Assembly (NCBI RefSeq): GCF_000384475.1
Contig: NZ_ARWB01000001.1
Span: forward strand, 1,778,176-1,842,175
Direction: 5' to 3'
From: Methylopila sp. M107
GTDB lineage: Bacteria > Pseudomonadota > Alphaproteobacteria > Rhizobiales > Methylopilaceae
DNA length: 64,000 bases
In this document: positions 1 through 64,000 of the stretch, piece by piece
Numbering within the stretch: the first letter of the stretch is position 1
Layout: each line of letters starts with the position of its first letter
Translations under genes and position numbers: made by a program
Notes under the pieces: model-generated
What the model saw: only the letters and a program-made list of their open reading frames with translations
Told to the model about the DNA's origin: nothing
Database searches by the model: none

Positions 1-639
1 AACGAATGATGGGTCGGCGAGCGCGACTTGCGCGATCAGGGTTCCGGCAAGCCGTCCGGCCGCCGCGTCGCTCGGGTAGTGGACGCCGGCCTGTATGCGG
101 GCATCTCCATAAACGTCGCCGCGCGCGAACAGCGCGGCCCGCTTCTCCGGATAAAGCTCGGAAAGAATGATCGCAGCGAACCGTCCAAAGGCGTTGTGGC
201 CGCTCGGGTAGGACGACCCGCGCGACCGGAACAGCGGTTCAAACCCATCGCCCGGCTTCGGCCTAGGCCGGCACCAGAAATCCTTCGCGGCCGCGATCGG
301 CGCCTTCACATAATCGTCGAGCCGGTCAAGCAGAGCGGCGGTCGCCGGCAGGGTCTCCCGGTTGAATTCTGGGCCGATCACGTCGGCGAAGCGAAAGGCG
401 TCGATCGGCCTGTCGGCTTCGACCCTCGCCGCAAGCTCCGGCGTCCGCGCCTTCTGCAGTTCGACGAGCGCGGCGTGGTCGGCCCTGTCGGCGTCGGATC
501 CCGGCGAAGGCGGCGTCGGCAACAGCGTGATAAGGTCCGGCCGGGTGATCGCGCGGTCGCCGCATCTGGCTTCGGCCGAACCGACCACTGCGAGCGAAAC
601 GAACAGGGCGACGAACAGGACTTTGAGACCGGCGCGCAT
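1..639 (-). CDS. Class A acid phosphatase, PAP2 superfamily (C-terminus off window)
   Basis: Probable periplasmic non-specific acid phosphatase (PhoN type). 213 codons are visible from an ATG at 639-637, and the frame runs off the left edge. Residues about 5-23 are hydrophobic and look like a Sec signal peptide. The three-part PAP2 signature is present: KDFWCRPRP (119-127), SYPSGHN (143-149), and R181/H187/D191 spaced R-x5-H-x3-D. Family proteins are about 230-270 residues, so only the tail is missing. It is divergent from yidD. The family call rests on the motifs. The natural substrate cannot be told. Confidence 0.9.
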   Translation of the reverse strand, partial: MRAGLKVLFVALFVSLAVVGSAEARCGDRAITRPDLITLLPTPPSPGSDADRADHAALVELQKARTPELAARVEADRPIDAFRFADVIGPEFNRETLPATAALLDRLDDYVKAPIAAAKDFWCRPRPKPGDGFEPLFRSRGSSYPSGHNAFGRFAAIILSELYPEKRAALFARGDVYGDARIQAGVHYPSDAAAGRLAGTLIAQVALADPSFV

Positions 640-667
640 GCGAGGATTTATAGGGCGAGCAACGACG

Positions 668-1015
668 GTGACGGACGGGGCGAGGCGATCCCAATTCGGT
701 GATCTCATCGGCCGCGCGCCGGCGCTCGCGCTCCGCGCGCCGATCCTCGCCTACCGCTACTCGCTGTCGATGCTGATCGGCCGGAAGTGCCGCTATCTGC
801 CGACCTGCTCGGAGTTCGCCGACGAGGCGCTCGCCCGTCACGGCGCCTGGGCGGGCGGCTGGATGGCGGCGGGCCGCGTCTGCCGCTGTCATCCATGGGG
901 CGGGGACGGGTTCGATCCCGTGCCGGCCGCGTTGCCTTCGGGCGCCACGTGGTCTAGGCCGTGGCGCTATTCGCGGCGCGCGCCCTCGCCGGTGTGCGAG
1001 GCCGTCGACGCCTGA
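668..1015 (+). CDS. yidD: Membrane protein insertion efficiency factor YidD
   Basis: YidD is a small protein at the inner face of the inner membrane that aids YidC-dependent membrane protein insertion. The family hallmark is clear: an amphipathic start (APILAYRYSLSMLIG), then CRYLPTCSEFADEA and RHGAWAGGW, ending in CRCHPWGGDGFDPVP. I chose the GTG at 668 (115 residues). An in-frame ATG at 638 would add ten residues but shares the palindrome CATG with the start of the opposing phosphatase, leaving no room for a promoter. thrS follows after 61 bp on the same strand. Confidence 0.85.
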   Translation: MTDGARRSQFGDLIGRAPALALRAPILAYRYSLSMLIGRKCRYLPTCSEFADEALARHGAWAGGWMAAGRVCRCHPWGGDGFDPVPAALPSGATWSRPWRYSRRAPSPVCEAVDA

Positions 1016-1076
1016 AGCCAACCCCTGAAATCGCTTACCTGCATTCGTAGGCAGAGAGTGAGCGGAGAGACAGAAA

Positions 1077-3056
1077 ATGCCCCTCGTCACATTCCCCGAC
1101 GGCGCTCAGAAGTCCTACGACGCCGGAACGACCGGCGCCGACATCGCCGGCCAGATTTCGAAGTCGCTCTTGAAGCGCACCGTCGCGATGGCGCTCGACG
1201 GCGTGGTCGTCGATCTCGCCGATCGGATCGAGCAGGACGCCCGCGTCGAGTTCCTCGATCGGAGCGACGCCCGCGCGCTGGAACTCATCCGTCACGATTG
1301 CGCGCATGTGCTCGCCGAAGCCGTGCAGTCGCTGTGGCCGCAGACGCAGGTCACGATCGGCCCGGTGATCGAGAACGGCTTCTACTACGACTTCGCGCGC
1401 GAAGAGCCGTTCTCGACCGACGACATCTCGGCGATCGAGGCAGAGATGCGCAAGATCATCGCGCGCGACAGGCCGTTCACAAAGGAGATCTGGAGCCGCG
1501 ACAAGGCAAAGGACTTCTTCCGGTCGAAGGGCGAGCTGTTCAAGGTCGAGCTGGTCGACGCCATTCCGGAAGACCAGTCGCTCAAGATGTACGCGCAAGG
1601 CGATTGGATCGACCTTTGCCGCGGACCGCACATGACGTCCACCGGCAAGGTCGGCGACGCCTTCAAGCTGATGAAGGTGGCGGGCGCCTATTGGCGGGGG
1701 GACAGCAACAACCCGATGCTCCAGCGCATCTACGGCACGGCCTTCCCCGATCGCGCCGGCCTCGACGCCTACCTTCACATGCTGGAGGAGGCCGAGAAGC
1801 GCGACCACCGGCGTCTGGGACGCGAAATGGACCTCTTCCACTTCCAGGAGGAAGGCCCCGGCGCCGTGTTCTGGCACCCGAAGGGCTGGACGCTGTTCCA
1901 GACGCTGATCGACTATTCGCGCCGCCAGACGTCCGGCTCCGGCTTCGTCGAGGTCAACACGCCGCAGGTGCTGGATTCGTCGCTCTGGAAGACCTCCGGT
2001 CACTGGGACTGGTACCGGGAGAACATGTTCGTCACGAAGACCGAGGACGACCGCGTCTTCGCGATCAAGCCGATGAACTGCCCCGGCCACGTGCAGATCT
2101 TCAAGCATGGCCTGAGGAGCTACCGCGAACTGCCGATCCGCATGGGCGAATTCGGCATCGTCCACCGCTACGAGCCGTCCGGCGCGCTGCACGGCATGAT
2201 GCGCGTGCGCGCCTTCACGCAGGACGACGCGCACATCTTCTGCACCGACGAGCAGTTCATGGCCGAGACGCTCGCGCTGAACGAGCTGATCCTTGGCATG
2301 TATTCCGACTTCGGCTTCGACCAGATCGTGCTGAAACTTTCGACGAGGCCCGAAAAGCGCGTCGGCTCGGACGCGCTCTGGGACCGCGCCGAACAGGTGA
2401 TGGGCGACGCGCTCGAGGCCATCAAGGCGCAGTATGGCGACCGGGTCACCACCGAGGTGAACCCCGGCGAAGGCGCCTTTTACGGTCCGAAGTTCGAATA
2501 CGTCCTGAGGGACGCCATCGGGCGCGACTGGCAGTGCGGGACGATCCAGGTCGACTTCAACCTGCCGGAGCGGTTCGGAGCCTTCTTCATCGGCGCGGAC
2601 GGCGAGAAGCACCACCCGGTGATGATCCACCGCGCGATCTTCGGCTCGCTCGAGCGCTTCACGGGCATCCTGATCGAGCACTTCGCGGGCCATTTCCCGC
2701 TGTGGCTCGCGCCCGTGCAGGCGATCGTGACGACCATCACGTCGGAAGCCGATGACTACGCCGTCGAGGTCGCGGCCGAACTGCGCAAGGCGGGGCTTCG
2801 GGTCGAGCTCGATCTTCGCAACGAGAAGATCAACTACAAGGTCCGCGAGCACTCGCTATCAAAGACTCCAGCCCTTGTCGTCGTCGGTAAGAAGGAGGCG
2901 GAGACGCGCGGCGTCTCGGTCCGCCGATTGGGGTCTCAGGGCCAGACGCCGATGACGCTCGACGAATGCGTGGCGTCACTCGTCGACGAGGCGACGCCGC
3001 CGGACGTGAAGCGCGAGAAACAAGCCGGACAGGGCGCGGCGGTCGCGGCGGAGTGA
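1077..3056 (+). CDS. thrS: Threonine--tRNA ligase
   Basis: Cytoplasmic class II aminoacyl-tRNA synthetase charging tRNA-Thr; 659 residues, normal full length. Domains in order: TGS (about 1-62), editing/SAD domain with the HDCAH motif (H73, H77), catalytic core (about 250-540), and anticodon-binding domain (about 545-640). The zinc ligands expected for the family are present: C335 in MNCPGH, H386 in QDDAH and H518 in MIHRA. The ATG at 1077 is preceded by a GCGGAGAGA Shine-Dalgarno-like stretch. The last 20 residues are a charged, Ala-rich tail. Confidence 0.98.
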
Positions 3057-3085
3057 GTCGTCCCCGGCCGGTGTAGCAAACGACC

Positions 3086-3168
3086 GTCATCCCCCCGGTT
3101 TATCCGGGGGATCCAGGCTCGATCGTCAAGCGTCGCGATGCGGAAGGCTGGATGCCCCGGGGCATGAC
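3086..3168. repeat. Palindromic intergenic element, TCATCCCC type
   Basis: The outer arms read GTCATCCCCCC and GGGGCATGAC, and each arm contains its own smaller hairpin (CCCCCGGTTTATCCGGGGG). It lies between thrS and the convergent DUF486 gene and could act as a transcript end. It belongs to the family seen again at 15759-15849 and 41142-41169. Confidence 0.8.
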
Positions 3169-3193
3169 GATGCGCCCCGACGCTCCGCGGCCC

Positions 3194-3547
3194 TCAGAAC
3201 GGCCCCTTGAACACGAAGAATGCGCCGAGCGCGATGAAGGCGAAGCCCACCGCGACGTTCAGCGTCACGGCCTCCTTCAGATAGAACGTCGAGAAGCCGA
3301 CGAAGACGATGAGGGTGATCACTTCCTGCATCGTCTTCAGCTGGGCGGCGCTGTAGACCTCGTGGCCGATGCGGTTCGCAGGCACCGCGAAGCAATATTC
3401 GATCAGCGCGATCGCCCAGCTCGCGAGCACCACAAGCCAAAGCGGCTTGTCGGTGAACTTGAGGTGCCCGTACCAGGCGAATGTCATGAAGATGTTGGAT
3501 GCGACCAACAGGCCGACCGGAAGGATCTGCGCGGTCGTGAGTGGCAT
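3194..3547 (-). CDS. DUF486 / DMT-like small membrane protein
   Basis: Inner-membrane protein of 117 residues with four hydrophobic segments (about 7-25, 35-55, 72-90 and 97-115), the size and layout of the DUF486 family, which is related to small drug/metabolite transporters. Typical family strings are visible: TFAWYGHLK near residue 22 and KTMQEVITL near 72, with FYLKEAVTLN before the last helix. Its substrate is unknown. It is convergent with thrS and separated from it by a palindromic element. Confidence 0.8.
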   Translation of the reverse strand: MPLTTAQILPVGLLVASNIFMTFAWYGHLKFTDKPLWLVVLASWAIALIEYCFAVPANRIGHEVYSAAQLKTMQEVITLIVFVGFSTFYLKEAVTLNVAVGFAFIALGAFFVFKGPF

Positions 3548-3647
3548 CTGACGGCTCTGGGCTGGAGGGAACGGCTCCCCCTACTCCTCCAGCACGGCCG
3601 CCTCAAGCGCGCATGACGGGACGGATGCTGATCCGCCCCGTCGCGAT

Positions 3648-4079
3648 TCAAGCCGTCGCGATGTAATCCCGCATGGCGGACGCTTCCGCCTCGATCTGCT
3701 CGATGCGGTGTTTCACGACGTCGCCGATCGACACCATCCCGATGACCTTGGCGCCGTCGACGACCGGCACGTGGCGGAACTTGCCCCGGGTCATCCGCTC
3801 GGACACCTGATCGATCGAGTCGCCGACGTTGGCGGTGACGACGTTGCGGGTCATCAGCTCCGAGACCAGGTGATCGAGCGTCTCGGCGCCGAAGCGGGCG
3901 AGCGCCCGGACGAGGTCGCGCTCCGTGATGATTCCCGCGAGGCCGCCCCGCCCGTCCGACACCACGACGGCGCCGATGCTCTTCTCGGCGAGCACTCGGG
4001 CGACAGTGGCAATCGTGTCCTCCGGCACGACGCTGACCACGCCCGCGCCCTTGCCCGATAAAATCGCCTCAACCTTCAT
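3648..4079 (-). CDS. CBS-domain protein
   Basis: Cytoplasmic protein of 143 residues made almost entirely of a CBS pair, a module that binds adenosine nucleotides. The first CBS is about residues 8-62 (ending GIITERDLVRALA), and the second about 72-130 (FRHVPVVDGAKVIGMVSIGD). The frame stays open upstream, but the ATG at 4079 is preceded by GAGAGGACAG, a good ribosome binding site, and matches the usual family start. Stand-alone CBS pairs of this size are common in Hyphomicrobiales. No partner enzyme is adjacent, so its regulatory target is unknown. Confidence 0.88.
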   Translation of the reverse strand: MKVEAILSGKGAGVVSVVPEDTIATVARVLAEKSIGAVVVSDGRGGLAGIITERDLVRALARFGAETLDHLVSELMTRNVVTANVGDSIDQVSERMTRGKFRHVPVVDGAKVIGMVSIGDVVKHRIEQIEAEASAMRDYIATA

Positions 4080-4176
4080 GTTCTGTCCTCTCGTCCGTCT
4101 TGCGCGGGTTTCTCTGAGGCCGCCGCTGACGCATCGACGCCTGGCCGACCCCTGTGGGCGACCGGTCGGAGATGCA

Positions 4177-5007
4177 TCAGCTGTCCAGGGGCTTGCGTCC
4201 CCCGGCCCCGGCGGGAACATCATGCGGGCCTGCGGCGTCTTGGCGCAAGTCCTCAGCCCAATGCTCGTCGAGATCAACGCCGTCGTGATCGCGCCGGACC
4301 GGATCGAACAGCGGAAACAACACGATGCCGGCGAGGAAGCCGCCGATATGGGCCTCCCAAGCGACGTTCGCGTCGTCGCCGGTGATCTGTCCGCCGAACA
4401 CGCCGAACAGGATGTTGGCGGCGAACCAGACGATCAGGAACGTCGCGATCGCGGGCCTTCGGATCGCCTGCCCTATCGGCTCCGCCGGAGCCGCGAAAGC
4501 CTCCCTGCCCCTGGCGCGGAACGCGCCGACCGGGCCGCCGGCCTGGAAGATGAAGCGCATCGCGCCGGCCATATGCGCCGAAATGGCGGCCGACGCGCCG
4601 ACGACCGGAATTGGCTGTCCGAAATGAAGCGCGAGGTGGGTCGCGGCCCCCGCAGCCGCCGTCAGGCCTGAGAACAGGAGAAACCGGACCGCGCCGAAAC
4701 GCCATGCGAGTGCGGAGCCGAAGGCCAGCATCCACACCGAATTGACGACGAGATGGAGCCAGCCGCCATGCAGGAATGCGTAAGTGACGAACGTCCAGAA
4801 CTTCGGGCCCTCGCCGACCGCCCCCAGCTCCGCGGCGTATTCGGACGCCGGATCGTAGCGCGCCGGGATGAAGGCGAGCCTGAGCAGCAGCTCGATATCC
4901 GTCTGGTCGCCGAGAAAGCCACGAATGAGCTGCATCGCCGCGAACGCGGCGAGCAGGACGACGACGACCGTCGGCGCATTGAAGATGGGTTCCCGCTGGG
5001 ACGACAC
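4177..5007 (-). CDS. Rhomboid family intramembrane serine protease
   Basis: Six-helix membrane protease that cleaves substrates within the bilayer. Conserved features: the HGGWLHLVVNSVWMLAFG segment (helix 2), the catalytic Ser139 in VVGASAAIS, and His220 in WEAHIGGFLAG, the expected Ser-His dyad. I chose a GTG start at 5007 (276 residues) because the open frame further upstream lacks similarity and runs into the PAS gene on the other strand. The ribosome binding site is weak, so the start is uncertain. The C-terminal 40 residues are hydrophilic. The CBS gene lies 97 bp downstream. Confidence 0.88.
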   Translation of the reverse strand: MSSQREPIFNAPTVVVVLLAAFAAMQLIRGFLGDQTDIELLLRLAFIPARYDPASEYAAELGAVGEGPKFWTFVTYAFLHGGWLHLVVNSVWMLAFGSALAWRFGAVRFLLFSGLTAAAGAATHLALHFGQPIPVVGASAAISAHMAGAMRFIFQAGGPVGAFRARGREAFAAPAEPIGQAIRRPAIATFLIVWFAANILFGVFGGQITGDDANVAWEAHIGGFLAGIVLFPLFDPVRRDHDGVDLDEHWAEDLRQDAAGPHDVPAGAGGRKPLDS

Positions 5008-5244
5008 GCGACCGCCGATCGTTCGAGACGAAGTCTTCGCGGCGCGGACGGCGCCCGCGCGCGGCGAGCCATCAGTGCTCGCGCGAAGCTCCGCCTTTTG
5101 CAAGCTGGCCGACGGCTCCCCGCCGTCCCGCTCCTGGCGGACTGGCACGCACGCTGCTCCTTGCTTCCGGAAGCGTCGCCGCGACGCCGCGGATGTCCCG
5201 GATCGGGACCCTGCGTCTGCGCGGCTCGCGATATGGAGGTACGC

Positions 5245-5835
5245 ATGAAAGCCGCCGCGACCAAGGAGCTCTTCGGTTATTGGAACCGTCTGCGCGCGCA
5301 GCGGGCAGCCCCCGAGCGGTCCGACGTCGATCCGGCCGCCATCCGCGGCGCGCTGGGCGACGTCTTCATTCTGGACGTCGGCTCCGATCCCGCGTTTCCG
5401 TTCCGGCTTTCGGGTTCTCGAATCTGCGCCCTGACCGGCCACGAGATGCGCGGCGAGAGTTTTCTGGACTTCTGGCGCGGTCCCGACCGCGACACGGCGC
5501 TGAGCGCGATCACGACCGTTTCGGACGACGCCGCCGTCGCGGTGATCGGCGCGCAGGGCGCGACCGAGCTCGGCCGCACGGTCGACCTCGAGATCGCGCT
5601 GCTGCCGCTGCGGCATCGCGGGCGGACGCACGCCCGGCTGCTCGGCTCGCTGGCGCCGGTCGAGACCCCCTACTGGCTCGGCCTCAGCCCAGTCACGCGA
5701 TTCGAGCTGACGTCGCTGCGGATGATCTGGCCGAGCGGTCGCCGCCGCATGCGCGAGCCCGAATTCACGCCTCCGCCGCCTCCGACGACGGGCCGCCAGA
5801 TCGGCCGGTTTTTCGTTTTCGACGGAGGGCGATGA
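5245..5835 (+). CDS. PAS-domain protein (PAS_5-like)
   Basis: Cytoplasmic protein of 196 residues. Residues about 8-140 resemble the alphaproteobacterial PAS_5 fold: an N-terminal WNRLRAQRAAPERSDVDP helix, then FRLSGSRICALTGHEMRG and a beta-rich second half. No output domain is present, so it probably acts as a ligand-sensing partner of another regulator. The start at 5245 is supported by GGAGGT at 5235-5240. An ATG at 5233 is too early for that site. The C-terminus is Pro-rich. PilZ lies 126 bp downstream. The function is not known. Confidence 0.8.
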   Translation: MKAAATKELFGYWNRLRAQRAAPERSDVDPAAIRGALGDVFILDVGSDPAFPFRLSGSRICALTGHEMRGESFLDFWRGPDRDTALSAITTVSDDAAVAVIGAQGATELGRTVDLEIALLPLRHRGRTHARLLGSLAPVETPYWLGLSPVTRFELTSLRMIWPSGRRRMREPEFTPPPPPTTGRQIGRFFVFDGGR

Positions 5836-5889
5836 AATGCGATCGGACGGCTGTTCAGTTACCGGGCGTTAACGCCGTTCGTTTAGCTT

Positions 5890-5919
5890 TTGGACATTCC
5901 CGCCTGACACAACCTATTG
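5890..5919 (+). promoter_or_regulatory. Possible sigma70-type promoter before the PilZ gene
   Basis: TTGGAC (5890-5895) and CTATTG (5914-5919) are separated by 18 bp, about 40 bp before the PilZ start. The surrounding 5860-5945 stretch is less GC-rich than its neighbours. The match is partial, so this is only a suggestion. Confidence 0.3.
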
Positions 5920-5961
5920 GCGTGAATTGCCTTATCGCCACAAGCTGCGGTGCCGAGCCAG

Positions 5962-6558
5962 ATGTTCTCTTTGAAGGTTCCGCTTTCCGACGAACGACGC
6001 AGGCATCAGCGCGTCAAGGTCGCGCTGCTTGGCCGCTATATGCTGTCGTCGCGACGCGAATATCCGTGCCAGACCGTCGACATGTCGCCTGGCGGGCTCG
6101 GCTTGATCGCACCGGTGCCGGCGCAACCCGGCGAACGCGTCGTGGTCTACCTGGACCACATCGGCCGCGTCGAAGGCCAGATGATCCGCTCCGTGCCGAA
6201 CGGCTTCGCCATGACGGTCTCGGCCACGATCCGCAAGCGCGACAAGCTCGCCGCCCAGCTGACCTGGCTGACCAACCGCAATATGCTCGGGCTTCCGGAA
6301 GACCGACGCCACGAGCGTGTCGCGCCGAAGAACCCGCGCGCGCTGCTCGTGACCGAAGACGGCGCAGAACATGAAGTGAGAGTCATCGACGTCTCACTCT
6401 CGGGCGCCGCCATTTCGTCCAACCTTGATCTGCCGATCGGCTCGCCGGTCACGCTCGGCAAGACCGCCGCGCGCGTGGTTCGTCATTTCGAGCATGGCAT
6501 CGCATTGGAATTCGCGCGCACGCAGAACGCCGATCAGCTCACCGAACAGTTCGGCTGA
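5962..6558 (+). CDS. Tandem PilZ-domain protein
   Basis: Predicted cyclic-di-GMP binding or PilZ-like protein of 198 residues with two PilZ domains (about 8-90 and 105-190). The first has the N-terminal RRRHQRVKV motif and a TVDMSPGGLGL loop, resembling RxxxR and D/NxSxxG. The second has RRHERVAPKN and VIDVSLSGAAI. Both domains therefore keep plausible ligand contacts. The ATG at 5962 is used here. A GTG at 5950 in the same frame would add four residues. A strong terminator follows at 6587. It may act in motility or surface control, but no target gene is adjacent. Confidence 0.88.
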   Translation: MFSLKVPLSDERRRHQRVKVALLGRYMLSSRREYPCQTVDMSPGGLGLIAPVPAQPGERVVVYLDHIGRVEGQMIRSVPNGFAMTVSATIRKRDKLAAQLTWLTNRNMLGLPEDRRHERVAPKNPRALLVTEDGAEHEVRVIDVSLSGAAISSNLDLPIGSPVTLGKTAARVVRHFEHGIALEFARTQNADQLTEQFG

Positions 6559-6586
6559 CGCCTCCCACCGCATTCAACCTGCCTTG

Positions 6587-6614
6587 AAGCGCCGCCCCCT
6601 CGGGCGGCGCTTTT
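6587..6614 (+). terminator. Rho-independent terminator after the PilZ gene
   Basis: A perfect 8-bp stem GCGCCGCC (6589-6596) / GGCGGCGC (6603-6610) with a six-base loop is followed by TTTT, 30 bp past the PilZ stop codon. Confidence 0.85.
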
Positions 6615-6652
6615 CGTTTGCGCGCGCCCGTTCCGGATCGCCCCGACCAGTC

Positions 6653-6752
6653 GACGTCCCGGCCGTCAGGGCCAGGATCCAGAAACGTCGGCATCGCGTC
6701 CACCACGGTAGGCCGTCGCGGTTCGGATTCCGGGACTCCGCCCGGAATGACG
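6653..6752. repeat. Palindromic element, GGATCCAG/CGGAATGAC type
   Basis: The left arm (GTCCCGGCCGTCAGGGCCAGGA) and right arm (ATTCCGGGACTCCGCCCGGA) each form an internal hairpin, but the arms pair poorly with each other. It looks like two half-elements of different subtypes, related to those at 49983-50090 and 62706-62816. Confidence 0.65.
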
Positions 6753-7188
6753 CCGGGAGCGGGAGCGACAGCGATACCGGCTGCCCCGAACCGGCCATTG
6801 ATCGCCGGCCGCTGTTGAGGGCCTGACCTTCCGCCTCACGGCCAGCCGGTCTCAATCCTGCGCCCACGCCGCAATCCGCATTGTCGGCGGTATTCGCGCG
6901 CCCTTGTCGGCCGAGCCGCCTGAACGGCCATTCAGCGACATGGTTTCCACTTTCTAAATCGCACCCCCGGAAACGCAGTGCGCGTTAACGTTTGGACCAC
7001 CAAGTCCTTCCCTCATTCTCTTCGCCCGAAGCGTCAAGGTAAACAAATCAGTCAATGAAACTATAAACAACTCACTTCCAAGAAGTTGCTCAATTCCAAA
7101 TCTTCTCACTAAAAACTCGAGCTTCGACTTATGCCGACAGCAAAACACATATGCGACGTTGCTTCCCATGGCAGGACGGGGGCGAAAA

Positions 7189-7827
7189 ATGCTCAAGATC
7201 ACCAAGAAAAATACGATTTACTTCTTGTTTGGACTGATTGCCACCGGATTCACCTTATCGGCCGCCGAGGCCGCGCAGCCGATCCGTATCGCCGCCGCGA
7301 CCGCTATGACGGTCGAGGGCGCCTCCAAGGCGCCGATCGGCTGGGTCGACTTCTGCAAGTCCAACCCGGCGGACTGCGACGTGGCGCCGGCCAAGGCCAC
7401 CAAGGCGCGCATGACCCCGGCCCGTTACGCCGAGCTCGATCGGATCAACCGGATGGTCAACATCGCGGTCGAGCCGGTCACGGATCAGGAGCTCTTTGGC
7501 GTCGAAGAAAAGTGGACCTACCCGGTCTCGGGCAAGGGCGACTGCGAGGACTATGTGCTCGAGAAGCGCCGCCAGCTGATGGAGTCCGGCTGGCCTCGCC
7601 AGGCGCTGCTGATCACCGTGGTGCGCGACCTCAAGGGCGACGGCCACGCGATCCTCACCGTCGTCACCGACAAGGGCGACTACGCCCTCGACAACCAGGC
7701 CGACGACGTCAAGCCGTGGTTCGACACCGGCTACACCTTCATCAAGCGCCAGTCGCAGCTCAACCCGAACCAGTGGGTCCTGCTCGGCGATGGCATCAAC
7801 CCGGCGGGCGTCGCCACCGCGCCGTAA
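7189..7827 (+). CDS. Secreted transglutaminase-like cysteine peptidase (BTLCP family)
   Basis: Bacterial transglutaminase-like cysteine proteinase of 212 residues, likely periplasmic. A signal peptide covers about residues 1-30 (ending SAAEAAQ). The catalytic triad is visible: C119 in GDCEDYVLEK, H153 in DGHAILTV and D168 in YALDNQ. In other proteobacteria the family includes LapG, which cleaves surface adhesins under c-di-GMP control. That role is not shown here, although a PilZ gene is the upstream neighbour. The ATG at 7189 has AGGACGGGGG before it; TTG 7159 and ATG 7168 are alternatives. A strong terminator follows. Confidence 0.88.
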   Translation: MLKITKKNTIYFLFGLIATGFTLSAAEAAQPIRIAAATAMTVEGASKAPIGWVDFCKSNPADCDVAPAKATKARMTPARYAELDRINRMVNIAVEPVTDQELFGVEEKWTYPVSGKGDCEDYVLEKRRQLMESGWPRQALLITVVRDLKGDGHAILTVVTDKGDYALDNQADDVKPWFDTGYTFIKRQSQLNPNQWVLLGDGINPAGVATAP

Positions 7828-7894
7828 GTCGTCAGACATCCCGAGACGCTTGGGCCGGTCACGTCCCCACTCCCGCCACGACCGATCCAAGCCA

Positions 7895-7932
7895 GAGGCC
7901 GGCTCCCGCCCAGGAGCCGGCCTCGCCATTTT
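7895..7932 (+). terminator. Rho-independent terminator after the BTLCP gene
   Basis: A perfect 12-bp stem GAGGCCGGCTCC (7895-7906) / GGAGCCGGCCTC (7913-7924) with a six-base loop is followed by GCCATTTT. It separates this gene from the convergent carbonic anhydrase gene. Confidence 0.9.
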
Positions 7933-7956
7933 ACGGGACTGCTCCGTCGTCTGCGG

Positions 7957-8487
7957 TCAGCCGATCTTCTTCATGCCTTCGCGGAACCGTCGGCCGTTGG
8001 CGACGTAGCGCCCGGCCGAACCCAGCAGACGGATTTCCCATTCGGGGCCGAGCGTCTTCACGACCTTGGCGGGCGAGCCGACGATCATCGAGAAATCTGG
8101 AAACTCCTTGCCTTCCGTAACGAGCGCACCGGCGCCGACCAGACAGGACCGGCCGATCTTCGCGCCATTCAGCACGATCGCTCCCATGCCGATCAGGCTG
8201 CCCGCGCCGATCGTGCAGCCATGGACGACCGCGCCATGGCCGATCGTGCAGTCCTCCCCGATATCGATCGGAAAGCCCGGATCGGTGTGCAGCACGCAGC
8301 CATCCTGGATGTTCGACCGGGACCCGAGCGTGATCGGCTCGTTGTCGCCCCTGAGCGTCGAGCCGAACCAGACGGAGGAATCCTTGCCGAGGATCACGTC
8401 GCCGACCACGACGGCGTTTTCGGCGACGAAGAACCGGCCGTTCGCGGGCGTCCGGGGCGAAACGCCGTCGAGTGAATAGAGCGCCAC
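7957..8487 (-). CDS. Gamma carbonic anhydrase family protein
   Basis: Cytoplasmic left-handed beta-helix protein of 176 residues (PaaY/YrdA/Cam group), built from hexapeptide repeats across residues about 20-150. The zinc-binding histidines expected for gamma carbonic anhydrases are present in VLHTDPG and GHGAVVHGCTIG, and GSTLRGDNEPI carries the conserved Arg and Asp. Bicarbonate/CO2 exchange is therefore possible, though many members have unproven activity. The start is a GTG at 8487 behind GAGGAGATTTC, a good ribosome binding site. The ORF is open further upstream without similarity. Confidence 0.9.
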   Translation of the reverse strand: MALYSLDGVSPRTPANGRFFVAENAVVVGDVILGKDSSVWFGSTLRGDNEPITLGSRSNIQDGCVLHTDPGFPIDIGEDCTIGHGAVVHGCTIGAGSLIGMGAIVLNGAKIGRSCLVGAGALVTEGKEFPDFSMIVGSPAKVVKTLGPEWEIRLLGSAGRYVANGRRFREGMKKIG

Positions 8488-8622
8488 GAAATCTCCTCGG
8501 AATCGAAGTCCACGCGGCTTAGCGCGGCGGTCCGGCGCCCGCAATCCAACCCTCGCAGGGGCCGTCGCGAGAGCGTCATCGGGTCCGGTTTAGCTGGAAC
8601 CGTTCAAATTCGGGGATCTGCG

Positions 8623-10431
8623 ATGAGCGACGGTTTCAAGAAGGGCCAGCCGGCGGCGAGCCGCGGCGTCTCGCGCCGAGACGCGCTCAAGTTGACGCTC
8701 GCGGCCGGCGTGACTGCGACGTCCGTCACGCTCGCTGTGACCGGCGAGGCGCGCGCCGCCCGGGCCGGCGTCTTCCTGCATGGAGTCGCGAGCGGCGATC
8801 CTCGGCAAAAGAAGGTCGTGATCTGGACGCGCGTCACCAAGCCCGATGGCGGCGACGCGATCCCGGTCAAATGGGTGGTCGCCGAAGACAAGAAGCTGAA
8901 GCGCGTGGTCCGGCAGGGCAACGCCTCCGCCAGCCCCAAGCGCGACTTCACGGTGAAGGTCGACGTCGACGGTCTCGAGCCGGGCACGACCTACTATTAC
9001 GGCTTCAGGGCCGCGGGCGACGAAAGCCCCGTCGGCCGCACCCGCACGCTGCCCGAGGGCGAGGTGAAGCGGCTGACTTTCGCGGTGTTCTCCTGCTCGA
9101 ACTTCGAGCTCGGCTATTTCAACGCCTACGGCGAGGCCGCGAAGCGCGACGACTTCGACGCCGTCATCCACCTTGGCGACTACATCTACGAATACGGTCC
9201 CGGCCTCGGGGGCTACACCACGCCCGCGACCGCCGCCGGCCTCGTCCCTAAGCCGCGCGACGCCGAATTGACCCCACCGGCGGAGATCATCCTTCTCGAC
9301 CAGTACCGCGCGCGGCACGCGCTCTACCGGACCGACACGCATCTCCAGAAGCTCCATCGCAAGAACCCCTTCATCAACATCTGGGACGACCACGAAGTCG
9401 CGAACGACGCCTGGACGGGCGGCGCGGAGAACCACGACCCCAAGACCGAAGGCTCCTGGGCCGCGCGTAAAAAAGCCGGCATCCGGGCGTTTTACGAGTG
9501 GCTCCCGATCCGCGAGCCGAAGGATGGCGACCGGATCGATCCCGAGACCGGCAATCCGGACGCGCTGTACCGCGCCTTCGAGTTCGGCGACCTTGCGAGC
9601 CTCATCATGATCGACACGCGCGAGGCCGCACGCGACGAGCAGTTTTCGACGCCCGCGCTCGTCGCCGCCTATACGGGCGCGCCGGCGCAGGGGCCGTTTC
9701 CGCGTGACGTCGCCAGCGCGGGCGTGACCCGCACGCTGATCGGCGCCGAACAACAGAAGTGGTTCGACAAGAAGATCGCGAAGCCCGACCAGACGTGGCA
9801 GTTGATCGGCAATCAGGTGCTGATGTTCTATCAGGCGGCGCCCGACATCAACGGAACGACCGTGCTGACCGCCGAACAGAAGGCAGTGTTCCTGGCGCAG
9901 ATCGACCTGCTGTTCGGGCCGGGGGCCGGCGCGCAGTTCGCGAGCCTCGGCGCGGCCGGCCTGCCCTCGCCGCTGTCGACCGACGCCTGGACAGGCTATC
10001 CCACGGCGCGCGTCGCGATGCTCAAATCGCTCGCGAAAGCCGAAAACCCGATCGTGCTGACGGGCGACTCGCACGCAGCCTGGACCGCGAACCTCGTCCT
10101 GCCGAAGGCGGGAGGCTCGACGCCGGTGGCCGCGGAATTCGGCGGCACATCGGTCAGCTCGCCGGGACTCGAGCAGTATCTGCTCAAGACGCCCCCGGAC
10201 CTCGCGGCCGCCGTGCTGGTCGATTCCAGCGCCGCGCGCCCGGAGGCGGACCAGTTGATCTTCACCGACCAGGCGCGACGCGGCTTCATGATCGTCGACG
10301 TCGATCCGGAGGCCGTGACCGTCGACCACGTGTTCCTGTCGACGGTGTTCGAAAAGACCTACACGACCGAAACGAGACGCTTCCGCGTGCCGCGCGGCAA
10401 GAAGGCCGCCAGCGTCGTCGCGGACGTGTAA
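8623..10431 (+). CDS. phoD: Alkaline phosphatase D (PhoD), Tat-exported
   Basis: Secreted phosphodiesterase/phosphomonoesterase of 602 residues. The N-terminus has a twin-arginine signal (SRRDALKL, residues 16-23) and a hydrophobic stretch ending near ARA. A fibronectin-like N-terminal domain (about 50-145) precedes the metallophosphatase core (about 150-570). Metal-binding motifs can be seen: FSCSNFELG, HLGDYIYEYG, NIWDDHEVAND and LTGDSHAAW. PhoD enzymes use Ca/Fe and usually serve phosphate scavenging. No obvious Pho box was recognised upstream. It is divergent from the carbonic anhydrase gene. Confidence 0.95.
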   Translation: MSDGFKKGQPAASRGVSRRDALKLTLAAGVTATSVTLAVTGEARAARAGVFLHGVASGDPRQKKVVIWTRVTKPDGGDAIPVKWVVAEDKKLKRVVRQGNASASPKRDFTVKVDVDGLEPGTTYYYGFRAAGDESPVGRTRTLPEGEVKRLTFAVFSCSNFELGYFNAYGEAAKRDDFDAVIHLGDYIYEYGPGLGGYTTPATAAGLVPKPRDAELTPPAEIILLDQYRARHALYRTDTHLQKLHRKNPFINIWDDHEVANDAWTGGAENHDPKTEGSWAARKKAGIRAFYEWLPIREPKDGDRIDPETGNPDALYRAFEFGDLASLIMIDTREAARDEQFSTPALVAAYTGAPAQGPFPRDVASAGVTRTLIGAEQQKWFDKKIAKPDQTWQLIGNQVLMFYQAAPDINGTTVLTAEQKAVFLAQIDLLFGPGAGAQFASLGAAGLPSPLSTDAWTGYPTARVAMLKSLAKAENPIVLTGDSHAAWTANLVLPKAGGSTPVAAEFGGTSVSSPGLEQYLLKTPPDLAAAVLVDSSAARPEADQLIFTDQARRGFMIVDVDPEAVTVDHVFLSTVFEKTYTTETRRFRVPRGKKAASVVADV

Positions 10432-10452
10432 ACCGGCCGACGGCCTTCGCGT

Positions 10453-10746
10453 TCAGGCGAAGGTCGTCAGCGCCGCCGCGCCGATCATCAGGCTCCAGAG
10501 GCCCGCCACCACGGTCGCGGCCGCCACCGCCAAAGCTGGTCGCTTGCCGCCGAACAGCGCGTTGCGGAGCAGGATGTAGGCCGCGCCGAGCGTGATCACG
10601 GGCACGGCGAGCACGGCGGTCACGTCGGACGCGCGCAGCAGGCGAAAACTCGCCTGCTCGCCCGTGACGGCTTCGAAACCAGACGCAACGGCGCCCGAGA
10701 GCGCAAAGCCGAGAACGCCGGTCAGGACAGTCGAGAGAAAGGTCAT
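10453..10746 (-). CDS. Small membrane protein, three predicted helices
   Basis: 97 residues with hydrophobic segments at about 5-22, 40-60 and 72-92, and no recognisable catalytic motif. Similar short membrane proteins of unknown function (possibly DUF6949) occur next to DUF3126 genes in Hyphomicrobiales; I recall this rather than prove it. The ATG at 10746 is preceded by AGGAGGCCACCCCCC, a good ribosome binding site. A GC-rich hairpin (about 10439-10470) overlaps its stop codon and the end of phoD. Confidence 0.65.
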   Translation of the reverse strand: MTFLSTVLTGVLGFALSGAVASGFEAVTGEQASFRLLRASDVTAVLAVPVITLGAAYILLRNALFGGKRPALAVAAATVVAGLWSLMIGAAALTTFA

Positions 10747-10805
10747 GGGGGGTGGCCTCCTGCCAGGCTTACAGCAAGAGGCGGGCCGTCCCGTTGCGGG
10801 ACAGC

Positions 10806-11015
10806 TTACTCGAGGTCGGTCTCGAGGATCGCCATCGAGAAGTTGTAGGACAGGTCGCCGTCCTCGTCGTCGCGGAACAGCACGCCCATGAACTCGTCGC
10901 CGAGATAGACCTCGGCCGAGTCGTCCTTTCGAGGCCGCGCCACGACGCGGAACGAGGGGTTCTGGAACTGCTTGCGCAGATAGGTCTGCACGCGTTCGAG
11001 CTCGCGCTTGTCCAC
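10806..11015 (-). CDS. DUF3126 family protein
   Basis: Small cytoplasmic protein of 69 residues. It matches the DUF3126 family over its whole length: YLRKQFQNPSFRVVARP, KDDSAEVYLGDEFMGVLFR and DDEDGDLSYNFSMAILE. The function is unknown. The GTG at 11015 follows TGAGGAGCGCCGAC, a good ribosome binding site. The longer upstream frame has no similarity. It sits 98 bp downstream of the histidine kinase on the same strand and may be co-transcribed. Confidence 0.85.
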   Translation of the reverse strand: MDKRELERVQTYLRKQFQNPSFRVVARPRKDDSAEVYLGDEFMGVLFRDDEDGDLSYNFSMAILETDLE

Positions 11016-11113
11016 GTCGGCGCTCCTCAATCTGTGTTGGTTTCGGACGCCGTCGACGCCCTTACGGGGGTTGGCGGACGGATTGCCATGGTCGGACGTG
11101 GGAGGCAAGCCGG

Positions 11114-12592
11114 CTACTCCGCCGCGGCGCGATCCGGGGACGAAAGTCGCGGATGCTCGGTCGTTCCGACGACCGTCGGCGCGCGCGGCAGGGTGATCGT
11201 CACCTTGAGGCCTGGCGCATTGTCGGACAGGGCGAGCTCGCCGCCATGCAGGCGCGCGACGGCGTTGGCGAGCGCAAGGCCGAGGCCCGATCCGGGACGC
11301 GTTCGGCTCGAGTCGAGCCTGACGAAGCGCTCGACAGCGCGCGCGCGGTCCGCCTCGGGGATGCCGGGCCCGCGATCCGCCACCACGATGCGCGCTGAAG
11401 GCCCGTCCGCCTCGGCCGCCACAGTCACGTCCTTGCCGGTTCCCTCGCCGGTCGCATAGTTCAGCGCGTTTTCGACGAGGTTGGCGACAATCTGGCCGAT
11501 GAGTTCGCGGTTGCCGAGCACAGTGACGGGCGCTGGCGCGACGACCTTGAGTTCGGCGCCGCGTTCTTCCGCGAGCGGCTCGTAGAGTTCGGCGACGCTC
11601 GCAACGACGTCGGCGACGTCGAGTTCCGAAAGCTGCCCGCGCGCTCCGCCGGACTCGGCCCGCGCGATCAGCAGCAGGGCGTTGAAGATACGGATCATCC
11701 CGTCCGATTCCGCGATGATCTGCTCGATGGAGTTTTGCCAGTCTTCTTCCGTCCGCGCGTCGCGCAGCGCCGCCTCCGCGCGGTTCCTGAGGCGCGTCAG
11801 CGGCGTCTTCAGGTCATGGGCGATGTTGTCCGAGACCTCCTTGAGGCCCGCCATCAGCTCGTTGATGCGATCGAGCATGGCGTTGACGGCCTCGGCCAGA
11901 CGGTCGAACTCGTCGGCCGAGCCGGTGACGGCGAGGCGGCCCGACAGGTCGCCCGCCATGATCGAGCGGCTGGTCTCGGTCATGGCGTCGAGCCGCTTCA
12001 GCACGCGTTTCGCCACGAACACGCCGCCGGCCAGACCCAGCACCACGACGAGCGCGAGCGACCACTGCACCGCGTTCGCGATGACGCCTTTCAGCCGCTC
12101 GCGCTCCTCCGTGTCGCGCCCGACCATCAGCCTGTAGCCGCCGGGCAGCAGGAAGACGCGCACGACGGCGGGATAGGGCGCGGTCTGGCTCTCGCCTGTC
12201 CGCTGGTAGGGCAGTTCGCGCTCGCCGGGCTCGGCCAGAGACGCGCCTGGAAGTCCCGCGACGTTGCCGGCCAGGATGTCGCCCGTAAACGTCGTGAGCA
12301 GATAGATCGAGCCGTTGGCGGAGCGGTTGGACCGCTCGTCCACCACCGCGACCAACTTGCGGATGCCGCCCTGATTGTACTGTTCCGAGAGCCCCCGGAT
12401 TTCGGCGTCGACCGTCGCGTTCACCTGTCCCGCGATCAACGCGTTGGCGTGCCACGACACATAGGCCAGCACCACCATCGACAGGATCGAGAACACCGCG
12501 AGATAGGCGAGCGCGAGCTTGAAGGCGGTGGTTCGAAGGAGCTTGCCGAGCGCCGTCGCGGAGGTCCGGAGGGAGTTACCGAGCGCCGTCAC
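11114..12592 (-). CDS. Sensor histidine kinase (HAMP, HisKA, HATPase)
   Basis: Inner-membrane kinase of 492 residues. The first membrane segment is about 27-48, a periplasmic domain about 50-170, and the second membrane segment about 172-195. HAMP follows (about 196-250), then HisKA with H259 in DNIAHDLKTPLTR, and HATPase with N-box NLVENALNYA, G1 DRGPGIP and G2 GSGLGLALA. It overlaps its regulator gene by 17 bp, so the pair is translationally coupled. It lies downstream of degP on the same strand, suggesting a role in envelope stress or metal sensing. The signal is not known. Confidence 0.95.
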   Translation of the reverse strand: MTALGNSLRTSATALGKLLRTTAFKLALAYLAVFSILSMVVLAYVSWHANALIAGQVNATVDAEIRGLSEQYNQGGIRKLVAVVDERSNRSANGSIYLLTTFTGDILAGNVAGLPGASLAEPGERELPYQRTGESQTAPYPAVVRVFLLPGGYRLMVGRDTEERERLKGVIANAVQWSLALVVVLGLAGGVFVAKRVLKRLDAMTETSRSIMAGDLSGRLAVTGSADEFDRLAEAVNAMLDRINELMAGLKEVSDNIAHDLKTPLTRLRNRAEAALRDARTEEDWQNSIEQIIAESDGMIRIFNALLLIARAESGGARGQLSELDVADVVASVAELYEPLAEERGAELKVVAPAPVTVLGNRELIGQIVANLVENALNYATGEGTGKDVTVAAEADGPSARIVVADRGPGIPEADRARAVERFVRLDSSRTRPGSGLGLALANAVARLHGGELALSDNAPGLKVTITLPRAPTVVGTTEHPRLSSPDRAAAE

Positions 12593-13256
12593 GGATCATG
12601 TACCCCGCGCCGCGCACGGTGTGCAGCAGCTGGCGGTCGAAGCCCTTGTCGATCTTCGAGCGCAGGCGGGAGACATGGACGTCGATCACGTTGGTCTGGG
12701 GGTCGAAATGATAGTCCCAGACATTCTCCAGCAACATGGTGCGCGTGACCACCTGTCCGGCGTTGCGCATCAGATATTCGAGCAGGCGGAACTCGCGCGG
12801 CTGCAACGGGATATCCTGCCCGCCCCGCGCCACCGCGTGGGACAGCCGGTCGAGCTCGAGATCGCCGATGCGATACACAGTTTCGGTCGCGCTCGCGCCG
12901 CCGCGCCGCGACAGCGCCTCGACGCGGGCGAGCAGTTCGGCGAAGGCATAGGGCTTCGTCAGATAGTCGTCCCCGCCGGCGCGCAGGCCTTGCACGCGGT
13001 CGTCGACCTGGCCGAGCGCCGAGAGGATCAGCACCGGCGTCTTGAGCCCCTCGGCCCGCAGCCGTCCGATCAGCGTCAGCCCGTCGAGCTTCGGCAGCAT
13101 GCGGTCGACGACCAGCACGTCATAGGTCGAGCCGCTCGCGAGTTCGTAGCCCTCCGCGCCGTCGGCGGCGTGGTCCGCGACGTGGCCCTCTTCCGCGAAG
13201 GCCTTCACCACATAGGCGGCGGCCTCGCGATCATCCTCGACAATCAGAAGTTTCAT
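12576..13256 (-). CDS. OmpR/PhoB-type response regulator
   Basis: Cytoplasmic DNA-binding regulator of 226 residues. The receiver domain (1-118) has the acidic pair E8/D9 with D10, phosphoacceptor D51 in VVDRMLP and the conserved Lys in DDYLTKPYAF. The winged-helix domain (about 128-224) ends in HTVRGAGYMI. The partner kinase overlaps its 3' end. The ATG at 13256 gives the standard MKLLIVEDD start. An in-frame ATG at 13268 is the alternative. It follows degP after 240 bp that contain hairpins, so it may have its own promoter. Confidence 0.95.
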   Translation of the reverse strand: MKLLIVEDDREAAAYVVKAFAEEGHVADHAADGAEGYELASGSTYDVLVVDRMLPKLDGLTLIGRLRAEGLKTPVLILSALGQVDDRVQGLRAGGDDYLTKPYAFAELLARVEALSRRGGASATETVYRIGDLELDRLSHAVARGGQDIPLQPREFRLLEYLMRNAGQVVTRTMLLENVWDYHFDPQTNVIDVHVSRLRSKIDKGFDRQLLHTVRGAGYMIRDGAR

Positions 13257-13400
13257 GGTCGAGGTCATGACGCGGCTCTCAGGTTCCCGCAAGCGGCGCG
13301 ATGGAGGGAGTTCGGGTTTCTGGAGAGCGCGATCGCCGCGCGCCCCTCGCGCGTGAGGCGGGGATGAGCCTGAAGCGAGGGGGCGCAGGACCGTTCCGTG

Positions 13401-13479
13401 GAAAGCGGCGGACGGCCGGGGGAACCGTCCGCCGCCCACGAAGCGCCCGGGCGCGAATCGGGGGAGGCCGCGCCCGGGC
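13401..13479 (-). terminator. Two GC hairpins ending the degP transcript
   Basis: The first stem is 13445-13455 / 13469-13479 (GCCCGGGCGCG paired, 11 bp). The second is 13405-13415 / 13425-13435 (GCGGCGGACGG, 11 bp), followed on the minus strand by TTTC. The short T run suggests partial termination before the two-component genes. Confidence 0.6.
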
Positions 13480-13497
13480 TTACATCGGCGAAGAGCG

Positions 13498-15123
13498 TCA
13501 GCCGCTCTTGCCGATCTCGATCGCGACGAATCGCGTCTGGTCGTTGCGCTTGACGAGCAGCAGCACGGACTTGCGGCCGTCCTTCTGCGCGGCGTCGAGC
13601 TGCGCGGTGACGTCGGACACCTTGGAGACCGCCTTGCCGGCGACCTTCATGATGACGTCGCCCTGTTCGAGCTTTCCGACCGCGGCGCCGTCCTCGTCGA
13701 CCTGCGTGACCACGAGGCCCTGGTCGCCGGCGTTGCCGAGTCGGCTCGCCGGGGTCACCTCGATACCGAGCTTGACCTTGCCGCCGTCGGCCTCGTCGCC
13801 GCCGCCGCTGTCCGGCGTCAGCGCCGCCTGCTTCGGCTCGTCCGGCAGGGTGCCGAGCTTGAGCTCTTTCGACTCCTCCTTGCCGTCGCGCCAGATGGTC
13901 AGCGTCACGGGCTTGCCCGGGTCCATCGAGGCGATCTTGCGAGACAGCTCGCGGGCGCTGGCGATCTCTTCGCCGTCGACCTTGAGGATCGTATCGCCGG
14001 ACTTCAGGCCCGCCTGCTCGCCCGGCGTGCCCTTCTGGGCTTCCGCGACGAGCGCGCCGTAGGCCTTCTTGAGCCCGATCGACTCGGCGATCTCGTCGGT
14101 CACGGGCTGGATCTGCACGCCGATATAACCGCGCGCGATCTTCCCGCCGTTCTTCAGCTTGTCGATGATGCTGGTCGCGACTTCCGAGGGGATCGAGAAG
14201 GCGATGCCGACATTGCCGCCGGACGGCGAATAGATCGCGGTGTTCACGCCGACGACCTCGCCTCGCAGGTTGAAGGTCGGGCCGCCCGAATTGCCGCGGT
14301 TCACCGCCGCGTCGATCTGCAGGAAGTCGTCATAGGGTCCAGCGCCGATGTCGCGGCCGCGGGCCGAAACGATGCCGGCCGTCACCGTGCCGCCGAGGCC
14401 GAACGGATTGCCGACCGCGACCACCCAGTCGCCGACGCGCGGACCTTCTGGACCTGCGAACTTCACGAACGGCCAGTCCTTCTTCTCGCCCTCCACCTTC
14501 AGGAGCGCAAGGTCGGTGCGGGCGTCGGTGCCGATCACCTTGGCCTTCACCGTGTCGTCCTTGTCGCCGATGACGAGCTCGACTTCCTTGGCGCCGGCGA
14601 CAACGTGGTTGTTCGTCACCGCGTAGCCGTCGCCGGAGATGAAGAAGCCCGAGCCCTGGCTCATGCCGCGCGGCTTGCGCTCCCTGCCGCCGGGACCGCC
14701 GGGCGCGCCCGGACCGCCGCGCTGGCCGAACTCCTTGAAGAACTTTTTGAGCGGGTGGCCGTCCGGCAGCTGGTCGAGGCCCGGAATCTGCGGCATGCCC
14801 TGCGCGCCGGGTCCTCGCGGACCTCCCGGCATCCCGGGGCCGTCCTCGTCGTCCGCGGTCGAGACGTTCTTGACGCGCACGCTGACGACGGCCGGCTTCA
14901 CCCGGTCGACGACGTCGGCGAAGCTCGGCAGCGCCGGCGCCGCCTGCGGCTGGATCGCGCTCGACTCGGCGCGGGCCGGCGTCGTGGTCGAAATGGCCTC
15001 GGCGCCGAGCGCGCCGGCGAGGCCGAGCGCCAGCACCGAAGCGATCAGCGGCGTCTTGCGCCGGGCGAGGAAGCCGCGCGGCTTGCTCTCGGCGTTCGCG
15101 TCGGTGCGGGGGTCGATCGTCAT
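13498..15123 (-). CDS. degP: Do-like (DegP/HtrA) periplasmic serine protease
   Basis: Periplasmic protease/chaperone of 541 residues. The N-terminal membrane segment (about 28-50) may be a signal peptide or anchor. The trypsin-like domain holds the triad H173 (TNNHVV), D204 (RTDLALLK) and S279 (GNSGGP). Two PDZ domains follow (about 330-425 and 440-535). A Gly/Pro-rich insert (about 93-150) replaces the usual Q-linker. It lies after ccmH and before a two-component pair on the same strand, an arrangement consistent with envelope stress control. Confidence 0.95.
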   Translation of the reverse strand: MTIDPRTDANAESKPRGFLARRKTPLIASVLALGLAGALGAEAISTTTPARAESSAIQPQAAPALPSFADVVDRVKPAVVSVRVKNVSTADDEDGPGMPGGPRGPGAQGMPQIPGLDQLPDGHPLKKFFKEFGQRGGPGAPGGPGGRERKPRGMSQGSGFFISGDGYAVTNNHVVAGAKEVELVIGDKDDTVKAKVIGTDARTDLALLKVEGEKKDWPFVKFAGPEGPRVGDWVVAVGNPFGLGGTVTAGIVSARGRDIGAGPYDDFLQIDAAVNRGNSGGPTFNLRGEVVGVNTAIYSPSGGNVGIAFSIPSEVATSIIDKLKNGGKIARGYIGVQIQPVTDEIAESIGLKKAYGALVAEAQKGTPGEQAGLKSGDTILKVDGEEIASARELSRKIASMDPGKPVTLTIWRDGKEESKELKLGTLPDEPKQAALTPDSGGGDEADGGKVKLGIEVTPASRLGNAGDQGLVVTQVDEDGAAVGKLEQGDVIMKVAGKAVSKVSDVTAQLDAAQKDGRKSVLLLVKRNDQTRFVAIEIGKSG

Positions 15124-15244
15124 GGACGGCAGTCTCCGAACGGTTTTCTCTCACACGCCATATGGGCGTCTGAAGCGAAGATTCACGTAGCGCGCATTAC
15201 GCGTCGCTGTCGGCGAGATGAAATTTAGGTAAGGCCGGACGTAA

Positions 15245-15763
15245 TCAGCGCGCGTTTTTCATCGGCGAGCCCGTCCCGGCGGAGGTTCCGCCGTCCTGCG
15301 CGAGCAGCGCATCCAGCCGCGCACGCTCACTTTCCGACAAGGAAGCGGCATTTTCGGGGCGTCGCCGCCGAGCGCCCCGCGCCCAGAAAGCATAGCCGAG
15401 CAGGCCGGTCAGCAGCACCGCAGGCGCCAGCCCCCAGAGCAACAACGTCTCGCCGCGAAGACGAGGCCGGAGCAGCACGAACTCCCCATAGCGCGAGACG
15501 AGGTAATCCAGAACCTCACTGTTGCTGTCGCCTGCCTTCACGCGTTCGCGAACGAGCACGCGCAGGTCTTTCGCGAGCGGGGCGTCGCTGTCGTCGATCG
15601 ACTGGTTCTGGCAGACCATGCAGCGCAGTTCCGCCCCGAGTTCACGGGCGCGGGCCTCCTGCGCGGGATCGGAGAGCTGCTCGCCAGGATTTACGGCGAA
15701 GGCGGGGGCTGCGGCGACGGCGAGCACGATGGCGGCCAACATCGCGCTTACAAGGTTCGTCAT
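15245..15763 (-). CDS. ccmH: Cytochrome c maturation thiol-oxidoreductase CcmH (CcmL type)
   Basis: Membrane-anchored periplasmic protein of 172 residues that reduces apocytochrome c cysteines before heme attachment. The signal segment is about 4-23, the redox motif is C48-M-V-C51 in LRCMVCQNQSI, and the membrane anchor is about 107-127. It ends the ccmI-E-F-H operon. Its ATG at 15763 lies in the terminal arm of a palindromic element inserted between ccmF and ccmH, so the element provides both the start codon and the G-rich stretch that must act as ribosome binding site. Confidence 0.93.
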   Translation of the reverse strand: MTNLVSAMLAAIVLAVAAAPAFAVNPGEQLSDPAQEARARELGAELRCMVCQNQSIDDSDAPLAKDLRVLVRERVKAGDSNSEVLDYLVSRYGEFVLLRPRLRGETLLLWGLAPAVLLTGLLGYAFWARGARRRRPENAASLSESERARLDALLAQDGGTSAGTGSPMKNAR

Positions 15764-15849
15764 CCCCCGGCTTGTCCGGGGGATCCAGGCGAGAACACAA
15801 GGCGCTGAGCGGCGGAAGGCTGGATCCCCCGGACAAGCCGGGGGATGAC
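15759..15849. repeat. Perfect palindromic element between ccmF and ccmH
   Basis: The arms 15759-15787 and 15821-15849 are exact inverted repeats of 29 bp around a 33-bp loop, the best-preserved TCATCCCC-type copy in the window. On the minus strand the element ends in GGGGGATGAC, whose ATG is the ccmH start codon. Confidence 0.95.
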
Positions 15850-15882
15850 GTGGCGCTTTAACCGTCGGGCGGCGTGACACGC

Positions 15883-17874
15883 TCACTCCGCCGGCTGCAT
15901 GGCGGGCGCTGCGGGTCGCGCCGCCGCTTTGCGCGGGGCGCCGACCCTGAGCCGCCGGTCGGCGAGCGACAGTACGCCGCCGAGCGCCATGAAGATCGGA
16001 CCGAACCAGATCAGCAGCACCAGCGGCTTATAGGTCAGGCGAAGCCCCGTCGCGCCGTCGCCGCGCGCTTCAGCGGTCGCGGCGTAGAGCTGCGAAAGGC
16101 CGAAGGTCGCGATGCCGGATTCCGCGATGTCCATCTTGCGCGCCGTATAAAGCCGCCGCGCCGGCTCGACGATGGCGACCGGCCGGCCGTCGTCGATCAC
16201 GTTGAGCCGCGCCACCGTCGCCCGGTAGTTCGGGCCGCGCTTCTCCTCCGTACCTTCGAAATTGACGTCGAAGCCGGCGATCCGGACGCTCTCGCCGGGC
16301 TTCAGCGCGACGACCTGCTCGCTCGACCAGGCGGTGGCGGCGACGACGCCGATCAGCGTCACGCCGAGCCCCGCATGCGCCAGCGCGCCGCCCCAGGACG
16401 AGCTCGGCAGGCCCTTGGCGCGCGACCATGCGTCGGCGAACGGAATGCGGAACAGCTTCGTCCGCTCGAGGATCTCGGCGAAAGCGCCGACGATCGCGAA
16501 CAGGCCGAGCCCGATCCCGATCGGCGCAAGGGTCGGTCCCCCGCGGACGAAGCCCGCCACCACGCAGGTCGCGAGGATCGCGACGCCGAACGCGTAGGTC
16601 AGGCCGCGCGCGGCGCGCGCGGCGTCGCCGCGCTTCCAGGCGAGCAGCGGCCCGAACGGCATGACGAGCAGGACGGGCAGCATGATCGGCCCGAAGGTCG
16701 CGTTGAAGAACGGCGGACCGACCGAGATTTTCTCGCCGGTCGCGGCTTCCAGCGCCAGCGGATAGAGCGTGCCGACGAACACCGCGACGGTGGCGGCGGT
16801 GAGGAAGATGTTGTTCAGCACCAGCGCGCCCTCTCGGCTCACCGGCGCGAAGATGCCGCCCTGCTTCAAGACCGGCGCGCGGAACGCGTAAAGCGCAAGG
16901 CTGCCCCCGACGAAGATCGTCAGGATGATCAGGATCGCGATCCCGCGCTCCGGGTCGACCGCGAAGGCGTGGACCGAGGTCAACACGCCCGAACGCACCA
17001 GGAATGTGCCGAGCAACGACAGCGCGAAGGTCAGCAGCGCGAGCAGGATCGTCCAGATCTTGAGCGCCTCGCGCTTCTCCATCACGACAGCGCAGTGCAG
17101 CAGCGCGGTGCCGGAGAGCCAAGGCATCAGCGAGGCGTTCTCGACCGGGTCCCAGAACCAGAAGCCGCCCCAGCCGAGTTCGTAATAGGCCCAGTAGGAC
17201 CCCATCGCGATGCCGAGCGTGAGGAAGCACCAGGCGACCAGCGTCCAGGGCCTGACCCAGCGCGCCCAGGCGGCGTCGATCTTGCCCTCGATCAGCGCCG
17301 CGACCGCGAAGGAGAACGCCATCGAGAAGCCGACATAGCCGACATAGAGCAGCGGCGGATGGATCGCGAGGCCGGGGTCCTGCAGCAGCGGGTTGAGGTC
17401 CTGCCCCTCGATCGGGGCGGAAGCGACGCGCGCGAACGGGTTCGAGGTGATCAGCACGAAGGCGAGGAAGGCGGTCGAGATCATCGCCTGCACGGCGAGC
17501 ACGTCGGCCTTCAGGCGCTGCGGCAGGTTCCGCCCGAACAGCGCGACCAGCGCGCCGAACAGCACGAGGATCAGCACCCAGAGCAGCAGCGACCCCTCGT
17601 GGTTCCCCCAGACGCCTGAGATCTTGTAGACGAGCGGCTTTGCGGAGTGCGAGTTCTCGACCACGTTCAGCAGCGAGAAGTCTGACGTCACATAGGCATG
17701 GGTCAGCGCCGCGAACGAGATCGCGACGAACAGGAACTGGGCGACAGCGAGCGGGCTCGCGAGCCCCATCAGCGAGACGTCGCGGACGCGCGCGCCCCAC
17801 ATCGGCAGGACCGACTGCAGGATCGCGAGCGCCAGCGCCAGAACGAGCGCGTAATGGCCGATCTCAGTGATCAT
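15883..17874 (-). CDS. ccmF: Cytochrome c heme lyase subunit CcmF
   Basis: Polytopic inner-membrane heme lyase of 663 residues, about 15 helices, that with CcmH/CcmI ligates heme to apocytochrome c. The tryptophan-rich WWD heme-handling motif is present in GWGGFWFWDPVEN (about residues 230-242). Conserved histidines occur in HEGSL... and nearby loops. Full length for the family. It overlaps ccmE by 4 bp (17871-17874). A palindromic element separates it from ccmH. The last 25 residues are an Ala/Arg-rich tail. Confidence 0.97.
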   Translation of the reverse strand: MITEIGHYALVLALALAILQSVLPMWGARVRDVSLMGLASPLAVAQFLFVAISFAALTHAYVTSDFSLLNVVENSHSAKPLVYKISGVWGNHEGSLLLWVLILVLFGALVALFGRNLPQRLKADVLAVQAMISTAFLAFVLITSNPFARVASAPIEGQDLNPLLQDPGLAIHPPLLYVGYVGFSMAFSFAVAALIEGKIDAAWARWVRPWTLVAWCFLTLGIAMGSYWAYYELGWGGFWFWDPVENASLMPWLSGTALLHCAVVMEKREALKIWTILLALLTFALSLLGTFLVRSGVLTSVHAFAVDPERGIAILIILTIFVGGSLALYAFRAPVLKQGGIFAPVSREGALVLNNIFLTAATVAVFVGTLYPLALEAATGEKISVGPPFFNATFGPIMLPVLLVMPFGPLLAWKRGDAARAARGLTYAFGVAILATCVVAGFVRGGPTLAPIGIGLGLFAIVGAFAEILERTKLFRIPFADAWSRAKGLPSSSWGGALAHAGLGVTLIGVVAATAWSSEQVVALKPGESVRIAGFDVNFEGTEEKRGPNYRATVARLNVIDDGRPVAIVEPARRLYTARKMDIAESGIATFGLSQLYAATAEARGDGATGLRLTYKPLVLLIWFGPIFMALGGVLSLADRRLRVGAPRKAAARPAAPAMQPAE

Positions 17875-18398
17875 GGCTGCTTGGCCCCCGTGGTCGAGGC
17901 TCCGGTAGTCGGGGCGCCCTCGCCTTCCTTCCAGAGACCTTGCGCCTTGAGGCGGTCGGCGACGTCCTTCGGCATGTAGTTTTCGTCATGCTTGGCGAGC
18001 ACATTGTCAGCCTTGAACACGCCGTCGGGGCCCACGGCCCCTTCCGTCACCACGCCCTGCCCTTCCCTGAACAGGTCCGGCAGCATCCCGGTGTAAGTGA
18101 CTGGCAGATCCGACTTTACGTCCGTGACGACGAAGCGGGTCGTCGTACCCTCATGGACGATGGACCCCTGCTTGACGAGGCCGCCGAGCCGAAGACGCGT
18201 GCCCGTCATTTCGCTTTTCCCCACGAGTTCGCTCGGCGTTCGGAAGAACACCAGCGAGTCGTTGAAGGCGTTCAGAATCAGCGCTGTCGCGGCCGCGAGC
18301 GCGAGGCCGATGACGGCCAGCAAAGCGAGCCTGCGCCGCTTGCGGGCGCTCGCCCTGCGGCGCGGGCTGGGAAACGAAGAGGAAGCGTCGAGCGTCAT
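17871..18398 (-). CDS. ccmE: Cytochrome c maturation heme chaperone CcmE
   Basis: Periplasmic heme chaperone of 175 residues with an N-terminal anchor (about 23-43). It carries heme from CcmC to CcmF through a covalent bond to H137 in KHDENYMP. The OB-fold core is about 50-135. The frame is open further upstream, but the ATG at 18398 fits the family and the position 10 bp after ccmI. ccmA, ccmB, ccmC, ccmD and ccmG are not in the window and must be elsewhere. Confidence 0.96.
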   Translation of the reverse strand: MTLDASSSFPSPRRRASARKRRRLALLAVIGLALAAATALILNAFNDSLVFFRTPSELVGKSEMTGTRLRLGGLVKQGSIVHEGTTTRFVVTDVKSDLPVTYTGMLPDLFREGQGVVTEGAVGPDGVFKADNVLAKHDENYMPKDVADRLKAQGLWKEGEGAPTTGASTTGAKQP

Positions 18399-18408
18399 CC
18401 GATTACCC

Positions 18409-19524
18409 TTACGCGCCGCGGCCTTCGAGACCAAGCCCGAGCGCCAGCGCCTCGAGCCGCGTCGATGCGCTGGCGTCGGAGGCGAACTTCTCGCGTGCGG
18501 CGGTGAGCGCCTCGCGGGCCTTGTCGACGTCGCCGAGCGCCGCGCGCGCATTGACGAGGCGCAGCCATTCGCCGACGTCGCCCCCGTTCTGCGCGAGCCT
18601 CTCGGACAGGCCGTCGACCATCTTGCGCACAAAGGCCATGCGCTCGTCGGGCGTCTTGATCGACGCCGCTTGCTCGGGCGACGGCGGCGGCAGCTGCGGA
18701 ACGGCGGCGATGCGCTGCAGTTCGCCCTTGAGCGCGTCGAGATAGGGCGCCTCGTCCGGCGCCTTCGCGAGCAGCGGCTTCAGCCGGGCGACGGCTCCGG
18801 CGACGTCGCCGTCCTGCTCGGAGGCGCGGGCCAGATAGAACGCGCCCTTGGCGGATGGCTGCTCGCCCGCGACGGACCGCTCGAACGCGGCCCTGGCGTC
18901 GGCAGTCACGACCCCGTCGCCGGCGGCGAACAGCGCCTCGCCGAGATCGGCCTCGCGGTCGGGCGTGGATCCGAGGATGCGGATCGCGTTGGCGAAGGCG
19001 TTCGCCGCCTCGCTTGGCCGGCCGAGGCGCATGTAGAGCGGTCCGACGACCGCCCAGCCGCGGCCATCGTTGGGATTGGCCTCGAGCGCCTTCTCGACGC
19101 GGAGCGCAAGGTTGCCGAGGTTCTGGGCGTCGGGCTTCTCGTTCAAACGCGCCGACAGCGGCAGGTCCGGCAGGTCCGGCTGCCCGAGCTTGCCATAGAC
19201 GCCGAGGCCGATGGCCGGCACGGCGACCAGCGCCACGACGGCGGCGATCCTGCGCCGCGCCGTCGACCCGGCGGCGGCCGCCGCCTCTTCGCGGTCGGTC
19301 GCGGCGAGCAGTCGGCGCGCGACCTCGACGCGTGCGCCTTCCGCCTCGCGCTCATCGATCAGCCCTCGCGCCCGGTCACGTCCGATCTCCGCGATCTGGT
19401 CGCGATAGACCGCAGCGTCGGCCTCGACAGCGTCGGAGCCCGTGTCGCGGCCGCGCGCCAGCGAACCGAGCACCACGAACACCGCGGCGCCGGTCATCAC
19501 CGCGAAGATCAGCCAAAGAGCCAT
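18409..19524 (-). CDS. ccmI: Cytochrome c biogenesis protein CcmI (TPR)
   Basis: Membrane-anchored apocytochrome c chaperone of 371 residues. The N-terminal half has two membrane segments (about 3-20 and 92-112) around a cytoplasmic loop with the typical VYRDQIAEIGRDRARGLID sequence. The periplasmic C-terminal half has TPR-like helices (for example GRGWAVVGPLYMRLGRPSEA). It is first in ccmI-E-F-H, so the promoter should lie in 19525-19700, where no clear boxes were found. Confidence 0.95.
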   Translation of the reverse strand: MALWLIFAVMTGAAVFVVLGSLARGRDTGSDAVEADAAVYRDQIAEIGRDRARGLIDEREAEGARVEVARRLLAATDREEAAAAAGSTARRRIAAVVALVAVPAIGLGVYGKLGQPDLPDLPLSARLNEKPDAQNLGNLALRVEKALEANPNDGRGWAVVGPLYMRLGRPSEAANAFANAIRILGSTPDREADLGEALFAAGDGVVTADARAAFERSVAGEQPSAKGAFYLARASEQDGDVAGAVARLKPLLAKAPDEAPYLDALKGELQRIAAVPQLPPPSPEQAASIKTPDERMAFVRKMVDGLSERLAQNGGDVGEWLRLVNARAALGDVDKAREALTAAREKFASDASASTRLEALALGLGLEGRGA

Positions 19525-19697
19525 CGGGCCTCACGTTTTTCTGCCGGGCTGCACATAGAACGGTTCGCGTTCGAGGTGAAGGGACGCGCAGCGGCGCCGG
19601 GGCCGACACGAAAAATTGGCGTTCGAGGCTGAACCCGGCGTTTAGACGCTTTATAGAGTGTCGACCCTCCTTCTCCCATGCGCCATCCGGACTGATT

Positions 19698-20849
19698 TTG
19701 CCGCTCACCCGACTGTCATCGATCTTCGGCCAAAACAGCGGCCCACGGACCGTCTGGGCCGATCCGCAATCGATCGCCGATCGCTACGACGTGGTGGTGG
19801 TGGGCGGCGGCGTCAGGGCGCTCGCGCTCGCGCGGGCCTCCGCGCTCGAGGGCGCGAGCGTCGCCTTGTTCGCGCCGGGCGAGATCGCGGCCGCCGCCGA
19901 CGAACGCGCATGGCCGGTGCTGCGGGCCGGCAAGGCCGACGCGCATCGCGCCGCGACCGACCTACGGTCGTCTTCACTGATGCGCCGCGTCGCCCGACGC
20001 GCGCGACTCGGCGTCGAACAGTCCGGCGCGGTCGCGCTTGCGGCTTCGCCTGCCGAAGTCGAGGCGCTGGCGCGAAGGGCCGCGCAGCTCAAGGCGCAAG
20101 GGATCGAAGCCTGGATGGTGCCGACGCGCGAGATCGAGGCGCTGTCGCCGCCGCTGGCGCGCGAGGCGCGCTTTCCAGCGGCGCTGTACGAGCCGGGCGC
20201 TGAGACCGTCGACGTGGACGCGCTGGCGCTTGCGCTCGCCGAGAGCGCCGCGGCCGCCGGCGCCGCCCTGTTCGCAGGAGCGCCCGCGACCGCGCTCAAG
20301 CGCGAGACGGCCGCGACCTCGCTCGATGTCGGCGGCAGGACCGTCGCGGCCGACGCCGTCGCGCTTGCGGACGACGCCTCCGCCATCCGGCTCATCCGCG
20401 AGGGCAAAGGCCGGCTCTCGCTGGTGCGGGACGAGCGGTCCGTCATCGTCACGGCGACCGGAGCGCCGGCGATCGGACCGGCGATCGAGGCCGGAGAATT
20501 GAGGATCACGAGAAACCGCGCCGGCGCGGTGGCGGCGTCCGGCCCGTTCGGCGGCGACGCCGTCGCGCGCGACCTCGTCGCGCTCGCGCCGAGCCTCGGG
20601 GGGCTGGAGCTGGCGTCCGAAGAGCCGGTCACCGTCTGGCGGGGCATCGACGGACTGGCGCAGGTCGGCCAGGCGGAGATCCGCGGCCTCTGGCTCGCGC
20701 TCGGCTTCGGGCCGGACGCGCTCGCGCTCGCGCTGCCGGCGGCCGAGCATCTCGCGGCCCTAATCGCGGGGCGCAGGGGCGCGGAGGAGTTCGCGGCCTT
20801 CGCGCCCACGCGGCGGCTTGGCGCACGAGACTGGCAGGAGGCGCAATGA
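19698..20849 (+). CDS. SoxB-like FAD-dependent oxidoreductase (DAO fold), reduced
   Basis: 383 residues with a DAO-type FAD fold resembling the beta subunit of heterotetrameric sarcosine oxidase, including the short N-terminal segment before the dinucleotide motif. The nucleotide-binding loop reads VVVGGGVRALALA, where the last Gly of GxGxxG is replaced by Ala. The protein is very Ala-rich and shows few conserved catalytic residues. A TTG start at 19698 is chosen because no ATG or GTG precedes the conserved region. It overlaps the next gene by 4 bp (ATGA). The substrate is unknown and sarcosine oxidase activity is doubtful. Confidence 0.7.
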   Translation: MPLTRLSSIFGQNSGPRTVWADPQSIADRYDVVVVGGGVRALALARASALEGASVALFAPGEIAAAADERAWPVLRAGKADAHRAATDLRSSSLMRRVARRARLGVEQSGAVALAASPAEVEALARRAAQLKAQGIEAWMVPTREIEALSPPLAREARFPAALYEPGAETVDVDALALALAESAAAAGAALFAGAPATALKRETAATSLDVGGRTVAADAVALADDASAIRLIREGKGRLSLVRDERSVIVTATGAPAIGPAIEAGELRITRNRAGAVAASGPFGGDAVARDLVALAPSLGGLELASEEPVTVWRGIDGLAQVGQAEIRGLWLALGFGPDALALALPAAEHLAALIAGRRGAEEFAAFAPTRRLGARDWQEAQ

Positions 20850-22561
20850 CCGGCCCGTTCCGCATCGCGCCTTCAGCCGGCCAGCGCTTCGGCGCCCTGA
20901 TCGACCGCAGCGAGCCGGTCGGCTTCCGCCTCGGCGCCGCCGTCCAGAACGGTTTTTATGGCGACACGCTCGCGAGCGCCCTGCTCGCGGCGGGCGTTTT
21001 CGCCTTCGGGGTAAGCCCGATCCTCGGGCGTCCGCGCGGGCCCATGGCGCTCGACATCGACGACGCCGCGGTGCTGGCGCTGCAGGACGCCGGCGCTTGG
21101 CGGACGATCCGCGCGGGAGACGCCAACTTGACGGAGGGGCTGAGGACGCGGCTCGCCGAACCCGGCCTCGGCGCGACGGCGCTGCGCCGCCTGACGCCGC
21201 AGCCTCTGCCGGAAGACAGGGCGCTGCCGATCCCGCAACAGGCGCTCGAACGCCTCCGCCGCATGCTGCCGCTGCCGGCGCCCCGTCTGCCGCGCGTGGA
21301 ACCGGAGGCGCCCGCCCGGCGCGCGCAATGCGACGCGCTCGTCATCGGCGCGGGCCTTGCCGGCCTCGCTGCGGCCTCGGCGCTGAAGGCTGCGGGCCTC
21401 GACGTCCGGATCGTCGAAGCGGAGTCGCGCGCGGGCGGGATCGCGGATCTCTACGAGGGCACGATCGACGGCGAGCTGCTCGCCGAGTGGGCGCGCGCCC
21501 GCGCCGCGGCCTTCGCCGAACAGGGCCGCCTCGCGCTCGGCGCGACCGCGATCTCGATCGGGTCCGACGGCGCGGTCACGGTGGTCGAGGGCCGCCGCCG
21601 CGACGGAAGCGGACCCGGCGTCAGGGTGATCTCGGCCGGCGCTGTGATCCTCGCGACCGGCTTCCGCGAACGGCCGATGGCTTTCTCCGGCAATGACCGG
21701 CCGGGCGTCGTGTTCGCGGGCGCCGCGCGCGCCTGGCTCAGGCGCCACGCGGTCGCGCCGGGGCGGCGCGTGCTGGTCGCGACGACGGGCGACGAAGGCT
21801 ACCGCACGGCGATGGACCTGCGGGAGGCCGGCGTCGCGGTCGACTTCGTGATCGACCAGCGCGAGGCGCCGGAGGGGCCGGCGGTCGAAATGGCGAAGGC
21901 GCTCGGCGCGCCCGTCAGCCTGTCGAGCGTCGTCACCGCCGTGGAGTTCGGCGGCAAGCCGGGCGTGATTTCCGCCGCGCGCATCCGCAACCGTTTCGGC
22001 GATGGCGCGAGCGCGGCGGCCCGCACGCTCGAATGCGACGCTCTGGTGGTTTCGGGCGGCTTCGCGCCGCGCGACGAACTCGCGCGCGCATCGGGATTGT
22101 CCGCCGAACAGGGCCTCCACGTCGCCTCTATTGGCCCGAACGCCATAACTGCGGTCGCGGGCGGCTGGACAGCCGGCGTCTCGGCCGCCGCCGGGCTCGG
22201 CCGCGAAGTCGACGTCGCGGCGCCCTTGGTCAAGGCGAGCGCCGACGAATTCGGCGAGGCGCCCGACATCTTAGCAATGAGCGCGGCGGCTCCCGGCGAC
22301 GACGCTTGCTTCGTCGACATCGCCGCCGACGTCACGTTCGAGGACCTCGCGCGCGTGATGGGCAGGCTGGGCGCGGCGCCTCGCGCCGCCGCTCGTCGTC
22401 TTGGCCTCGGAGGCGGCGCGGATGGCGGACGCCTGTCCGCCGATCTTCCGGCGCTCGCGCTGAACTCGCTCGGGATCGAAGATCCGCGCTTCGGCGAACC
22501 GTCGGCCGGGCGGCCGACTCTCGCGCTGATGGCGGCCAGAGCAAATCTGAAGGGCGGCTGA
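20846..22561 (+). CDS. SoxA-like oxidoreductase lacking the GcvT domain
   Basis: 571 residues. The order matches the N-terminal part of sarcosine oxidase alpha: a Fer2_4-like region (about 8-75, GFYGDTLASALLAAGV), an NAD/FAD domain (about 160-470, VIGAGLAGLAAASALKAAG and ILATGFRERP), then a SoxA_A3-like segment (CFVDIAADVTFEDLARVM, about 490-540). It stops where the folate-binding GcvT domain of a roughly 1000-residue SoxA would begin. No soxD or soxG is nearby. It is co-transcribed with the SoxB-like gene. HcnB- or OoxA-type amino-acid oxidases are the alternative relatives. Confidence 0.7.
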   Translation: MTGPFRIAPSAGQRFGALIDRSEPVGFRLGAAVQNGFYGDTLASALLAAGVFAFGVSPILGRPRGPMALDIDDAAVLALQDAGAWRTIRAGDANLTEGLRTRLAEPGLGATALRRLTPQPLPEDRALPIPQQALERLRRMLPLPAPRLPRVEPEAPARRAQCDALVIGAGLAGLAAASALKAAGLDVRIVEAESRAGGIADLYEGTIDGELLAEWARARAAAFAEQGRLALGATAISIGSDGAVTVVEGRRRDGSGPGVRVISAGAVILATGFRERPMAFSGNDRPGVVFAGAARAWLRRHAVAPGRRVLVATTGDEGYRTAMDLREAGVAVDFVIDQREAPEGPAVEMAKALGAPVSLSSVVTAVEFGGKPGVISAARIRNRFGDGASAAARTLECDALVVSGGFAPRDELARASGLSAEQGLHVASIGPNAITAVAGGWTAGVSAAAGLGREVDVAAPLVKASADEFGEAPDILAMSAAAPGDDACFVDIAADVTFEDLARVMGRLGAAPRAAARRLGLGGGADGGRLSADLPALALNSLGIEDPRFGEPSAGRPTLALMAARANLKGG

Positions 22562-22565
22562 GCCG

Positions 22566-23990
22566 CTACACCGTCGGCAGCTGCAATTCGCAGCGCAGTC
22601 CGCCGGCGGGCGCCCTGCCGAGCGACAGTTTTCCGCCGTACATCGCAGCGAGTTCGCTGACGATGGCGAGACCGAGGCCCGATCCCGGCTTGGTCTCGTC
22701 CAGCCGGCCGCCACGGGCCAGGACCTTGTCGAGCTCCTGCGTATCGAGGCCCGGACCGTCGTCGTCGACGCGGATCAGCGCCGCGGTATGGCCCGATTTC
22801 GCCGCCCCCGGGAGCGGCTCCACCGAGATCGACACCTGCGACCGCGCCCATTTGCAGGCATTGTCGACGAGGTTGCCGATCATCTCCTCGAGGTCCTGCC
22901 GCTCGCCCCGCACCCTGACGTCGTGGCCGGCCGCGACACCGACCCGGACGTCGCGGTCGCGGTGGACCTTCTCGAGCGTGCGCGCGATCGCCTCGACGAT
23001 CGGCTTCAGCTCGCTCGCCTCGCCCGCGAACGCTATTCCGGCCGAAAGCCGCGCCCGTTCGAGGTGATGGTCGATCTGGCGGCGCATCAGCACCGCCTGC
23101 TCGGAAACCTTCTCGGCGAAGGCGCCGTCGCCCGAGCGCGCTTCGTTGGCGATCACGGCGAGCGGGGTCTTCAGGCCATGCGCAAGATTGCCCACATGGG
23201 TGCGGGCGCGCTCGACGATGGCGCGGTTCGAATCGATCAGCGCGTTGAGCTCGGCGGCGAGCGGGGCGATCTCGCGCGGCACCGCGTCGTCGATCCGCGC
23301 CCGCGAGCCCGTGCGGATCTCGACGAGCTGCGCCCGGATGCGGGCGAGCGGGCGCAGGCCGAAGCCGACTTGGAATCCCGTCGTCACCACCAGCCCGAGG
23401 CCGAGCAGCAGGAAGGTCACCAGCAGCGCGAAGTTGAGGTCGGCGACATCCTTGTCGATCTCGCCGGAGTCCGCGCCGATCGAGATCAGGTAGCGGCCGT
23501 CCGAACCGAGGTCGATCGTGCGTTCGACGAGCCGCAGCCGCCGGCCCTCTGGGCCCGTGACGTAGCCTTCCCGCGCGCTCGAGGCGGCGCCGTCAGTGTC
23601 GGCGAGACGGGGCAGCTGCTCCTCGAACAGCGACTTCGAGCCCGTCGTCTCGGGCGGGTCGCGGTCGATCCGGCTGATCTGCCAGTACCAGCCGGACAGC
23701 GGCAGCTCGAAACGCGGCTCGCCGATCGAGCCGGAATCCTGCCGCGCGAAGGTTCCGTCGGCGAGGCCCGCCACCAGCGTCTTCAGATAGACGTGCAGCC
23801 GCTGGTCGAAGCTGCGCTCGACCTGCCGCTGATAGTAGTTCGACAGCGTCCAGCCGCCCGCGAGCAGGATCGCGAAGGCCCAGATCGCCGCCGCCCCGAA
23901 CAGGCGGGCCGCGATCGACGCCGCCCGCTTCGGGCGGGCGGGCGACTCGGCGGCCGGAACCGTCGCGGCGGTCTCGGCCCCGGCGCTCAT
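22566..23990 (-). CDS. Sensor histidine kinase, PhoQ/FeuQ-like
   Basis: Inner-membrane kinase of 474 residues with membrane segments at about 30-50 and 188-208, a periplasmic sensing domain between them, a short HAMP-like linker, HisKA with H271 in GNLAHGLKTPLAV and a HATPase domain (NLVDNACKWA, DDDGPGLD, GSGLGLAI). The HGLKTPL box is that of the PhoQ/FeuQ group. It overlaps its regulator gene by 4 bp and is the last of four genes: PepSY, membrane protein, regulator, kinase. The signal may be cations or osmolarity, by family analogy only. Confidence 0.93.
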   Translation of the reverse strand: MSAGAETAATVPAAESPARPKRAASIAARLFGAAAIWAFAILLAGGWTLSNYYQRQVERSFDQRLHVYLKTLVAGLADGTFARQDSGSIGEPRFELPLSGWYWQISRIDRDPPETTGSKSLFEEQLPRLADTDGAASSAREGYVTGPEGRRLRLVERTIDLGSDGRYLISIGADSGEIDKDVADLNFALLVTFLLLGLGLVVTTGFQVGFGLRPLARIRAQLVEIRTGSRARIDDAVPREIAPLAAELNALIDSNRAIVERARTHVGNLAHGLKTPLAVIANEARSGDGAFAEKVSEQAVLMRRQIDHHLERARLSAGIAFAGEASELKPIVEAIARTLEKVHRDRDVRVGVAAGHDVRVRGERQDLEEMIGNLVDNACKWARSQVSISVEPLPGAAKSGHTAALIRVDDDGPGLDTQELDKVLARGGRLDETKPGSGLGLAIVSELAAMYGGKLSLGRAPAGGLRCELQLPTV

Positions 23991-24652
23991 GAGGGACTGG
24001 CGCTGAGCAGATAGCCGAGGCCGCGCATGGTCTGGATCACCTCGACGCCGAGCTTCTTGCGCAGCCGCCCGACGAACACTTCGATCGTGTTGGAGTCGCG
24101 GTCGAAATCCTGGTCGTAGAGATGCTCGACGAGCTCGGTGCGCGACACCACCCGGCCCTGATGGTGCATCAGGTAGGACAGCAGCCGGTATTCGTGGCTG
24201 GTCAGCTTCACCGCGGCGCCGTCGACTGTGACGCGGCCCGAGCGCGTGTCGAGCCGCACCGGCCCGCACAGCAGCTCGCTCGAGGCGTGGCCGCTCGCCC
24301 GGCGGAGCAGCGCGCGGATGCGGGCGAGAATCTCTTCCATATGGAAGGGTTTCGGGACGTAGTCGTCGGCGCCGGCGTCGAACCCCTGCACCTTGTCGGA
24401 CCAGCGATCGCGGGCGGTGAGGATCAGCACCGGCATGATCTTGCCGTCGCGCCGCCAGGCCTCCAGAACGCTGATGCCGTCCATCTTGGGCAGGCCGATG
24501 TCGAGCACCACCGCGTCGTAGGGCTCGGTGTCGCCGAGAAAATGCCCCTCCTCGCCGTCGAAGGCGCGGTCGACCGCATAGCCCGCATCCTCCAGCGCCG
24601 CGACGATCTGGCGGTTCAGGTCGGGATCGTCCTCGACGACAAGCAGGCGCAT
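23987..24652 (-). CDS. OmpR-type response regulator, FeuP-like
   Basis: 221 residues. The receiver domain (1-118) has acidic residues E7/D8/D9, phosphoacceptor D51 in VVLDIGLPK, and DDYVPKPFHMEE with the conserved Lys. The winged helix (about 125-217) has LTSHEYRLLSYLMHH and ends QTMRGLGYLL. It is 12 bp downstream of the small membrane protein gene and overlaps the kinase gene. In rhizobia FeuP/FeuQ controls cyclic glucan export; whether that applies here is unknown. Confidence 0.94.
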   Translation of the reverse strand: MRLLVVEDDPDLNRQIVAALEDAGYAVDRAFDGEEGHFLGDTEPYDAVVLDIGLPKMDGISVLEAWRRDGKIMPVLILTARDRWSDKVQGFDAGADDYVPKPFHMEEILARIRALLRRASGHASSELLCGPVRLDTRSGRVTVDGAAVKLTSHEYRLLSYLMHHQGRVVSRTELVEHLYDQDFDRDSNTIEVFVGRLRKKLGVEVIQTMRGLGYLLSASPS

Positions 24653-24664
24653 CGAACGGATATC

Positions 24665-25135
24665 TCAAGCAGGGCTCGGCGGGACCCGACCGCGGCGGGC
24701 GATCGTGGCGGCGACGAGCATGTGGACGAGCGGGATGAACAGCCCGAGAACCGGAAAGGTCAAGATGGCGACGGCCCGCACCGGGTCCGGCGCCGTCTCG
24801 GAGAGGCCCGCCCAGACGACGGACGGCAGCGAGAGCGTCTGCCCAAGGATCGCGAGTCCCCAGACGATCGGCGTCACGCGGCCGACGCTGTCCCCGCCGC
24901 CGGCCACGTAGCGGAAGGCGAGCACGCAGAACGACGAGACCGTCAGCCCGAAGAGCCCGAGCATGATCAGGACGGGAAGACCCGGCCAAGGCGAAGCTCC
25001 GCCATCGCCAAGCGGAACCACGACGCTCGACAGGTTCGCGAGCGCCGAGAAGGAGAGCGCGAAGGCCACGATCGCCGGGAGCGCCAGAACCAGCAGCTCG
25101 ACGACGAACAGGCCTTTGCCGATCCTGCCGCTCAT
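24665..25135 (-). CDS. Small polytopic membrane protein of the FeuPQ-like operon
   Basis: 156 residues with about four hydrophobic helices (8-35, 50-72, 88-108 and 120-145). I do not recognise a family. Its start overlaps the stop of the upstream PepSY gene (ATGA at 25132-25135), and the regulator gene follows after 12 bp, so it is co-expressed with the two-component system. It could be an accessory sensor or a target of it. Either is inference. Confidence 0.75.
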   Translation of the reverse strand: MSGRIGKGLFVVELLVLALPAIVAFALSFSALANLSSVVVPLGDGGASPWPGLPVLIMLGLFGLTVSSFCVLAFRYVAGGGDSVGRVTPIVWGLAILGQTLSLPSVVWAGLSETAPDPVRAVAILTFPVLGLFIPLVHMLVAATIARRGRVPPSPA

Positions 25136-25740
25136 CGAACGTTGACCAGCTTGCCGTCGGCCGCGCCGACGCGGACCCGCGCCACCCGGCCGCCGCCGTT
25201 CAGCAAAGTGAGGTCATAGGCCAGCACGCCGTCGAAAGTGCAGAGCTTGTAGTCGATGACCTCTCCGTCCCAGGCGTCGCGCGCCGCGCGGAGCGCCTGG
25301 CTCAGCGTGACCACGCGCTTGGCCAGGACTGCGCCGCGGGCCTCCCGCGCCGAGAGGCAGCCCTTGGCGCCGCTCTGGTCGGCCGCCTTGCGCGCCGCCT
25401 CGCGCGCCTTTTCGAGGCCCTCGAGCCGAGGATCGGCCGCCCGCGCCGCTGCGCGCGCGCGCGCAAGACCCTCATCGGGCGACGCGGTTTGGGCGGTCTG
25501 CGCGTTGGGTTCGCGGCCGTCGCCCTTCTGACCCGCGTCCGCGTCCCCCTCCTTGCCGGAGCCGGCCGGCGGCGGCGCGGACATGGCGGGGCCGCTCTCG
25601 CCCTGACCGGGCGGAACCTTGACGGCTTGCTCCTGAGCAGCCGACGGCCCCTGAAGTCCAGTCGCGAGCGCCAGCGCGAAAAGCAGGGTCGTCGGTCGGA
25701 CTACGCATGACGACATCATGTCCGGGATACTGCGCGACAT
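25132..25740 (-). CDS. Secreted PepSY-domain protein
   Basis: 202 residues. The N-terminal signal peptide (about 15-35) ends near PSAAQEQ. A low-complexity Gly/Ala/Gln linker follows (40-95), then a charged helix (95-120) and a PepSY-like domain (about 125-202: CLSAREARGAVLAKRVVTLS, then YDLTLLNGGGRVARVRV). Two cysteines (C127 and C167) could pair. PepSY proteins beside two-component genes are often periplasmic inhibitors or targets. The ATG at 25740 follows a G-rich site; ATGs at 25719 and 25716 are alternatives. It is first of four genes. Confidence 0.8.
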   Translation of the reverse strand: MSRSIPDMMSSCVVRPTTLLFALALATGLQGPSAAQEQAVKVPPGQGESGPAMSAPPPAGSGKEGDADAGQKGDGREPNAQTAQTASPDEGLARARAAARAADPRLEGLEKAREAARKAADQSGAKGCLSAREARGAVLAKRVVTLSQALRAARDAWDGEVIDYKLCTFDGVLAYDLTLLNGGGRVARVRVGAADGKLVNVR

Positions 25741-25780
25741 GCGCTGAACCCCCGATGAATGTCGCGGCGGCGAGCCGCGC

Positions 25781-26398
25781 TCAGGGGCCGCGCCGACCGG
25801 CGACGCCGGCCTCGACGACGATGGAAGACGGCGCGGAGAGGCTGCGCCCGCTTCGCCGGGACGGCTGCTCGGCGCGCGTTTCCAGCGTCCGCCGCAATTG
25901 CTGGAGCTCCTGCCGTAGCAGCGCGATCTCGGTCTTCTGCACGCTCATGCCCTCGATGATCCGGGCGGTGTCGCCGAGCCGCTCGTCGCGGCCGGCGTCG
26001 AGTTTCTTGCCGATTTCCGCGGTCACGCCCTGCAGCTGCCGAAACTCCGACAGCGCCACGCGATAGGCGCGCAGCTCCTCGTCGGCGCCCTTCCGCCACT
26101 GGTCCACGGCCGCGACGCTACGGTCGATGCGGTCGATCGCATTGGCGTTGGCGAATGAACGGCCGTCGATCGCGTCGATGCGCGCGTTCGCGGTCCGCTG
26201 CTCCTCGCGCGCCGCGAGCAGGTTGTTGTTGAGCACGGCGCCGAACAGCGCGAGCACCGCGCCGATCGCCAGCGGCGACCACTTCGCCCAGAGCCCGCCG
26301 TTCTGTGGACGAACGTCGCGCAGCTGACGGACCAGCTCGGCGATGATGCGGCTCTCGGCCTCGGTCAGTTCGGACTTGCCCTCGAGCAGAACCGCCAT
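25781..26398 (-). CDS. Coiled-coil membrane protein, spanin-like (GTA lysis module?)
   Basis: 205 residues. A short cytoplasmic N-terminus is followed by one membrane segment (about 40-62, WSPLAIGAVLALFGAVL) and a long charged helical region (about 65-175) with heptad-like spacing. No known domain was recognised. It starts 10 bp after the holin-like gene with a strong GAAGGAG ribosome binding site, so the two are co-transcribed. The layout suits an inner-membrane spanin (Rz-like) linking membrane and envelope during lysis. That is inference from context and topology. Confidence 0.6.
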   Translation of the reverse strand: MAVLLEGKSELTEAESRIIAELVRQLRDVRPQNGGLWAKWSPLAIGAVLALFGAVLNNNLLAAREEQRTANARIDAIDGRSFANANAIDRIDRSVAAVDQWRKGADEELRAYRVALSEFRQLQGVTAEIGKKLDAGRDERLGDTARIIEGMSVQKTEIALLRQELQQLRRTLETRAEQPSRRSGRSLSAPSSIVVEAGVAGRRGP

Positions 26399-26408
26399 GA
26401 TCGCTCCT

Positions 26409-26780
26409 TCAGGCGAGCGGCCGGCTCGTGGTCTCGCGACCGTACCAAGCGTACACGGCGAGACCGAGCGAGACGATCGTGGTGAGCACGGTCGACACCT
26501 CTTCTGGCTTCCACGACCTGCCGAACCAGCCGGCCGCGATGACCAGCGTCTCGGTGACGCCGAACGCGTTGAGAATTTGCGCCACGCCGATACCGGCGAC
26601 GCCTTGCAAAACTTCGCTCTTTAGCCTCGGGATCGGCGTCGTCGCACGGTCGATCAGAGGATCGTGGAGTACCAAATCCCTGGCTCTCGCGATCTTCTGC
26701 GTTTCGGGAAGTCCCGAAACGGCTCTGACGGCGCGTTCAACCGCTTCGCCGAGTATAGACTTTGTTATCGGTTGGCCCAT
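26409..26780 (-). CDS. Holin-like small membrane protein
   Basis: 123 residues. After a soluble N-terminal 50 residues there are two hydrophobic stretches (about 57-84 and 93-113), the last ending VYAWYGRETT, a W/R-rich border typical of phage holins. The ribosome binding site GGAGC precedes the ATG at 26780. It sits between a TIGR02594 lysin gene and a spanin-like gene on the same strand, 3' to the GTA structural genes. The role in lysis is inferred from position, size and topology, not from sequence similarity I could verify. Confidence 0.6.
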   Translation of the reverse strand: MGQPITKSILGEAVERAVRAVSGLPETQKIARARDLVLHDPLIDRATTPIPRLKSEVLQGVAGIGVAQILNAFGVTETLVIAAGWFGRSWKPEEVSTVLTTIVSLGLAVYAWYGRETTSRPLA

Positions 26781-26908
26781 TTTGTCCGCTCCAGACCTTT
26801 TCTTCGAGAAAGTGCAGGCAAATTCATCAGTACAGCCATGCGTCGGTAGACTGCCCGGCGCATCGCGACGAAAAGATTGTCGATTGAAACCTTCTGCGGC
26901 GTTGGGGG

Positions 26909-27136
26909 ATGACCGTGGCGGAAACCGACGAGATCAGTCCTGCCGAGTTTGCGATTCTTCGCCGGCTTCTGGCGAACGAGCAGACTGCGGACGACGACGC
27001 CGGCCTTCAGCGGCTGACGTCCAGACGTTTCGTCAGGCGCTCGGAAAACGGCTGGGTCGTGACTGTCCAGGGACACGCCGCCTTCCTTCACGAACTCCGC
27101 AAGAGCTTTGATCGGGAGCCGCCGTCGGGGAAATGA
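26909..27136 (+). CDS. Small winged-helix-like protein
   Basis: 75 residues, opposite in strand to the lysis-like genes that flank it. The sequence EFAILRRLLANEQTADDDAG, then RRFVRRSENGWVVTVQGHA, has the spacing of a winged helix (helix, helix, wing with W-V-T), as in MarR-like proteins, but it is too short to be sure. The start could be ATG 26909 or GTG 26915. Its stop lies 16 bp from the convergent lysin gene. It might be a small regulator or a spurious frame. Confidence 0.45.
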   Translation: MTVAETDEISPAEFAILRRLLANEQTADDDAGLQRLTSRRFVRRSENGWVVTVQGHAAFLHELRKSFDREPPSGK

Positions 27137-27152
27137 TGGCTTTCGCGGGCGG

Positions 27153-27842
27153 TCACGCTTCGTTGGCCGAGACGGGGCCGGTCGCCGCGACGCGTGAGGC
27201 GTCTCTTCCGATCGCGCCGGCGCTGCGGGGCCAGCGGCAGCCGAGCAGACGGGTCCGCGCCAGCCGCGCGATCGAGACCGTGTTCGACTGGTTGCCGCCA
27301 AGGATCGAGAGGTAGGTCCGGTCGGTGCCGACGACGAAGCCGACATGGCCGGACGTCCCCGTCTTCGCGCCACGCCAGAACACTGCGATCGCGCCGAGCG
27401 CCGGAGTTTCGCAGGCGAGGCCGAAGCCGAGCCAGTTTCGCGCGAGATAGGGGTTTGCGGGTACGGCCTCCTCGGGAAGCGCCAGGCGGATGCAGGTCTC
27501 CACGAAATCGCCGCACCAGGGCAGCCGTTGCGGGTCCCCCAGCGTGCGGCCATCGGCTTTCAGGAAGACCTTCAGCTTCGGGTTGCTCTCATGAAGCCCC
27601 AGTCGCCGCCGGCCCTCCTGCACCCAGATCGGCTCGCTTTGCGTCGCGACGGATGCGTCGACCGCAGATGCGGCTGCGAGCGCCGCCGTCGAGCGCGGCC
27701 CGGCGACGCCGTCCGCCACCAGTCCCGAAGCCTGCTGGAAACGCCTGAGCGCGGCGCGGGTCAGCGGTCCCCAGGCGCCGTCGAGCGGGCCCGGGTCGAA
27801 ACCGAGCGCGCGCAGGCGCCGCTGGATATCCAGCACGGTCAT
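27153..27842 (-). CDS. TIGR02594-type peptidoglycan hydrolase (lysin) with PG-binding domain
   Basis: 229 residues. Residues about 2-60 form a PG_binding_1 domain (IQRRLRALGFDPGPLDGAWG, RRFQQASGLVADG). Residues about 72-205 match the TIGR02594 lysin-like NlpC/CHAP fold, with probable catalytic Cys in PWCGDFVETC and His in TSGHVGFVVG, and YLSILGGNQ near the end. No signal peptide is seen, so export would need a holin; a holin-like gene lies 370 bp downstream. It starts 400 bp past the GTA DUF2793 gene on the same strand, which suggests a GTA-linked endolysin. Confidence 0.8.
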   Translation of the reverse strand: MTVLDIQRRLRALGFDPGPLDGAWGPLTRAALRRFQQASGLVADGVAGPRSTAALAAASAVDASVATQSEPIWVQEGRRRLGLHESNPKLKVFLKADGRTLGDPQRLPWCGDFVETCIRLALPEEAVPANPYLARNWLGFGLACETPALGAIAVFWRGAKTGTSGHVGFVVGTDRTYLSILGGNQSNTVSIARLARTRLLGCRWPRSAGAIGRDASRVAATGPVSANEA

Positions 27843-27937
27843 GGCGTGCTCCGATTCGAGGGCTGCGGGGCGCTGCGGGGTGAAACGCCGCGCGCCGGGC
27901 GCTGGCGTTCCCGCGGCGGTTTCGGCAAGATCGCCGA

Positions 27938-28207
27938 ATGAAGAATTTTTTCCGATGGACGGGGTTCACGCTCGGGGTCGCGCTTGTCGGCGTGACGCTC
28001 GCTTTCGGGCTGCTGTTTGTCGGCCGGCTTTACGCCGGACTGCAGCACACGGCCGTGGTGTTCAGCCTGATGACGCTTTACTCGATCGGCGTCACGATCG
28101 CGGCCATCAACTTCGCCTCGAAACTCGAGGACGAGGCGAAGGAAGAAGCCGACGCCGGCGGATCCATCCGCCTGCCGACGCGCGATCAGGCCGAAAGCGA
28201 GGTCTGA
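27938..28207 (+). CDS. Small two-helix membrane protein
   Basis: 89 residues, two hydrophobic segments (about 8-32 and 38-60) and an acidic C-terminal tail (EDEAKEEADAGG). No family recognised. It is on the plus strand between two minus-strand GTA-associated genes, so it interrupts the GTA transcript direction. The hydrophobicity pattern and the good ATG at 27938 argue for a real gene. Confidence 0.6.
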   Translation: MKNFFRWTGFTLGVALVGVTLAFGLLFVGRLYAGLQHTAVVFSLMTLYSIGVTIAAINFASKLEDEAKEEADAGGSIRLPTRDQAESEV

Positions 28208-28243
28208 CGCGCTGGCGTTCCCGCCATTCGGCGCGGCGGACCC

Positions 28244-29725
28244 TCAGCGCAGCGAAACCACCCAGACCTCGCCGCGCGCGCCGTCGCCGCCCTTGCCGGA
28301 CGCATAGCCGTTGCGGGCCGCTCCGCCGCCGCCGCCCGGCCCTCCGGGCGCAGCCCCGGCCCCGCCCGCGCCGCCATTCGCCGTGACCGCCGCCGCGCCG
28401 CCGCCGCCCGCGCCGCCGGAGCTCAGATATTCGCTGCGTGGGAACACCGCTCCCGCGCCGCCCGGGCCGCCCGGGGCTGCGCCTCCCGCCGCCAGATGGG
28501 TCGGCTCTACGCCCCAGCCGCTCCTGCCGCTGGTCCCGCCCGCCGCGGCGGCGTCCGCGGCGCTCACGCCCCCGCCCCCGCCCCCGCCGCCGGAGGCCCG
28601 ACCCGGTCCGTGGCCTGCGGCGACGCCCGCCGTCGTGGCGCCCGCGCCTGCGTTGACGTCCGCCGATGGCGGCTGCTGCATGTAGCCTCGCGTCAATCCC
28701 GCTGTTCCCGCAGCCGCGTTTCCGCCCCCGGCCGCGGTGCCGGCGGCGCGCGCAAGAGCATAGGGGCCGAACGACGAGTTCCCGCCGAGCGCGCCGGCGA
28801 GCCCGTCGGCGCCGGCGGTCGTCTGCGCGGCGCCGCCTGCGCCGCCGGCCCCGACCGTCACCGCGACGGTCGCGGTCAGGGCGGCGGCGAGCATTTCGAA
28901 CTCCGCGAAACATCCCGGTCCGCCGCCGCCGCCGCCGGCGACCGCAGTCCCGGTCGGCCGGACGCCGCCCGACCCGCCGCCCGACCCGCCCGCGATCATG
29001 AGAACGCGCACGCGCCGCGCCCAGCCGGGCTTGGTCCAGGTCCCCGACGCGGTGAACTTGTCGACGCGTAGAACCTCGGTGCTTGGAAAATCGACCGCGC
29101 CGGAGGCCGCGTCCGCGACGAGCGCGGTTTTCCAGACGCCGCCGTCCGCCGAGACCTTCAGCGCGAAGCCGTCCGAACCTGCGAGCCCGCATTCCGCCCG
29201 GCCCGAAAAGCCCGTCTGGAACAGAAGGCTCGCAGTATCGCCGGCCGCCGCCTTGTTGAGCTTCACTTGCACGCCGGCCCCCGCATGAGTGAACAGCGCC
29301 GCCTCGCTCGCGACCGCAAGGCGGTTCACCGCGTCCGCCGTCGTCGCGACGCCGAGCCGCCCGACGCCGTCGAGGGCCGCAAGCGCCGCGCCCGCGCCGA
29401 CCCAGGCGCCGCCGAGGAACACCACGAGTTCTCCGGCGCCGGCGTCATAGGCGATCCAGCCGGGCCTTGGGGCCGCGAAGACCCATGCGCCGTCGAGGAA
29501 GGCTGCGATCAGCCCGTCCTTGCCGCTCCAGGCGCCGGTTCCGCCGGCGGCGACGATGTGCCTGTCGCCTTCGTCTGGACCTGTCGGCGGCGCGGCGCGG
29601 TCGCGGTCCAGCACGCCGAGCTGCACCAGCGCGTCGAGCCGCCGGAGCGCCTCGTTGACCGTGACGTGCTTCTGCGACTGGCTCGGCGCGAGATAGCCGA
29701 GGCCGAGATGCGGGCTCTGACCCAT
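28244..29725 (-). CDS. GTA-associated DUF2793 protein with glycine-rich tip domain
   Basis: 493 residues. DUF2793 occupies about 1-110 (GLGYLAPSQSQKHVTVNEAL, then HIVAAGGTGAWSGKDG), the domain usually found at the end of GTA clusters. A beta-rich middle (120-240) is followed by about 250 residues extremely rich in Gly and Ala, with runs such as GGGGGGGG and GGPGGAG, resembling the glycine-rich receptor-binding tips of phage fibres. It likely sits on the particle as a fibre or spike that contacts recipient cells. A palindromic element separates it from the hub gene. Confidence 0.85.
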   Translation of the reverse strand: MGQSPHLGLGYLAPSQSQKHVTVNEALRRLDALVQLGVLDRDRAAPPTGPDEGDRHIVAAGGTGAWSGKDGLIAAFLDGAWVFAAPRPGWIAYDAGAGELVVFLGGAWVGAGAALAALDGVGRLGVATTADAVNRLAVASEAALFTHAGAGVQVKLNKAAAGDTASLLFQTGFSGRAECGLAGSDGFALKVSADGGVWKTALVADAASGAVDFPSTEVLRVDKFTASGTWTKPGWARRVRVLMIAGGSGGGSGGVRPTGTAVAGGGGGGPGCFAEFEMLAAALTATVAVTVGAGGAGGAAQTTAGADGLAGALGGNSSFGPYALARAAGTAAGGGNAAAGTAGLTRGYMQQPPSADVNAGAGATTAGVAAGHGPGRASGGGGGGGGVSAADAAAAGGTSGRSGWGVEPTHLAAGGAAPGGPGGAGAVFPRSEYLSSGGAGGGGAAAVTANGGAGGAGAAPGGPGGGGGAARNGYASGKGGDGARGEVWVVSLR

Positions 29726-29752
29726 GGGGAAGCCTCCGAAAGATGTTGGGCT

Positions 29753-29874
29753 CTTGTCCCGGCCGAAGAGACGGGACCCAGACGCGCGGGGCGTGCGGGA
29801 AGAACAGCGGAGGTCGCGAGGCGTGCTGTCTTGAACCGTCGAGGTTCTGGGTCCGGCTCTTCGGCTGGGGCAAG
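29753..29874. repeat. Palindromic element, TTGTCCCGG type
   Basis: Outer arms CTTGTCCCGGCCGAAGAGAC and CCGGCTCTTCGGCTGGGGCAAG fold back on each other across about 80 bp. It fills the 156-bp gap between the hub protein gene and the DUF2793 gene. Same subtype as 35464-35578 and 37295-37412. Confidence 0.8.
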
Positions 29875-29881
29875 TCGCGTC

Positions 29882-32800
29882 CTAAAGCGCGAACACGCCG
29901 CGCGCCGGCAGACCCGGCCCGACCACGGCCGAAATCTGCCGCACCGCGATCTCGACCTCATCCGGCGGACCGCCGAAATCCACGGCCTGCTGCGCCGCCG
30001 AATAAACCGCCGAGGGCGTCGCGGCCTCGATCGTCCGCGCGACGGCGCCGCCGAACAGGATCTCGACCTCGTAGCCTTCGGACTCTTCGCCGAGGCGCAC
30101 GTCGCGGATCTCGAAATCGTCGCCCCCGAGCCGGGTGCGGCGCGTCCATGCGATCTCGATCGCGCCGCCGGCGACCCGGCGCGCCGACAGCCGCACCGGC
30201 GACAGCGGCAACAGCGCGCGGAGCCCCATCGGGGCGGACCGCTCGACACAGCGCGCATCGTCGCGCGGCCGCGACGCCGGCCCCGCGCGCCAGGTCAGCA
30301 CGGCGCCGGGGCCCAAGCGCGGCGCAGCCGAAAACTCGACGCGTCCGTCGATCAGCACGAAGCGGGCGCCGGCCGGCGTCGGGTCGCCGATTGCGTCCTC
30401 GGTCCCGAACTGGCCGCGCAGCAGGCTCGTGAGCCGCCAGCGGGCCGGCGCGACGAGTTCCGCGGAAGCGAACTGCAGGACCTCCCACGCGCCGCCCTCG
30501 CCCGCCACCGCCGCGACGTTGGCGCCCTGCAGAAGCGCGGCCTCGCTCACGCTTTCGAGCGCGCGGTCCGGTCCCAGTTCGAGCTCGATCGCGTTCACGC
30601 GATCGAAGCGGCCGCTGGCGTGGCGTCCGAGCGGCGCCCTCAGCGCGCCGATCGTCGCCGCGCCTGCGAGCGTGCGGTCGAGCGCGTAGCCACCGGAGGG
30701 CTTCGCGACATAGGCCGCGACCGACGTCCAGGGTTTGGAATAGGCCGCGAGGCGCGCGACCGGCGGATCCGCCTCGTCGAGCAGCGGCAGGTCGAGCGCC
30801 TCGAAGACCGGCGCGACAGGGCGGCCACGTTCCGGCGCCGGCCGCCGCGGACGCTCGCGCGCGCCGACGGCTCGGACGTCCGGATCGGCCCGCGTCGCCT
30901 TCACGGGACGCACATATTCGTCGCCGATCCGGTCGATCCGGAACACCGTCTCGCGCCCATGCGCCTCGAACGCCGCGAGGTCGCCGGGCTCGAGCGCGAG
31001 GCGGCTCGGCGGCAGCACGAAGTCCGCCCGCTCCCGCCCGACCGAGGCCTCGATCAGCATGCTGTCGGCGAGCGCCTCGGCGTCTTCCTCCGGCAGCGCG
31101 AGCGCAAGTGAGACTTCCGCGACCGCCAGCCCTTCGCCGGCGAGCCGCCTCGCCTCGACCGAGCCTTGCCGGTAGTCGGCGTCCGGATCGATATGGCGGA
31201 GCTTGAGCGCCCGGGGGATTTCCGAGGCCTGCGCGCGGGTCAGCTTGTAAACGGCCTGTTTTTCGCCGCCGTCGACGAGGTTTTCAGCCACAAGCGTCGC
31301 GACCGGACTGTCGGGACGGTTGGAGATGTGCAGATCCCCGCCACGCGCGACGGCCCGAGCGCCGAACGCCTCGAGCAGCGGCTGGATCGCCTCGCGCGGG
31401 CTCATCACGCGGTCGAGCGCATAGCCCTTCACCACGCCGTTCAGCTGGTCGAGGTCGAGGCCGATCTCCAGTCCGCGGCACTGGTCGGCGATGACGTCCC
31501 GCAGGCCTGCGAAGCCGAGGCGTCCCGTGATCCAGTGCCCGCGCCGCCAGTTCCCAGCGTCCGCCCAGACGTCGTCGCGCGCCGGGAAGGCGGCGGGCGG
31601 GCGCGCGTCCCAGGTCCAGACGAAGCGGCGGCCAACGTCGATCATCCGCTTGCCCGTCAAGGCGGACTCCGGGTTGCGCCCGTTTTCCGGTCGCCAGTAA
31701 TCGAGCTGGGCGAGCAGCGCCGCGCGCTGGGCGAGCTCGTCGCGCTCGCCGTTCGAATGGTAGGGCAGCACGGATTCGGACGACTTCTTGTCGACGAAGA
31801 CGTTGGGCTGGTTCGCGCCCTTGTCGATCGCCGCGCAGCCGAGCTCGCAGAACACGATCGGCTTCGATTGCGGAACCCAGGACGTCGCCCCGCCGCGCAC
31901 GCCGCCCGGCCGGTCGCGATGGAGGTTCTCCCACCAGGCCCGGAAATCCTTGGTGCGGAACACCCAGTGCTCGCCATAGGCCGTGTCGGCGATCGGCGTG
32001 CGGATCTGCGCGTCGCGGTCGGCTCGGCTGGCGTAGAACCAGTCGAACCCCTCGCCGCCCTCGATATTGGCCGCGAGATAGTCCGGATCGTACGGTCCGT
32101 CCCAGCCGGCGAGCCGGTCGAGATGGCCCGCGCCGTCGCGCCAGTCGGCGAGCGGCGTGTAGTTGTCGAGGCCGACGAAGTCGATGTCCTCGTCCGCCCA
32201 GAGCGGGTCGAGATGGAAATGTAGGTCGTTCGAGCCGTCGTTCGGCCGGTGCGGCGGGAACTCGCTCCAGTCCGCCGCATAGCCGATCCGAACGTCCGCT
32301 CCAAGGATTGCGCGGACGGCGCCGGCGAGGTTCCTGAGCTTTGCGACCGCGGGATAGGAGCCCGGCGCGTCGCGCAACGTCGTGAGCCCGACCATCTCCG
32401 AGCCGATCAGGAAGGCGTCGACGCCGCCGGCCGCACGGGCGATCTCGGCCATGTGCAGGATGAAGCGGCGATAGGAGAACTCGTTCGGCCCCGAATAGGC
32501 GATCCCGCTGCGCGTCACGTCCCAGGCGAAGTCGGACGGTTGGGCCTCGCCAAAGAAGTCGTCGACTCGGTCGGCGATCGCGGCGGTCCCGTCCGGCGAT
32601 CCGGGACGGCCGGGCGCGGGGTTGCAGGTGATGCGCCCGCGCCAGGGATAGGCCGCCTGCTCGTCGCCGCCGTAGGGGTCGGTCAGGCCGTTGCCTTCGG
32701 GGATGTCCATCATCACGAAGGGGTTGAGCATGACCTTCAGGCCGCGCCGCTTCAGCTCCCTGATGGCCTGATGGACCGACGTGTCCGCCGGCGCGCCGCC

Positions 32801-33811
32801 GACGGCCGGCTTGCCGCCGACGCGGCTGACGAGCTCTGCCGCGCCGCGCCCGATCCCCGAGACGCTCCACTCCCAGGGCGAGGTGGGCTTGTCGTCGACC
32901 TCGACCTTGGGAACGATCCTGCACTGGCCGAGGCGCAGGTCCGTGCCGTGCCAGGCGACGACCAGCGAGACATGCGCGATATTCGGCGCGACCGCCTGCA
33001 GCTCGTCGAGCGACGCCACGAGGTCGGCGCGGTCGTCGACATGGGCGTTCTCGGTCTCGTAGCTAAGGAACAGGAAAGATCGCGAGATCACGTCGGTCGC
33101 ATAGCCGAACTCCGACGCGCCGGGGATCAGCGTGACGCCGGTCAGCAGGTCCTCGAGGGCCGGCTTCTCCGACTCCGGCCGCCGGATCACCTCGACGGTG
33201 ATCTGCGGGATACGGTTGCCGAAGCGCGACAGCGGCAGTTCTTCGAAGACGAGATAAGCGACGCCGCGATAGGCCGGCGCATGGTTCTCGCCTTCGACCG
33301 CGACGATCTTCGGGTCCGGCAGCTGGCTTTCGCCGCCCTTGTGCAGCCGAATCTCGAGTCCGTCCTGGTCCAGGACCTCGCCGTCCGCCCAGATGCGCCC
33401 GATCCCGTCGATCGGCCCCTCGCAGAGCGCGACCGCGAAGCTCGCATGGTACCAGTAGCGCGTCTGCTCGGCCCCGCCGCCCATCGCGCCCTTGCCGCCG
33501 ACATGGGACTTGTCGGTCGTCTCGGTGAAGCGGCTCGCCCAGATGATCTGCCCACCGACCCGCATGCGGCCATAGACCCGCAGGATCGCCGCGCCTTCGG
33601 TCGAGGTGGTGAGCTTCACGTCGGAGAGACGCGGCCCGAAGAACTCCGGCGTCTTGGTCAGCAGCGCGGTGTCGATCGCCGAGCCGAGGAGCCCGCCGAC
33701 CGCCCCGCCGATCGCGGCCCCCGACAGGGTCGCGCCGAACAGCGACAGCCCGCCGGGCAGCAGCGATCCGCCGATCGCGGAGCCGATGGCGGTAAGCGCG
33801 AGGACGGCCAT
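29882..33811 (-). CDS. GTA host-specificity / tail hub megaprotein (gp15-like)
   Basis: 1309 residues, nearly the length of R. capsulatus GTA gp15. It should form the baseplate hub and fibres of the tail tip. A Gly/Ala-rich hydrophobic N-terminus (1-45) precedes LTKTPEFFGPRLSDVKLTT. A GTA_TIM-like barrel spans about 390-720 (GSEMVGLTTLRDAPGSYP; DIDFVGLDNYTPLADWRDG). The rest matches Phage_tail_3-type tail modules. The ATG at 33811 gives the usual MAVLALTAIG start. NlpC/P60 lies 102 bp upstream. Confidence 0.95.
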   Translation of the reverse strand: MAVLALTAIGSAIGGSLLPGGLSLFGATLSGAAIGGAVGGLLGSAIDTALLTKTPEFFGPRLSDVKLTTSTEGAAILRVYGRMRVGGQIIWASRFTETTDKSHVGGKGAMGGGAEQTRYWYHASFAVALCEGPIDGIGRIWADGEVLDQDGLEIRLHKGGESQLPDPKIVAVEGENHAPAYRGVAYLVFEELPLSRFGNRIPQITVEVIRRPESEKPALEDLLTGVTLIPGASEFGYATDVISRSFLFLSYETENAHVDDRADLVASLDELQAVAPNIAHVSLVVAWHGTDLRLGQCRIVPKVEVDDKPTSPWEWSVSGIGRGAAELVSRVGGKPAVGGAPADTSVHQAIRELKRRGLKVMLNPFVMMDIPEGNGLTDPYGGDEQAAYPWRGRITCNPAPGRPGSPDGTAAIADRVDDFFGEAQPSDFAWDVTRSGIAYSGPNEFSYRRFILHMAEIARAAGGVDAFLIGSEMVGLTTLRDAPGSYPAVAKLRNLAGAVRAILGADVRIGYAADWSEFPPHRPNDGSNDLHFHLDPLWADEDIDFVGLDNYTPLADWRDGAGHLDRLAGWDGPYDPDYLAANIEGGEGFDWFYASRADRDAQIRTPIADTAYGEHWVFRTKDFRAWWENLHRDRPGGVRGGATSWVPQSKPIVFCELGCAAIDKGANQPNVFVDKKSSESVLPYHSNGERDELAQRAALLAQLDYWRPENGRNPESALTGKRMIDVGRRFVWTWDARPPAAFPARDDVWADAGNWRRGHWITGRLGFAGLRDVIADQCRGLEIGLDLDQLNGVVKGYALDRVMSPREAIQPLLEAFGARAVARGGDLHISNRPDSPVATLVAENLVDGGEKQAVYKLTRAQASEIPRALKLRHIDPDADYRQGSVEARRLAGEGLAVAEVSLALALPEEDAEALADSMLIEASVGRERADFVLPPSRLALEPGDLAAFEAHGRETVFRIDRIGDEYVRPVKATRADPDVRAVGARERPRRPAPERGRPVAPVFEALDLPLLDEADPPVARLAAYSKPWTSVAAYVAKPSGGYALDRTLAGAATIGALRAPLGRHASGRFDRVNAIELELGPDRALESVSEAALLQGANVAAVAGEGGAWEVLQFASAELVAPARWRLTSLLRGQFGTEDAIGDPTPAGARFVLIDGRVEFSAAPRLGPGAVLTWRAGPASRPRDDARCVERSAPMGLRALLPLSPVRLSARRVAGGAIEIAWTRRTRLGGDDFEIRDVRLGEESEGYEVEILFGGAVARTIEAATPSAVYSAAQQAVDFGGPPDEVEIAVRQISAVVGPGLPARGVFAL

Positions 33812-33913
33812 GGGGAGTATCCCGGATGCTTTGGGACGCGCTCTACGCCCCAATCAAAATCGCCTTCGTCGGACCCGAGGACGATTGGTCACGCGCAAAG
33901 GCGGTTCCGTCCT

Positions 33914-34627
33914 TCACCTCGCCCCGCCGGGAAGAGGTGAAGAGGCCGGAAACCGGAACCGCGCCACGAGCCGCCGCTCCCAGACCTCCGGGATCGGGGT
34001 TTCCGCAACGGCGTGGCCGTCATAGGCGTGGACCATCGCGCGGGGGCCGGTCGCGATCCCGCAATGTTTCGCGGTCCCGCCGCGCGCGACGCGAAACAGC
34101 AGCACGTCGCCAGCCGAGACCGCGTCGCCCGGCGCCGGGATGAGCCATCGCCGGGCGGCGTCGAGCATCAGCTCGCCCTCCCCGTCCTCGGCCCAGCTTC
34201 GCGCATAGGGCGGCAGCGCCTCGGGCTCCGGCCCAACCAGCTCCCGCCACACGCCGCGCAGCACGCCGAGACAGTCCGCCCCGGCGCCCCGGCAGCTCGC
34301 CTGGTGGCGGTAGGGCGTGCCTATCCAGCGCCGCGCCGCGGCGACGACGGCGGCGGGGTCGCGGGTTGCGGATGCGCCATCCCCCTCCCCCTTGCGGGGA
34401 GGGGTTAGGGGTGGGGGTCCCTCAGGATGAAGCACTTCCGTTCGGCGTAGGGCAGCTTCGCTCGTGGAGTCACGTTCTGAACCACCCCCACCCCTAACCC
34501 CTCCCCGCAGGGGGGAGGGGAACAGGGTCGTCGGACGTCGTTTCGCTGCGTAAGGGTCCCGCCTCTCAACCACGGCGGCCTCCGTCGTTGTCGGGGCCGG
34601 AGCGGGCCGGCAGCGCAAGCCAGTCAT
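33914..34627 (-). CDS. GTA NlpC/P60 peptidase (gp14-like) with repeat-derived N-terminus
   Basis: Tail-associated peptidoglycan peptidase. The NlpC/P60 domain occupies about residues 92-237: RRWIGTPYRHQASCRGAGAD, catalytic C119, and His in GGTAKHCGIA. Family proteins begin close to the domain (Cys near residue 30), but here the frame needs about 90 extra residues. Residues about 37-84 are translated from a palindromic element (34381-34520). The ATG at 34627 overlaps the DUF2163 gene by 62 bp; GTG at 34435, inside the element, is an alternative start. The true start is uncertain. Confidence 0.85.
   Translation of the reverse strand: MTGLRCRPAPAPTTTEAAVVERRDPYAAKRRPTTLFPSPLRGGVRGGGGSERDSTSEAALRRTEVLHPEGPPPLTPPRKGEGDGASATRDPAAVVAAARRWIGTPYRHQASCRGAGADCLGVLRGVWRELVGPEPEALPPYARSWAEDGEGELMLDAARRWLIPAPGDAVSAGDVLLFRVARGGTAKHCGIATGPRAMVHAYDGHAVAETPIPEVWERRLVARFRFPASSPLPGGAR
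34381..34520. repeat. Palindromic element inside the NlpC/P60 reading frame
   Basis: Arms CCCTCCCCCTTGCGGGGAGG...TTAGGGGTGGG (34381-34417) and CCCACCCCTAAC...GGGGGGAGGGG (34485-34520) are near-perfect inverted repeats about 36 bp long. The element is read through in frame without stop codons on the minus strand. Confidence 0.85.
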
Positions 34628-35438
34628 TGCCCGGAATGTCCGGAAAACCTCGAAAGTTCAGCGCGTTGTCGAAGCGGTCGCGGCAGGCGCGCCAGGTCTT
34701 GTCGCAGCCCGCGGTGACCAGAAAAGCGTCGCCCTCGGCGATCGGGACCGCCGGCGCTTCGGCGAGTTCGATCCTGTCGTCGACCTGCCGGCGGATTTCG
34801 CCGACGGAGCCGGCGTTCCCGCCGCTGGTCCAGACCAGCCGCCCGCGCTCGAACCGCCCGGCGGGGCCGTCATAGTCGCGCGTGCCGAAGATGCGCGGTC
34901 CGAGCGCCGCCTGCACCTCGCCGGTCGCCCTGTTCTCGCTCGCCGTGAGGTCGACCTTGCAGCGCGCGTCGCCGAGATCGGCGTCGCAGGCGCGCTGGTA
35001 GAGCCGTCCGCGCGGCTGGGAGAGCGCATGCGTCAGCCCGCGCAGCTCGGCCGTGAAGACGCCGCGCCCGCGCGCGACCTCGCCGAGCGCGCCGGAAAAC
35101 AGCAGCAGCCGGCTCGACGGCGCGGACCAGTCGACCAGCCACAGCTCGACCTTCGCGCCGTCGAACGCGCCGCGCGCCAGCGCCTCCTCGCTCAGCGCCT
35201 CCGAATCGAGCGCGCCCGCCACCTCCAGCCCGTCGACCGCGAGGCCGAGCGACGCCTCCGCGGCGGAGGCCGTCATGCCGGACGCCGCCCGAAACGTGAC
35301 GTCGCCGAATTCAAGGTCCTCGTCATGGTCCGTGAACCCGAGCGACTCGCCGTCGCCGCGCGTCACCTTACAGCAGCGCGCAAGCGTGGTGACGCCGGAC
35401 GCGAGCGCTCCGGCGAGCGATGCAGGGATGTCGCGCAT
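34566..35438 (-). CDS. GTA DUF2163 tail protein (gp13-like)
   Basis: 290 residues. Matches the DUF2163/phage BR0599 family: CKVTRGDGESLGFTDHDEDL near the start, GLEVAGALDSEALSEE in the middle and CDKTWRACRDRFDNALNFRG near the C-terminus. In R. capsulatus GTA this protein forms part of the distal tail and hub and holds an iron-sulfur site. Conserved cysteines occur at ACDADLGDARC and GCDKTWRAC, which would fit. The ATG at 35438 is clear. Confidence 0.92.
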   Translation of the reverse strand: MRDIPASLAGALASGVTTLARCCKVTRGDGESLGFTDHDEDLEFGDVTFRAASGMTASAAEASLGLAVDGLEVAGALDSEALSEEALARGAFDGAKVELWLVDWSAPSSRLLLFSGALGEVARGRGVFTAELRGLTHALSQPRGRLYQRACDADLGDARCKVDLTASENRATGEVQAALGPRIFGTRDYDGPAGRFERGRLVWTSGGNAGSVGEIRRQVDDRIELAEAPAVPIAEGDAFLVTAGCDKTWRACRDRFDNALNFRGFPDIPGNDWLALPARSGPDNDGGRRG

Positions 35439-35463
35439 GGGGGCCCTTTCGAATGCGGCCTTC

Positions 35464-35578
35464 CTTGTCCCGGACTTGATCCGGGACCCAGACGCGCAGA
35501 GGCGTCAGAACGGCGAACCCGGGCGCCAACTTGAAATGCGTCGGCGGGTCTGGGTCCCGGCTCTGCGGCCGGGACAAG
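35464..35578. repeat. Palindromic element, TTGTCCCGG type
   Basis: Arms CTTGTCCCGGACTTGATCCG and CCGGCTCTGCGGCCGGGACAAG enclose about 70 bp. It fills the 147-bp gap between the DUF2460 and DUF2163 genes of the GTA. Confidence 0.85.
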
Positions 35579-35585
35579 GCGCGCA

Positions 35586-36215
35586 TCACGCGAGCCGGAT
35601 CTCCACCAGCGGAACGGAGGGCGCGGCGCCCGCCTCGAAGGCGGAAAGCTCCACCTCCAGTTGGTCGACGTCGAAGCGCACCGGCGTGTCGAATTGGAAG
35701 CCGGCCGCGATCGCAGCGCCCGCCGCAGGCGCAGCAGCCAGCATCACGGCGCCGTCCGCGGGATCGACCGTGAAGGCCGTCGTCTCGACGCCGCCGACCG
35801 CGACGCGCACCGTTCCGGCCACCGGCTTCGGGATCGGCCGCCGATAGGGGTCGAACGCGCCGCCATAGGTCTTGCGCAGTCGGAAGCGCGTCGTCGCTCC
35901 GTCGGCCGTACCGAGTAACTGGTCGGTCGGCGCGATTGCTGCGCCGGGCGCTGCAGAGGAATGGTCGAGCGGATCCCGAAAGCGGAAGCCGACCAGCCGC
36001 CCGCGCCGCTCCTCGAAAAAGGCGACGACGGCGGACAGCTGCGCAAGCGTGCGGACGCCGAGGCCGGCGTCCCACCGGCGGCGTGAGTGCATCCACACCG
36101 CATTGCGTTCCTCGAAGCCGGAGCCGAGCGTCGCGATTTCTGTGCGCCGCTCCGGCCCCCCGCGCGCGCCGCGCGCGATGTCGGTCGGGAAGCGGACGTC
36201 GTGAAAGGGCGTCAT
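35586..36215 (-). CDS. GTA DUF2460 distal tail protein (gp12-like)
   Basis: 209 residues, full length for the TIGR02217/DUF2460 family. Typical strings: FHDVRFPTDIARGARGGPER at the start, ERRGRLVGFRFRDPLDH, and TTRFRLRKTYG. It should form the distal tail ring joining the tail tube to the hub. It ends just before the next palindromic element and starts 1 bp from the tape measure stop codon. Confidence 0.92.
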   Translation of the reverse strand: MTPFHDVRFPTDIARGARGGPERRTEIATLGSGFEERNAVWMHSRRRWDAGLGVRTLAQLSAVVAFFEERRGRLVGFRFRDPLDHSSAAPGAAIAPTDQLLGTADGATTRFRLRKTYGGAFDPYRRPIPKPVAGTVRVAVGGVETTAFTVDPADGAVMLAAAPAAGAAIAAGFQFDTPVRFDVDQLEVELSAFEAGAAPSVPLVEIRLA

Positions 36216-36216
36216 G

Positions 36217-36720
36217 TCAAAGCCCCCGCCGTCCCCGCGCCACCGCGCGAGCGAGCGAGGCCGTCACCTGCGACTCCGCGCGGCGGAAGCTTTCCGGGTC
36301 GGGCGTCGCGATGTTGACCGTGACGGACGCGGCCTTCTGGACCGGCGCGGGCCGGTCGGCCGCGACGCCGAGCGAGGCGGTCGACAGCAGCCCGCCGCCA
36401 AGCGTGCGCGGCGTTCCAAGGCCGCCGCCGGAAAACAGCGCGCCGAAGCCGCCGAGCGCGCCGCGCGTCAGGCCCGAGAAGATCGAGCCGAACGCCGCCT
36501 CGACGGGCTTCAGCGCCGCCTGCAATGCAAGCGAGGACAGCCGGCCGCCGAGCGAGCGCAGCACCTCGCTGAGCGAGCCGCCCTTGACGATGCCGCTCTC
36601 CAGCGCGTCGCCGAGCGCGGAGCCGAAGGCGCGCGACAGCTTTTCGGCTTCTGCGAGCTCGGCGCGCAGCGCGCGGGCGTCGACGTCGACGTTGAAATAG
36701 ACATGGTCCGTCTCAGCCAT
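36217..36720 (-). CDS. GTA tail tape measure protein (gp11-like)
   Basis: 167 residues. The start MAETDHVYFNVDVDARALR and the Gly/Leu-rich hydrophobic middle (ALKPVEAAFGSIFSGLTRG) are those of the GTA tape measure protein, which sets the short tail length. An in-frame ATG at 36735 exists, but the AGGGGACCAGG site favours ATG 36720. It overlaps the end of the frameshifted chaperone frame (stop at 36715-36713) by 8 bp, the usual order of chaperones then tape measure in siphophages. Confidence 0.88.
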   Translation of the reverse strand: MAETDHVYFNVDVDARALRAELAEAEKLSRAFGSALGDALESGIVKGGSLSEVLRSLGGRLSSLALQAALKPVEAAFGSIFSGLTRGALGGFGALFSGGGLGTPRTLGGGLLSTASLGVAADRPAPVQKAASVTVNIATPDPESFRRAESQVTASLARAVARGRRGL

Positions 36721-36904
36721 CCTGGTCCCCTCCATCCGGAAACCGCGCGATCAGCGCCGCGAGTTCGCCGCGCGTCAGCGGTTTTGCGGGAGGTCCCGCC
36801 ATGCCCCGGGCCGCCGCCGCGATCTCGGCCGGCGTCGCGGCCCAGAAATCCTTCGGCGCGAGCCGCAGCACGCCGAGCCCGAACCCTGTCAGCTCTTCCC
36901 AGGG
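36713..36904 (-). CDS. GTA tail chaperone frame (TIGR02216/DUF2376), reached by -1 frameshift
   Basis: The -1 frame encodes PWEELTGFGLGVLRLAPKDFW and on to the stop at 36715-36713, matching the TIGR02216/DUF2376 (TAC_6 chaperone) proteins that sit at this GTA position. The frame has no ATG, GTG or TTG before the conserved start. It overlaps the end of the gp10-like gene, and the heptamer CCCTTTC lies where a -1 slip joins the frames. The fused product would be about 179 residues (116 + 63). A rare CTG start is the alternative. Confidence 0.7.
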   Translation of the reverse strand, partial: PWEELTGFGLGVLRLAPKDFWAATPAEIAAAARGMAGPPAKPLTRGELAALIARFPDGGDQDG

Positions 36905-37251
36905 AAAGGGGTTTTGGGCGCGGGCCCGCCCTCCCCGTCCCCAGCCCCGAAGGTCGCGCAGAGCAGCGCCGCGACGGCGCGCACATAGCCCGCCGCGCCG
37001 TCCGCATGTGTCAGCGCCGCCACTTCCGCGTCGGAGATGTCCGCCCCGGCCCCACGGAGCCCCGCGCCGAGAATTCTCAAGGCGTCCGAGGCCTTCAGCC
37101 GCCCCTCGCCGAACCGGTCCGCGAGCGCGCCGAGGTCGTCGAGCCCGAACGCGTCCTCGAGTTCCGCAAGCGCGCCGAGAGTGAGGACGAGGCGATGCGG
37201 GCGACCGTCGAACACGGCCTCCGTCTCGCCGCGGCGATGGTTTGCGGGCAT
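36889..37251 (-). CDS. GTA tail assembly chaperone (gp10-like, Phage_TAC_11)
   Basis: 120 residues, matching the GTA gp10 / TAC_11 family: AVFDGRPHRLVLTLGALAEL, FGLDDLGALADRF and GYVRAVAALLCATFG. It is the short G-like form of the chaperone pair that coats the tape measure. The start ATG 37251 follows AGAGGAG with 7-8 bp spacing. Its last codons contain the CCCTTTC slippery site, so part of translation should continue in the -1 frame. Confidence 0.9.
   Translation of the reverse strand: MPANHRRGETEAVFDGRPHRLVLTLGALAELEDAFGLDDLGALADRFGEGRLKASDALRILGAGLRGAGADISDAEVAALTHADGAAGYVRAVAALLCATFGAGDGEGGPAPKTPFPGKS
36904..36910 (-). promoter_or_regulatory. Probable -1 ribosomal frameshift heptamer CCCTTTC
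   Basis: In the gp10-like frame the codons read ACC-CCT-TTC. The heptamer C-CCT-TTC fits X-XXY-YYZ. After a -1 slip the ribosome reads CCC TGG GAA and enters the TIGR02216 frame. It lies five codons before the gp10-like stop (36891-36889). Confidence 0.65.
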
Positions 37252-37294
37252 GCAAAAACTCCTCTGGACGTCAAGAATTCAGCCGCCCCTTCCC

Positions 37295-37412
37295 TTTGTC
37301 CCGGCCTTGAGCCGCGACCCAGAGCTGCCGAGGGTTGGGACAAGCGAGCCACCGCTTTGCGTCTCGACCTGAACTGAAACGCGTCCGGGTCCTGGCTCTA
37401 CGGCCGGGACAG
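37295..37412. repeat. Palindromic element, TTGTCCCGG type
   Basis: Left arm TTTGTCCCGGCCTTGAGCCG and right arm GTCCTGGCTCTACGGCCGGG flank about 75 bp. It fills the gap between the gp10-like and tail tube genes of the GTA. The arms are more diverged than at 35464. Confidence 0.75.
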
Positions 37413-37423
37413 GAGCGTCGTGT

Positions 37424-37834
37424 TCACAGCGCCGCGAACGCCAGCGCGCCGGCGCTTTCGAGCGCGAGGTCGTAGGTCACCTCGCCGGCGTGCTCGCCCT
37501 TGTAGTCGAGGCCCGTCACCTGGAACGGGCCCTCGATCCGGCCGAAATCCGGGATGACGATCTGGAACTCCGCGATCCCGCCGTCGAACACGAGGCCGCG
37601 GATCAGCGCGTCGGACGCGCCGTCGCGGAACACGCCCGCGCCCGCCACGCTCGCCTTGCGGACGCCTGCGCCCGAGAGCAGCTCCCGCCAGCGGCCGACG
37701 CTCTCCGAATGGGTGACGTCGACGGTTTCGCTGTCGAACGAGAGTTTTCGCGTGCGCAGCCCCGCGACGGTCGTGAAACCGCCGGCTCCGTCCGCGATCT
37801 TCACGAGCAGGTCCCTGCCCTTCTGGATGGCCAT
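37424..37834 (-). CDS. GTA major tail tube protein (TP901-1 family, gp9-like)
   Basis: 136 residues, matching the TP901-1/TIGR02126 major tail protein family: GRDLLVKIADGAGGFTTVAG, then SETVDVTHSESVGRWRELL and FQVTGLDYKGEHAGEVTYDL. Hexameric rings of this protein build the tail tube. Full length, normal start ATG 37834. A palindromic element follows its stop. Confidence 0.94.
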   Translation of the reverse strand: MAIQKGRDLLVKIADGAGGFTTVAGLRTRKLSFDSETVDVTHSESVGRWRELLSGAGVRKASVAGAGVFRDGASDALIRGLVFDGGIAEFQIVIPDFGRIEGPFQVTGLDYKGEHAGEVTYDLALESAGALAFAAL

Positions 37835-37888
37835 GTCGGCGTGTCCTCGTTGTCCCTGGATCGGATGAACGGCGCGCGGGCGCCGCGC

Positions 37889-38296
37889 CTATTCGGGCTC
37901 GGTCAAAGCGCGGAACTTGAGCGTCGCGCGGCGAAACGCCTGTTCGGCGACGTGGCCGGCGTCGGTGAAGACCCAACCGAGCGAGGCGAGGCGGAAGCCG
38001 GCGAGCGTCAGCGACGCGCCGTCGAGCAACACGACAATGCGGGCCGAAATCTTCAGCGTCTCGGAGAGCCCGCCTTCGCGCGACCAGACCTCGACGAGGA
38101 GCGCATGCTCTTCGGCCGGCGTGTCGTCGCCGGAGACGTCGCGGCTCTCGCAGTCGCCGAGCGCGACATAGGGCGGCGGCAGAGCGCGCGGCGGCTCGTC
38201 GTGAACTTTGGGGCCGCCGAGCAGCGCGGAGAGCGCGGCGTCGGAGGCGAGCCGCGCCCGCACCGCCTTGCGCAGCGCGGTCGCCGCGCCGCTCAC
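37889..38296 (-). CDS. GTA tail terminator, DUF3168 (gp8-like)
   Basis: 135 residues of the DUF3168 family: ALLGGPKVHDEPPRALPPPY, VALGDCESRDVSGDDTPAEE and HALLVEVWSREGGLSET. The protein should cap the tail tube at the head end. It starts with GTG at 38296, 10 bp after the head-closure gene stop. Full length. Confidence 0.92.
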   Translation of the reverse strand: MSGAATALRKAVRARLASDAALSALLGGPKVHDEPPRALPPPYVALGDCESRDVSGDDTPAEEHALLVEVWSREGGLSETLKISARIVVLLDGASLTLAGFRLASLGWVFTDAGHVAEQAFRRATLKFRALTEPE

Positions 38297-38306
38297 GAGA
38301 AAATCC

Positions 38307-38636
38307 TCATGGAACGATCTCCTCGCAGAGCAGCTCCTCGAAGCGCGCGTCGGCGTCGAGCGCGCGGACGGACAGCACGTCGAAGCGCCGGCCGCGCCAC
38401 ACGACGCGATGGCCGCCCGTCAGGTCGCCGCGCGCCCGCAGGACGACGCGCCACAGCCGGTTGAGCCCGAGCGCGCGGCCCGCCGACGCTTCCTCGGCGG
38501 AAAGCGGCTCGACGGAAGCGAAGGCCTCCGCGAGCGGCGCGAAGCCGCGGATGACGCCGCCCGCGCCGTCGTCGACGTCGGCCGGCCGCTCGATCGTGAC
38601 GCGCCGCCGCATCGTTCCGGGCGTCGCCCCGCTCAC
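38307..38636 (-). CDS. GTA head closure / stopper protein (gp7-like)
   Basis: 109 residues of the phage head-tail adaptor family (Phage_H_T_join): MRRRVTIERPADVDDGAGGV, RGFAPLAEAFASVEPL and HRVVWRGRRFDVLSVRALD. It starts at GTG 38636, overlapping the preceding stop as GTGA; ATG at 38612 is an alternative. The larger frame upstream is a shadow of the gp6 and capsid genes. Confidence 0.9.
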   Translation of the reverse strand: MSGATPGTMRRRVTIERPADVDDGAGGVIRGFAPLAEAFASVEPLSAEEASAGRALGLNRLWRVVLRARGDLTGGHRVVWRGRRFDVLSVRALDADARFEELLCEEIVP

Positions 38637-39163
38637 AGTCGGAAATCCCGATAGGGCGCGACGAGATCCGACACGTCCGCCGGCGGCCCATCGGCGCCCG
38701 AGCGCCGCTCGAAACCGTCCGCGACAAGCCGCTTCACCGCGAGCCGCAGCGTTTCCGGCACCTCGTCCGGCCCGCCATAGCCGCAGGCGAGATCGACCTC
38801 GATACGGGCGACGCCAAGCGCATTTGAGAGCGACAGCCGCTCGCCCGCCCAGTCGAACCGCCAGGCGTCCTCGTCCAGCGGATCGGCTGTCCCGTCCGGC
38901 CGGCGCGCGCGCACCGCCTCGACCTCGCGCACCGGCCGCGGCTTCAGCGCGATTGGCCCGCCGTCGTCCGGAACCGCGGCGTCGAGCCGCCAGCGCTGCG
39001 CGACCAATACGCGCCGCGTCAGCGCCTCGACCTTTTCGCGCGCGGCGGCGATCAGCGATCCGACCAGCGCGTCCTCGGCGTCGTGCTCGAGGCGCAGATA
39101 GGCCTTCGCCTCGGCGAGCGAGACCGGCTCGGCCGCCGGCGCGGACAAGAGGGTGATGGGCAT
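38633..39163 (-). CDS. GTA head-tail connector (gp6-like)
   Basis: 176 residues of the phage connector family (gp6, TIGR02215-like): PVSLAEAKAYLRLEHDAEDA, LIAAAREKVEALTRRVLVAQ and the C-terminal PETLRLAVKRLVADGFERR. It forms the ring under the portal. It follows the capsid gene after 84 bp and overlaps the stopper gene by 4 bp. Full length. Confidence 0.92.
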   Translation of the reverse strand: MPITLLSAPAAEPVSLAEAKAYLRLEHDAEDALVGSLIAAAREKVEALTRRVLVAQRWRLDAAVPDDGGPIALKPRPVREVEAVRARRPDGTADPLDEDAWRFDWAGERLSLSNALGVARIEVDLACGYGGPDEVPETLRLAVKRLVADGFERRSGADGPPADVSDLVAPYRDFRL

Positions 39164-39247
39164 GGGGGATGTCTCGAGAATGGGGCCGCGAACACCGCCG
39201 CCCGGGGGCCTCCCCCATGCGGACGCATGGAGGAGGATCGGGGCGTC

Positions 39248-40516
39248 TCAGCTCGCGCCGAACTTTAGCGTCTTGATGGCCTCGAAGTCCTGCACGCCGC
39301 CGCCGACGCGCTTGGTCGTGTAGAACGTCACGTAGGGCTTGGCCGTGTAGGGATCGCGCAGCATGCGCACGCCGATGCGGTCCACCACCAGATAGCCGCG
39401 GCGGAAATCGCCGAAGGCGATCGAATGGGCGCCGTCGACGATGTCGGGCGCCGCCTCCGCCTCGACCAGCGGGAAACCGACCAGCGTCGCGGCGCCGTTC
39501 GCCACCGCGGGCGGCTCCCAGAGATAGCGGCCGCTCGCGTCCTTCAGCTTGCGCACTGCGCTTTGCGTGCGCCGGTTCATCACGAAGCTCGCGTTGCGGC
39601 GATAGCCGGCGCGCAGGGCGTAGATCAGGTCGAGCAGGCTGTCGGAGGGGTTCGTACCCGCAAAGGCGCCGGCCGCGCCGGTCGCGACATAGCCGATATT
39701 GCCCCACGTCCAGGAGGCGTTCGCGACCTTGGGCGGGGTGAGGAAGCCTTGCGGCCGGGTCACGCCGTCGCCGGTGACGAAGGCGACGCTCTCCTGTTCG
39801 GCGAAGGCGATCTCGACCTCCTCGGCGATCCACTGGTCGAGATCGATCGCCGTGTCGTCGAGCAGCGTCTGGGTCGCGGCCGGCATGGCGTAGATCTCCA
39901 TCGCCGGGAAGGCGAGCTCGTCGAGCTGCGGCGTCGCGGTCTGCGTGCGCGCGCCGGTTTCTGCCGCCCAGCCCGAGGTGAAGCCGTCCCGCGCGAAGGG
40001 CTTTCGGAACACCGAGGCCGTCACCGACCGGACCGTCGCGATCGAGCGGATCGGCGAGACGGCGGCGAGCCGCCGGCCGATCTCGCGCTCGGTCGCCTCC
40101 GGCACCAGGTAGCCGCCCTGCGCGTCGACGCCCGCCACGAGCGCCTTGGATTCGAGGTCCTTCAGCGCGCCGATCTCGCCGCGCCGGACATAGGCCTCGA
40201 ATGCGCCCTTGTGCTCGGCGCGCGCGCCGGCCTCGCGGCCGCCGCCGGTCTCGAGCGCGGGGCGGCGGCTCTTCAGGGTGAGCTGGTCGAGCGCGCGCTG
40301 CTGGCGATCGAGGACGTCGTCGAGGCGGGCGAGCTTTTCGGTCGTGACGGCGTCCGGCGAGATCCGCGCCTCGATCTCGGCGAGGCGCTCGTCATTCACC
40401 TCCTTGAACGCTTCGAAGGCGTGCATGAAGTCGTCGAAGGCGGTGACGACCTCGAGGCTCGACGGCGCGCCTTCGGCCGCCTTGGTCTCGGGAGAGCGGG
40501 GGTCTGCAATGGTCAT
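39248..40516 (-). CDS. GTA major capsid protein, HK97 fold (gp5-like)
   Basis: 422 residues. The N-terminal delta domain (about 1-115) is charged and helical and should be cleaved by the adjacent protease; the mature HK97 core begins near ESKALVAGVDAQGGYLVPEA. Conserved strings: PIRSIATVRSVTASVFRKP, FVTGDGVTRPQGFLTPP and RIGVRMLRDPYTAKPYVTF. The start ATG 40516 overlaps the protease stop by 4 bp. The open frame upstream is non-coding shadow. Confidence 0.97.
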   Translation of the reverse strand: MTIADPRSPETKAAEGAPSSLEVVTAFDDFMHAFEAFKEVNDERLAEIEARISPDAVTTEKLARLDDVLDRQQRALDQLTLKSRRPALETGGGREAGARAEHKGAFEAYVRRGEIGALKDLESKALVAGVDAQGGYLVPEATEREIGRRLAAVSPIRSIATVRSVTASVFRKPFARDGFTSGWAAETGARTQTATPQLDELAFPAMEIYAMPAATQTLLDDTAIDLDQWIAEEVEIAFAEQESVAFVTGDGVTRPQGFLTPPKVANASWTWGNIGYVATGAAGAFAGTNPSDSLLDLIYALRAGYRRNASFVMNRRTQSAVRKLKDASGRYLWEPPAVANGAATLVGFPLVEAEAAPDIVDGAHSIAFGDFRRGYLVVDRIGVRMLRDPYTAKPYVTFYTTKRVGGGVQDFEAIKTLKFGAS

Positions 40517-41088
40517 GCGGGTCGCCTCATGGCTGGAGAAGCCGCGCGAAGCGGCGGGTTTTGGATCCTCCTCCGCGGACGCGGGAGAGGATCGAAGAGG
40601 CCGCGCTTCACCGTCGCCACCCTTGCGTCGGGCAGCATCGGGAAGGTGACGACGGAGATTTCCCAGAGGTCGATCTCGATCAGCCGGCGCACGCCGCCGG
40701 TCTCGCGGACGCTGCGGACCGCGCGGAACCCGATCGACAGCCCGTCGAGCGCGCCCTGCCGCAGCAGCGCGTGCACCTCGCGGGCGCGGGCGACGTTCAT
40801 GTTGAGCCGGCCGGAAACGCGAAGTCCGCGAGAATCCTCGGAAATCGACGTCCAGGCGCCCAGCGGCTCCGCCGGGTCGTGCTGGAACAGGAAGCGGACC
40901 CCCTGGGCCCCGCGCCGTTTCAGGCTCGCCGCGAAGGCGCCGCGCTCCACCTTGTCGCGGCCGAGATCGACCACGCCGAACAGGCTGGCGTAGCCCTCGA
41001 TCGCGCCGTCGGCCGAGACCGCTGGCGCTACGGCCAAACGCTTCAGTTCCGGCGCGGGGATCCGCGCAGGGTTGAGAGTTTTGGGCAT
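40513..41088 (-). CDS. GTA prohead protease, HK97 family (gp4-like)
   Basis: 191 residues. The serine protease fold of the U35/HK97 family is clear, with catalytic H70 in FLFQHDPAEPLGAW and S118 in LDGLSIGFRA; EIDLWEISVVTFP completes the family pattern. It should mature the capsid by cutting off the delta domain. The C-terminus is basic and Pro-rich. It is separated from the portal gene by a 1.7-kb foreign island, which is unusual. Confidence 0.94.
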   Translation of the reverse strand: MPKTLNPARIPAPELKRLAVAPAVSADGAIEGYASLFGVVDLGRDKVERGAFAASLKRRGAQGVRFLFQHDPAEPLGAWTSISEDSRGLRVSGRLNMNVARAREVHALLRQGALDGLSIGFRAVRSVRETGGVRRLIEIDLWEISVVTFPMLPDARVATVKRGLFDPLPRPRRRIQNPPLRAASPAMRRPA

Positions 41089-41141
41089 GTCGAGAAAACC
41101 TCGTGCCGTGAGGCGGGCGCGGATGGCGCAGCATGAAGCTC

Positions 41142-41169
41142 GTCATCCCCGGCTCGTCGGGGGATCCAT
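41142..41169. repeat. Half palindromic element, TCATCCCC type
   Basis: A single arm (CGTCATCCCCGGCTCGTCGG, then GGGATCC) that forms one hairpin. The second outer arm is missing. It lies between the prohead protease gene and the membrane protein gene. Confidence 0.6.
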
Positions 41170-41267
41170 CGTCGAGCAAGGCGAGGCGATCGGAGACCAG
41201 ACGGACCGCCGAACGCGCCGGACGAGCCGGGGCGCGACGACATCGCCGTCCAGGTCTGCCGCAGCCG

Positions 41268-41948
41268 TTACGTGAGGCGCGTGATCCTCGCGCCGACGGC
41301 GACGAAGATCAGCGCGCCGAAGCCGACGGCGCCGCCGACCAGCGGCCCCAGCGGCAGGCCGGCGAAGACAAGAGCCACCGCCGCGATTGCGAGCACGCCG
41401 TCGATCACGCAGAGGCCCCCCAGCAGCCGCCCGAGCCTCGGTTCGCCCCGGGCAAGGAGCAGCGCCCCGGCGCCGAAGGTCGCGGTTCCGGCCAAAAACA
41501 GCGCGGCGTAGAGATTGCGCAGGCCCAAAAACACTTCAGGCGAGGCGCCTGCGGCCGGCAGAACGAAGCCTGCAAGCGCGTCGACGATCTCGAACACCAG
41601 CGCCGACAGCGCAACGGCGCCCCAGCCGGCCGCAGCGGACGAGCGACGCTCGATCGCGGCCTCCGCCATCAGAAGCAACGCGCCGAGCGCGAGGACGAGG
41701 TCGCCGATCACGCCGAACAGGCCGGCGAGCCGCATCGTGCGCGCGCCCTCGACCGCGGCGGCCGCCGCCGCGACAGGATCGACGTCGAGCGCCGGATCGA
41801 TCGCGGCGGGTGGCGACAGCACGTAGAACGCGCTCACCGCGACGATCGAAGCCGCGCTCGCTGCGACCAGCCAGCCGCCGAGCTTCCCGAGAGACGGCCC
41901 GCTTGACGACATCGGCGCGGAGGCGACAGCGTCGGTCCATTCGGCCAT
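41268..41948 (-). CDS. Polytopic membrane protein controlled by adjacent HxlR regulator
   Basis: 226 residues with about six hydrophobic segments (about 20-45, 70-100, 108-125, 130-150, 160-178 and 190-220) and a short hydrophilic N-terminus. It looks like DUF4386-type membrane proteins, but I am not certain. It is divergent from an HxlR regulator across a 75-bp region that contains a large inverted repeat, so it is probably that regulator's target. It is not a GTA gene, although it lies between portal and protease. Confidence 0.75.
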   Translation of the reverse strand: MAEWTDAVASAPMSSSGPSLGKLGGWLVAASAASIVAVSAFYVLSPPAAIDPALDVDPVAAAAAAVEGARTMRLAGLFGVIGDLVLALGALLLMAEAAIERRSSAAAGWGAVALSALVFEIVDALAGFVLPAAGASPEVFLGLRNLYAALFLAGTATFGAGALLLARGEPRLGRLLGGLCVIDGVLAIAAVALVFAGLPLGPLVGGAVGFGALIFVAVGARITRLT

Positions 41949-41979
41949 GGCGCGTTCCTGTTTGCGCTCGCCCAAGCTA

Positions 41980-42023
41980 GGTTGCAGAATGAAACCATAC
42001 CCTTTCGGTTTTGTTTTGCAACC
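41980..42023. promoter_or_regulatory. Inverted-repeat operator between HxlR gene and membrane gene
   Basis: Arms of 17 bp (GGTTGCAGAATGAAACC, 41980-41996, and GGTTTTGTTTTGCAACC, 42007-42023) pair at 14 of 17 positions around a 10-bp spacer. The right arm abuts the HxlR start codon, so binding would block its own translation start and promoter as well as the divergent gene. Confidence 0.7.
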
Positions 42024-42491
42024 ATGACGTCGAAATCCGAACTCGCGAGCCTGAACTGCTCGCTCGCCCGCGCGCTGGCCATGGTCGGCGACAGCTGGAG
42101 CGTGCTCATCCTGCGCGACGCCTTTCTCGGCTCCGGCCGGTTCGGCGAGTTCCAGCGAAGCCTCGGGATTGCGAAGAACATCCTGGCCGACCGGCTCGAA
42201 CGCCTGGTCTGCGCGGGCCTCCTCATCCGCGAAAACGGGCCGCGCTATGCGCTGACCGACAAGGGCCGCGAACTGCTCCCCGCGCTGGTCGCGCTCGCGC
42301 AATGGGGCGACCGTTTTGCGTCCGACGGCGCGCCCCCGATGATTTTTACGGACGCGGAGGGACGGCCGGTCGACGCGGTGGCGCTCGCCGCCGCCGGCGC
42401 GCCGCTCGATCCGTCGGACTTGCGCGTCGCTCCCGGCCCCGGCGCGGATGCGCGCACACGGGCGTTTCTGCTCTCCTTGTCCCGGCCTTAA
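42024..42491 (+). CDS. HxlR-family transcriptional regulator
   Basis: 155 residues. The winged helix of the HxlR type spans about 8-100: CSLARALAMVGDSWSVLILR, FGEFQRSLGIAKNILADRL, and RYALTDKGRELLPALVALAQ. The Cys at residue 11 is at the position used by redox- or aldehyde-sensing members. The ATG at 42024 sits at the edge of a 44-bp inverted repeat, pointing to autoregulation. Its last residues (LSLSRP and stop) are encoded by the arm of a palindromic element, so the original C-terminus was probably altered by insertion. Confidence 0.9.
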   Translation: MTSKSELASLNCSLARALAMVGDSWSVLILRDAFLGSGRFGEFQRSLGIAKNILADRLERLVCAGLLIRENGPRYALTDKGRELLPALVALAQWGDRFASDGAPPMIFTDAEGRPVDAVALAAAGAPLDPSDLRVAPGPGADARTRAFLLSLSRP

Positions 42492-42789
42492 GCAGACAGG
42501 GCGACTTTGGCTGTTCGAGCGCTGCGGCGAGCGTCAACCTCCGCCGTCATGCCCGCCTTTGCGGGCATCCACGACTTGGGCGTGGCGCCCTACGATCTCA
42601 AGAAGTCGTGGATGCCCTGCTCCGCCGGGCATGACGGCGGAGGCGTCTGGCCTCACGTCCTCAAGGTGGCGCCTGTGGACCCTGGAGAAGGATCCAGAGC
42701 ACCGTCGCAAGCAGAAGAACTCATTCCCGATCGTCGAGGGCCTTCGGGAAGCGGAGACGCGTCTGGGTCCCGGCTCAGGGCCGGGACAA
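42476..42789. repeat. Nested palindromic elements after the HxlR gene
   Basis: An outer TTGTCCCGG-type element has arms at 42476-42490 (CTTGTCCCGGCCTTA) and 42759-42789 (GTCTGGGTCCCGGCTCAGGG). Inside it lies a complete element of another subtype at 42542-42640 (arms CCGCCGTCATGCCCG / CGGGCATGACGGCGG) and a fragment near 42671. The whole gap between HxlR and portal genes is repeat-derived. Confidence 0.7.
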
Positions 42790-43977
42790 AATCGAGCCCT
42801 CCCGCGCCCCATACCCCACCGCCGCACGCTTCTCGTCCTCGCTCAAAAAATCCGCCGCGCTCACCCGCCGCCAGAGCGACTCGCGCTCGACGCTGAGCGC
42901 CTCCACCGCGTCGAGATCCGGGATAAGCGTCAGCTCCGCCTCGTAGGCCGGCGACAGCCAGGCGGCGATCTGGCCCGTGATGCGCGACAGCAGCGGGATC
43001 ACGGTCTGGCGCCACAGCGCGACATTGGCCTCGCGATAGTTGGCGTAAGTGGCGTCGCCCGGGATTCCGAGCAGCATCGGCGGCACGCCGAAGGCGAGCG
43101 CGATCTCGCGGGCGGCGGAATTCTTAGCCGACAGAAAATCCATCTCCTGCGGGGTCAGCGACATCGGCCGCCAGTCGAGGCCGCCGTCGAGCAGCAGCGG
43201 GCGGCCGGCGTTGTCGGCGCCGGAAAACTGCGCCTCGAGCTCTTCCTTCAGGCGCGAGACCTGGTCGTCGGAGAGCCCCTGCCCTTCCGGCCCCTTGTAG
43301 ATCAGCGCGCCGGAGGGCCGGGCGGCGTTGTCGAGCAGCGCCTTGTTCCAGGCCGAGGCCGCATTGTGGAGATCCACCGCCGCGGCTGCGGGCTCCAGCG
43401 GCGAAAGGCCGAAATGGTCGTCCAGCGGATCGAACAGTTTTAGATGCAGGATCGGCGGCGCAGGCTCCGCCCGCTGGTCGAAACGCGTGACATGCGACCC
43501 GACGCGGTACTCATAAGCCTCGGGCCAGCCGTCCGTGCCCGCCACCACGCGCATCCGGTCCGGCCGCAGCGCATGCAGCTCGCGCGGCCGACCGTCGAGC
43601 GCGACGGCTTCGAGATAGGCGTCGCCGGCGATCAGCAGGTGGGAGACCAGCGCCTCGATCAGCCCGGCGCGGCCCTGAAACGCGTTCGGCCGGGCCAGGA
43701 GCCTGGCGAGCGGGTGGTCGACGAGTTCGCTGTCGCCCTCGTTCAGCGTCAACGGCACGCCGCCGGCCGCTTCCGCGACCATGCGCACCGCGCGGTGGAC
43801 CACCGGGTTGCGCCGAAACCCCTCGCGGGCGAGCGTCGCGGGATCGCGCGCCGACCAGACGGCGCGGCCGCCGGCGCTGAGCGCCACCACGGCGCCGACC
43901 CCGAACGATTTCGCGGACGGGACCGTCCGGGACGATCCGGCGAGCGCCGCGAACAGGCGTGCAAAACCCAAAGCCAT
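42775..43977 (-). CDS. GTA portal protein (gp3-like)
   Basis: 400 residues of the HK97-type portal family (TIGR01537): GFRRNPVVHRAVRMVAEAAG, LIAGDAYLEAVALDGRPREL, LHNAASAWNKALLDNAARP and REIALAFGVPPMLLGIPGD. It forms the dodecameric channel at the capsid vertex. The ATG at 43977 gives a standard start; the frame is open to 44052 without similarity. Its 3' end overlaps the right arm of a palindromic element. Confidence 0.96.
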   Translation of the reverse strand: MALGFARLFAALAGSSRTVPSAKSFGVGAVVALSAGGRAVWSARDPATLAREGFRRNPVVHRAVRMVAEAAGGVPLTLNEGDSELVDHPLARLLARPNAFQGRAGLIEALVSHLLIAGDAYLEAVALDGRPRELHALRPDRMRVVAGTDGWPEAYEYRVGSHVTRFDQRAEPAPPILHLKLFDPLDDHFGLSPLEPAAAAVDLHNAASAWNKALLDNAARPSGALIYKGPEGQGLSDDQVSRLKEELEAQFSGADNAGRPLLLDGGLDWRPMSLTPQEMDFLSAKNSAAREIALAFGVPPMLLGIPGDATYANYREANVALWRQTVIPLLSRITGQIAAWLSPAYEAELTLIPDLDAVEALSVERESLWRRVSAADFLSEDEKRAAVGYGAREGSILSRP

Positions 43978-44164
43978 AACGACTCCAAAGGCATGGCGCG
44001 GCGCGCGCTGAACGCGACGCCCGGCCGCGACAAGACTCGTCGCCGGCGTCATCTATTCTTTAAGTGCGCATGCGCATTTTCACGGAACGAAGAAACGGCG
44101 GCGACGTTTCATGGCTGGCGAAGTCGCGACAGCCGCGGTTCGCCTACCGACCAGGGCGAAGACG

Positions 44165-44680
44165 ATGACTCATCTGGTGATGCGCTCCGTTACGGCGATC
44201 GCGCTCGTCGGCGCCGCCGCCGTGCTGTTTACGCGCGACGCGGACGGCGAGGCGTCGCACCTCACCAGCGAGATGCTGGCCCCCACCGCCTATGCCGCGA
44301 CCTACGAGCCCGCCGCCGGCGCGGCGGTTTCGGCCCGCGCCACGAGCGATCAGGCCGCGAGCCTCGCGCCTGCGATCGCCAACGTGGTCGGCGGATCGTC
44401 CGAAACCAGCATGATGGTCACGCCGGACCAGAAGGCCGCGATCCTCCGGCAGATCGACCTGCTCGGCCTGTCTAACGTCGCGGGCTCGGGGCTCCGCGAC
44501 CTGCCGCTGAAGATCGGCGCCAGGCTGCCGCGCGAACGCGTGCGGCTGTCGCCCCTTCCGTCGCAGATCGTGAAGATCGTGCCGAAATACGGCGCCTACG
44601 AATACTTCATGAGCGAGAACGGCGCGGTCGTCATCGTCGACCCGGGCGCCTATCAGATCGTCGAGATGCTCGGCGTCTGA
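44165..44680 (+). CDS. DUF1236 protein 1
   Basis: 171 residues. A hydrophobic N-terminus (about 5-24) looks like a signal peptide or anchor. The C-terminal 85 residues match DUF1236: KIGARLPRERVRLSPLPSQI then YEYFMSENGAVVIVDPGAY. The function is unknown; members are secreted or periplasmic in Hyphomicrobiales. It is the first of three related plus-strand genes lying between GTA terminase and portal genes. ATG 44165 is chosen; ATG 44111 is possible but puts 18 hydrophilic residues before the signal. Confidence 0.82.
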   Translation: MTHLVMRSVTAIALVGAAAVLFTRDADGEASHLTSEMLAPTAYAATYEPAAGAAVSARATSDQAASLAPAIANVVGGSSETSMMVTPDQKAAILRQIDLLGLSNVAGSGLRDLPLKIGARLPRERVRLSPLPSQIVKIVPKYGAYEYFMSENGAVVIVDPGAYQIVEMLGV

Positions 44681-44697
44681 CGCTTTTTGGCCGAGGA

Positions 44698-44739
44698 TCG
44701 TCATGCCCGCGTCTTCGCGCGGGTTTCCACGACTTGGTA
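44698..44739. repeat. Half palindromic element, TCATGCCCG type
   Basis: TCGTCATGCCCGCGTCTTCG followed by CGCGGGTTTCCACGACTTGG resembles the left half of the element at 42542-42640. No matching right arm was found before the next gene at 44898. Confidence 0.6.
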
Positions 44740-44897
44740 CGAGAGTTCTACGCTGCCTGGAAGGCGCGGCTTTGTCGGGCGTGACGTCTTTCTGTTCCAT
44801 CCCACGTCCGGGCCGGAACGAACCCGCCCATGCGACGTTCCAGAGCCGAGGGTGCGCTTGAGCGGCCGCGACTGCGCGGTCGCCAGGGGCCAGCGTC

Positions 44898-45299
44898 ATG
44901 AAACCATATCTTCTGAGCGTGTTTGCGGGCCTGTTGTCCGTCGCGGCGCCGTTGTCCGTCGCCGCGCAGGACGCCGGCGGCCATCGCGTGGCGTATAACT
45001 CGCTGGGCGGCTCGTCCGTCACCACCGTGGCGGTCACGGACGAGCGCAAGAGCGCGATCCGCGCGACCATCGCGGCCTCGCGAGGCGCGGCCTTGCGCAT
45101 CCCGAAGGCGAGCCTCGGCGACGCGGCGATCTCGATCGGCGCGCTTCTGCCGCGCGAGAAGGTTCGGATCTCGCGGCTTCCGGCCGCCGTGGTCCAGCTC
45201 GTTCCCGAATATGCGGCCTACGAATACTTCGTCACCGACGACGGCCAGATCGTGATCGTCGACCCCGACAGCTACGCGGTCGTCGACGTCATCGCGTGA
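44898..45299 (+). CDS. DUF1236 protein 2
   Basis: 133 residues. Clear signal peptide (about 1-23, ending SVAAQD). The mature protein is almost only DUF1236: IGALLPREKVRISRLPAAVV and YEYFVTDDGQIVIVDPDSY. It is the closest relative of the third gene in this row; both share the motif LPREKVRISRLP. The predicted role is unknown. A promoter-like 79-bp repeat lies just downstream on the opposite strand. Confidence 0.85.
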   Translation: MKPYLLSVFAGLLSVAAPLSVAAQDAGGHRVAYNSLGGSSVTTVAVTDERKSAIRATIAASRGAALRIPKASLGDAAISIGALLPREKVRISRLPAAVVQLVPEYAAYEYFVTDDGQIVIVDPDSYAVVDVIA

Positions 45300-45653
45300 C
45301 GTCGGATCGGCTTCAGCCCGGCCATGCGCAACTGTGGAGCATGGCCGAACCCTATCGCGGCAGCGTCACGCTGTCAATGCTTATTTTCTTACATAGGATT
45401 TTTTCCTGCATGCATCACGTTGCATCGTAGCGGCCCGCACCGGCTCTCGCCGTCTCGGGGGCGTCAAGGATCGTCCTTTCATTTTCAAGCCTAGAGCGAC
45501 GCTCAGAAGATGAACTTGCAAGGCAACGCGTTGTTCGGTCTCGCTATTCACGAGACGACGCAAGTTTTCTGGAACGCTTATCAAGACGACGACGTTTCCA
45601 ATCCGAGGGCGCGCTATGCGGCTGCGGCGACGCGGCTGTAAAGGGCAAAAATC
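45300..45653. other. 354-bp gene-free region between DUF1236 genes
   Basis: Contains the promoter-like repeat (45326-45404), then about 250 bp of lower GC with A/T-rich patches, probably the promoter region of the third DUF1236 gene. The 67-codon minus-strand frame here shows no family features. Confidence 0.6.
45326..45404 (-). promoter_or_regulatory. Promoter/operator-like repeat, copy A
   Basis: On the minus strand: an A-rich upstream run, TTGACA (45377-45372), a palindrome with one mismatch (45359-45375, GGCAGCG TCA CGCTGTC on plus) and a weak -10 TAGGGT 17 bp further. It aligns without gaps to 51338-51416. It points toward the 3' end of DUF1236 gene 2, so no gene is obviously driven. 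Confidence 0.6.
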
Positions 45654-46514
45654 ATGAAAAACGTTCTACTCGGAACCGTCGCGGCGCTGGCGATCGTCAC
45701 GGCTCCGCTGTCCGTATCCGCGCAAAGCGGCGGCGGCGGCAAGGAGACTGTCGGCGGTTCGTCGTCCGGCGGCGGCGAACGCTCCGGCGGAGGCTCGGGC
45801 CTCGACAAATCATCCGGCGGCGCGGACGGCGCGCGATCGGGCGCCGGGGCGGAGCGGGACTCCGGGTCCCGCATGGACTCCGGCGGCGCGTCGCCGCGGG
45901 GCGCCGATCCGACGTCCGGCGCGGAGTCGGGCGACAAAAGCCGCCCGAGCATGAAATCCGGCCCGGACGCCGACATGAAATCCGGCGACCGCGACGGCAA
46001 GGACCGCCTCGACCAGAAATCCCGGTCCGGCTCCGACGACGCGGCCTCGCCGCGCGGCAAGTCGGGCTCGGACGACGAGATGAGGTCCGGCGACCGCGAC
46101 AGGGACCGTCCCGACATGAAGTCCGGCGACAAGGACCGCTCGCGGTCCGACGGCGAGATGCGGTCCCACGACCGGGACGGCAAGTCGGTCGACGGCAAGG
46201 CCTCGGACGGCAAGAACTCGGTCGGCGGCTCCTCGCGGACGAGCGTCAAGGTGACGGAGACGCAGCGCACCACCATCCGCCAGAAGCTCAGCGTCTCCAG
46301 CGGAACCCGGGTCTCGAAGTCGAGCCTTGGCGGCGTCTCCATCTCGGTCGGCGTCAAGCTGCCGCGCGAGAAGGTGCGCATCTCGCGCCTGCCGGCCGAA
46401 ATCGTCGAGATCGCGCCGGAATACTCGGCCTACGAATATTTCGTCACCGATGACGGGCTCATCGTGATCGTCGATCCCGACACGTATGAGATCATCGACG
46501 TCATTGAGGCCTGA
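45654..46514 (+). CDS. DUF1236 protein 3 with long D/K/R/S-rich repeat region
   Basis: 286 residues. Signal peptide about 1-23 (ending SVSAQS). Residues about 25-195 are low-complexity and hydrophilic, with degenerate repeats of the type MKSGDRD, MRSGDRDRD and SGGGERSGG. The C-terminal 85 residues are DUF1236 (VKLPREKVRISRLPAEIVEI, YEYFVTDDGLIVIVDPDTY). The spacer may extend the domain through the periplasm or bind ions. It ends 72 bp from the convergent terminase gene. Confidence 0.82.
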   Translation: MKNVLLGTVAALAIVTAPLSVSAQSGGGGKETVGGSSSGGGERSGGGSGLDKSSGGADGARSGAGAERDSGSRMDSGGASPRGADPTSGAESGDKSRPSMKSGPDADMKSGDRDGKDRLDQKSRSGSDDAASPRGKSGSDDEMRSGDRDRDRPDMKSGDKDRSRSDGEMRSHDRDGKSVDGKASDGKNSVGGSSRTSVKVTETQRTTIRQKLSVSSGTRVSKSSLGGVSISVGVKLPREKVRISRLPAEIVEIAPEYSAYEYFVTDDGLIVIVDPDTYEIIDVIEA

Positions 46515-46586
46515 TCGACCGCCGAACGCGGCATGAAGACGGGACGCGGCGGTCGCCCACTTTTGGCGATCTCCGCGTCCATGCGT

Positions 46587-47936
46587 TTAAAGGCCGACGA
46601 TCCGCGGCCCCCTGCCCTTCGCTTCCAGCATCAGATGGGTCACGGCCCAGACCAGCGCATCGACGCGGTCGGGCGATCGGCCGTCGGACAGCCCGTCGAG
46701 CCCGAACCCGGCCATCTCGTCCTCGAGCGCGGGATGGGGGCCGACATGGACCGCCTTCCCCTGCGCATAGAGCGCAGCCACCGGCTCCGCCCTCAGCCAT
46801 TTGCCGCGCGTCGCCCGAACGGCCCGTACGGGCACGCCCGGGTCGACGCCTGCGATCACCGCGCGCACCATGTCGCCGCCCTGGTTCACCTCCGCGACCA
46901 GCGCGTCGGCCTCGAGCCTGCGATAGAGCGCGACCGCCTTCGCGGCCCAGGCCTCCGGCCTCGGGTTCGAAACAGTTGCGTCCTCCAGCACATAGGCCCG
47001 TCCGTCGCGGCCGAGCCCGACGCAGACGATCCCGCAGGCGTCGGAGCGGCGCGCGGCGCCGGCGGGCGGGTCGACCGCGACCACGATCCGCGTCAGCTCC
47101 GGCGCGGCGGCGACCCGCGTACGCTCGATCTGCTCGCGCGACCAGAGCGCGTCCTCGCGGTCGTCCAGAAGTTCGCCGTCAAGCTCCTGCCGGCCGAGCC
47201 GGGTGCCCCGATAGGCGCCGACGACGGCCTGCAGGAACCCCGGCGCGAGGTTCGCGGCGTTGGCGCGGGTCCCGGCGCGGCTGATCGCAACCGAGGCGTC
47301 GCCCGCGAGCCGCTTCACCAGCGGAACGGCGCGCGGCGTGGTGGTCGCGACCTGTCTTGGCCGGGGTCCGAGGCGCAATCCGAACTGCAGCATGGTCCAG
47401 GCCTCCTCGCCATATTTCCACTTGCCGATCTCGTCGGCCCAGGCGGCGTCGAACTGCGGACCGCGCAACGCCTCCGGGTCCTCGGCCGAAAACCCCAGCG
47501 CCACCGCGCCGTTCGGCCAGACCAGGCGGCGCCGGCTCGCCTCATAGGTCGGGCGCTCGTGGGCCGCGTGGATGGCGAGCAGGCCGGACGGCCCGTCGAT
47601 CATCACCTCGCGCAGGTCCGCATAGGTCTCCGCCACCAGCGCGATGCGCCCGGCTTTCGCGGGCGAACCCCCCGGATGGCCGAGCGCCAGCCCCCGCACC
47701 CATTCGGCGCCGGCGCGGGTTTTCCCTGCGCCGCGCCCGCCGAGCACGAGCCATGTGGTCCAGTCGCCCGGCGGCGGCAGCTGGTCGTCTCGCGCCCAGA
47801 CCGCCCAGTCATGGCTGAACACGTCCATCTCGCGCGCGGTGAGCGCCGCGACGAAGGCGTCAGCCGCCTCGAAGCCTTGCAATGCGGTCCGCAAGTTCCG
47901 CGCGGAAGGCGTCGAGATCGGCGACTGACTGTCCAT
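46587..47936 (-). CDS. GTA terminase large subunit (gp2-like)
   Basis: 449 residues. The N-terminal packaging ATPase has Walker A GGRGAGKT (66-73) and a Walker B-like AAWADEIGKWK; the C-terminal nuclease domain starts near ELTRIVVAVDPPAG with RSDACGIVCVG and ends DRVDALVWAVTHLML. It drives DNA into the GTA head. The ATG at 47936 lies within the 3' end of the gp1-like gene, a 77-bp overlap. Between this gene and the portal gene lie three opposite-strand DUF1236 genes. Confidence 0.95.
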   Translation of the reverse strand: MDSQSPISTPSARNLRTALQGFEAADAFVAALTAREMDVFSHDWAVWARDDQLPPPGDWTTWLVLGGRGAGKTRAGAEWVRGLALGHPGGSPAKAGRIALVAETYADLREVMIDGPSGLLAIHAAHERPTYEASRRRLVWPNGAVALGFSAEDPEALRGPQFDAAWADEIGKWKYGEEAWTMLQFGLRLGPRPRQVATTTPRAVPLVKRLAGDASVAISRAGTRANAANLAPGFLQAVVGAYRGTRLGRQELDGELLDDREDALWSREQIERTRVAAAPELTRIVVAVDPPAGAARRSDACGIVCVGLGRDGRAYVLEDATVSNPRPEAWAAKAVALYRRLEADALVAEVNQGGDMVRAVIAGVDPGVPVRAVRATRGKWLRAEPVAALYAQGKAVHVGPHPALEDEMAGFGLDGLSDGRSPDRVDALVWAVTHLMLEAKGRGPRIVGL

Positions 47937-48336
47937 CCCGATCCTCTCCAGCCCCCGGCCCGCGCGCCGGATCGGCGTCCCGGCCCCTGCGGCCCTGCTC
48001 TTCGTCATACTTGGCGAGCTCGCGGAGCGTGCGGACGAGGCTCGCCAGGCTGCGCGCCATCTTCTCGACGCGCGCGTCGCGCTCCTCGCCCGCGCCGCCG
48101 ATCGCGGCTTCCGCCGCGCCGATTTCTTTTTCGACGCGGCCGCGCAGCGACGCCACCAGCGTCACCCGATCGGGCGCCGCGGGCGGGCGGATCCAGCCTT
48201 GCGCCTCGGCGTAGCGTCGGATCGAGGTCCGCGACACGCCGGTCTCGGTCGCAATCCGCTCGCCCGAAAGCTGCGTCGTCTCGAACAGCCGCCGCGCCTC
48301 CGCGAGGCGTTCCGGCGGGACGATGCGGATCGGCAT
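47860..48336 (-). CDS. GTA small terminase-like DNA-binding protein (gp1-like)
   Basis: 158 residues. The N-terminal helix-turn-helix (about 8-45: LSGERIATETGVSRTSIRRY) is followed by a coiled, charged region (about 60-110) suited to oligomerisation. Position directly before the large terminase and this layout fit the GTA small terminase gp1. The ATG at 48336 follows GAGGTCCTCGCC, a good ribosome binding site. It is the first gene of the GTA transcript, so its upstream region (48337-48613) should hold the GTA promoter. Confidence 0.8.
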   Translation of the reverse strand: MPIRIVPPERLAEARRLFETTQLSGERIATETGVSRTSIRRYAEAQGWIRPPAAPDRVTLVASLRGRVEKEIGAAEAAIGGAGEERDARVEKMARSLASLVRTLRELAKYDEEQGRRGRDADPARGPGAGEDRDGQSVADLDAFRAELADRIARLRGG

Positions 48337-48357
48337 GGCGAGGACCTCGGCATTCTT

Positions 48358-48490
48358 CACCTCTCCCCAGCGGGGAGAGGTCGACGCTGCGAAGCGGCGG
48401 AGGGTGAGGGGGATCAGGGCTTTCCGGAGATGGCTCGCCCCCCTCTCACCCGGCCCTTCGGGCCGACCTCTCCCCGCCGGGGAGAGGTGA
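48358..48490. repeat. Palindromic element, CTCTCCCC type, upstream of the GTA
   Basis: Arms ACCTCTCCCCAGCGGGGAGA and CCTCTCCCCGCCGGGGAGAGGT enclose about 90 bp with further inverted segments (GGGTGAGGGGG / CCCCCTCTCACCC). It lies about 20 bp before the gp1-like start, so it occupies the GTA leader region. Confidence 0.85.
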
Positions 48491-48613
48491 AGGGCGGCGT
48501 TCGACGTCGAATGCGCCGCCGTCATCGCTTCGCGGGAGAGAAACAAGGCGCTTGCGCCCGCCCCGATTGCATCCGAACCTGACCGCTCAGCCAATCATTG
48601 CGGGGCGCGCGTC

Positions 48614-49009
48614 ATGACTTCGAACCCATTCGTCGCCGGGATCGCGGCGCTTGCGCTGTCCGCCGGCGCAGCCATGGCGGCCGGGGTGCCGGAAGAGCTG
48701 ATCGGGCTGTGGGACGAGAAGCTCAAACTGTGCCGCGAGGGGATGTCGGACAGCGCCCTGTTCGTCGGGCCGAAGCTGATCGGCTTTCACGAGGAGTTCT
48801 GCGACATCCGAAAAGTCGAGGCCAAGGGAGACAAGACCGAGATCACGTCTAAATGCACGCCGAACGAACTCAGCGACGACGGGAACTCCTATCTCTGGAC
48901 GCTCGATCGCAGGGGCGACAGGCTCTTCGTGTCGCTGCAGACGATCGGCAAGAAGAAGAAGCCCACGACCTTCTCCCTGCCCTATTGCAGGGAGCCGTGG
49001 CCCAACTGA
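48614..49009 (+). CDS. Small secreted protein, unknown
   Basis: 131 residues with a signal peptide (about 1-23, ending AMAAG). The mature part (VPEELIGLWDEKLKLCREGM) has four cysteines and a lipocalin-like or META-like beta pattern at the end (LFVSLQTIGKKKKPTTFSL). I do not recognise a family. It is divergent from the GTA and convergent with the next small secreted gene. Confidence 0.75.
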   Translation: MTSNPFVAGIAALALSAGAAMAAGVPEELIGLWDEKLKLCREGMSDSALFVGPKLIGFHEEFCDIRKVEAKGDKTEITSKCTPNELSDDGNSYLWTLDRRGDRLFVSLQTIGKKKKPTTFSLPYCREPWPN

Positions 49010-49057
49010 CGCAAAGAGCCGCCCGATTCCTTCCGATTGGTCGAAGCGGCCTGCCGA

Positions 49058-49324
49058 TCACCCCCGCACGCCGGTGGCCGGCGGCGGCGATTTGATCTGG
49101 ATGCACGGGCCCGTATACAGCTCGGATCGATAGGCTGTGTAGTAACGGCACTGCGTCGTGCCGTTCGGTCCCGAATAGGGCGCGCAGGCCTGGTATGGAA
49201 CCTGGACATAGAGCGGCAGAGAACTGCAGAGCGGCGTCTGCGCCTGCGCTGCGCCGAACATTGCGACGGTCGCGCCGATCGCCGCAGCCGCCGATGCGTA
49301 TCGCTTCACCCGCCGGATTTCCAT
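49058..49324 (-). CDS. Small secreted cysteine-containing protein A
   Basis: 88 residues. The signal peptide runs to about residue 27 (FGAAQAQ). The mature part of about 60 residues has four cysteines (LCSSLP, QACAPYSG, QCRYY, GPCIQ) and many Tyr/Pro. No family was recognised. The start ATG 49324 follows AGGGGCC. It is one of three minus-strand genes for small exported proteins in a row. Confidence 0.65.
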   Translation of the reverse strand: MEIRRVKRYASAAAAIGATVAMFGAAQAQTPLCSSLPLYVQVPYQACAPYSGPNGTTQCRYYTAYRSELYTGPCIQIKSPPPATGVRG

Positions 49325-49398
49325 GCTCTGGCCCCTTCGAAGACGATGTCTGGTGTGAGTCCAAGCTCCGCCGCGGCGAACCCGCTTGCGCGGCCCTT

Positions 49399-49710
49399 TC
49401 AGCGACTGCAGTTGCGCAGGCGTCCGCGATGGCCCTGATAGCCGGCGTCGCACCAGGCGCGGATCTGGTCGTCGTTCAGCAGGCAGACCTGCTGCGAGCC
49501 GCCGACCGACGTGCACTCGTAGTTGCACGTCGTTTCCCAGGCCAGAAACTCCCTTGGCACGCAAAAGGCGAGCTTGGTCCGGTTCATGTCGATGGTCTGG
49601 TTGAACCGCGACCTGTCGATCGAATTCTGCGCCGAAACGGCGCCGGTCGAGGCGCAGGCGATCAGCGCCGCCGCCCCCACGACTTTGGCTGATCTATGCA
49701 AATGTTTCAT
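49399..49710 (-). CDS. Small secreted cysteine-containing protein B
   Basis: 103 residues with a signal peptide (about 8-32, ending AVSAQ). The mature part has six cysteines (FCVPRE, TCNYECTS, VCLLND, WCDAGY, NCSR), which suggests disulfide bonds. No family recognised. ATG 49710 is used because the signal peptide follows directly; the frame is open to 49731. Confidence 0.65.
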   Translation of the reverse strand: MKHLHRSAKVVGAAALIACASTGAVSAQNSIDRSRFNQTIDMNRTKLAFCVPREFLAWETTCNYECTSVGGSQQVCLLNDDQIRAWCDAGYQGHRGRLRNCSR

Positions 49711-49751
49711 GCCCTGTGCCCCGACCGACATTCAAACCAGACCCTCGACGC

Positions 49752-49862
49752 TCACTTCTGGGTGCACGTCGTCGTGGAGCTGGAGACGCAGTTTCCAGCT
49801 GTCGCGGGCAGGCCGGAGGCGACGAGAACGGCGAAAGCGAGCAAGGCGGCGCGGATCGGCAT
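49752..49862 (-). CDS. Very short exported peptide (36 residues)
   Basis: 36 residues: a signal-like helix (about 4-22) and a mature tail of about 13 residues, NCVSSSTTTCTQK, with two cysteines. The ribosome binding site GAGGAGATCACCC before ATG 49862 is strong, which argues for translation. It precedes the two other small exported genes on the same strand. No family known. Confidence 0.5.
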   Translation of the reverse strand: MPIRAALLAFAVLVASGLPATAGNCVSSSTTTCTQK

Positions 49863-49982
49863 CGGGTGATCTCCTCGGTGAGAAACTTCTGACGAGGACA
49901 ACCTAGACGGGGCCGCCCGGCCGCTGATCACCCGGACGGGGTAGGTAGAACTACGGATCACGATGTGGGCGCGGCGGCCGAG

Positions 49983-50090
49983 GTCATTCCGGCTGAAGCG
50001 AAGCGGAAGGCCGGAATCCAGAACCACCGACGTTCCCGATTGGATGGAGACGGGTGCGGATCTGGATTCCGGCCCTTCGGCCGGAATGAC
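49983..50090. repeat. Palindromic element, TCATTCCGGC type
   Basis: Arms GTCATTCCGGCTGAAGCGAA and TTCCGGCCCTTCGGCCGGAA (then TGAC) enclose about 55 bp, with ATCCAGA and TCTGGAT marking the inner ends. Related to 62706-62816 and the right half of 6653-6752. Confidence 0.8.
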
Positions 50091-50132
50091 TGCCGACGAC
50101 ACGTCAACCCGCTCCCCTCCAGCCCCGCCGCC

Positions 50133-51212
50133 TCACGCCCCGTAGGTCGGCAACCCCGCCAGGAAGCGCACGAGGTCGACCCGCCGGCGAAACCCGGTCT
50201 TTCGCAGCACCGCCTTCACATGGGTCCTGACCGTCTCCTCGGCGACGCCGAGCGCGGCCGCGGCTTCGCTCGTCACGTCGCCCGACAGCATCGTCTGCGC
50301 GACCCGCGCCTCCATCGGCGTGAGGTCGAACAGCGCCCGGATCAGCCCCGCGTCAGGCGCGGCCGCGGCGTCGAGCCGTGTGACGAGCAGCAGCGCCGTG
50401 CCGGCGCCGAACACGTCCCGCGCCGCGCCCTCGCTCGGCAGAATGTGCAGCACGAGCGGCGCGGCGGCGCCGTCGGCCGGGATCGCGATCGACAGCGGCG
50501 GCCGCCGCCCGCCCCGCCCCGCCTTCCGGGCGAGAGCGGCGGACAGCGCCTTCGCCGCGCCCTCGAAGACCAGCCGCAGCCGGTCGCGCGGGCCGATCGC
50601 GAGCTGTCGGTCGAGCGTGCAGAACAGGTCGTTGGCCGCGACGACGCTGGCGTCCTCGCGCACCAGCGCCGCCGGAACCGCGGCGAGCCCGAACGCCTCC
50701 ACCGCGCCCTTGGCGCGCTCGAAGCGCAGCTTGGCCGTCAGCAGCGAGGCGCGCGAGATGTGCGGCCGCAGCTGCTCCAGCACGTGCATCGCCTCGTCGG
50801 TCAACGGGCCGTCGCGCCAATGCTGCTCGACCGAGAACAGCAGGATCTCGCCGGTCGGCACCGGCGTCGCGAGCGCCGCGCTCCAGCCATAGCCGAGCGG
50901 CCGCAGGAAGTCCTTCACCATCGGAAGTTCGGCGACCTCATCCGGCCGGTAGATGTCGACGTCGCGGATGAAGCCGGAATGGCCGTCCCGCAGCAGCTTT
51001 TCCATCCGGTCGTTCTTGGCGGCCCAGCCCTCTTCGAAATAGCGGCGGACGGCCGCCATGACGCCCGGAGAGGCGACCCAGACGGGCGCGGCGCGATCGA
51101 CCGTGATCAGCGTGCCGCCGGCGGCGCCGATCCGCCGCGAGATGTCGTCCAGAACCGCCGGCCAGCATTCCGGCACGGCGGCGGCTTCGTAGATCTTCTC
51201 GACAAGGTCCAT
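50133..51212 (-). CDS. LuxR-type transcriptional regulator
   Basis: 359 residues. The C-terminal LuxR helix-turn-helix (about 293-357) reads LTPMEARVAQTMLSGDVTSE then ALGVAEETVRTHVKAVLRKT. The N-terminal 280 residues are a sensory region with PAS-like features, not an autoinducer domain or receiver, so the ligand is unknown. A duplicated promoter-like module lies 125 bp upstream and points toward this gene; whether it drives it is unproven. Confidence 0.88.
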   Translation of the reverse strand: MDLVEKIYEAAAVPECWPAVLDDISRRIGAAGGTLITVDRAAPVWVASPGVMAAVRRYFEEGWAAKNDRMEKLLRDGHSGFIRDVDIYRPDEVAELPMVKDFLRPLGYGWSAALATPVPTGEILLFSVEQHWRDGPLTDEAMHVLEQLRPHISRASLLTAKLRFERAKGAVEAFGLAAVPAALVREDASVVAANDLFCTLDRQLAIGPRDRLRLVFEGAAKALSAALARKAGRGGRRPPLSIAIPADGAAAPLVLHILPSEGAARDVFGAGTALLLVTRLDAAAAPDAGLIRALFDLTPMEARVAQTMLSGDVTSEAAAALGVAEETVRTHVKAVLRKTGFRRRVDLVRFLAGLPTYGA

Positions 51213-51337
51213 GTCGCGGCGGGGATATCTTCTATGCGCGGGGTATGTGGCGCCGGATGGTGCCCCAACCGGACGCCGGTAGGCAGAGACCGCAGCTACG
51301 TACGTAGTTTCGCGCGGGCTCCACGTGTCCTCCGCCG

Positions 51338-51416
51338 GCGCAACTGTGGAGCATGTACAAAACCTACCCCGACAGCGTCACGCTGTCAATGACTATTTTC
51401 CTCACTAGGATTTTTT
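51338..51416 (-). promoter_or_regulatory. Promoter/operator-like repeat, copy B
   Basis: On the minus strand: an A-rich run, TTGACA (51389-51384), a perfect palindrome GACAGCG TCA CGCTGTC (51371-51387) over the -35 box, and TAGGTT 17 bp downstream. It aligns gap-free with 45326-45404. The conserved blocks are 18 bp (51338-51355), 19 bp around the palindrome, and TAGGATTTTTT. Confidence 0.65.
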
Positions 51417-51436
51417 ATCCAGGGAAGCGGACCTCC

Positions 51437-52600
51437 TCACCGCTCGATGACGATCCTCGGCGCGGCGCGTCCGGGCGTCCCCTGGGTCAGTCTGGCCCAT
51501 GCGGCCTGCGCGATCCGGCCATAGGCCAGGGCGTCCTCGCTCTCCGGCGCCGAGACCACGATGGGGGCGCCCGAGTCCGACGTCTCCCGGATTCTGAGCG
51601 AAAGCGGCACCTCGCCGAGGAACGGCGTCGACATCGCCTGCGCCTCCGCGCGGGCGCCGCCATGGCCGAACAGGTCGGCCCGGTGGCCGCATTCCGGGCA
51701 GCAGTAGTAGCTCATGTTCTCGACGACCCCGAGAATCGGGACGTCGACCTTGCGGAACATCGCGACGCCGCGGCGGGCGTCCGCGAGCGCAAGGTCCTGG
51801 GGCGTCGAGACGATGACGGCGCCGGAGAGCTTCACCCGCTGCGCCATGGTGAGCTGCGCGTCGCCGGTGCCGGGCGGCATGTCGACGACCAGGATGTCGA
51901 GCTCGCCCCAGTCGACCTCCGTGAGCATCTGGGTCAGCGCCGACATCACCATCGGCCCCCGCCAGATCATCGCGGTGCCGGCGTCGACCAGGAAGCCGAT
52001 CGACATGATCTTCAGCCCGTGAGCCTCGAGCGGCTTCATCCGTTTGTTCTCGACCACCGGACGCTCGTGAAGCCCGAACAGCGTCGGCACCGAGGGACCG
52101 TAGACGTCCGCGTCCATCAGCCCGACCCGCAACCCTTGAGCTTTGAGCGCAAGCGCGAGGTTCGCGGCGGTCGTCGACTTGCCGACGCCGCCTTTTCCCG
52201 AGGCGACCGCCACGATGTGCCGGACCCCCGGAACCCCCGCTCCGCTCGGCTGCGTCGGGCGTGGCGCCGGCGCTGCGCCCTCCGGCGCCGGTCGGGAGCC
52301 GCGCGCCATGGTGGGTGCGGGACGCGAGGCGGCGGGCGCGGAGCCCGGCGCCTTTTCGGCGGTGAGCGCGACCAGCACGTCCGAGACGCCCGGCAGCGCC
52401 TTCACGGCGGCTTCCGCCGCGCGGCGGATCGGCTCCAGCGCCGAGGCGCGCTCGGGCGTCGTCTCGATGGAAAAGATCACCCGCCCGCCCGGCATCACGG
52501 CGATGCTTGAGAGCGCCGCCGACTCCCCGAGGCTCCCCGCCCCGTCGGGCGCCGGAACAGCGGCGAGCGCGCGCCGGACGTCGTCTTCCGAGACCGCCAT
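51437..52600 (-). CDS. mrp: Mrp/ApbC family iron-sulfur cluster carrier ATPase
   Basis: 387 residues. The N-terminal MIP18/DUF59 domain spans about 5-80, followed by a Pro/Ala linker and the P-loop domain with the deviant Walker A GKGGVGKS (about 136-143) and the ligand motif CCPECG (about 297-302) that can hold a bridging 4Fe-4S cluster. It delivers Fe-S clusters to apoproteins in the cytoplasm. It is divergent from mobA. Full length for the family. Confidence 0.95.
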   Translation of the reverse strand: MAVSEDDVRRALAAVPAPDGAGSLGESAALSSIAVMPGGRVIFSIETTPERASALEPIRRAAEAAVKALPGVSDVLVALTAEKAPGSAPAASRPAPTMARGSRPAPEGAAPAPRPTQPSGAGVPGVRHIVAVASGKGGVGKSTTAANLALALKAQGLRVGLMDADVYGPSVPTLFGLHERPVVENKRMKPLEAHGLKIMSIGFLVDAGTAMIWRGPMVMSALTQMLTEVDWGELDILVVDMPPGTGDAQLTMAQRVKLSGAVIVSTPQDLALADARRGVAMFRKVDVPILGVVENMSYYCCPECGHRADLFGHGGARAEAQAMSTPFLGEVPLSLRIRETSDSGAPIVVSAPESEDALAYGRIAQAAWARLTQGTPGRAAPRIVIER

Positions 52601-52685
52601 GGGAATTCGTCTCCTTGCTCGTTCGCCCGCGCTATGGACCTATCCGCGTCACCCGGTCAAATGGACCGCTGGAAGCGGAGCCGCA

Positions 52686-53285
52686 ATGACCGACGCCATG
52701 AAGATCGCAGGGCTCGTGCTAATGGGCGGCAAGGCGAGCCGCCTGGGCGGCGGCGACAAGGCGCTGATCGAGATCGCGGGACGCAGCGTGCTGCAGCGGG
52801 CGCTGAACCGTTTCGCCCCGCAGGTCGGTCCGCTCGCGCTCTCCGCCAATGGCGACCCGGCGCGGCTGGGGGGCTTCGGCCTGCCGATCGTGCCGGACCT
52901 CGAGGACGCGCCCGAGGGTCCGCTCGGCGGCGTGCTGGCGGGGCTCGCCTGGGCGTCCGGGCAAGCGGGCGTCAGCCACCTCGCGACGCTGCCAGGCGAC
53001 GCCCCCTCCCCGCCGCTCGACCTCGTGAGACGTCTCGTGGAAGCCGCCGGCGACGGCGCCGCCGCCGCCTACGGGCCTCGGGGCGTCGAGCCGCTGCATG
53101 CGCTCTGGCCGATCGCCGCGGAAGCGCGGCTGAAGGCGCTGGTCGCGGACGGGCTCGGCTCGCCGAAGCGCGCGCTGGAGGCGCTCGGCGCTGTGGCGGT
53201 CCGCTTCGACGAGCCGGACGCATTTCTCGATCTCGACACGCCGGAGGACGTCGCGCGGGCTGAAAGTTTTTTCGGGCGGGCGTAA
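52686..53285 (+). CDS. mobA: Molybdenum cofactor guanylyltransferase MobA
   Basis: 199 residues. It transfers GMP to molybdopterin to form MGD. The nucleotide-binding start reads LVLMGGKASRLGGGDKALIE, and EGPLGGVLAGL and LPGDAP follow as in the NTP_transf_3 family. The ATG at 52686 gives a normal start. The stop is followed by the ABC importer genes after 70 bp on the same strand. mobB and moeA are not in the window. Confidence 0.93.
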   Translation: MTDAMKIAGLVLMGGKASRLGGGDKALIEIAGRSVLQRALNRFAPQVGPLALSANGDPARLGGFGLPIVPDLEDAPEGPLGGVLAGLAWASGQAGVSHLATLPGDAPSPPLDLVRRLVEAAGDGAAAAYGPRGVEPLHALWPIAAEARLKALVADGLGSPKRALEALGAVAVRFDEPDAFLDLDTPEDVARAESFFGRA

Positions 53286-53355
53286 ACGTCGCGTTGTCGC
53301 CCTCGTTCCAGAGTGAAACTCTGATCACGCGCCCGGCATGAGCAGAGGTCGATCC

Positions 53356-54141
53356 ATGAGTCTTCGAAATCTCGCCGGGCTGCTGCTCGTCGTCGCCATT
53401 TCCGCGCTCGCAACGTCCGCCTCCGCCCACGACCGCAAGACGCTGCGCATCGGCTCGGAGGGCGCCTATCCGCCGTTCAATTTCACCGACTCGAACGGCG
53501 AATTGCAGGGCTTCGAGATCGACCTCGCCAAGGCGATCTGCGCCGAGGAGAAGATCACCTGCGAGTTCGTCGCGCAGGACTGGGAGGGGCTGATCCCGGC
53601 TCTGCTTGCCGGCCGCTACGACGCGATCTTCGCCTCGCTCTCGATCACGGAGGAGCGCCGGAAGGTCGTCGACTTCACGGCCAAATATTACAGCTCGCCC
53701 TCGCTGTTCGTGACCGCGAAGGCGAACGCGGCGCTCGCGACGACGCCGGAGGCTTTGGCGGGCAAGACGCTCGGCGCGCAGGGCGGCACGGTGAGCGCGC
53801 GCTACCTGCAGGAGGTCATGGCTCCGGCCGGCGCCGAGATAAAGCTCTACGTCACCCAGGACGAGGCCAATCTCGACCTCGCTTCCGGACGTCTCGACGC
53901 CGTGCTCGGCGACAAGTTCGTGATGCTGAACTGGCTGGAGAAAACCGCGGACGGCGAATGCTGCCAGATCGTCGGCTCCGACCTCTCCGATCCGAAGTTC
54001 TTCGGCGACGGCATCGGAGCGGGCGTGCGGAAGGGCGATGCGGACGTGAAAGCGCTGATCGACAAGGGGCTCGCGGCGATCCGCGCCAATGGCGAGTACG
54101 ACCGCATCAACGCCCGCTACTTCCCGTTCAGCATCTACTGA
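53356..54141 (+). CDS. Amino-acid ABC transporter substrate-binding protein
   Basis: 261 residues of the SBP_bac_3 family (HisJ/ArgT-like). Signal peptide about 1-24 (ending ASAHD). Typical strings: LRIGSEGAYPPFNFTDSNGE, GFEIDLAKAICAEE, and SLSITEERRKVVDFT. It should bind a polar or basic amino acid in the periplasm. ATG 53356 has AGAGGT before it; ATG 53338 is the alternative. Two permease genes follow. Confidence 0.93.
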   Translation: MSLRNLAGLLLVVAISALATSASAHDRKTLRIGSEGAYPPFNFTDSNGELQGFEIDLAKAICAEEKITCEFVAQDWEGLIPALLAGRYDAIFASLSITEERRKVVDFTAKYYSSPSLFVTAKANAALATTPEALAGKTLGAQGGTVSARYLQEVMAPAGAEIKLYVTQDEANLDLASGRLDAVLGDKFVMLNWLEKTADGECCQIVGSDLSDPKFFGDGIGAGVRKGDADVKALIDKGLAAIRANGEYDRINARYFPFSIY

Positions 54142-54170
54142 CGGCGCGGTGAGCGCCCGCGGATGACGGC

Positions 54171-54923
54171 ATGGCGGTGACGGACTTCCTCGCGCCGCTC
54201 GCTTTCGGCCCCGCCGGATGGGGCGACGAACTGCTGTCCGGCGCGTGGCTGACCCTGCGGCTCGCGCTCGCCACGGCGCCGATCGGCTTCGCCATCGGCC
54301 TCGGCGTCGCGCTCATGCGGAACGCGCGATCGCGGCCGCTGCGGGCGCTCGGCGAGGGATACGGCGCCGTGTTCCGCGCGCTGCCCGAGCTGCTCACCAT
54401 CTTCATCGTCTACTTTGGCGCGCCGCGCCTCATAAACGCCCTGCTCGCGCTCGGCGAAGGCGCGCTCGGGCTGCCGCCGTCGGCGCGGCAGTTCCAGATC
54501 GACGGCTTCACGGCCGGCGTCACGGCGCTCGCGCTGGTGCTCGGCGCGTTTTCGAGCGAGGTGTTTCTCGGCGCGATGCGCAGCGTCCCTTCGGGCCAGC
54601 GCGAGGCGGCCGACGCGCTCGGCATGTCGCGCGCCCAGACGTTCAGGCTCGTCGTCCTGCCGCAGACGCTCAGGCTCGCGGGTCCCGGCCTCGCCAACAA
54701 CTTGATGACGCTGCTGAAGGACACGTCGCTGGTGTCGGTCGTCGCGCTGCCCGAACTGATGCGCCAGGCGAACCTCGCGGCGCTCGGAACCCGCCAGCCC
54801 TTCCTGATCTACCTTGTCGCCTGCCTGCTCTACCTCGCGATGTCGTGGCTCTCGGAACGCCTTCGCGCCCGGCTCGAAAGCGGGCCCGGGCTGAACCGCC
54901 TCGCCCGGGACGGCGGCCGATGA
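54171..54923 (+). CDS. Amino-acid ABC transporter permease (HisQ-like)
   Basis: 250 residues, five to six membrane helices, BPD_transp_1 fold. The EAA loop that contacts the ATPase is REAADALGMSRAQTFRLVVL (about 143-162). It pairs with the next gene, which it overlaps by 4 bp (ATGA). The specificity is probably that of a lysine/arginine/histidine-type importer. No ATPase gene lies in this operon. Confidence 0.92.
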   Translation: MAVTDFLAPLAFGPAGWGDELLSGAWLTLRLALATAPIGFAIGLGVALMRNARSRPLRALGEGYGAVFRALPELLTIFIVYFGAPRLINALLALGEGALGLPPSARQFQIDGFTAGVTALALVLGAFSSEVFLGAMRSVPSGQREAADALGMSRAQTFRLVVLPQTLRLAGPGLANNLMTLLKDTSLVSVVALPELMRQANLAALGTRQPFLIYLVACLLYLAMSWLSERLRARLESGPGLNRLARDGGR

Positions 54924-55648
54924 GCGGCGACGGGCTGCTGGCGCTCGCCCAGTTCGCGGGGCTCGACGCAGGCCTTCTGGCGAGATACGGGCCGGCGCTT
55001 CTGCAGGGTCTCAAGACGACGCTGCAGCTCGTCGCATTGTCGGTTCCCATCGGTTTCGTGCTCGCGATCGGCCTCGCTTATGCGCGCCTCGAAGGGGGCG
55101 TCTTCACGCGCGCGCCATCGTCAGGCTTCATGGGTTTTTTCCGCGGCACGCCCGTGCTTTGCCAGCTGTTCCTCGTCTATTACGGCGCCGGGCAGTTTCA
55201 CGCGGCGCTGCAATCGGCGGGCCTCTGGTGGATCTTCCGCGACGCCTTCTGGTGCGCGACGCTGACATTCGTCCTGAACACCGCCGCCTATCAGGCGGAG
55301 ATCATCCGTGGCGCCGTCTCGACGCTGCCCCGAGGCCAGCGCGAGGCCGCGGAGGCGCTCGGCTACGGGACGTTCGGCGCCTGGCGGCGCGTGCTGCTGC
55401 CGCAGGCGTTTCGCGTCGCGCTGAGGCCGCTCGGCAACGAGCTCATCCTGATGATCAAGGCGAGCTCGATCGCGAGCGTGGTGACCGTGGTCGACGTCAT
55501 GGGCGCGACCAAGCGCGCCTATTCGGGCTCGCTCGACTTCGAGGTCTATGTCTGGGCGGCGCTGATCTATCTCGCGCTGGTCGAGATCGTCCGCCGCGTC
55601 TGGAACCTGCTGGAGCGCCGCATGACGCGCCATCTCGGAAGCGCCTGA
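54920..55648 (+). CDS. Amino-acid ABC transporter permease (HisM-like)
   Basis: 242 residues, BPD_transp_1 fold. EAA loop REAAEALGYGTFGAWRRVLL (about 142-161) and the family segment GFFRGTPVLCQLFLVYYGAG (about 72-91). It is the second permease of the importer. The next gene is convergent, 1 bp away, so the operon ends here without an ATP-binding subunit. Confidence 0.92.
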   Translation: MSGDGLLALAQFAGLDAGLLARYGPALLQGLKTTLQLVALSVPIGFVLAIGLAYARLEGGVFTRAPSSGFMGFFRGTPVLCQLFLVYYGAGQFHAALQSAGLWWIFRDAFWCATLTFVLNTAAYQAEIIRGAVSTLPRGQREAAEALGYGTFGAWRRVLLPQAFRVALRPLGNELILMIKASSIASVVTVVDVMGATKRAYSGSLDFEVYVWAALIYLALVEIVRRVWNLLERRMTRHLGSA

Positions 55649-55649
55649 G

Positions 55650-56105
55650 TCAGCGGTCCTCCGGATCGGACCCTTTGTCGATCTCGTCCCGGTCGGCCTC
55701 GGGCAACTCCGGGAGCGCGTCGACGATCGCGGCGTGGACCAGCTTCTGGAAATTCGAAGTCTTCTCGCGGAGCGCCGCGAAGGCCGTCTCGACATGCTCC
55801 TTGTTGACCGGGTCCTCGCGCATCGCGCGGCGCGAGGCGCGGCGGGCGACCTTGAGCTCGTCATGCGCCTGGGCGAGTTCGAACTTCCGGTCGAGCAGTT
55901 TGGCCCGCACCTTGTCCCCGACAGATTTCGGGTAGCGTTTCGAGACGAACTCGATGGTGTTCTCGATGTTGCGCGGCCCCCTGGGCTCCTTCACCTTCAG
56001 GCCGGCATAGGCGAAGTAGCCAAGATAGCCGACCGCCATCATGTTGACCGCAAGCGACAGCGCCAGCAGCGCGTAGATGAACCCATGAGGGCGCCGCGAC
56101 GTCAT
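55650..56105 (-). CDS. Periplasmic heavy-metal sensor-like protein (CpxP/CnrX group)
   Basis: 151 residues. A membrane anchor (about 9-33) is followed by a helical periplasmic domain rich in charged residues (FELAQAHDELKVARRASRRA, then NKEHVETAFAALREKTSNF), the pattern of the CpxP/CnrX/Spy-like family (Metal_resist). It could sense metals or misfolded proteins and act on the anti-sigma factor next to it. It is last in the order EF-hand, sigma, anti-sigma, sensor. Confidence 0.75.
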   Translation of the reverse strand: MTSRRPHGFIYALLALSLAVNMMAVGYLGYFAYAGLKVKEPRGPRNIENTIEFVSKRYPKSVGDKVRAKLLDRKFELAQAHDELKVARRASRRAMREDPVNKEHVETAFAALREKTSNFQKLVHAAIVDALPELPEADRDEIDKGSDPEDR

Positions 56106-56527
56106 CAAAGTTCCGCGTCCTCGATCGAAACCAGCGGCGATCCAAGGTCCGGATCGGCGTCGTCGGCCTGAGCCGGCGCGGCGATAGAACCAAGCAGCAC
56201 GCCGAGCGCGAGCGCCGCCGCGCACACACTCCCGCCCGCCAGCGCGAACCGCCGCGGCGAACCGACCAGCCAGCCCAGCCTGTCGGCGTTGCGCGCCTCG
56301 ATGTCCGACACGACCCGGAACGCGAAACCGTTCGGCGCGTCCGCCTGCGCGGCTTCGGCGACCAGCCCCGCCAGCCGCCGCGCATCGGCATGCAGCGCGC
56401 GCGCCTGCGCCGAGCGGGCGATCAGCGCATAGGCCTCGCCCGCATCGGTTGCGGGCCAGCGCTCGAACTCCGGGCCGAGCCCGTCGAGCCGTTCGGCGAA
56501 CCGTTCCAATCTCCTCGTCTCATCCAT
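56105..56527 (-). CDS. Putative anti-sigma factor
   Basis: 140 residues. An N-terminal cytoplasmic part of about 85 residues (RFAERLDGLGPEFERWPATD), one membrane segment (about 96-118), and a short acidic tail. It overlaps the sigma gene by 8 bp and the downstream sensor gene by one base (TGATG). Its position and topology suit an anti-sigma factor. No zinc-finger HxxxCxxC motif is visible. Confidence 0.65.
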   Translation of the reverse strand: MDETRRLERFAERLDGLGPEFERWPATDAGEAYALIARSAQARALHADARRLAGLVAEAAQADAPNGFAFRVVSDIEARNADRLGWLVGSPRRFALAGGSVCAAALALGVLLGSIAAPAQADDADPDLGSPLVSIEDAEL

Positions 56528-57107
56528 CTCCCGCCTCCTCTCGCGCAGCGAGCTTGGCGCGCAAGGTTCGCCTCGCGCGCACCAGCATCGATTCCACGGC
56601 CTTCTCGCTCGCGCCAAGCGTCTCAGCGATCTCGGCGTTGGAGCGCTCCCCGTCGGCCGACAGCAGCAGCGCGGCGCGCTGCCGGGCCGGCAGTTTCTTG
56701 ATGTCGTCGCGCACCATCGCGATCTCGTCGCGGTCGGCGAGCGCCCGTTCCTGGTCCGGATCGTCGGACGGCGGGTCGAACGCGTCGGCGAATGGCAAAA
56801 AACGGCGTATCCGCTGCCTCCGCTCGCGGTCGACGCACAGATTGACGACGATCCGGTGCAGCCAGGTCGAGAACTTCGCAGCCCCCGGCTTCCACCGGTC
56901 CGCTGCGCGCCACACGCGCCAGAACGCGTCCTGGACGATGTCCTCGGCCTCGGCGGGCGACCCGGTGAACCGGTGAGCGAGCGCCTGCGCCCTCGGTCCG
57001 TGACGCGCAATCAGCCGCGCCAGAGCGCGCTGGTCGCCCTCCGCGACGCGCGCCATCAGCGCGTCGTCCTCGTTCTTCTCCGGCGTCTCGATCGGCGGTC
57101 TACTCAC
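56520..57107 (-). CDS. ECF RNA polymerase sigma factor
   Basis: 195 residues. Region 2 (about 18-85: ARLIARHGPRAQALAHRFTG, then AEDIVQDAFWRVWRAADRW and FSTWLHRIVVNLCVDRERR) and region 4 (about 125-180: LPARQRAALLLSADGERSNA, then TLGASEKAVESMLVRARRTL). The GTG at 57107 has an AAGGCGGC site upstream; ATGs at 57149 and 57179 are in frame. It overlaps the next gene. Homologous sets regulate metal or envelope stress responses. Confidence 0.88.
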   Translation of the reverse strand: MSRPPIETPEKNEDDALMARVAEGDQRALARLIARHGPRAQALAHRFTGSPAEAEDIVQDAFWRVWRAADRWKPGAAKFSTWLHRIVVNLCVDRERRQRIRRFLPFADAFDPPSDDPDQERALADRDEIAMVRDDIKKLPARQRAALLLSADGERSNAEIAETLGASEKAVESMLVRARRTLRAKLAAREEAGDG

Positions 57108-57190
57108 GGCGCCGCCTTCGTACGCCAATCTGGCTGCGCCGCCATGCATCATCGGCCGACACCCCGCCGCTCGCGCCAACCGGCCGCGAG

Positions 57191-57670
57191 CTAGTCCCGC
57201 TTGCCCCGTTTCGAACCCTTCTTCTCGATGAACATCTCGAGCTCGGCCTTGGAGACGCGTCCGTCGCGATTTTCGTCCGCGCGCGTAAACCAGCGGGGCG
57301 TCATCGTCATGAACTCCGACTGGCTGATCTTCCCGTCGCGGTTCTCGTCTGCGCGCTGCAGGCGCTTGACCAGCTTCTCCGCGCCCTTGCCCTTGCCGCG
57401 CTCCGCCCGCTTGGCCCGCATCGCTTCGATCTCGGCGCGGTCGACCACGCCGTCGCCATTGGCGTCGAACCGCTCGAAGGACTTTGCGAGCTTCTTTTCC
57501 GCCTCGGCGCGGTCCACGACCCCGTCGCCGTTCCTGTCGAGACGCTCGAAGCTCTTGGTCAACCGATCCGCGCGCTGCTCTCTGCTCGCGTCCTGCGCCA
57601 AGGCGGGGGCCGACGCGGCCAGTATCGCGCCAAGCGCGAGCGCCGCTGCAAGCGGGAGACGTCCGGCCAT
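57191..57670 (-). CDS. Secreted EF-hand calcium-binding protein
   Basis: 159 residues with a signal peptide (about 1-25, ending ALAQD). Four EF-hand loops are visible: DRNGDGVVDRAE, DANGDGVVDRAE, DENRDGKISQSE and DENRDGRVSKAE. The C-terminus is Lys/Arg-rich. It lies 83 bp before the ECF sigma gene on the same strand and may be part of its regulon. It probably buffers or senses Ca2+ in the periplasm. Confidence 0.88.
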   Translation of the reverse strand: MAGRLPLAAALALGAILAASAPALAQDASREQRADRLTKSFERLDRNGDGVVDRAEAEKKLAKSFERFDANGDGVVDRAEIEAMRAKRAERGKGKGAEKLVKRLQRADENRDGKISQSEFMTMTPRWFTRADENRDGRVSKAELEMFIEKKGSKRGKRD

Positions 57671-57711
57671 GAAAAATGCTCCTTCAGCAGTCCATTGGAG
57701 TTCCGCCATTG

Positions 57712-58470
57712 TCACGCGGCGACATCGCAGTCCCTGCGGAATTGGTCCCACGCCTCGTCGAAACGATCGTCCAGCGCGGCGCGCACGAGCCGGCGATAGA
57801 CCGGGAGCGCGTCCTGTTCAAACCATGGATTGCGCTTGAGCCAGGCGTTGTTCCGCCATGACGGATGAGGCATCGGCGCGACGACCGGCGTTTCGGCGCG
57901 AGCGAGCGTCCGCCGCCAGTCCGCGACCGTCTCGGTCATGCTGGGGCGGGCGTCGCGACCAAGGTGCCAGAGTTGGGCGGGGCGGCCGACCGCGAAGACC
58001 AACTCGATGTGCGGCAGGTCAGAGAACACCTGGTCGCGCCACGCCGGCGCGCATTCGGACCGCGCGGGGCGATCCGCGCCGTCTTTCGTCAGTCCGGGAA
58101 AGCAGAAGCCCATCGGCACGATCGCAATCCGGCTGTCGTCGTAGAATTCCGCATCGTCCGTCCCGAGCCAGGCGCGGAGCCGGACGCCGGACGGATCGGT
58201 GAACGGCGCGCCGCTCGCATGGACCCGGACGCCCGGCGCCTGACCGCAGATCGCGATCCGGGCGCTCGCGCGCGCCCTCAGCACAGGTCGCGGCTGGTGC
58301 GGCAGCGGAGCGCGCCGGTGAGTGTCGCGACAGATCGAACAGGCCCTGATCCTCTCGAGCAAAACGTCGAGCGAGGCCTGTGGATCATCCGGGCCGAACG
58401 CAGGGTTTGGTCCAGTTTTTATCAAGTTCTGCGCATCGAGGTGAGCGGCTCTTAATGGTTTACGAGCCAT
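57712..58470 (-). CDS. Uracil-DNA glycosylase family protein
   Basis: 252 residues of the UDG superfamily. Conserved parts: CSICRDTHRRAPLPHQPRPV, then IAICGQAPGVRVHASGAPFT (motif A region), and MPHPSWRNNAWLKRN, the C-terminal H-P-S motif. Members excise uracil or related lesions, or have unknown roles. The four cysteines for an Fe-S cluster of family 4 are not seen, so it is another subgroup. The start at ATG 58470 includes about 40 residues before the conserved part. Confidence 0.85.
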   Translation of the reverse strand: MARKPLRAAHLDAQNLIKTGPNPAFGPDDPQASLDVLLERIRACSICRDTHRRAPLPHQPRPVLRARASARIAICGQAPGVRVHASGAPFTDPSGVRLRAWLGTDDAEFYDDSRIAIVPMGFCFPGLTKDGADRPARSECAPAWRDQVFSDLPHIELVFAVGRPAQLWHLGRDARPSMTETVADWRRTLARAETPVVAPMPHPSWRNNAWLKRNPWFEQDALPVYRRLVRAALDDRFDEAWDQFRRDCDVAA

Positions 58471-58508
58471 GATCCACGCCCTGTCGGTCGCGTAACACGG
58501 GTTGTCTG

Positions 58509-60074
58509 GTGGACATGTTCGAACTCCCGGCGAGCGGCCCGCTCGACCGACGATCGAACGGGACGTCCGAGCGCCGCCGCCTCGTGACCCAGCAGGTCCG
58601 CGCGGCGCGGCAATCGCTGACGTCCGGACCGGGCTCGCGCGCCGAATTCGACGCCGACCTCGCCCGGATCTACGTCCAGAACCGGCTTGCGGCCGTGCCC
58701 GTCATCCTCGCGCTCGCGGTGGTCATCGCCGGCGCGTCGCTGTTCTGGTTCTCGCCGCAGCTTGCGATCGCATGGCTGGTCACGGCTCTGGTCGGGCATG
58801 CGCTCGTCGTCTTCTCCATCCGCAATTTTGCGATCGAGGAGACCGATTCCAAGTCCGTCGAGCGCTGGACGCGCCGTTTCGTGGCGGCCGAAGCCCTGAA
58901 TGGCCTCGCCTGGTCGTCGATCGTGGTGATGATCGAGCTCTCCGGCGGGGCGGCGCCCGCGCCCGAGATCATGTCGCTGTTCGTGACGCTGATCGGGGTC
59001 GCGGTCGCCACGATGCTGGCCGCGACTGCGCCGGCCGCGGCGGCGGCCGCGACGCTCTCCATCACGGCGGTGGTGGTAACAACCTACAGCCTCAAAGGAG
59101 GCGTCGCCGCGAACGCGGTCGCGGCCATGACGATCGGCGCGCAGGTCTATTTCCTGCTGCTCGCCCAGAGGCTGCACCGCGCGGCCCGCGAGACGCTGGA
59201 ATATCGGGCCGAGAAGGACGCGCTGATCGGGGAGCTCGAACAGGCCAAGGCGAACTCCGACGAGGCCCGCCGCCGCGCCGAAGAGGCCAATCTCGCGAAA
59301 TCCCGCTTCCTTGCGACGATGAGCCACGAGTTGCGTACGCCGCTCAACGCCATCCTCGGCTTCTCGGAGGTGATGAAGGCCGAAATTCTCGGCGCGCACG
59401 CCGTGCCGACCTACAAGGAATATGCCGGCGACATTCACCAGAGCGGCCAGCACCTGCTCGACCTGATCAACGAAATCCTCGACCTGTCGCGCATCGAGGC
59501 CGGCCGCTACGAGATGAACGAGGAGGCGCTCCGCCTCGCTTTCATCGTCGAGGATTGCCACCATCTCCTGAAGCTTCGCGCGAAGAAGCGCGGCATCACG
59601 ATCCGCGAGCTGTCCGAGACGGGCCTGCCGCCCGTCTGGGCCGACGAACGCGCGATGCGGCAGGTGGTGCTGAACCTGCTGTCGAACGCCATCAAGTTTA
59701 CGCCGCAGGGCGGCGAGATCCGCCTGAAGCTCGGCTGGACGGCCTCCGGCGGCCAGTATGTCTCGGTGGCCGACAATGGGCCGGGCATTCCGGAAGACGA
59801 GATCCCGATGGTGCTGGCCTCGTTCGGTCAGGGCACGCTCGCGATCAAGACGGCCGAACAGGGGGCCGGCCTCGGCCTTCCGATCGTGAAGGGCCTGATC
59901 GACCTGCACGGCGGCTCGTTCTCGCTGAAGAGCAAGTTGCGCGAAGGCACGGAAGTGGTCGTGACGCTGCCGGCGTCGCGCGTGATGAGCGCCCTCGCGC
60001 CCGAGCGTAGCCCCGGCTCCCCGGCCCGCGAGCGCGCCGAAACGCCGGGCGCGGCGCTGCAGAGAACGGCTTGA
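58509..60074 (+). CDS. Sensor histidine kinase, PdhS/DivJ-like
   Basis: 521 residues. A cytoplasmic N-terminus (1-60), then about six membrane helices (62-215), a coiled linker (about 225-265) and the kinase core. HisKA has H273 in MSHELRTPLNAILGFSE, HATPase has NLLSNAIKFT, DNGPGIPEDE and GAGLGLPIV. The HELRTPLNAILGFSE box is that of PdhS/DivJ/PleC cell-cycle kinases. GTG 58509 is used; ATG 58515 is possible. Its partner is probably DivK or another orphan regulator elsewhere. Confidence 0.92.
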   Translation: MDMFELPASGPLDRRSNGTSERRRLVTQQVRAARQSLTSGPGSRAEFDADLARIYVQNRLAAVPVILALAVVIAGASLFWFSPQLAIAWLVTALVGHALVVFSIRNFAIEETDSKSVERWTRRFVAAEALNGLAWSSIVVMIELSGGAAPAPEIMSLFVTLIGVAVATMLAATAPAAAAAATLSITAVVVTTYSLKGGVAANAVAAMTIGAQVYFLLLAQRLHRAARETLEYRAEKDALIGELEQAKANSDEARRRAEEANLAKSRFLATMSHELRTPLNAILGFSEVMKAEILGAHAVPTYKEYAGDIHQSGQHLLDLINEILDLSRIEAGRYEMNEEALRLAFIVEDCHHLLKLRAKKRGITIRELSETGLPPVWADERAMRQVVLNLLSNAIKFTPQGGEIRLKLGWTASGGQYVSVADNGPGIPEDEIPMVLASFGQGTLAIKTAEQGAGLGLPIVKGLIDLHGGSFSLKSKLREGTEVVVTLPASRVMSALAPERSPGSPARERAETPGAALQRTA

Positions 60075-60078
60075 AGCG

Positions 60079-61122
60079 TTAGTCCCGGTTCGAGACCGCG
60101 GCTTCCGCGAACGTCGCCATGCCGCCGTGGCAGGCGGCGGCGGCGCGGATCGCAGCGACCGCGAGCGCGCCGCCGGAGCCCTCGCCCAGCCGCATCCCGA
60201 GATCGAGCAGCGGCTTCATCTCCAGACGCTTCAGCAGCCGACCGTGAGCCTGCTCGGCCGATTTGTGGCCCGCCACGCAATGATCGAGCGCGCTGGCGTC
60301 GAGCGCGTGTAGCACCGCCGCAGCCGCAGTCGCGACGAAGCCGTCGAGCACGACAGGCACACGCTCGATGCGCGCGGCGATGATCGCGCCCGCAATGGCT
60401 GCAAGCTCCCGGCCGCCGAGCCGCCTCAGCGCCTCCAGCGGATCGTCGAGATGCGCGCGGTGGAGATCGTGCGCGGCCGCGACGGCGGCGATCTTGCGCG
60501 CGACCGTCTCGTCGTCGGCCGCCGCGCCCCGCCCGACCCAGTCCTTCGCCTCGCCGCCGAACAGCGCATGCGACAGCGCCGCCGCCACGGTGGTGTTGCC
60601 GATCCCCATCTCGCCGACGACCAGAAGGTCGATCCCGCCGGCGATCGCCTCCATGCCATAGGCCATGGTGGCGGCGCATTCCGCCTCGCTCATCGCGGGT
60701 TCCAGCGTGATGTCCGGCGTCGGACGCTCGGTCGCGAGATCAAACACCTTGAGACCGATGTCGAAGGTCGAGCAGATCTGGTTGATCGCCGCGCCGCCCT
60801 TGGCGAAGGTGTCGAGCATCTGGCGCGTGACGCTCGCCGGGAACGGCGAGACGCCCCGGTCGACGACGCCATGCGAGCCGGCGAAGATCGCGACCAGCGG
60901 CTTCGCCACCGTCGGCCTCGCCTTGCCCTGCCAGGTCGCCAGCCATTCGGCGACGTCTTCGAGCCGCCCGAGGGCGCCGGCAGGCTTCACCAGCTCCACG
61001 TTGCGGGCGCGGACGGCGGCGGCGGCCTCGCGGTCCGGCGCCGGCAGGCGCGCGAGCAAAGCGCGGATGTCGTCGAAGGGCAGGCCGCTCGGCGGTCGGA
61101 CGGCTTCTGGGCTGGACGCCAT
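60079..61122 (-). CDS. cobT: Nicotinate-nucleotide--dimethylbenzimidazole phosphoribosyltransferase
   Basis: 347 residues, the CobT enzyme of the cobalamin lower-ligand pathway. Typical motifs: VAIFAGSHGVVDRGVSPFP, EMGIGNTTVAAALS, and the C-terminal LGMRLGEGSGGALA with the catalytic Glu. The ATG at 61122 matches family starts; the frame is open to 61305. It is convergent with the PdhS-like kinase and divergent from cobS. No cobalamin riboswitch was seen in the 155-bp gap between cobT and cobS. Confidence 0.97.
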   Translation of the reverse strand: MASSPEAVRPPSGLPFDDIRALLARLPAPDREAAAAVRARNVELVKPAGALGRLEDVAEWLATWQGKARPTVAKPLVAIFAGSHGVVDRGVSPFPASVTRQMLDTFAKGGAAINQICSTFDIGLKVFDLATERPTPDITLEPAMSEAECAATMAYGMEAIAGGIDLLVVGEMGIGNTTVAAALSHALFGGEAKDWVGRGAAADDETVARKIAAVAAAHDLHRAHLDDPLEALRRLGGRELAAIAGAIIAARIERVPVVLDGFVATAAAAVLHALDASALDHCVAGHKSAEQAHGRLLKRLEMKPLLDLGMRLGEGSGGALAVAAIRAAAACHGGMATFAEAAVSNRD

Positions 61123-61277
61123 GGATTTCCCGGCACGGATTGAACGTTCGCGCTGCGGGATAGCCGAAGCTGCGGCCGAGGCCAAGGAGTCAACTCGGGC
61201 ATCTGGGTCGGCGAATACAGGCGCCGAGGCGATCCGCCGTGCTAGGGATCGCCGTCCGACGCCGCATGGGAGATCGC

Positions 61278-62132
61278 GTGACCGACGAAGCGCCTGCGCC
61301 CTCACAGTCCCCGGCCGAAAGCCGCTCGGTGATGGCGGGCACGCGCAACGCCGCGGCCGACGCCGTTCGCTTTTTTACGCGGCTGCCCGTTCCAAAGCGT
61401 TGGACAAACCTCGGAGCGGCCCCGAGCGCCGGCGCCGAAAACGGCGTAGCGGCACGAGCGCCGCAGGACGGCCTGGCGGTCGCGAGCCCGCTCGCCGGCG
61501 TGCTGCTCGGGCTTCTCGCCGGCGCAGCGCTTACCCTGTCGCTCGCGGCGGGCCTGCCGCCGCTGCCGGCGGCGGTCTTCGCCACGATCGTCGCGGTCGC
61601 GGCGAGCGGCGCGCTCCACCTTGACGGCCTCGCCGACGTCGCAGACAGCCTAGGCGGCTCGACGCGCGAGAAGCGGCTCGAGATCATGCGCGACAGCCGC
61701 CTCGGGACCTTTGGAGGCGCCGCGCTCATGCTGGCGCTCGGGCTGCGTGTGGCGCTTGTAGCCGCGCTTGTCGGGCGGCTCGGCGCGGGCGAGGCGACGC
61801 TCGCGCTGATCGCCGCGGCCGCCATCGCCCGCCCCCTCGCCTTCCTGCCGGCGATCACGCTTGAGCCGGCGCGGCCGGACGGGCTCGGCGCATTGCTGCG
61901 GCCCTCCGCGACGTGCGTCGCGATCGGGCTGCTGGCCGGCGCCGCCGTCGCTCTGGCGAGCGCGGGGCTTGCGATGGGAGTGGCCGCGATCGCGCTCGCG
62001 GGCGCGTCGGCGGTCGCGATCGCGGCCGTCGCGCGCCAAAAGTTCGGCGGGTACACGGGCGACGTCTGCGGCGCGAGCGCCGAAGTCGCGGAACTCGCCG
62101 CGCTGACCGGACTGCTCGCAGCCGCTGTCTGA
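61278..62132 (+). CDS. cobS: Adenosylcobinamide-GDP ribazoletransferase
   Basis: 284 residues, a membrane enzyme joining alpha-ribazole to adenosylcobinamide-GDP. Key segments: HLDGLADVADSLGG (about 122-135), RLEIMRDSRLGTFGGAALML and KFGGYTGDVCGASAEVAELA. About six helices. The GTG at 61278 has GGGAG at good spacing; ATG 61266 is the alternative. The first 20 residues are hydrophilic. It forms the last step of cobalamin assembly with cobT. Confidence 0.95.
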   Translation: MTDEAPAPSQSPAESRSVMAGTRNAAADAVRFFTRLPVPKRWTNLGAAPSAGAENGVAARAPQDGLAVASPLAGVLLGLLAGAALTLSLAAGLPPLPAAVFATIVAVAASGALHLDGLADVADSLGGSTREKRLEIMRDSRLGTFGGAALMLALGLRVALVAALVGRLGAGEATLALIAAAAIARPLAFLPAITLEPARPDGLGALLRPSATCVAIGLLAGAAVALASAGLAMGVAAIALAGASAVAIAAVARQKFGGYTGDVCGASAEVAELAALTGLLAAAV

Positions 62133-62181
62133 CTCGATCGTCCTGTTGCGCGATGCCTCCGGCTTTGCCACATCTGCGCGC

Positions 62182-62391
62182 ATGGCGTCGCGTCCGATCA
62201 AATCCCCTTGCGTACAAGTCTGCGTTGTCGACCCGGCCAACGGCTGGTGCGAGGGTTGCTACCGCACGCTCGCCGAGATCGGCGGGTGGATGCGGTATTC
62301 CGACGCCGAGCGGGACCGCGTGATCGCGACCCTCGGCGCCCGTCGTCGCGTCGTCCGCGACGGGCCTCCTCGCCGGGAGAGCGACGAATGA
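62182..62391 (+). CDS. DUF1289 family protein
   Basis: 69 residues. The family pattern is clear: SPCVQVCVVDPANGWCEGCY then RTLAEIGGWMRYSDAERDRV, with four cysteines that may bind an Fe-S cluster or zinc. The ATG at 62182 gives a usual start; the frame is open further up. It overlaps the next gene by 4 bp (ATGA). Confidence 0.88.
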   Translation: MASRPIKSPCVQVCVVDPANGWCEGCYRTLAEIGGWMRYSDAERDRVIATLGARRRVVRDGPPRRESDE

Positions 62392-62681
62392 GCCGGACGT
62401 CCGAAATCCTCGTCGCGGTCATTCTCGCCGCGATCGTCACCTTCGTGATCGCCGACCTCGCGGGCGGCATGGGAACGTTTCCGAACGAACGCTGGGCCGC
62501 GGCGATCGCGATGATCTGCCTGGCGGTCTGGATCGGGCCCGGCGCGCTGCGCCGCTATTCGGGCAACGCCAGCGGGGCTCTGAAGGCCGTTGCGCTGTGG
62601 CTGCTGATCGTGACCGCGATCGCGCTGCTCTACGTCTACGGCAAGGAGTTTCTGGTCTCGATCGGCGTCAACGTGCCTTAG
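62388..62681 (+). CDS. Short membrane protein resembling the N-terminus of TIGR02281 proteases
   Basis: 97 residues with three hydrophobic segments (about 7-26, 38-52 and 66-86). Its sequence (ALWLLIVTAIALLYVYGKEF) and its position after DUF1289 are those of the membrane part of TIGR02281 aspartic proteases, which continue for about 130 more residues with a DTGA motif. Here a stop follows at once and a palindromic element begins 25 bp later. The protease part is absent, so it is probably a truncated or reduced form. Confidence 0.6.
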   Translation: MSRTSEILVAVILAAIVTFVIADLAGGMGTFPNERWAAAIAMICLAVWIGPGALRRYSGNASGALKAVALWLLIVTAIALLYVYGKEFLVSIGVNVP

Positions 62682-62705
62682 GCGGAAACCGGCTCAAGCG
62701 AAACC

Positions 62706-62816
62706 GTCATCCCGGCCGGCAGGGCCGGGATCCAGATACGCCACCGTCTCCGTCTTGCCCGAAAATGTTTGTGTTTCTGGATTGCGGCCTTCCGCTGCGC
62801 TTCAGCCGGCAAGACG
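62706..62816. repeat. Palindromic element, mixed arms
   Basis: Left arm GTCATCCCGGCCGGCAGGGC (then CGGGATCCAG), right arm TCTGGATTGCGGCCTTCCGC (then TGCGCTTCAGCC). The right arm resembles the inverted left arm of 49983-50090. It sits just past the truncated membrane gene. Confidence 0.75.
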
Positions 62817-62841
62817 TGCTCGCACCATCTGGTGTCACGCG

Positions 62842-63693
62842 CTACGCCGACGCGCTGTACAGCAGCCCGGCGAAAAAATACGTCGAGACCGCCGCGAGGA
62901 AGAGGCCGAAGCCGATCTCGAGCTTGCGCTTGGTCAGGCGGTGCGCGATCGCGACGCCGAGCGGCGCCGTCAGCGTCGAGACCGGCGCCATCAAAGCGAT
63001 GCCGATCAGCGAGACGAAGCCGAGCGACAGCGGCGGCAGGCCCGCCTGGTGCGGCAGCCCGGCGATCACGAACGAGATCGCCCCGGGAATGGAGATGATC
63101 GCGCCGAGCCCCGCCGAGGTCGCGATCGCCTGATGGATCGGCCGGTTGTGCAAGGTCATGATCAGGCTGCCATAAGTGCCGCCGCCGATCCCCATCAGCG
63201 CCGAGATGACGCCGATGAACAGGCCGTAAGCCGCCATGCCGGCCTTGCCCGGCAGGTCGCTCGAGATCGTCCAGCTCGCTTTCGCGAACAGCATGCGCGC
63301 TGCCATGAACAGCGCGAAGCAGGCGAAAATCCCCTTCAGCCATTCCGATCGGAACAGAGACGCGGCCGCTGCTCCGGCAATGCACCCCACGACGACGCCG
63401 GGCGCCCAGGCCTTCAGCGCCGCCATGTCGACCGCGCCGCGCGCGCGGTGGGCCTGGAACGAGCGCAGCGACGTCGGGATGATGATCGCGAGCGAGGTGC
63501 CAACCGCGAGCTGCATCTCGTAGCCCTTGGCCGCGCCGAGATGTTCGAAAAGCGAGGCCAGCACCGGCACGATCACCGCGCCGCCGCCGACGCCGAACAG
63601 GCCGGCGAGCACGCCCGTGATCACGCCCGCGACGATCAGCCCAGCGCCGAGCGACATGAGTTCGCCCATGGGAATCGACGCGAACGCATCCAT
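62842..63693 (-). CDS. TauE/SafE family sulfite/anion exporter
   Basis: 283 residues with about eight membrane helices. The TauE/SafE repeats are seen as GLFGVGGGAVIVPVLAS (about 32-48) and LMGIGGGTYGSLIM (about 165-178), and QLAVGTSLAII and AIATSAGLGAI mark the second motif. It probably exports a sulfonate- or sulfite-like anion. The substrate cannot be told. The ATG at 63693 has a weak site. Confidence 0.92.
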   Translation of the reverse strand: MDAFASIPMGELMSLGAGLIVAGVITGVLAGLFGVGGGAVIVPVLASLFEHLGAAKGYEMQLAVGTSLAIIIPTSLRSFQAHRARGAVDMAALKAWAPGVVVGCIAGAAAASLFRSEWLKGIFACFALFMAARMLFAKASWTISSDLPGKAGMAAYGLFIGVISALMGIGGGTYGSLIMTLHNRPIHQAIATSAGLGAIISIPGAISFVIAGLPHQAGLPPLSLGFVSLIGIALMAPVSTLTAPLGVAIAHRLTKRKLEIGFGLFLAAVSTYFFAGLLYSASA

Positions 63694-63726
63694 GACGGGC
63701 GAGGCTCCGGCGGTTGCGGCGGCCGA

Positions 63727-64000
63727 TCAGGCGGCGACCGCGTCCGCCCGCACAAAGCTGTGATCGCCGATCAGGTCAAGCGCGCGGACCAGCACGTCGA
63801 GGCTTGCGGATTCGCGGGGAGCCTGCTCGCTCAACAGACGCCGGAAGGCGCGCACGCCGGGCCGTCCCTGGAACAGGCCGAGCATGTGCCGCGTGAAGTT
63901 CGACAGCCGCCCTCCCCGCGCGAGATGCGCCTCGATCGCCGGGAACAGGCTCTCGACGGCGGCCCGCGCGGTGTCGTGCGGGGCCGGCGCGCCGAAGACC
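63727..64000 (-). CDS. dusA: tRNA-dihydrouridine synthase A, C-terminal part (N-terminus off window)
   Basis: 91 codons to the stop at 63729-63727 are visible; the rest lies beyond the right edge. The C-terminal DusA motif is clear: LSNFTRHMLGLFQGRPGVRAF, followed by RRLLSEQAP. DusA reduces U20/U20a in tRNA using FMN. It is upstream of the TauE gene on the same strand with 33 bp between. Confidence 0.85.
   Translation of the reverse strand, partial: VFGAPAPHDTARAAVESLFPAIEAHLARGGRLSNFTRHMLGLFQGRPGVRAFRRLLSEQAPRESASLDVLVRALDLIGDHSFVRADAVAA

Follow-up and report, generated by a model that had tools for sequence, protein, structure and literature searches.

Analysis of the open reading frames and profile matches on the minus strand of the window (the whole stretch of 64,000 nucleotides from Methylopila sp. 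M107 analysed here) revealed an RcGTA-type gene transfer agent (GTA) cluster; GTAs are tame particles, similar to viruses, that move DNA from cell to cell. The genes of the cluster are ordered portal, capsid, connector, tail completion (gp17-like), tail tube, gp10, TAC_6 and tape measure, and the cluster continues with a DUF2460/TIGR02217 distal tail protein and the megatron baseplate protein (GTA_megatron profile match of 1726 bits). The RcGTA-type membership is borne out by the portal, capsid, connector, tail tube, TIGR02217 and GTA_megatron matches in the window. The gp10 gene and the TAC_6 frame, the latter in the -1 register, lie between the tail tube and tape measure genes, and their features are listed in Table 1.

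Table 1. Features of the gp10/TAC_6 overlap and of the neighbouring tail genes in the window.
Feature	Position	Strand	Evidence
Tail tube protein (gp9)	37424..37834	-	PF06199, E 1.9e-41
gp10-like tail assembly chaperone, frame 0 product "G", 120 aa	36889..37251	-	PF11836 Phage_TAC_11
Shine-Dalgarno-like GGGGAGGG, proposed stimulator	36929..36936	-	18 nt upstream of heptamer; anti-SD duplex -10.9 kcal/mol
Candidate slippery heptamer C_CCT_TTC in gp10 phase	36904..36910	-	Sequence; same site in 7/8 same-genus loci
gp10 frame 0 stop codon, four codons past heptamer	36889..36891	-	Sequence
Predicted -1 frame extension "T", TAC_6/TIGR02216 domain	36713..36904	-	63 residues after slip, plus stop; PF09550
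Tape measure protein (gp11), overlapping the TAC_6 stop	36217..36720	-	NF058675 RcGTA_tape, E 1.2e-18, below curated cut-off; ORF

The initial annotation had assigned the two frames to the tail chaperone families TAC_11 and TAC_6, and both assignments were recovered above cut-off: PF11836 matched gp10 with 96.4 bits (cut-off 27.8, E 1.1e-27) and PF09550 matched the downstream frame with 68.5 bits (cut-off 23.4, E 7e-19), the TIGR02216 match of the latter (55.5 bits) falling slightly below its cut-off of 56.1. The gp10 frame runs from an ATG at 37251 to a TGA at 36891-36889 and the TAC_6 frame stops at 36715-36713; sequence and open reading frames agree with the earlier description of an overlap in the -1 register and of a tape measure gene adjoining the second frame, since its start at 36720 overlaps the TAC_6 stop. 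An alternative ATG is present in the tape measure frame at 36735. Counted from there, the tape measure gene (36217-36735) is short, about 170 aa, and its 67.6 bits are far below the RcGTA_tape cut-off of 220.

The terminal codons of gp10 are CCC AAA ACC CCT TTC CCT GGG AAG AGC TGA, and thus C_CCT_TTC lies in phase at 36910-36904 as the X_XXY_YYZ heptamer that had been proposed. Past the heptamer the -1 frame reads CCC TGG GAA GAG CTG and enters the TAC_6 domain, so that a slip would give a fusion of 116 + 63 = 179 aa, the size given in the initial annotation, with TPF joined to PWEEL at the junction. The initial annotation also stated that the downstream frame lacks a start codon. This holds near the conserved domain, where the window sequence has none of ATG, GTG and TTG from the end of the gp10 domain to the start of the TAC_6 domain, and does not hold further upstream: the open frame extends 363 nt ahead of the domain and includes a single such codon, a TTG at 37255, beside the gp10 start codon and 348 nt away. 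The motif goes beyond chance: of eight loci of the genus, one taken from each genome and the window's among them, seven have CCCTTTC at the same place. In L078, the remaining one, CCCTTTG lies 15 nt further upstream, and TTC replaces TTT at the old FPW site.

The AlphaFold model of gp10 (pLDDT 85.9) shows some resemblance to predicted viral proteins in BFVD whose annotation is tail assembly chaperone or tail tube protein. Several of the tail assembly chaperone matches had a Foldseek probability of 1.0, all with E above 0.001, and the two matches below 0.001 were a protein without name and one annotated as tail tube protein. The predicted model of TAC_6 is middling (pLDDT 76.4, pTM 0.41). Among solved structures, gp10 gave no sequence match and no convincing fold match, and TAC_6 gave short sequence matches only, the best being a HeliScrew4 chain (E 0.0023). 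In 50,697 phage records, tblastn returned no match to TAC_6 and two to gp10, L241 (MW091529.1) and L242 (MW462191.1), and gp10 had no match in viral_contigs. The gp10-like genes of L241 and L242 read A_AAC_CCT followed by TGA, and the annotation places the next gene separately, at some distance; from this arrangement, a frameshift at the stop is possible.

Relatives of the locus were collected in two samples. A PF09550 search gave matches in 37 of 289 genomes of the class (30 loci fetched) and in 156 of 249 genomes of the order (133 analysed), the omitted matches of the order being mostly weaker and one locus being taken per genome even where there were several matches. This class/order sample, which may contain Rhodobacterales, comprises 158 distinct loci with both genes, window included (133 from the order and 25 others from the class); L027 was left out, its gp10 not being recognisable. 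For the second, named set, the RcGTA distal tail protein (PDB 6tba) and its window homologue were used as queries, and the best 80 of 570 relatives provided 77 usable loci, with L216, L231 and L239 excluded for the absence of one or both genes. Their titles are mostly Rhodobacterales, a few being only Alphaproteobacteria or Pseudomonadota and one a MAG titled Exiguobacterium. R. capsulatus is absent from the best 80 of 570, and the nearest to it there is Rhodobacter viridis, with 93% identity in the query protein and a GTGA overlap. The relatives' loci were identified from flanks of 1 to 1.5 kb, and some may be prophages. The total of 237 gp10/TAC_6 loci, two phage contigs included, was reduced to 197 clusters at 85% gp10 identity.

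Among the 158 class/order loci the second frame is in the -1 register in 140, +1 in 12 and 0 in six. Of the -1 loci, 81 have no nearby start, 48 have one that overlaps the gp10 stop and 11 have some other start nearby. For the order alone (n = 133) the counts are 70 without start, 18 ATGA, 10 GTGA, 12 TTGA, eight with another start, 10 in +1 and five in 0. In the 77 loci of the named set (best 80 of 570), a start overlaps the gp10 stop in 57 (ATGA in 42, GTGA in 15), and the remainder are +1 (17), 0 (two) and another start (one). The alignment across relatives that the initial annotation had called for places about half of the order loci (70/133) in the class without a start codon, and heptamers are enriched there. 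Homologues with a start codon for the second gene, which it had named as evidence against a frameshift, exist as well: the ATG or GTG overlap is found in 57 of 77 loci (best 80 of 570) and in 28 of 133 order loci, and these homologues are nearly devoid of heptamers. Since frameshift and separate genes are alternatives in one family, the claim is limited to the window's lineage and similar loci, and is not refuted there.

An in-phase X_XXY_YYZ heptamer was detected in 54 of the 64 no-start cluster representatives of the class/order sample, and heptamers in these representatives number 80 in phase vs nine and eight in the other phases. In 500 codon shuffles, which skipped loci with an overlap below 15 nt (39 of 43 class/order overlap-start loci were used), 18.8 loci had a heptamer on average and 30 at most, compared with the 54 observed. 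In the last 66 nt of gp10, a heptamer is present in 53/64 no-start vs 2/32 ATGA/GTGA representatives of the same sample (Fisher, 1.6e-13) and in 0/43 ATGA/GTGA representatives of the named set (best 80 of 570). L073 and L085, the two ATGA/GTGA representatives with a heptamer, both have AAACCCT, a motif shared with several no-start loci. Excluded from this Fisher test and from the count of changes given below were 13 TTG-overlap representatives (11 class/order and two phage contigs), those in the +1 (27) and 0 (seven) registers and 11 with another nearby start. A kinship-aware test with seven independent pairs on supported branches pointed in the same direction, and is modest (median p 0.03, range 0.016-0.375). 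The concentration of heptamers in no-start relatives supports the programmed -1 frameshift proposed in the initial annotation.

The expectation of a conserved heptamer was borne out in part: an in-phase heptamer recurs, and its motif varies among loci. The main motif in the 54 representatives is CCCTTTC (20), AAACCCT (nine), GGGAAAG or CCCTTTG (six each), AAACCCC (four), CCCGGGG (three), CCCTTTT or AAAAAAC (two each), and AAAAAAG or GGGAAAC (one each). C_CC.U_UU.C is among the motifs named for high-level -1 frameshifting in Escherichia coli, and C_CC.G_GG.C and C_CC.G_GG.U are reported as poor frameshifters, in the available portion of PMC4066793; that portion names the C and U forms, not the G form, and CCCGGGG is a doubtful slippery candidate. 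No heptamer was found in the scanned overlap of 10 of the 64 no-start representatives (L003, L014, L030, L031, L042, L057, L075, L076, L121 and L149). Eight of these ten have a C_CCT tetramer in the overlap, which from its sequence may be a weaker slip site, and L031 is a boundary case, with AAACCCT directly after the TAC_6-frame stop. Eight of the 13 TTG-overlap representatives read CCCTTGA at the gp10 end. In L013, L033, L048, L095, L102 and L103, where gp10 ends in this way, the overlapping TTG may be a chance start; the Shine-Dalgarno-like (SD-like) signal of the CCCTTGA loci, pooled with L241 and L242, is placed as before heptamers, and these loci may thus be frameshifts at the stop and not TTG starts.

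It could be argued that the heptamer is a by-product of coding Pro-Phe-Pro-Trp at the TAC_6 start, and that the second domain is unexpressed here, as a decayed gene. FPW is indeed conserved in both classes and TTT is a common codon there, being used in 20/23 heptamer-free overlap-start representatives, that is, even without overlap. The comparison of TTT with TTC at FPW accordingly failed as a clean control, overlap-start loci preferring TTT too. CCCTTT is found at FPW in 20/36 representatives (no start or other start) where gp10 runs over FPW and in 7/62 class/order loci where gp10 had already ended, so part of the motif at this place could be protein-coding inertia. We consider a by-product of a decayed gene very unlikely, however, as the TAC_6 domain is still conserved as protein (PF09550 E 7e-19) and GGGAAAG and AAACCCT recur in the gp10/TAC_6 overlap of relatives away from FPW. 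Moreover, another in-phase heptamer, its A-site codon being TTT, AAA or CCC, is present upstream in 10/16 representatives without CCCTTT at FPW vs 4/20 with it (Fisher p 0.016), and the same exchange is seen within the window's genus, between the seven loci with CCCTTTC at FPW and L078. Decay would also leave unexplained the SD-like element upstream of the heptamers.

This element is additional to what the initial annotation described. The best anti-SD duplex has a median of -10.0 kcal/mol before the 54 heptamers vs -4.8 at 540 gp10 control positions (Mann-Whitney, 1e-18). Against codon-shuffled upstream sequence the values are -8.90 and -5.59, the observed one being lower in 49/54 loci (p 5e-9). 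Within 30 nt ahead of the heptamers the signal is strongest in windows that end about 10 nt upstream, with a mean of -6.0 kcal/mol, and is about -2.7 by 26 nt; SD cores 5-17 nt upstream accompany 29/54 heptamers vs 664/4239 control positions. Six same-genus relatives have GGAGG or GAGG 7-10 nt before their CCCTTTC. In the window, GGGGAGGG ends 18 nt from the heptamer, which is longer than in same-genus relatives and outside the range of 6-17 nt used for SD spacing in the portion of PMC4066793 noted above. Across the no-start loci the spacing mostly falls where such elements are known to stimulate frameshifting; given the class-wide peak at about 10 nt, that of the window is long. The two frames, the missing start codon, the heptamer and the SD-like element occur together across relatives. 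For downstream structure, 50-nt windows after the 54 heptamers gave z of -0.55 (se 0.21) at +9 vs -0.36 at -60 and -0.50 at +50, and the window's own downstream fold gave z 0.58; a structural stimulator was rejected as a general feature.

The same element could help to make the TAC_6 protein separately, from a non-standard start (CTG, ATT, ATC or ATA) or by re-initiation after the gp10 stop. Such a codon occurs in 29/64 no-start representatives, within the part of the TAC_6 frame that separates the gp10 domain from TAC_6, and relatives do have a separate second gene with an overlapping start. We regard separate synthesis as unlikely. The other 35/64 representatives are without even CTG, ATT, ATC or ATA, and the SD-like signal has its maximum some 10 nt ahead of the heptamer. 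A maximum 0-6 nt ahead of a start codon is seen instead in overlap-start loci, where it is clear in the named set (best 80 of 570) and weak in the class/order sample. In L016 a stop 12 nt upstream closes the TAC_6 frame, no start-like codon remains between this stop and FPW, and CCCTTTC is the sole entry seen. The concentration of in-phase heptamers in no-start loci would also be left unexplained.

Slippage of RNA polymerase, and not of the ribosome, could in principle make a shifted message, and A6 runs (AAAAAAC) do occur in a few relatives. At the window site, AAAACCCCTTTCCC, runs do not exceed four, and transcriptional slippage was rejected there for lack of a long homopolymer. The X_XXY_YYZ phase preference fits re-pairing of tRNAs and the SD-like element would act on ribosomes, so that we consider polymerase slippage exceedingly improbable.

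Taken with the phase and distribution of the heptamers, the sequence makes it highly probable that the gp10 mRNA carries a programmed -1 ribosomal frameshift that makes G- and GT-like tail chaperones. The majority of ribosomes would finish gp10 at its stop, giving the 120-residue chaperone. A minority would pause as the upstream SD-like stretch pairs with the anti-SD of 16S rRNA, with tRNA-Pro on CCT and tRNA-Phe on TTC; both tRNAs would re-pair one base back, onto CCC and TTT, and the shifted ribosome would read through the TAC_6 domain to give the 179-residue fusion. We infer the slipping itself, its rate, the stimulatory role of the SD-like element and the assembly function. The roles of G and GT in lambda tail assembly are treated in PMC5009743, as far as the accessible part of that article goes. 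By analogy with lambda gpG/gpGT, the fusion would serve assembly as it does in lambda: coating of the tape measure protein would fall to the common part, recruitment of the tail tube protein to the rare extension, and the slip frequency would therefore set their ratio.

Programmed -1 frameshifting in tail chaperone genes is of a known kind, well known in phages. The tail assembly chaperone frameshifts of dsDNA phages, lambda gpG/gpGT among them, were reportedly described by Xu et al. in 2004, a study cited in PMC5009743 and PMC3556154. Like lambda, the window locus has two chaperone frames between the tail tube and tape measure genes, with a predicted -1 slip near the end of the first, and several of its relatives use GGGAAAG, the lambda slippery motif. 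Unlike lambda, it lies in a chromosomal gene transfer agent cluster, has a CCCTTTC heptamer plus an upstream SD-like element, and belongs to a gp10/TAC_6 family that also exists as two separate genes. E. coli dnaX and IS911 are SD-stimulated -1 frameshifts, which also have a downstream structure. The no-start loci resemble them in having an SD-like stretch some 10 nt ahead of their heptamers, and differ in that no downstream structure stood out in the GTA loci. In the phiCbK-like Caulobacter phages, a chaperone before the tape measure gene (gp93/gp94) likewise has a -1 slip, at AAAAAAC, or GGGAAAC in Colossus, and a distant kinship to GTA tail proteins has been noted (PMC3556154, available sections). 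In contrast to the window locus these are free phages with a different heptamer, and those sections claim no GTA frameshift. In RcGTA the two genes are g10 and g10.1, the latter name being that in the accessible text of PMC9765227. Rhodobacterales loci of this type share with the window the gene order, the families and the -1 register (58/77, best 80 of 570), but start their second gene at an ATG or GTG that overlaps the gp10 stop (57/77, best 80 of 570). Within the portions of the open PMC literature that were available, no report of a gp10/TAC_6 frameshift in GTAs was found.

Judging by these overlapping starts, the loci nearest RcGTA (best 80 of 570 relatives) use separate genes, and the putative frameshift type makes up about half of the sampled order (70/133 loci). 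A tree of gp9, gp10 and TAC_6 (191 of the 197 representatives with gp9) requires at least 17 changes between no-start and ATGA/GTGA by parsimony, compared with 37 or more in 500 label shuffles; with TTGA counted as overlap starts the number is 21. These numbers indicate that the trait follows ancestry and yet seems to have changed often, the count being approximate because root and direction are not fixed and the tree is of limited resolution. The -1 register is preserved by ATGA, so that one or a few mutations suffice to pass from either state to the other. On balance we favour the hypothesis that one domesticated tail module went back and forth, with at least 17 switches (one tree, parsimony), between a -1 frameshift fusion and an ATGA/GTGA overlap with two proteins, in which the slippery motif (CCCTTTC, AAACCCT, GGGAAAG, CCCTTTG, or C_CCT directly before TGA) turns over and an SD-like stimulator persists.

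What most merits testing is this alternation with separate genes; the best studied GTAs are those of Rhodobacterales, where the gp10/TAC_6 genes look ordinary. If the frameshift is true, about half of the sampled order loci (70/133) would make a fusion that is probably needed for tail building, start-codon-based gene finders would be expected to miss or truncate it, and the slip site would offer a small target for turning off particle production in laboratory strains. If the switching is true, the G to GT fusion of lambda would be replaceable by separate subunits in GTAs, and the occurrence of both arrangements in one family would be a natural experiment on why lambda-like phages retain the frameshift.

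Two further observations concern single genomes. The MAG titled Exiguobacterium profundum (L171, CP059262.1) has a Rhodobacterales-like GTA locus, with 77% identity in the distal tail protein, in which the gp10 frame continues past the TAC_6 start in frame 0; the record name is probably wrong. Additionally, the genome G427, from the same genus as the window, has four PF09550 matches, indicating that several GTA or prophage tail modules may coexist.
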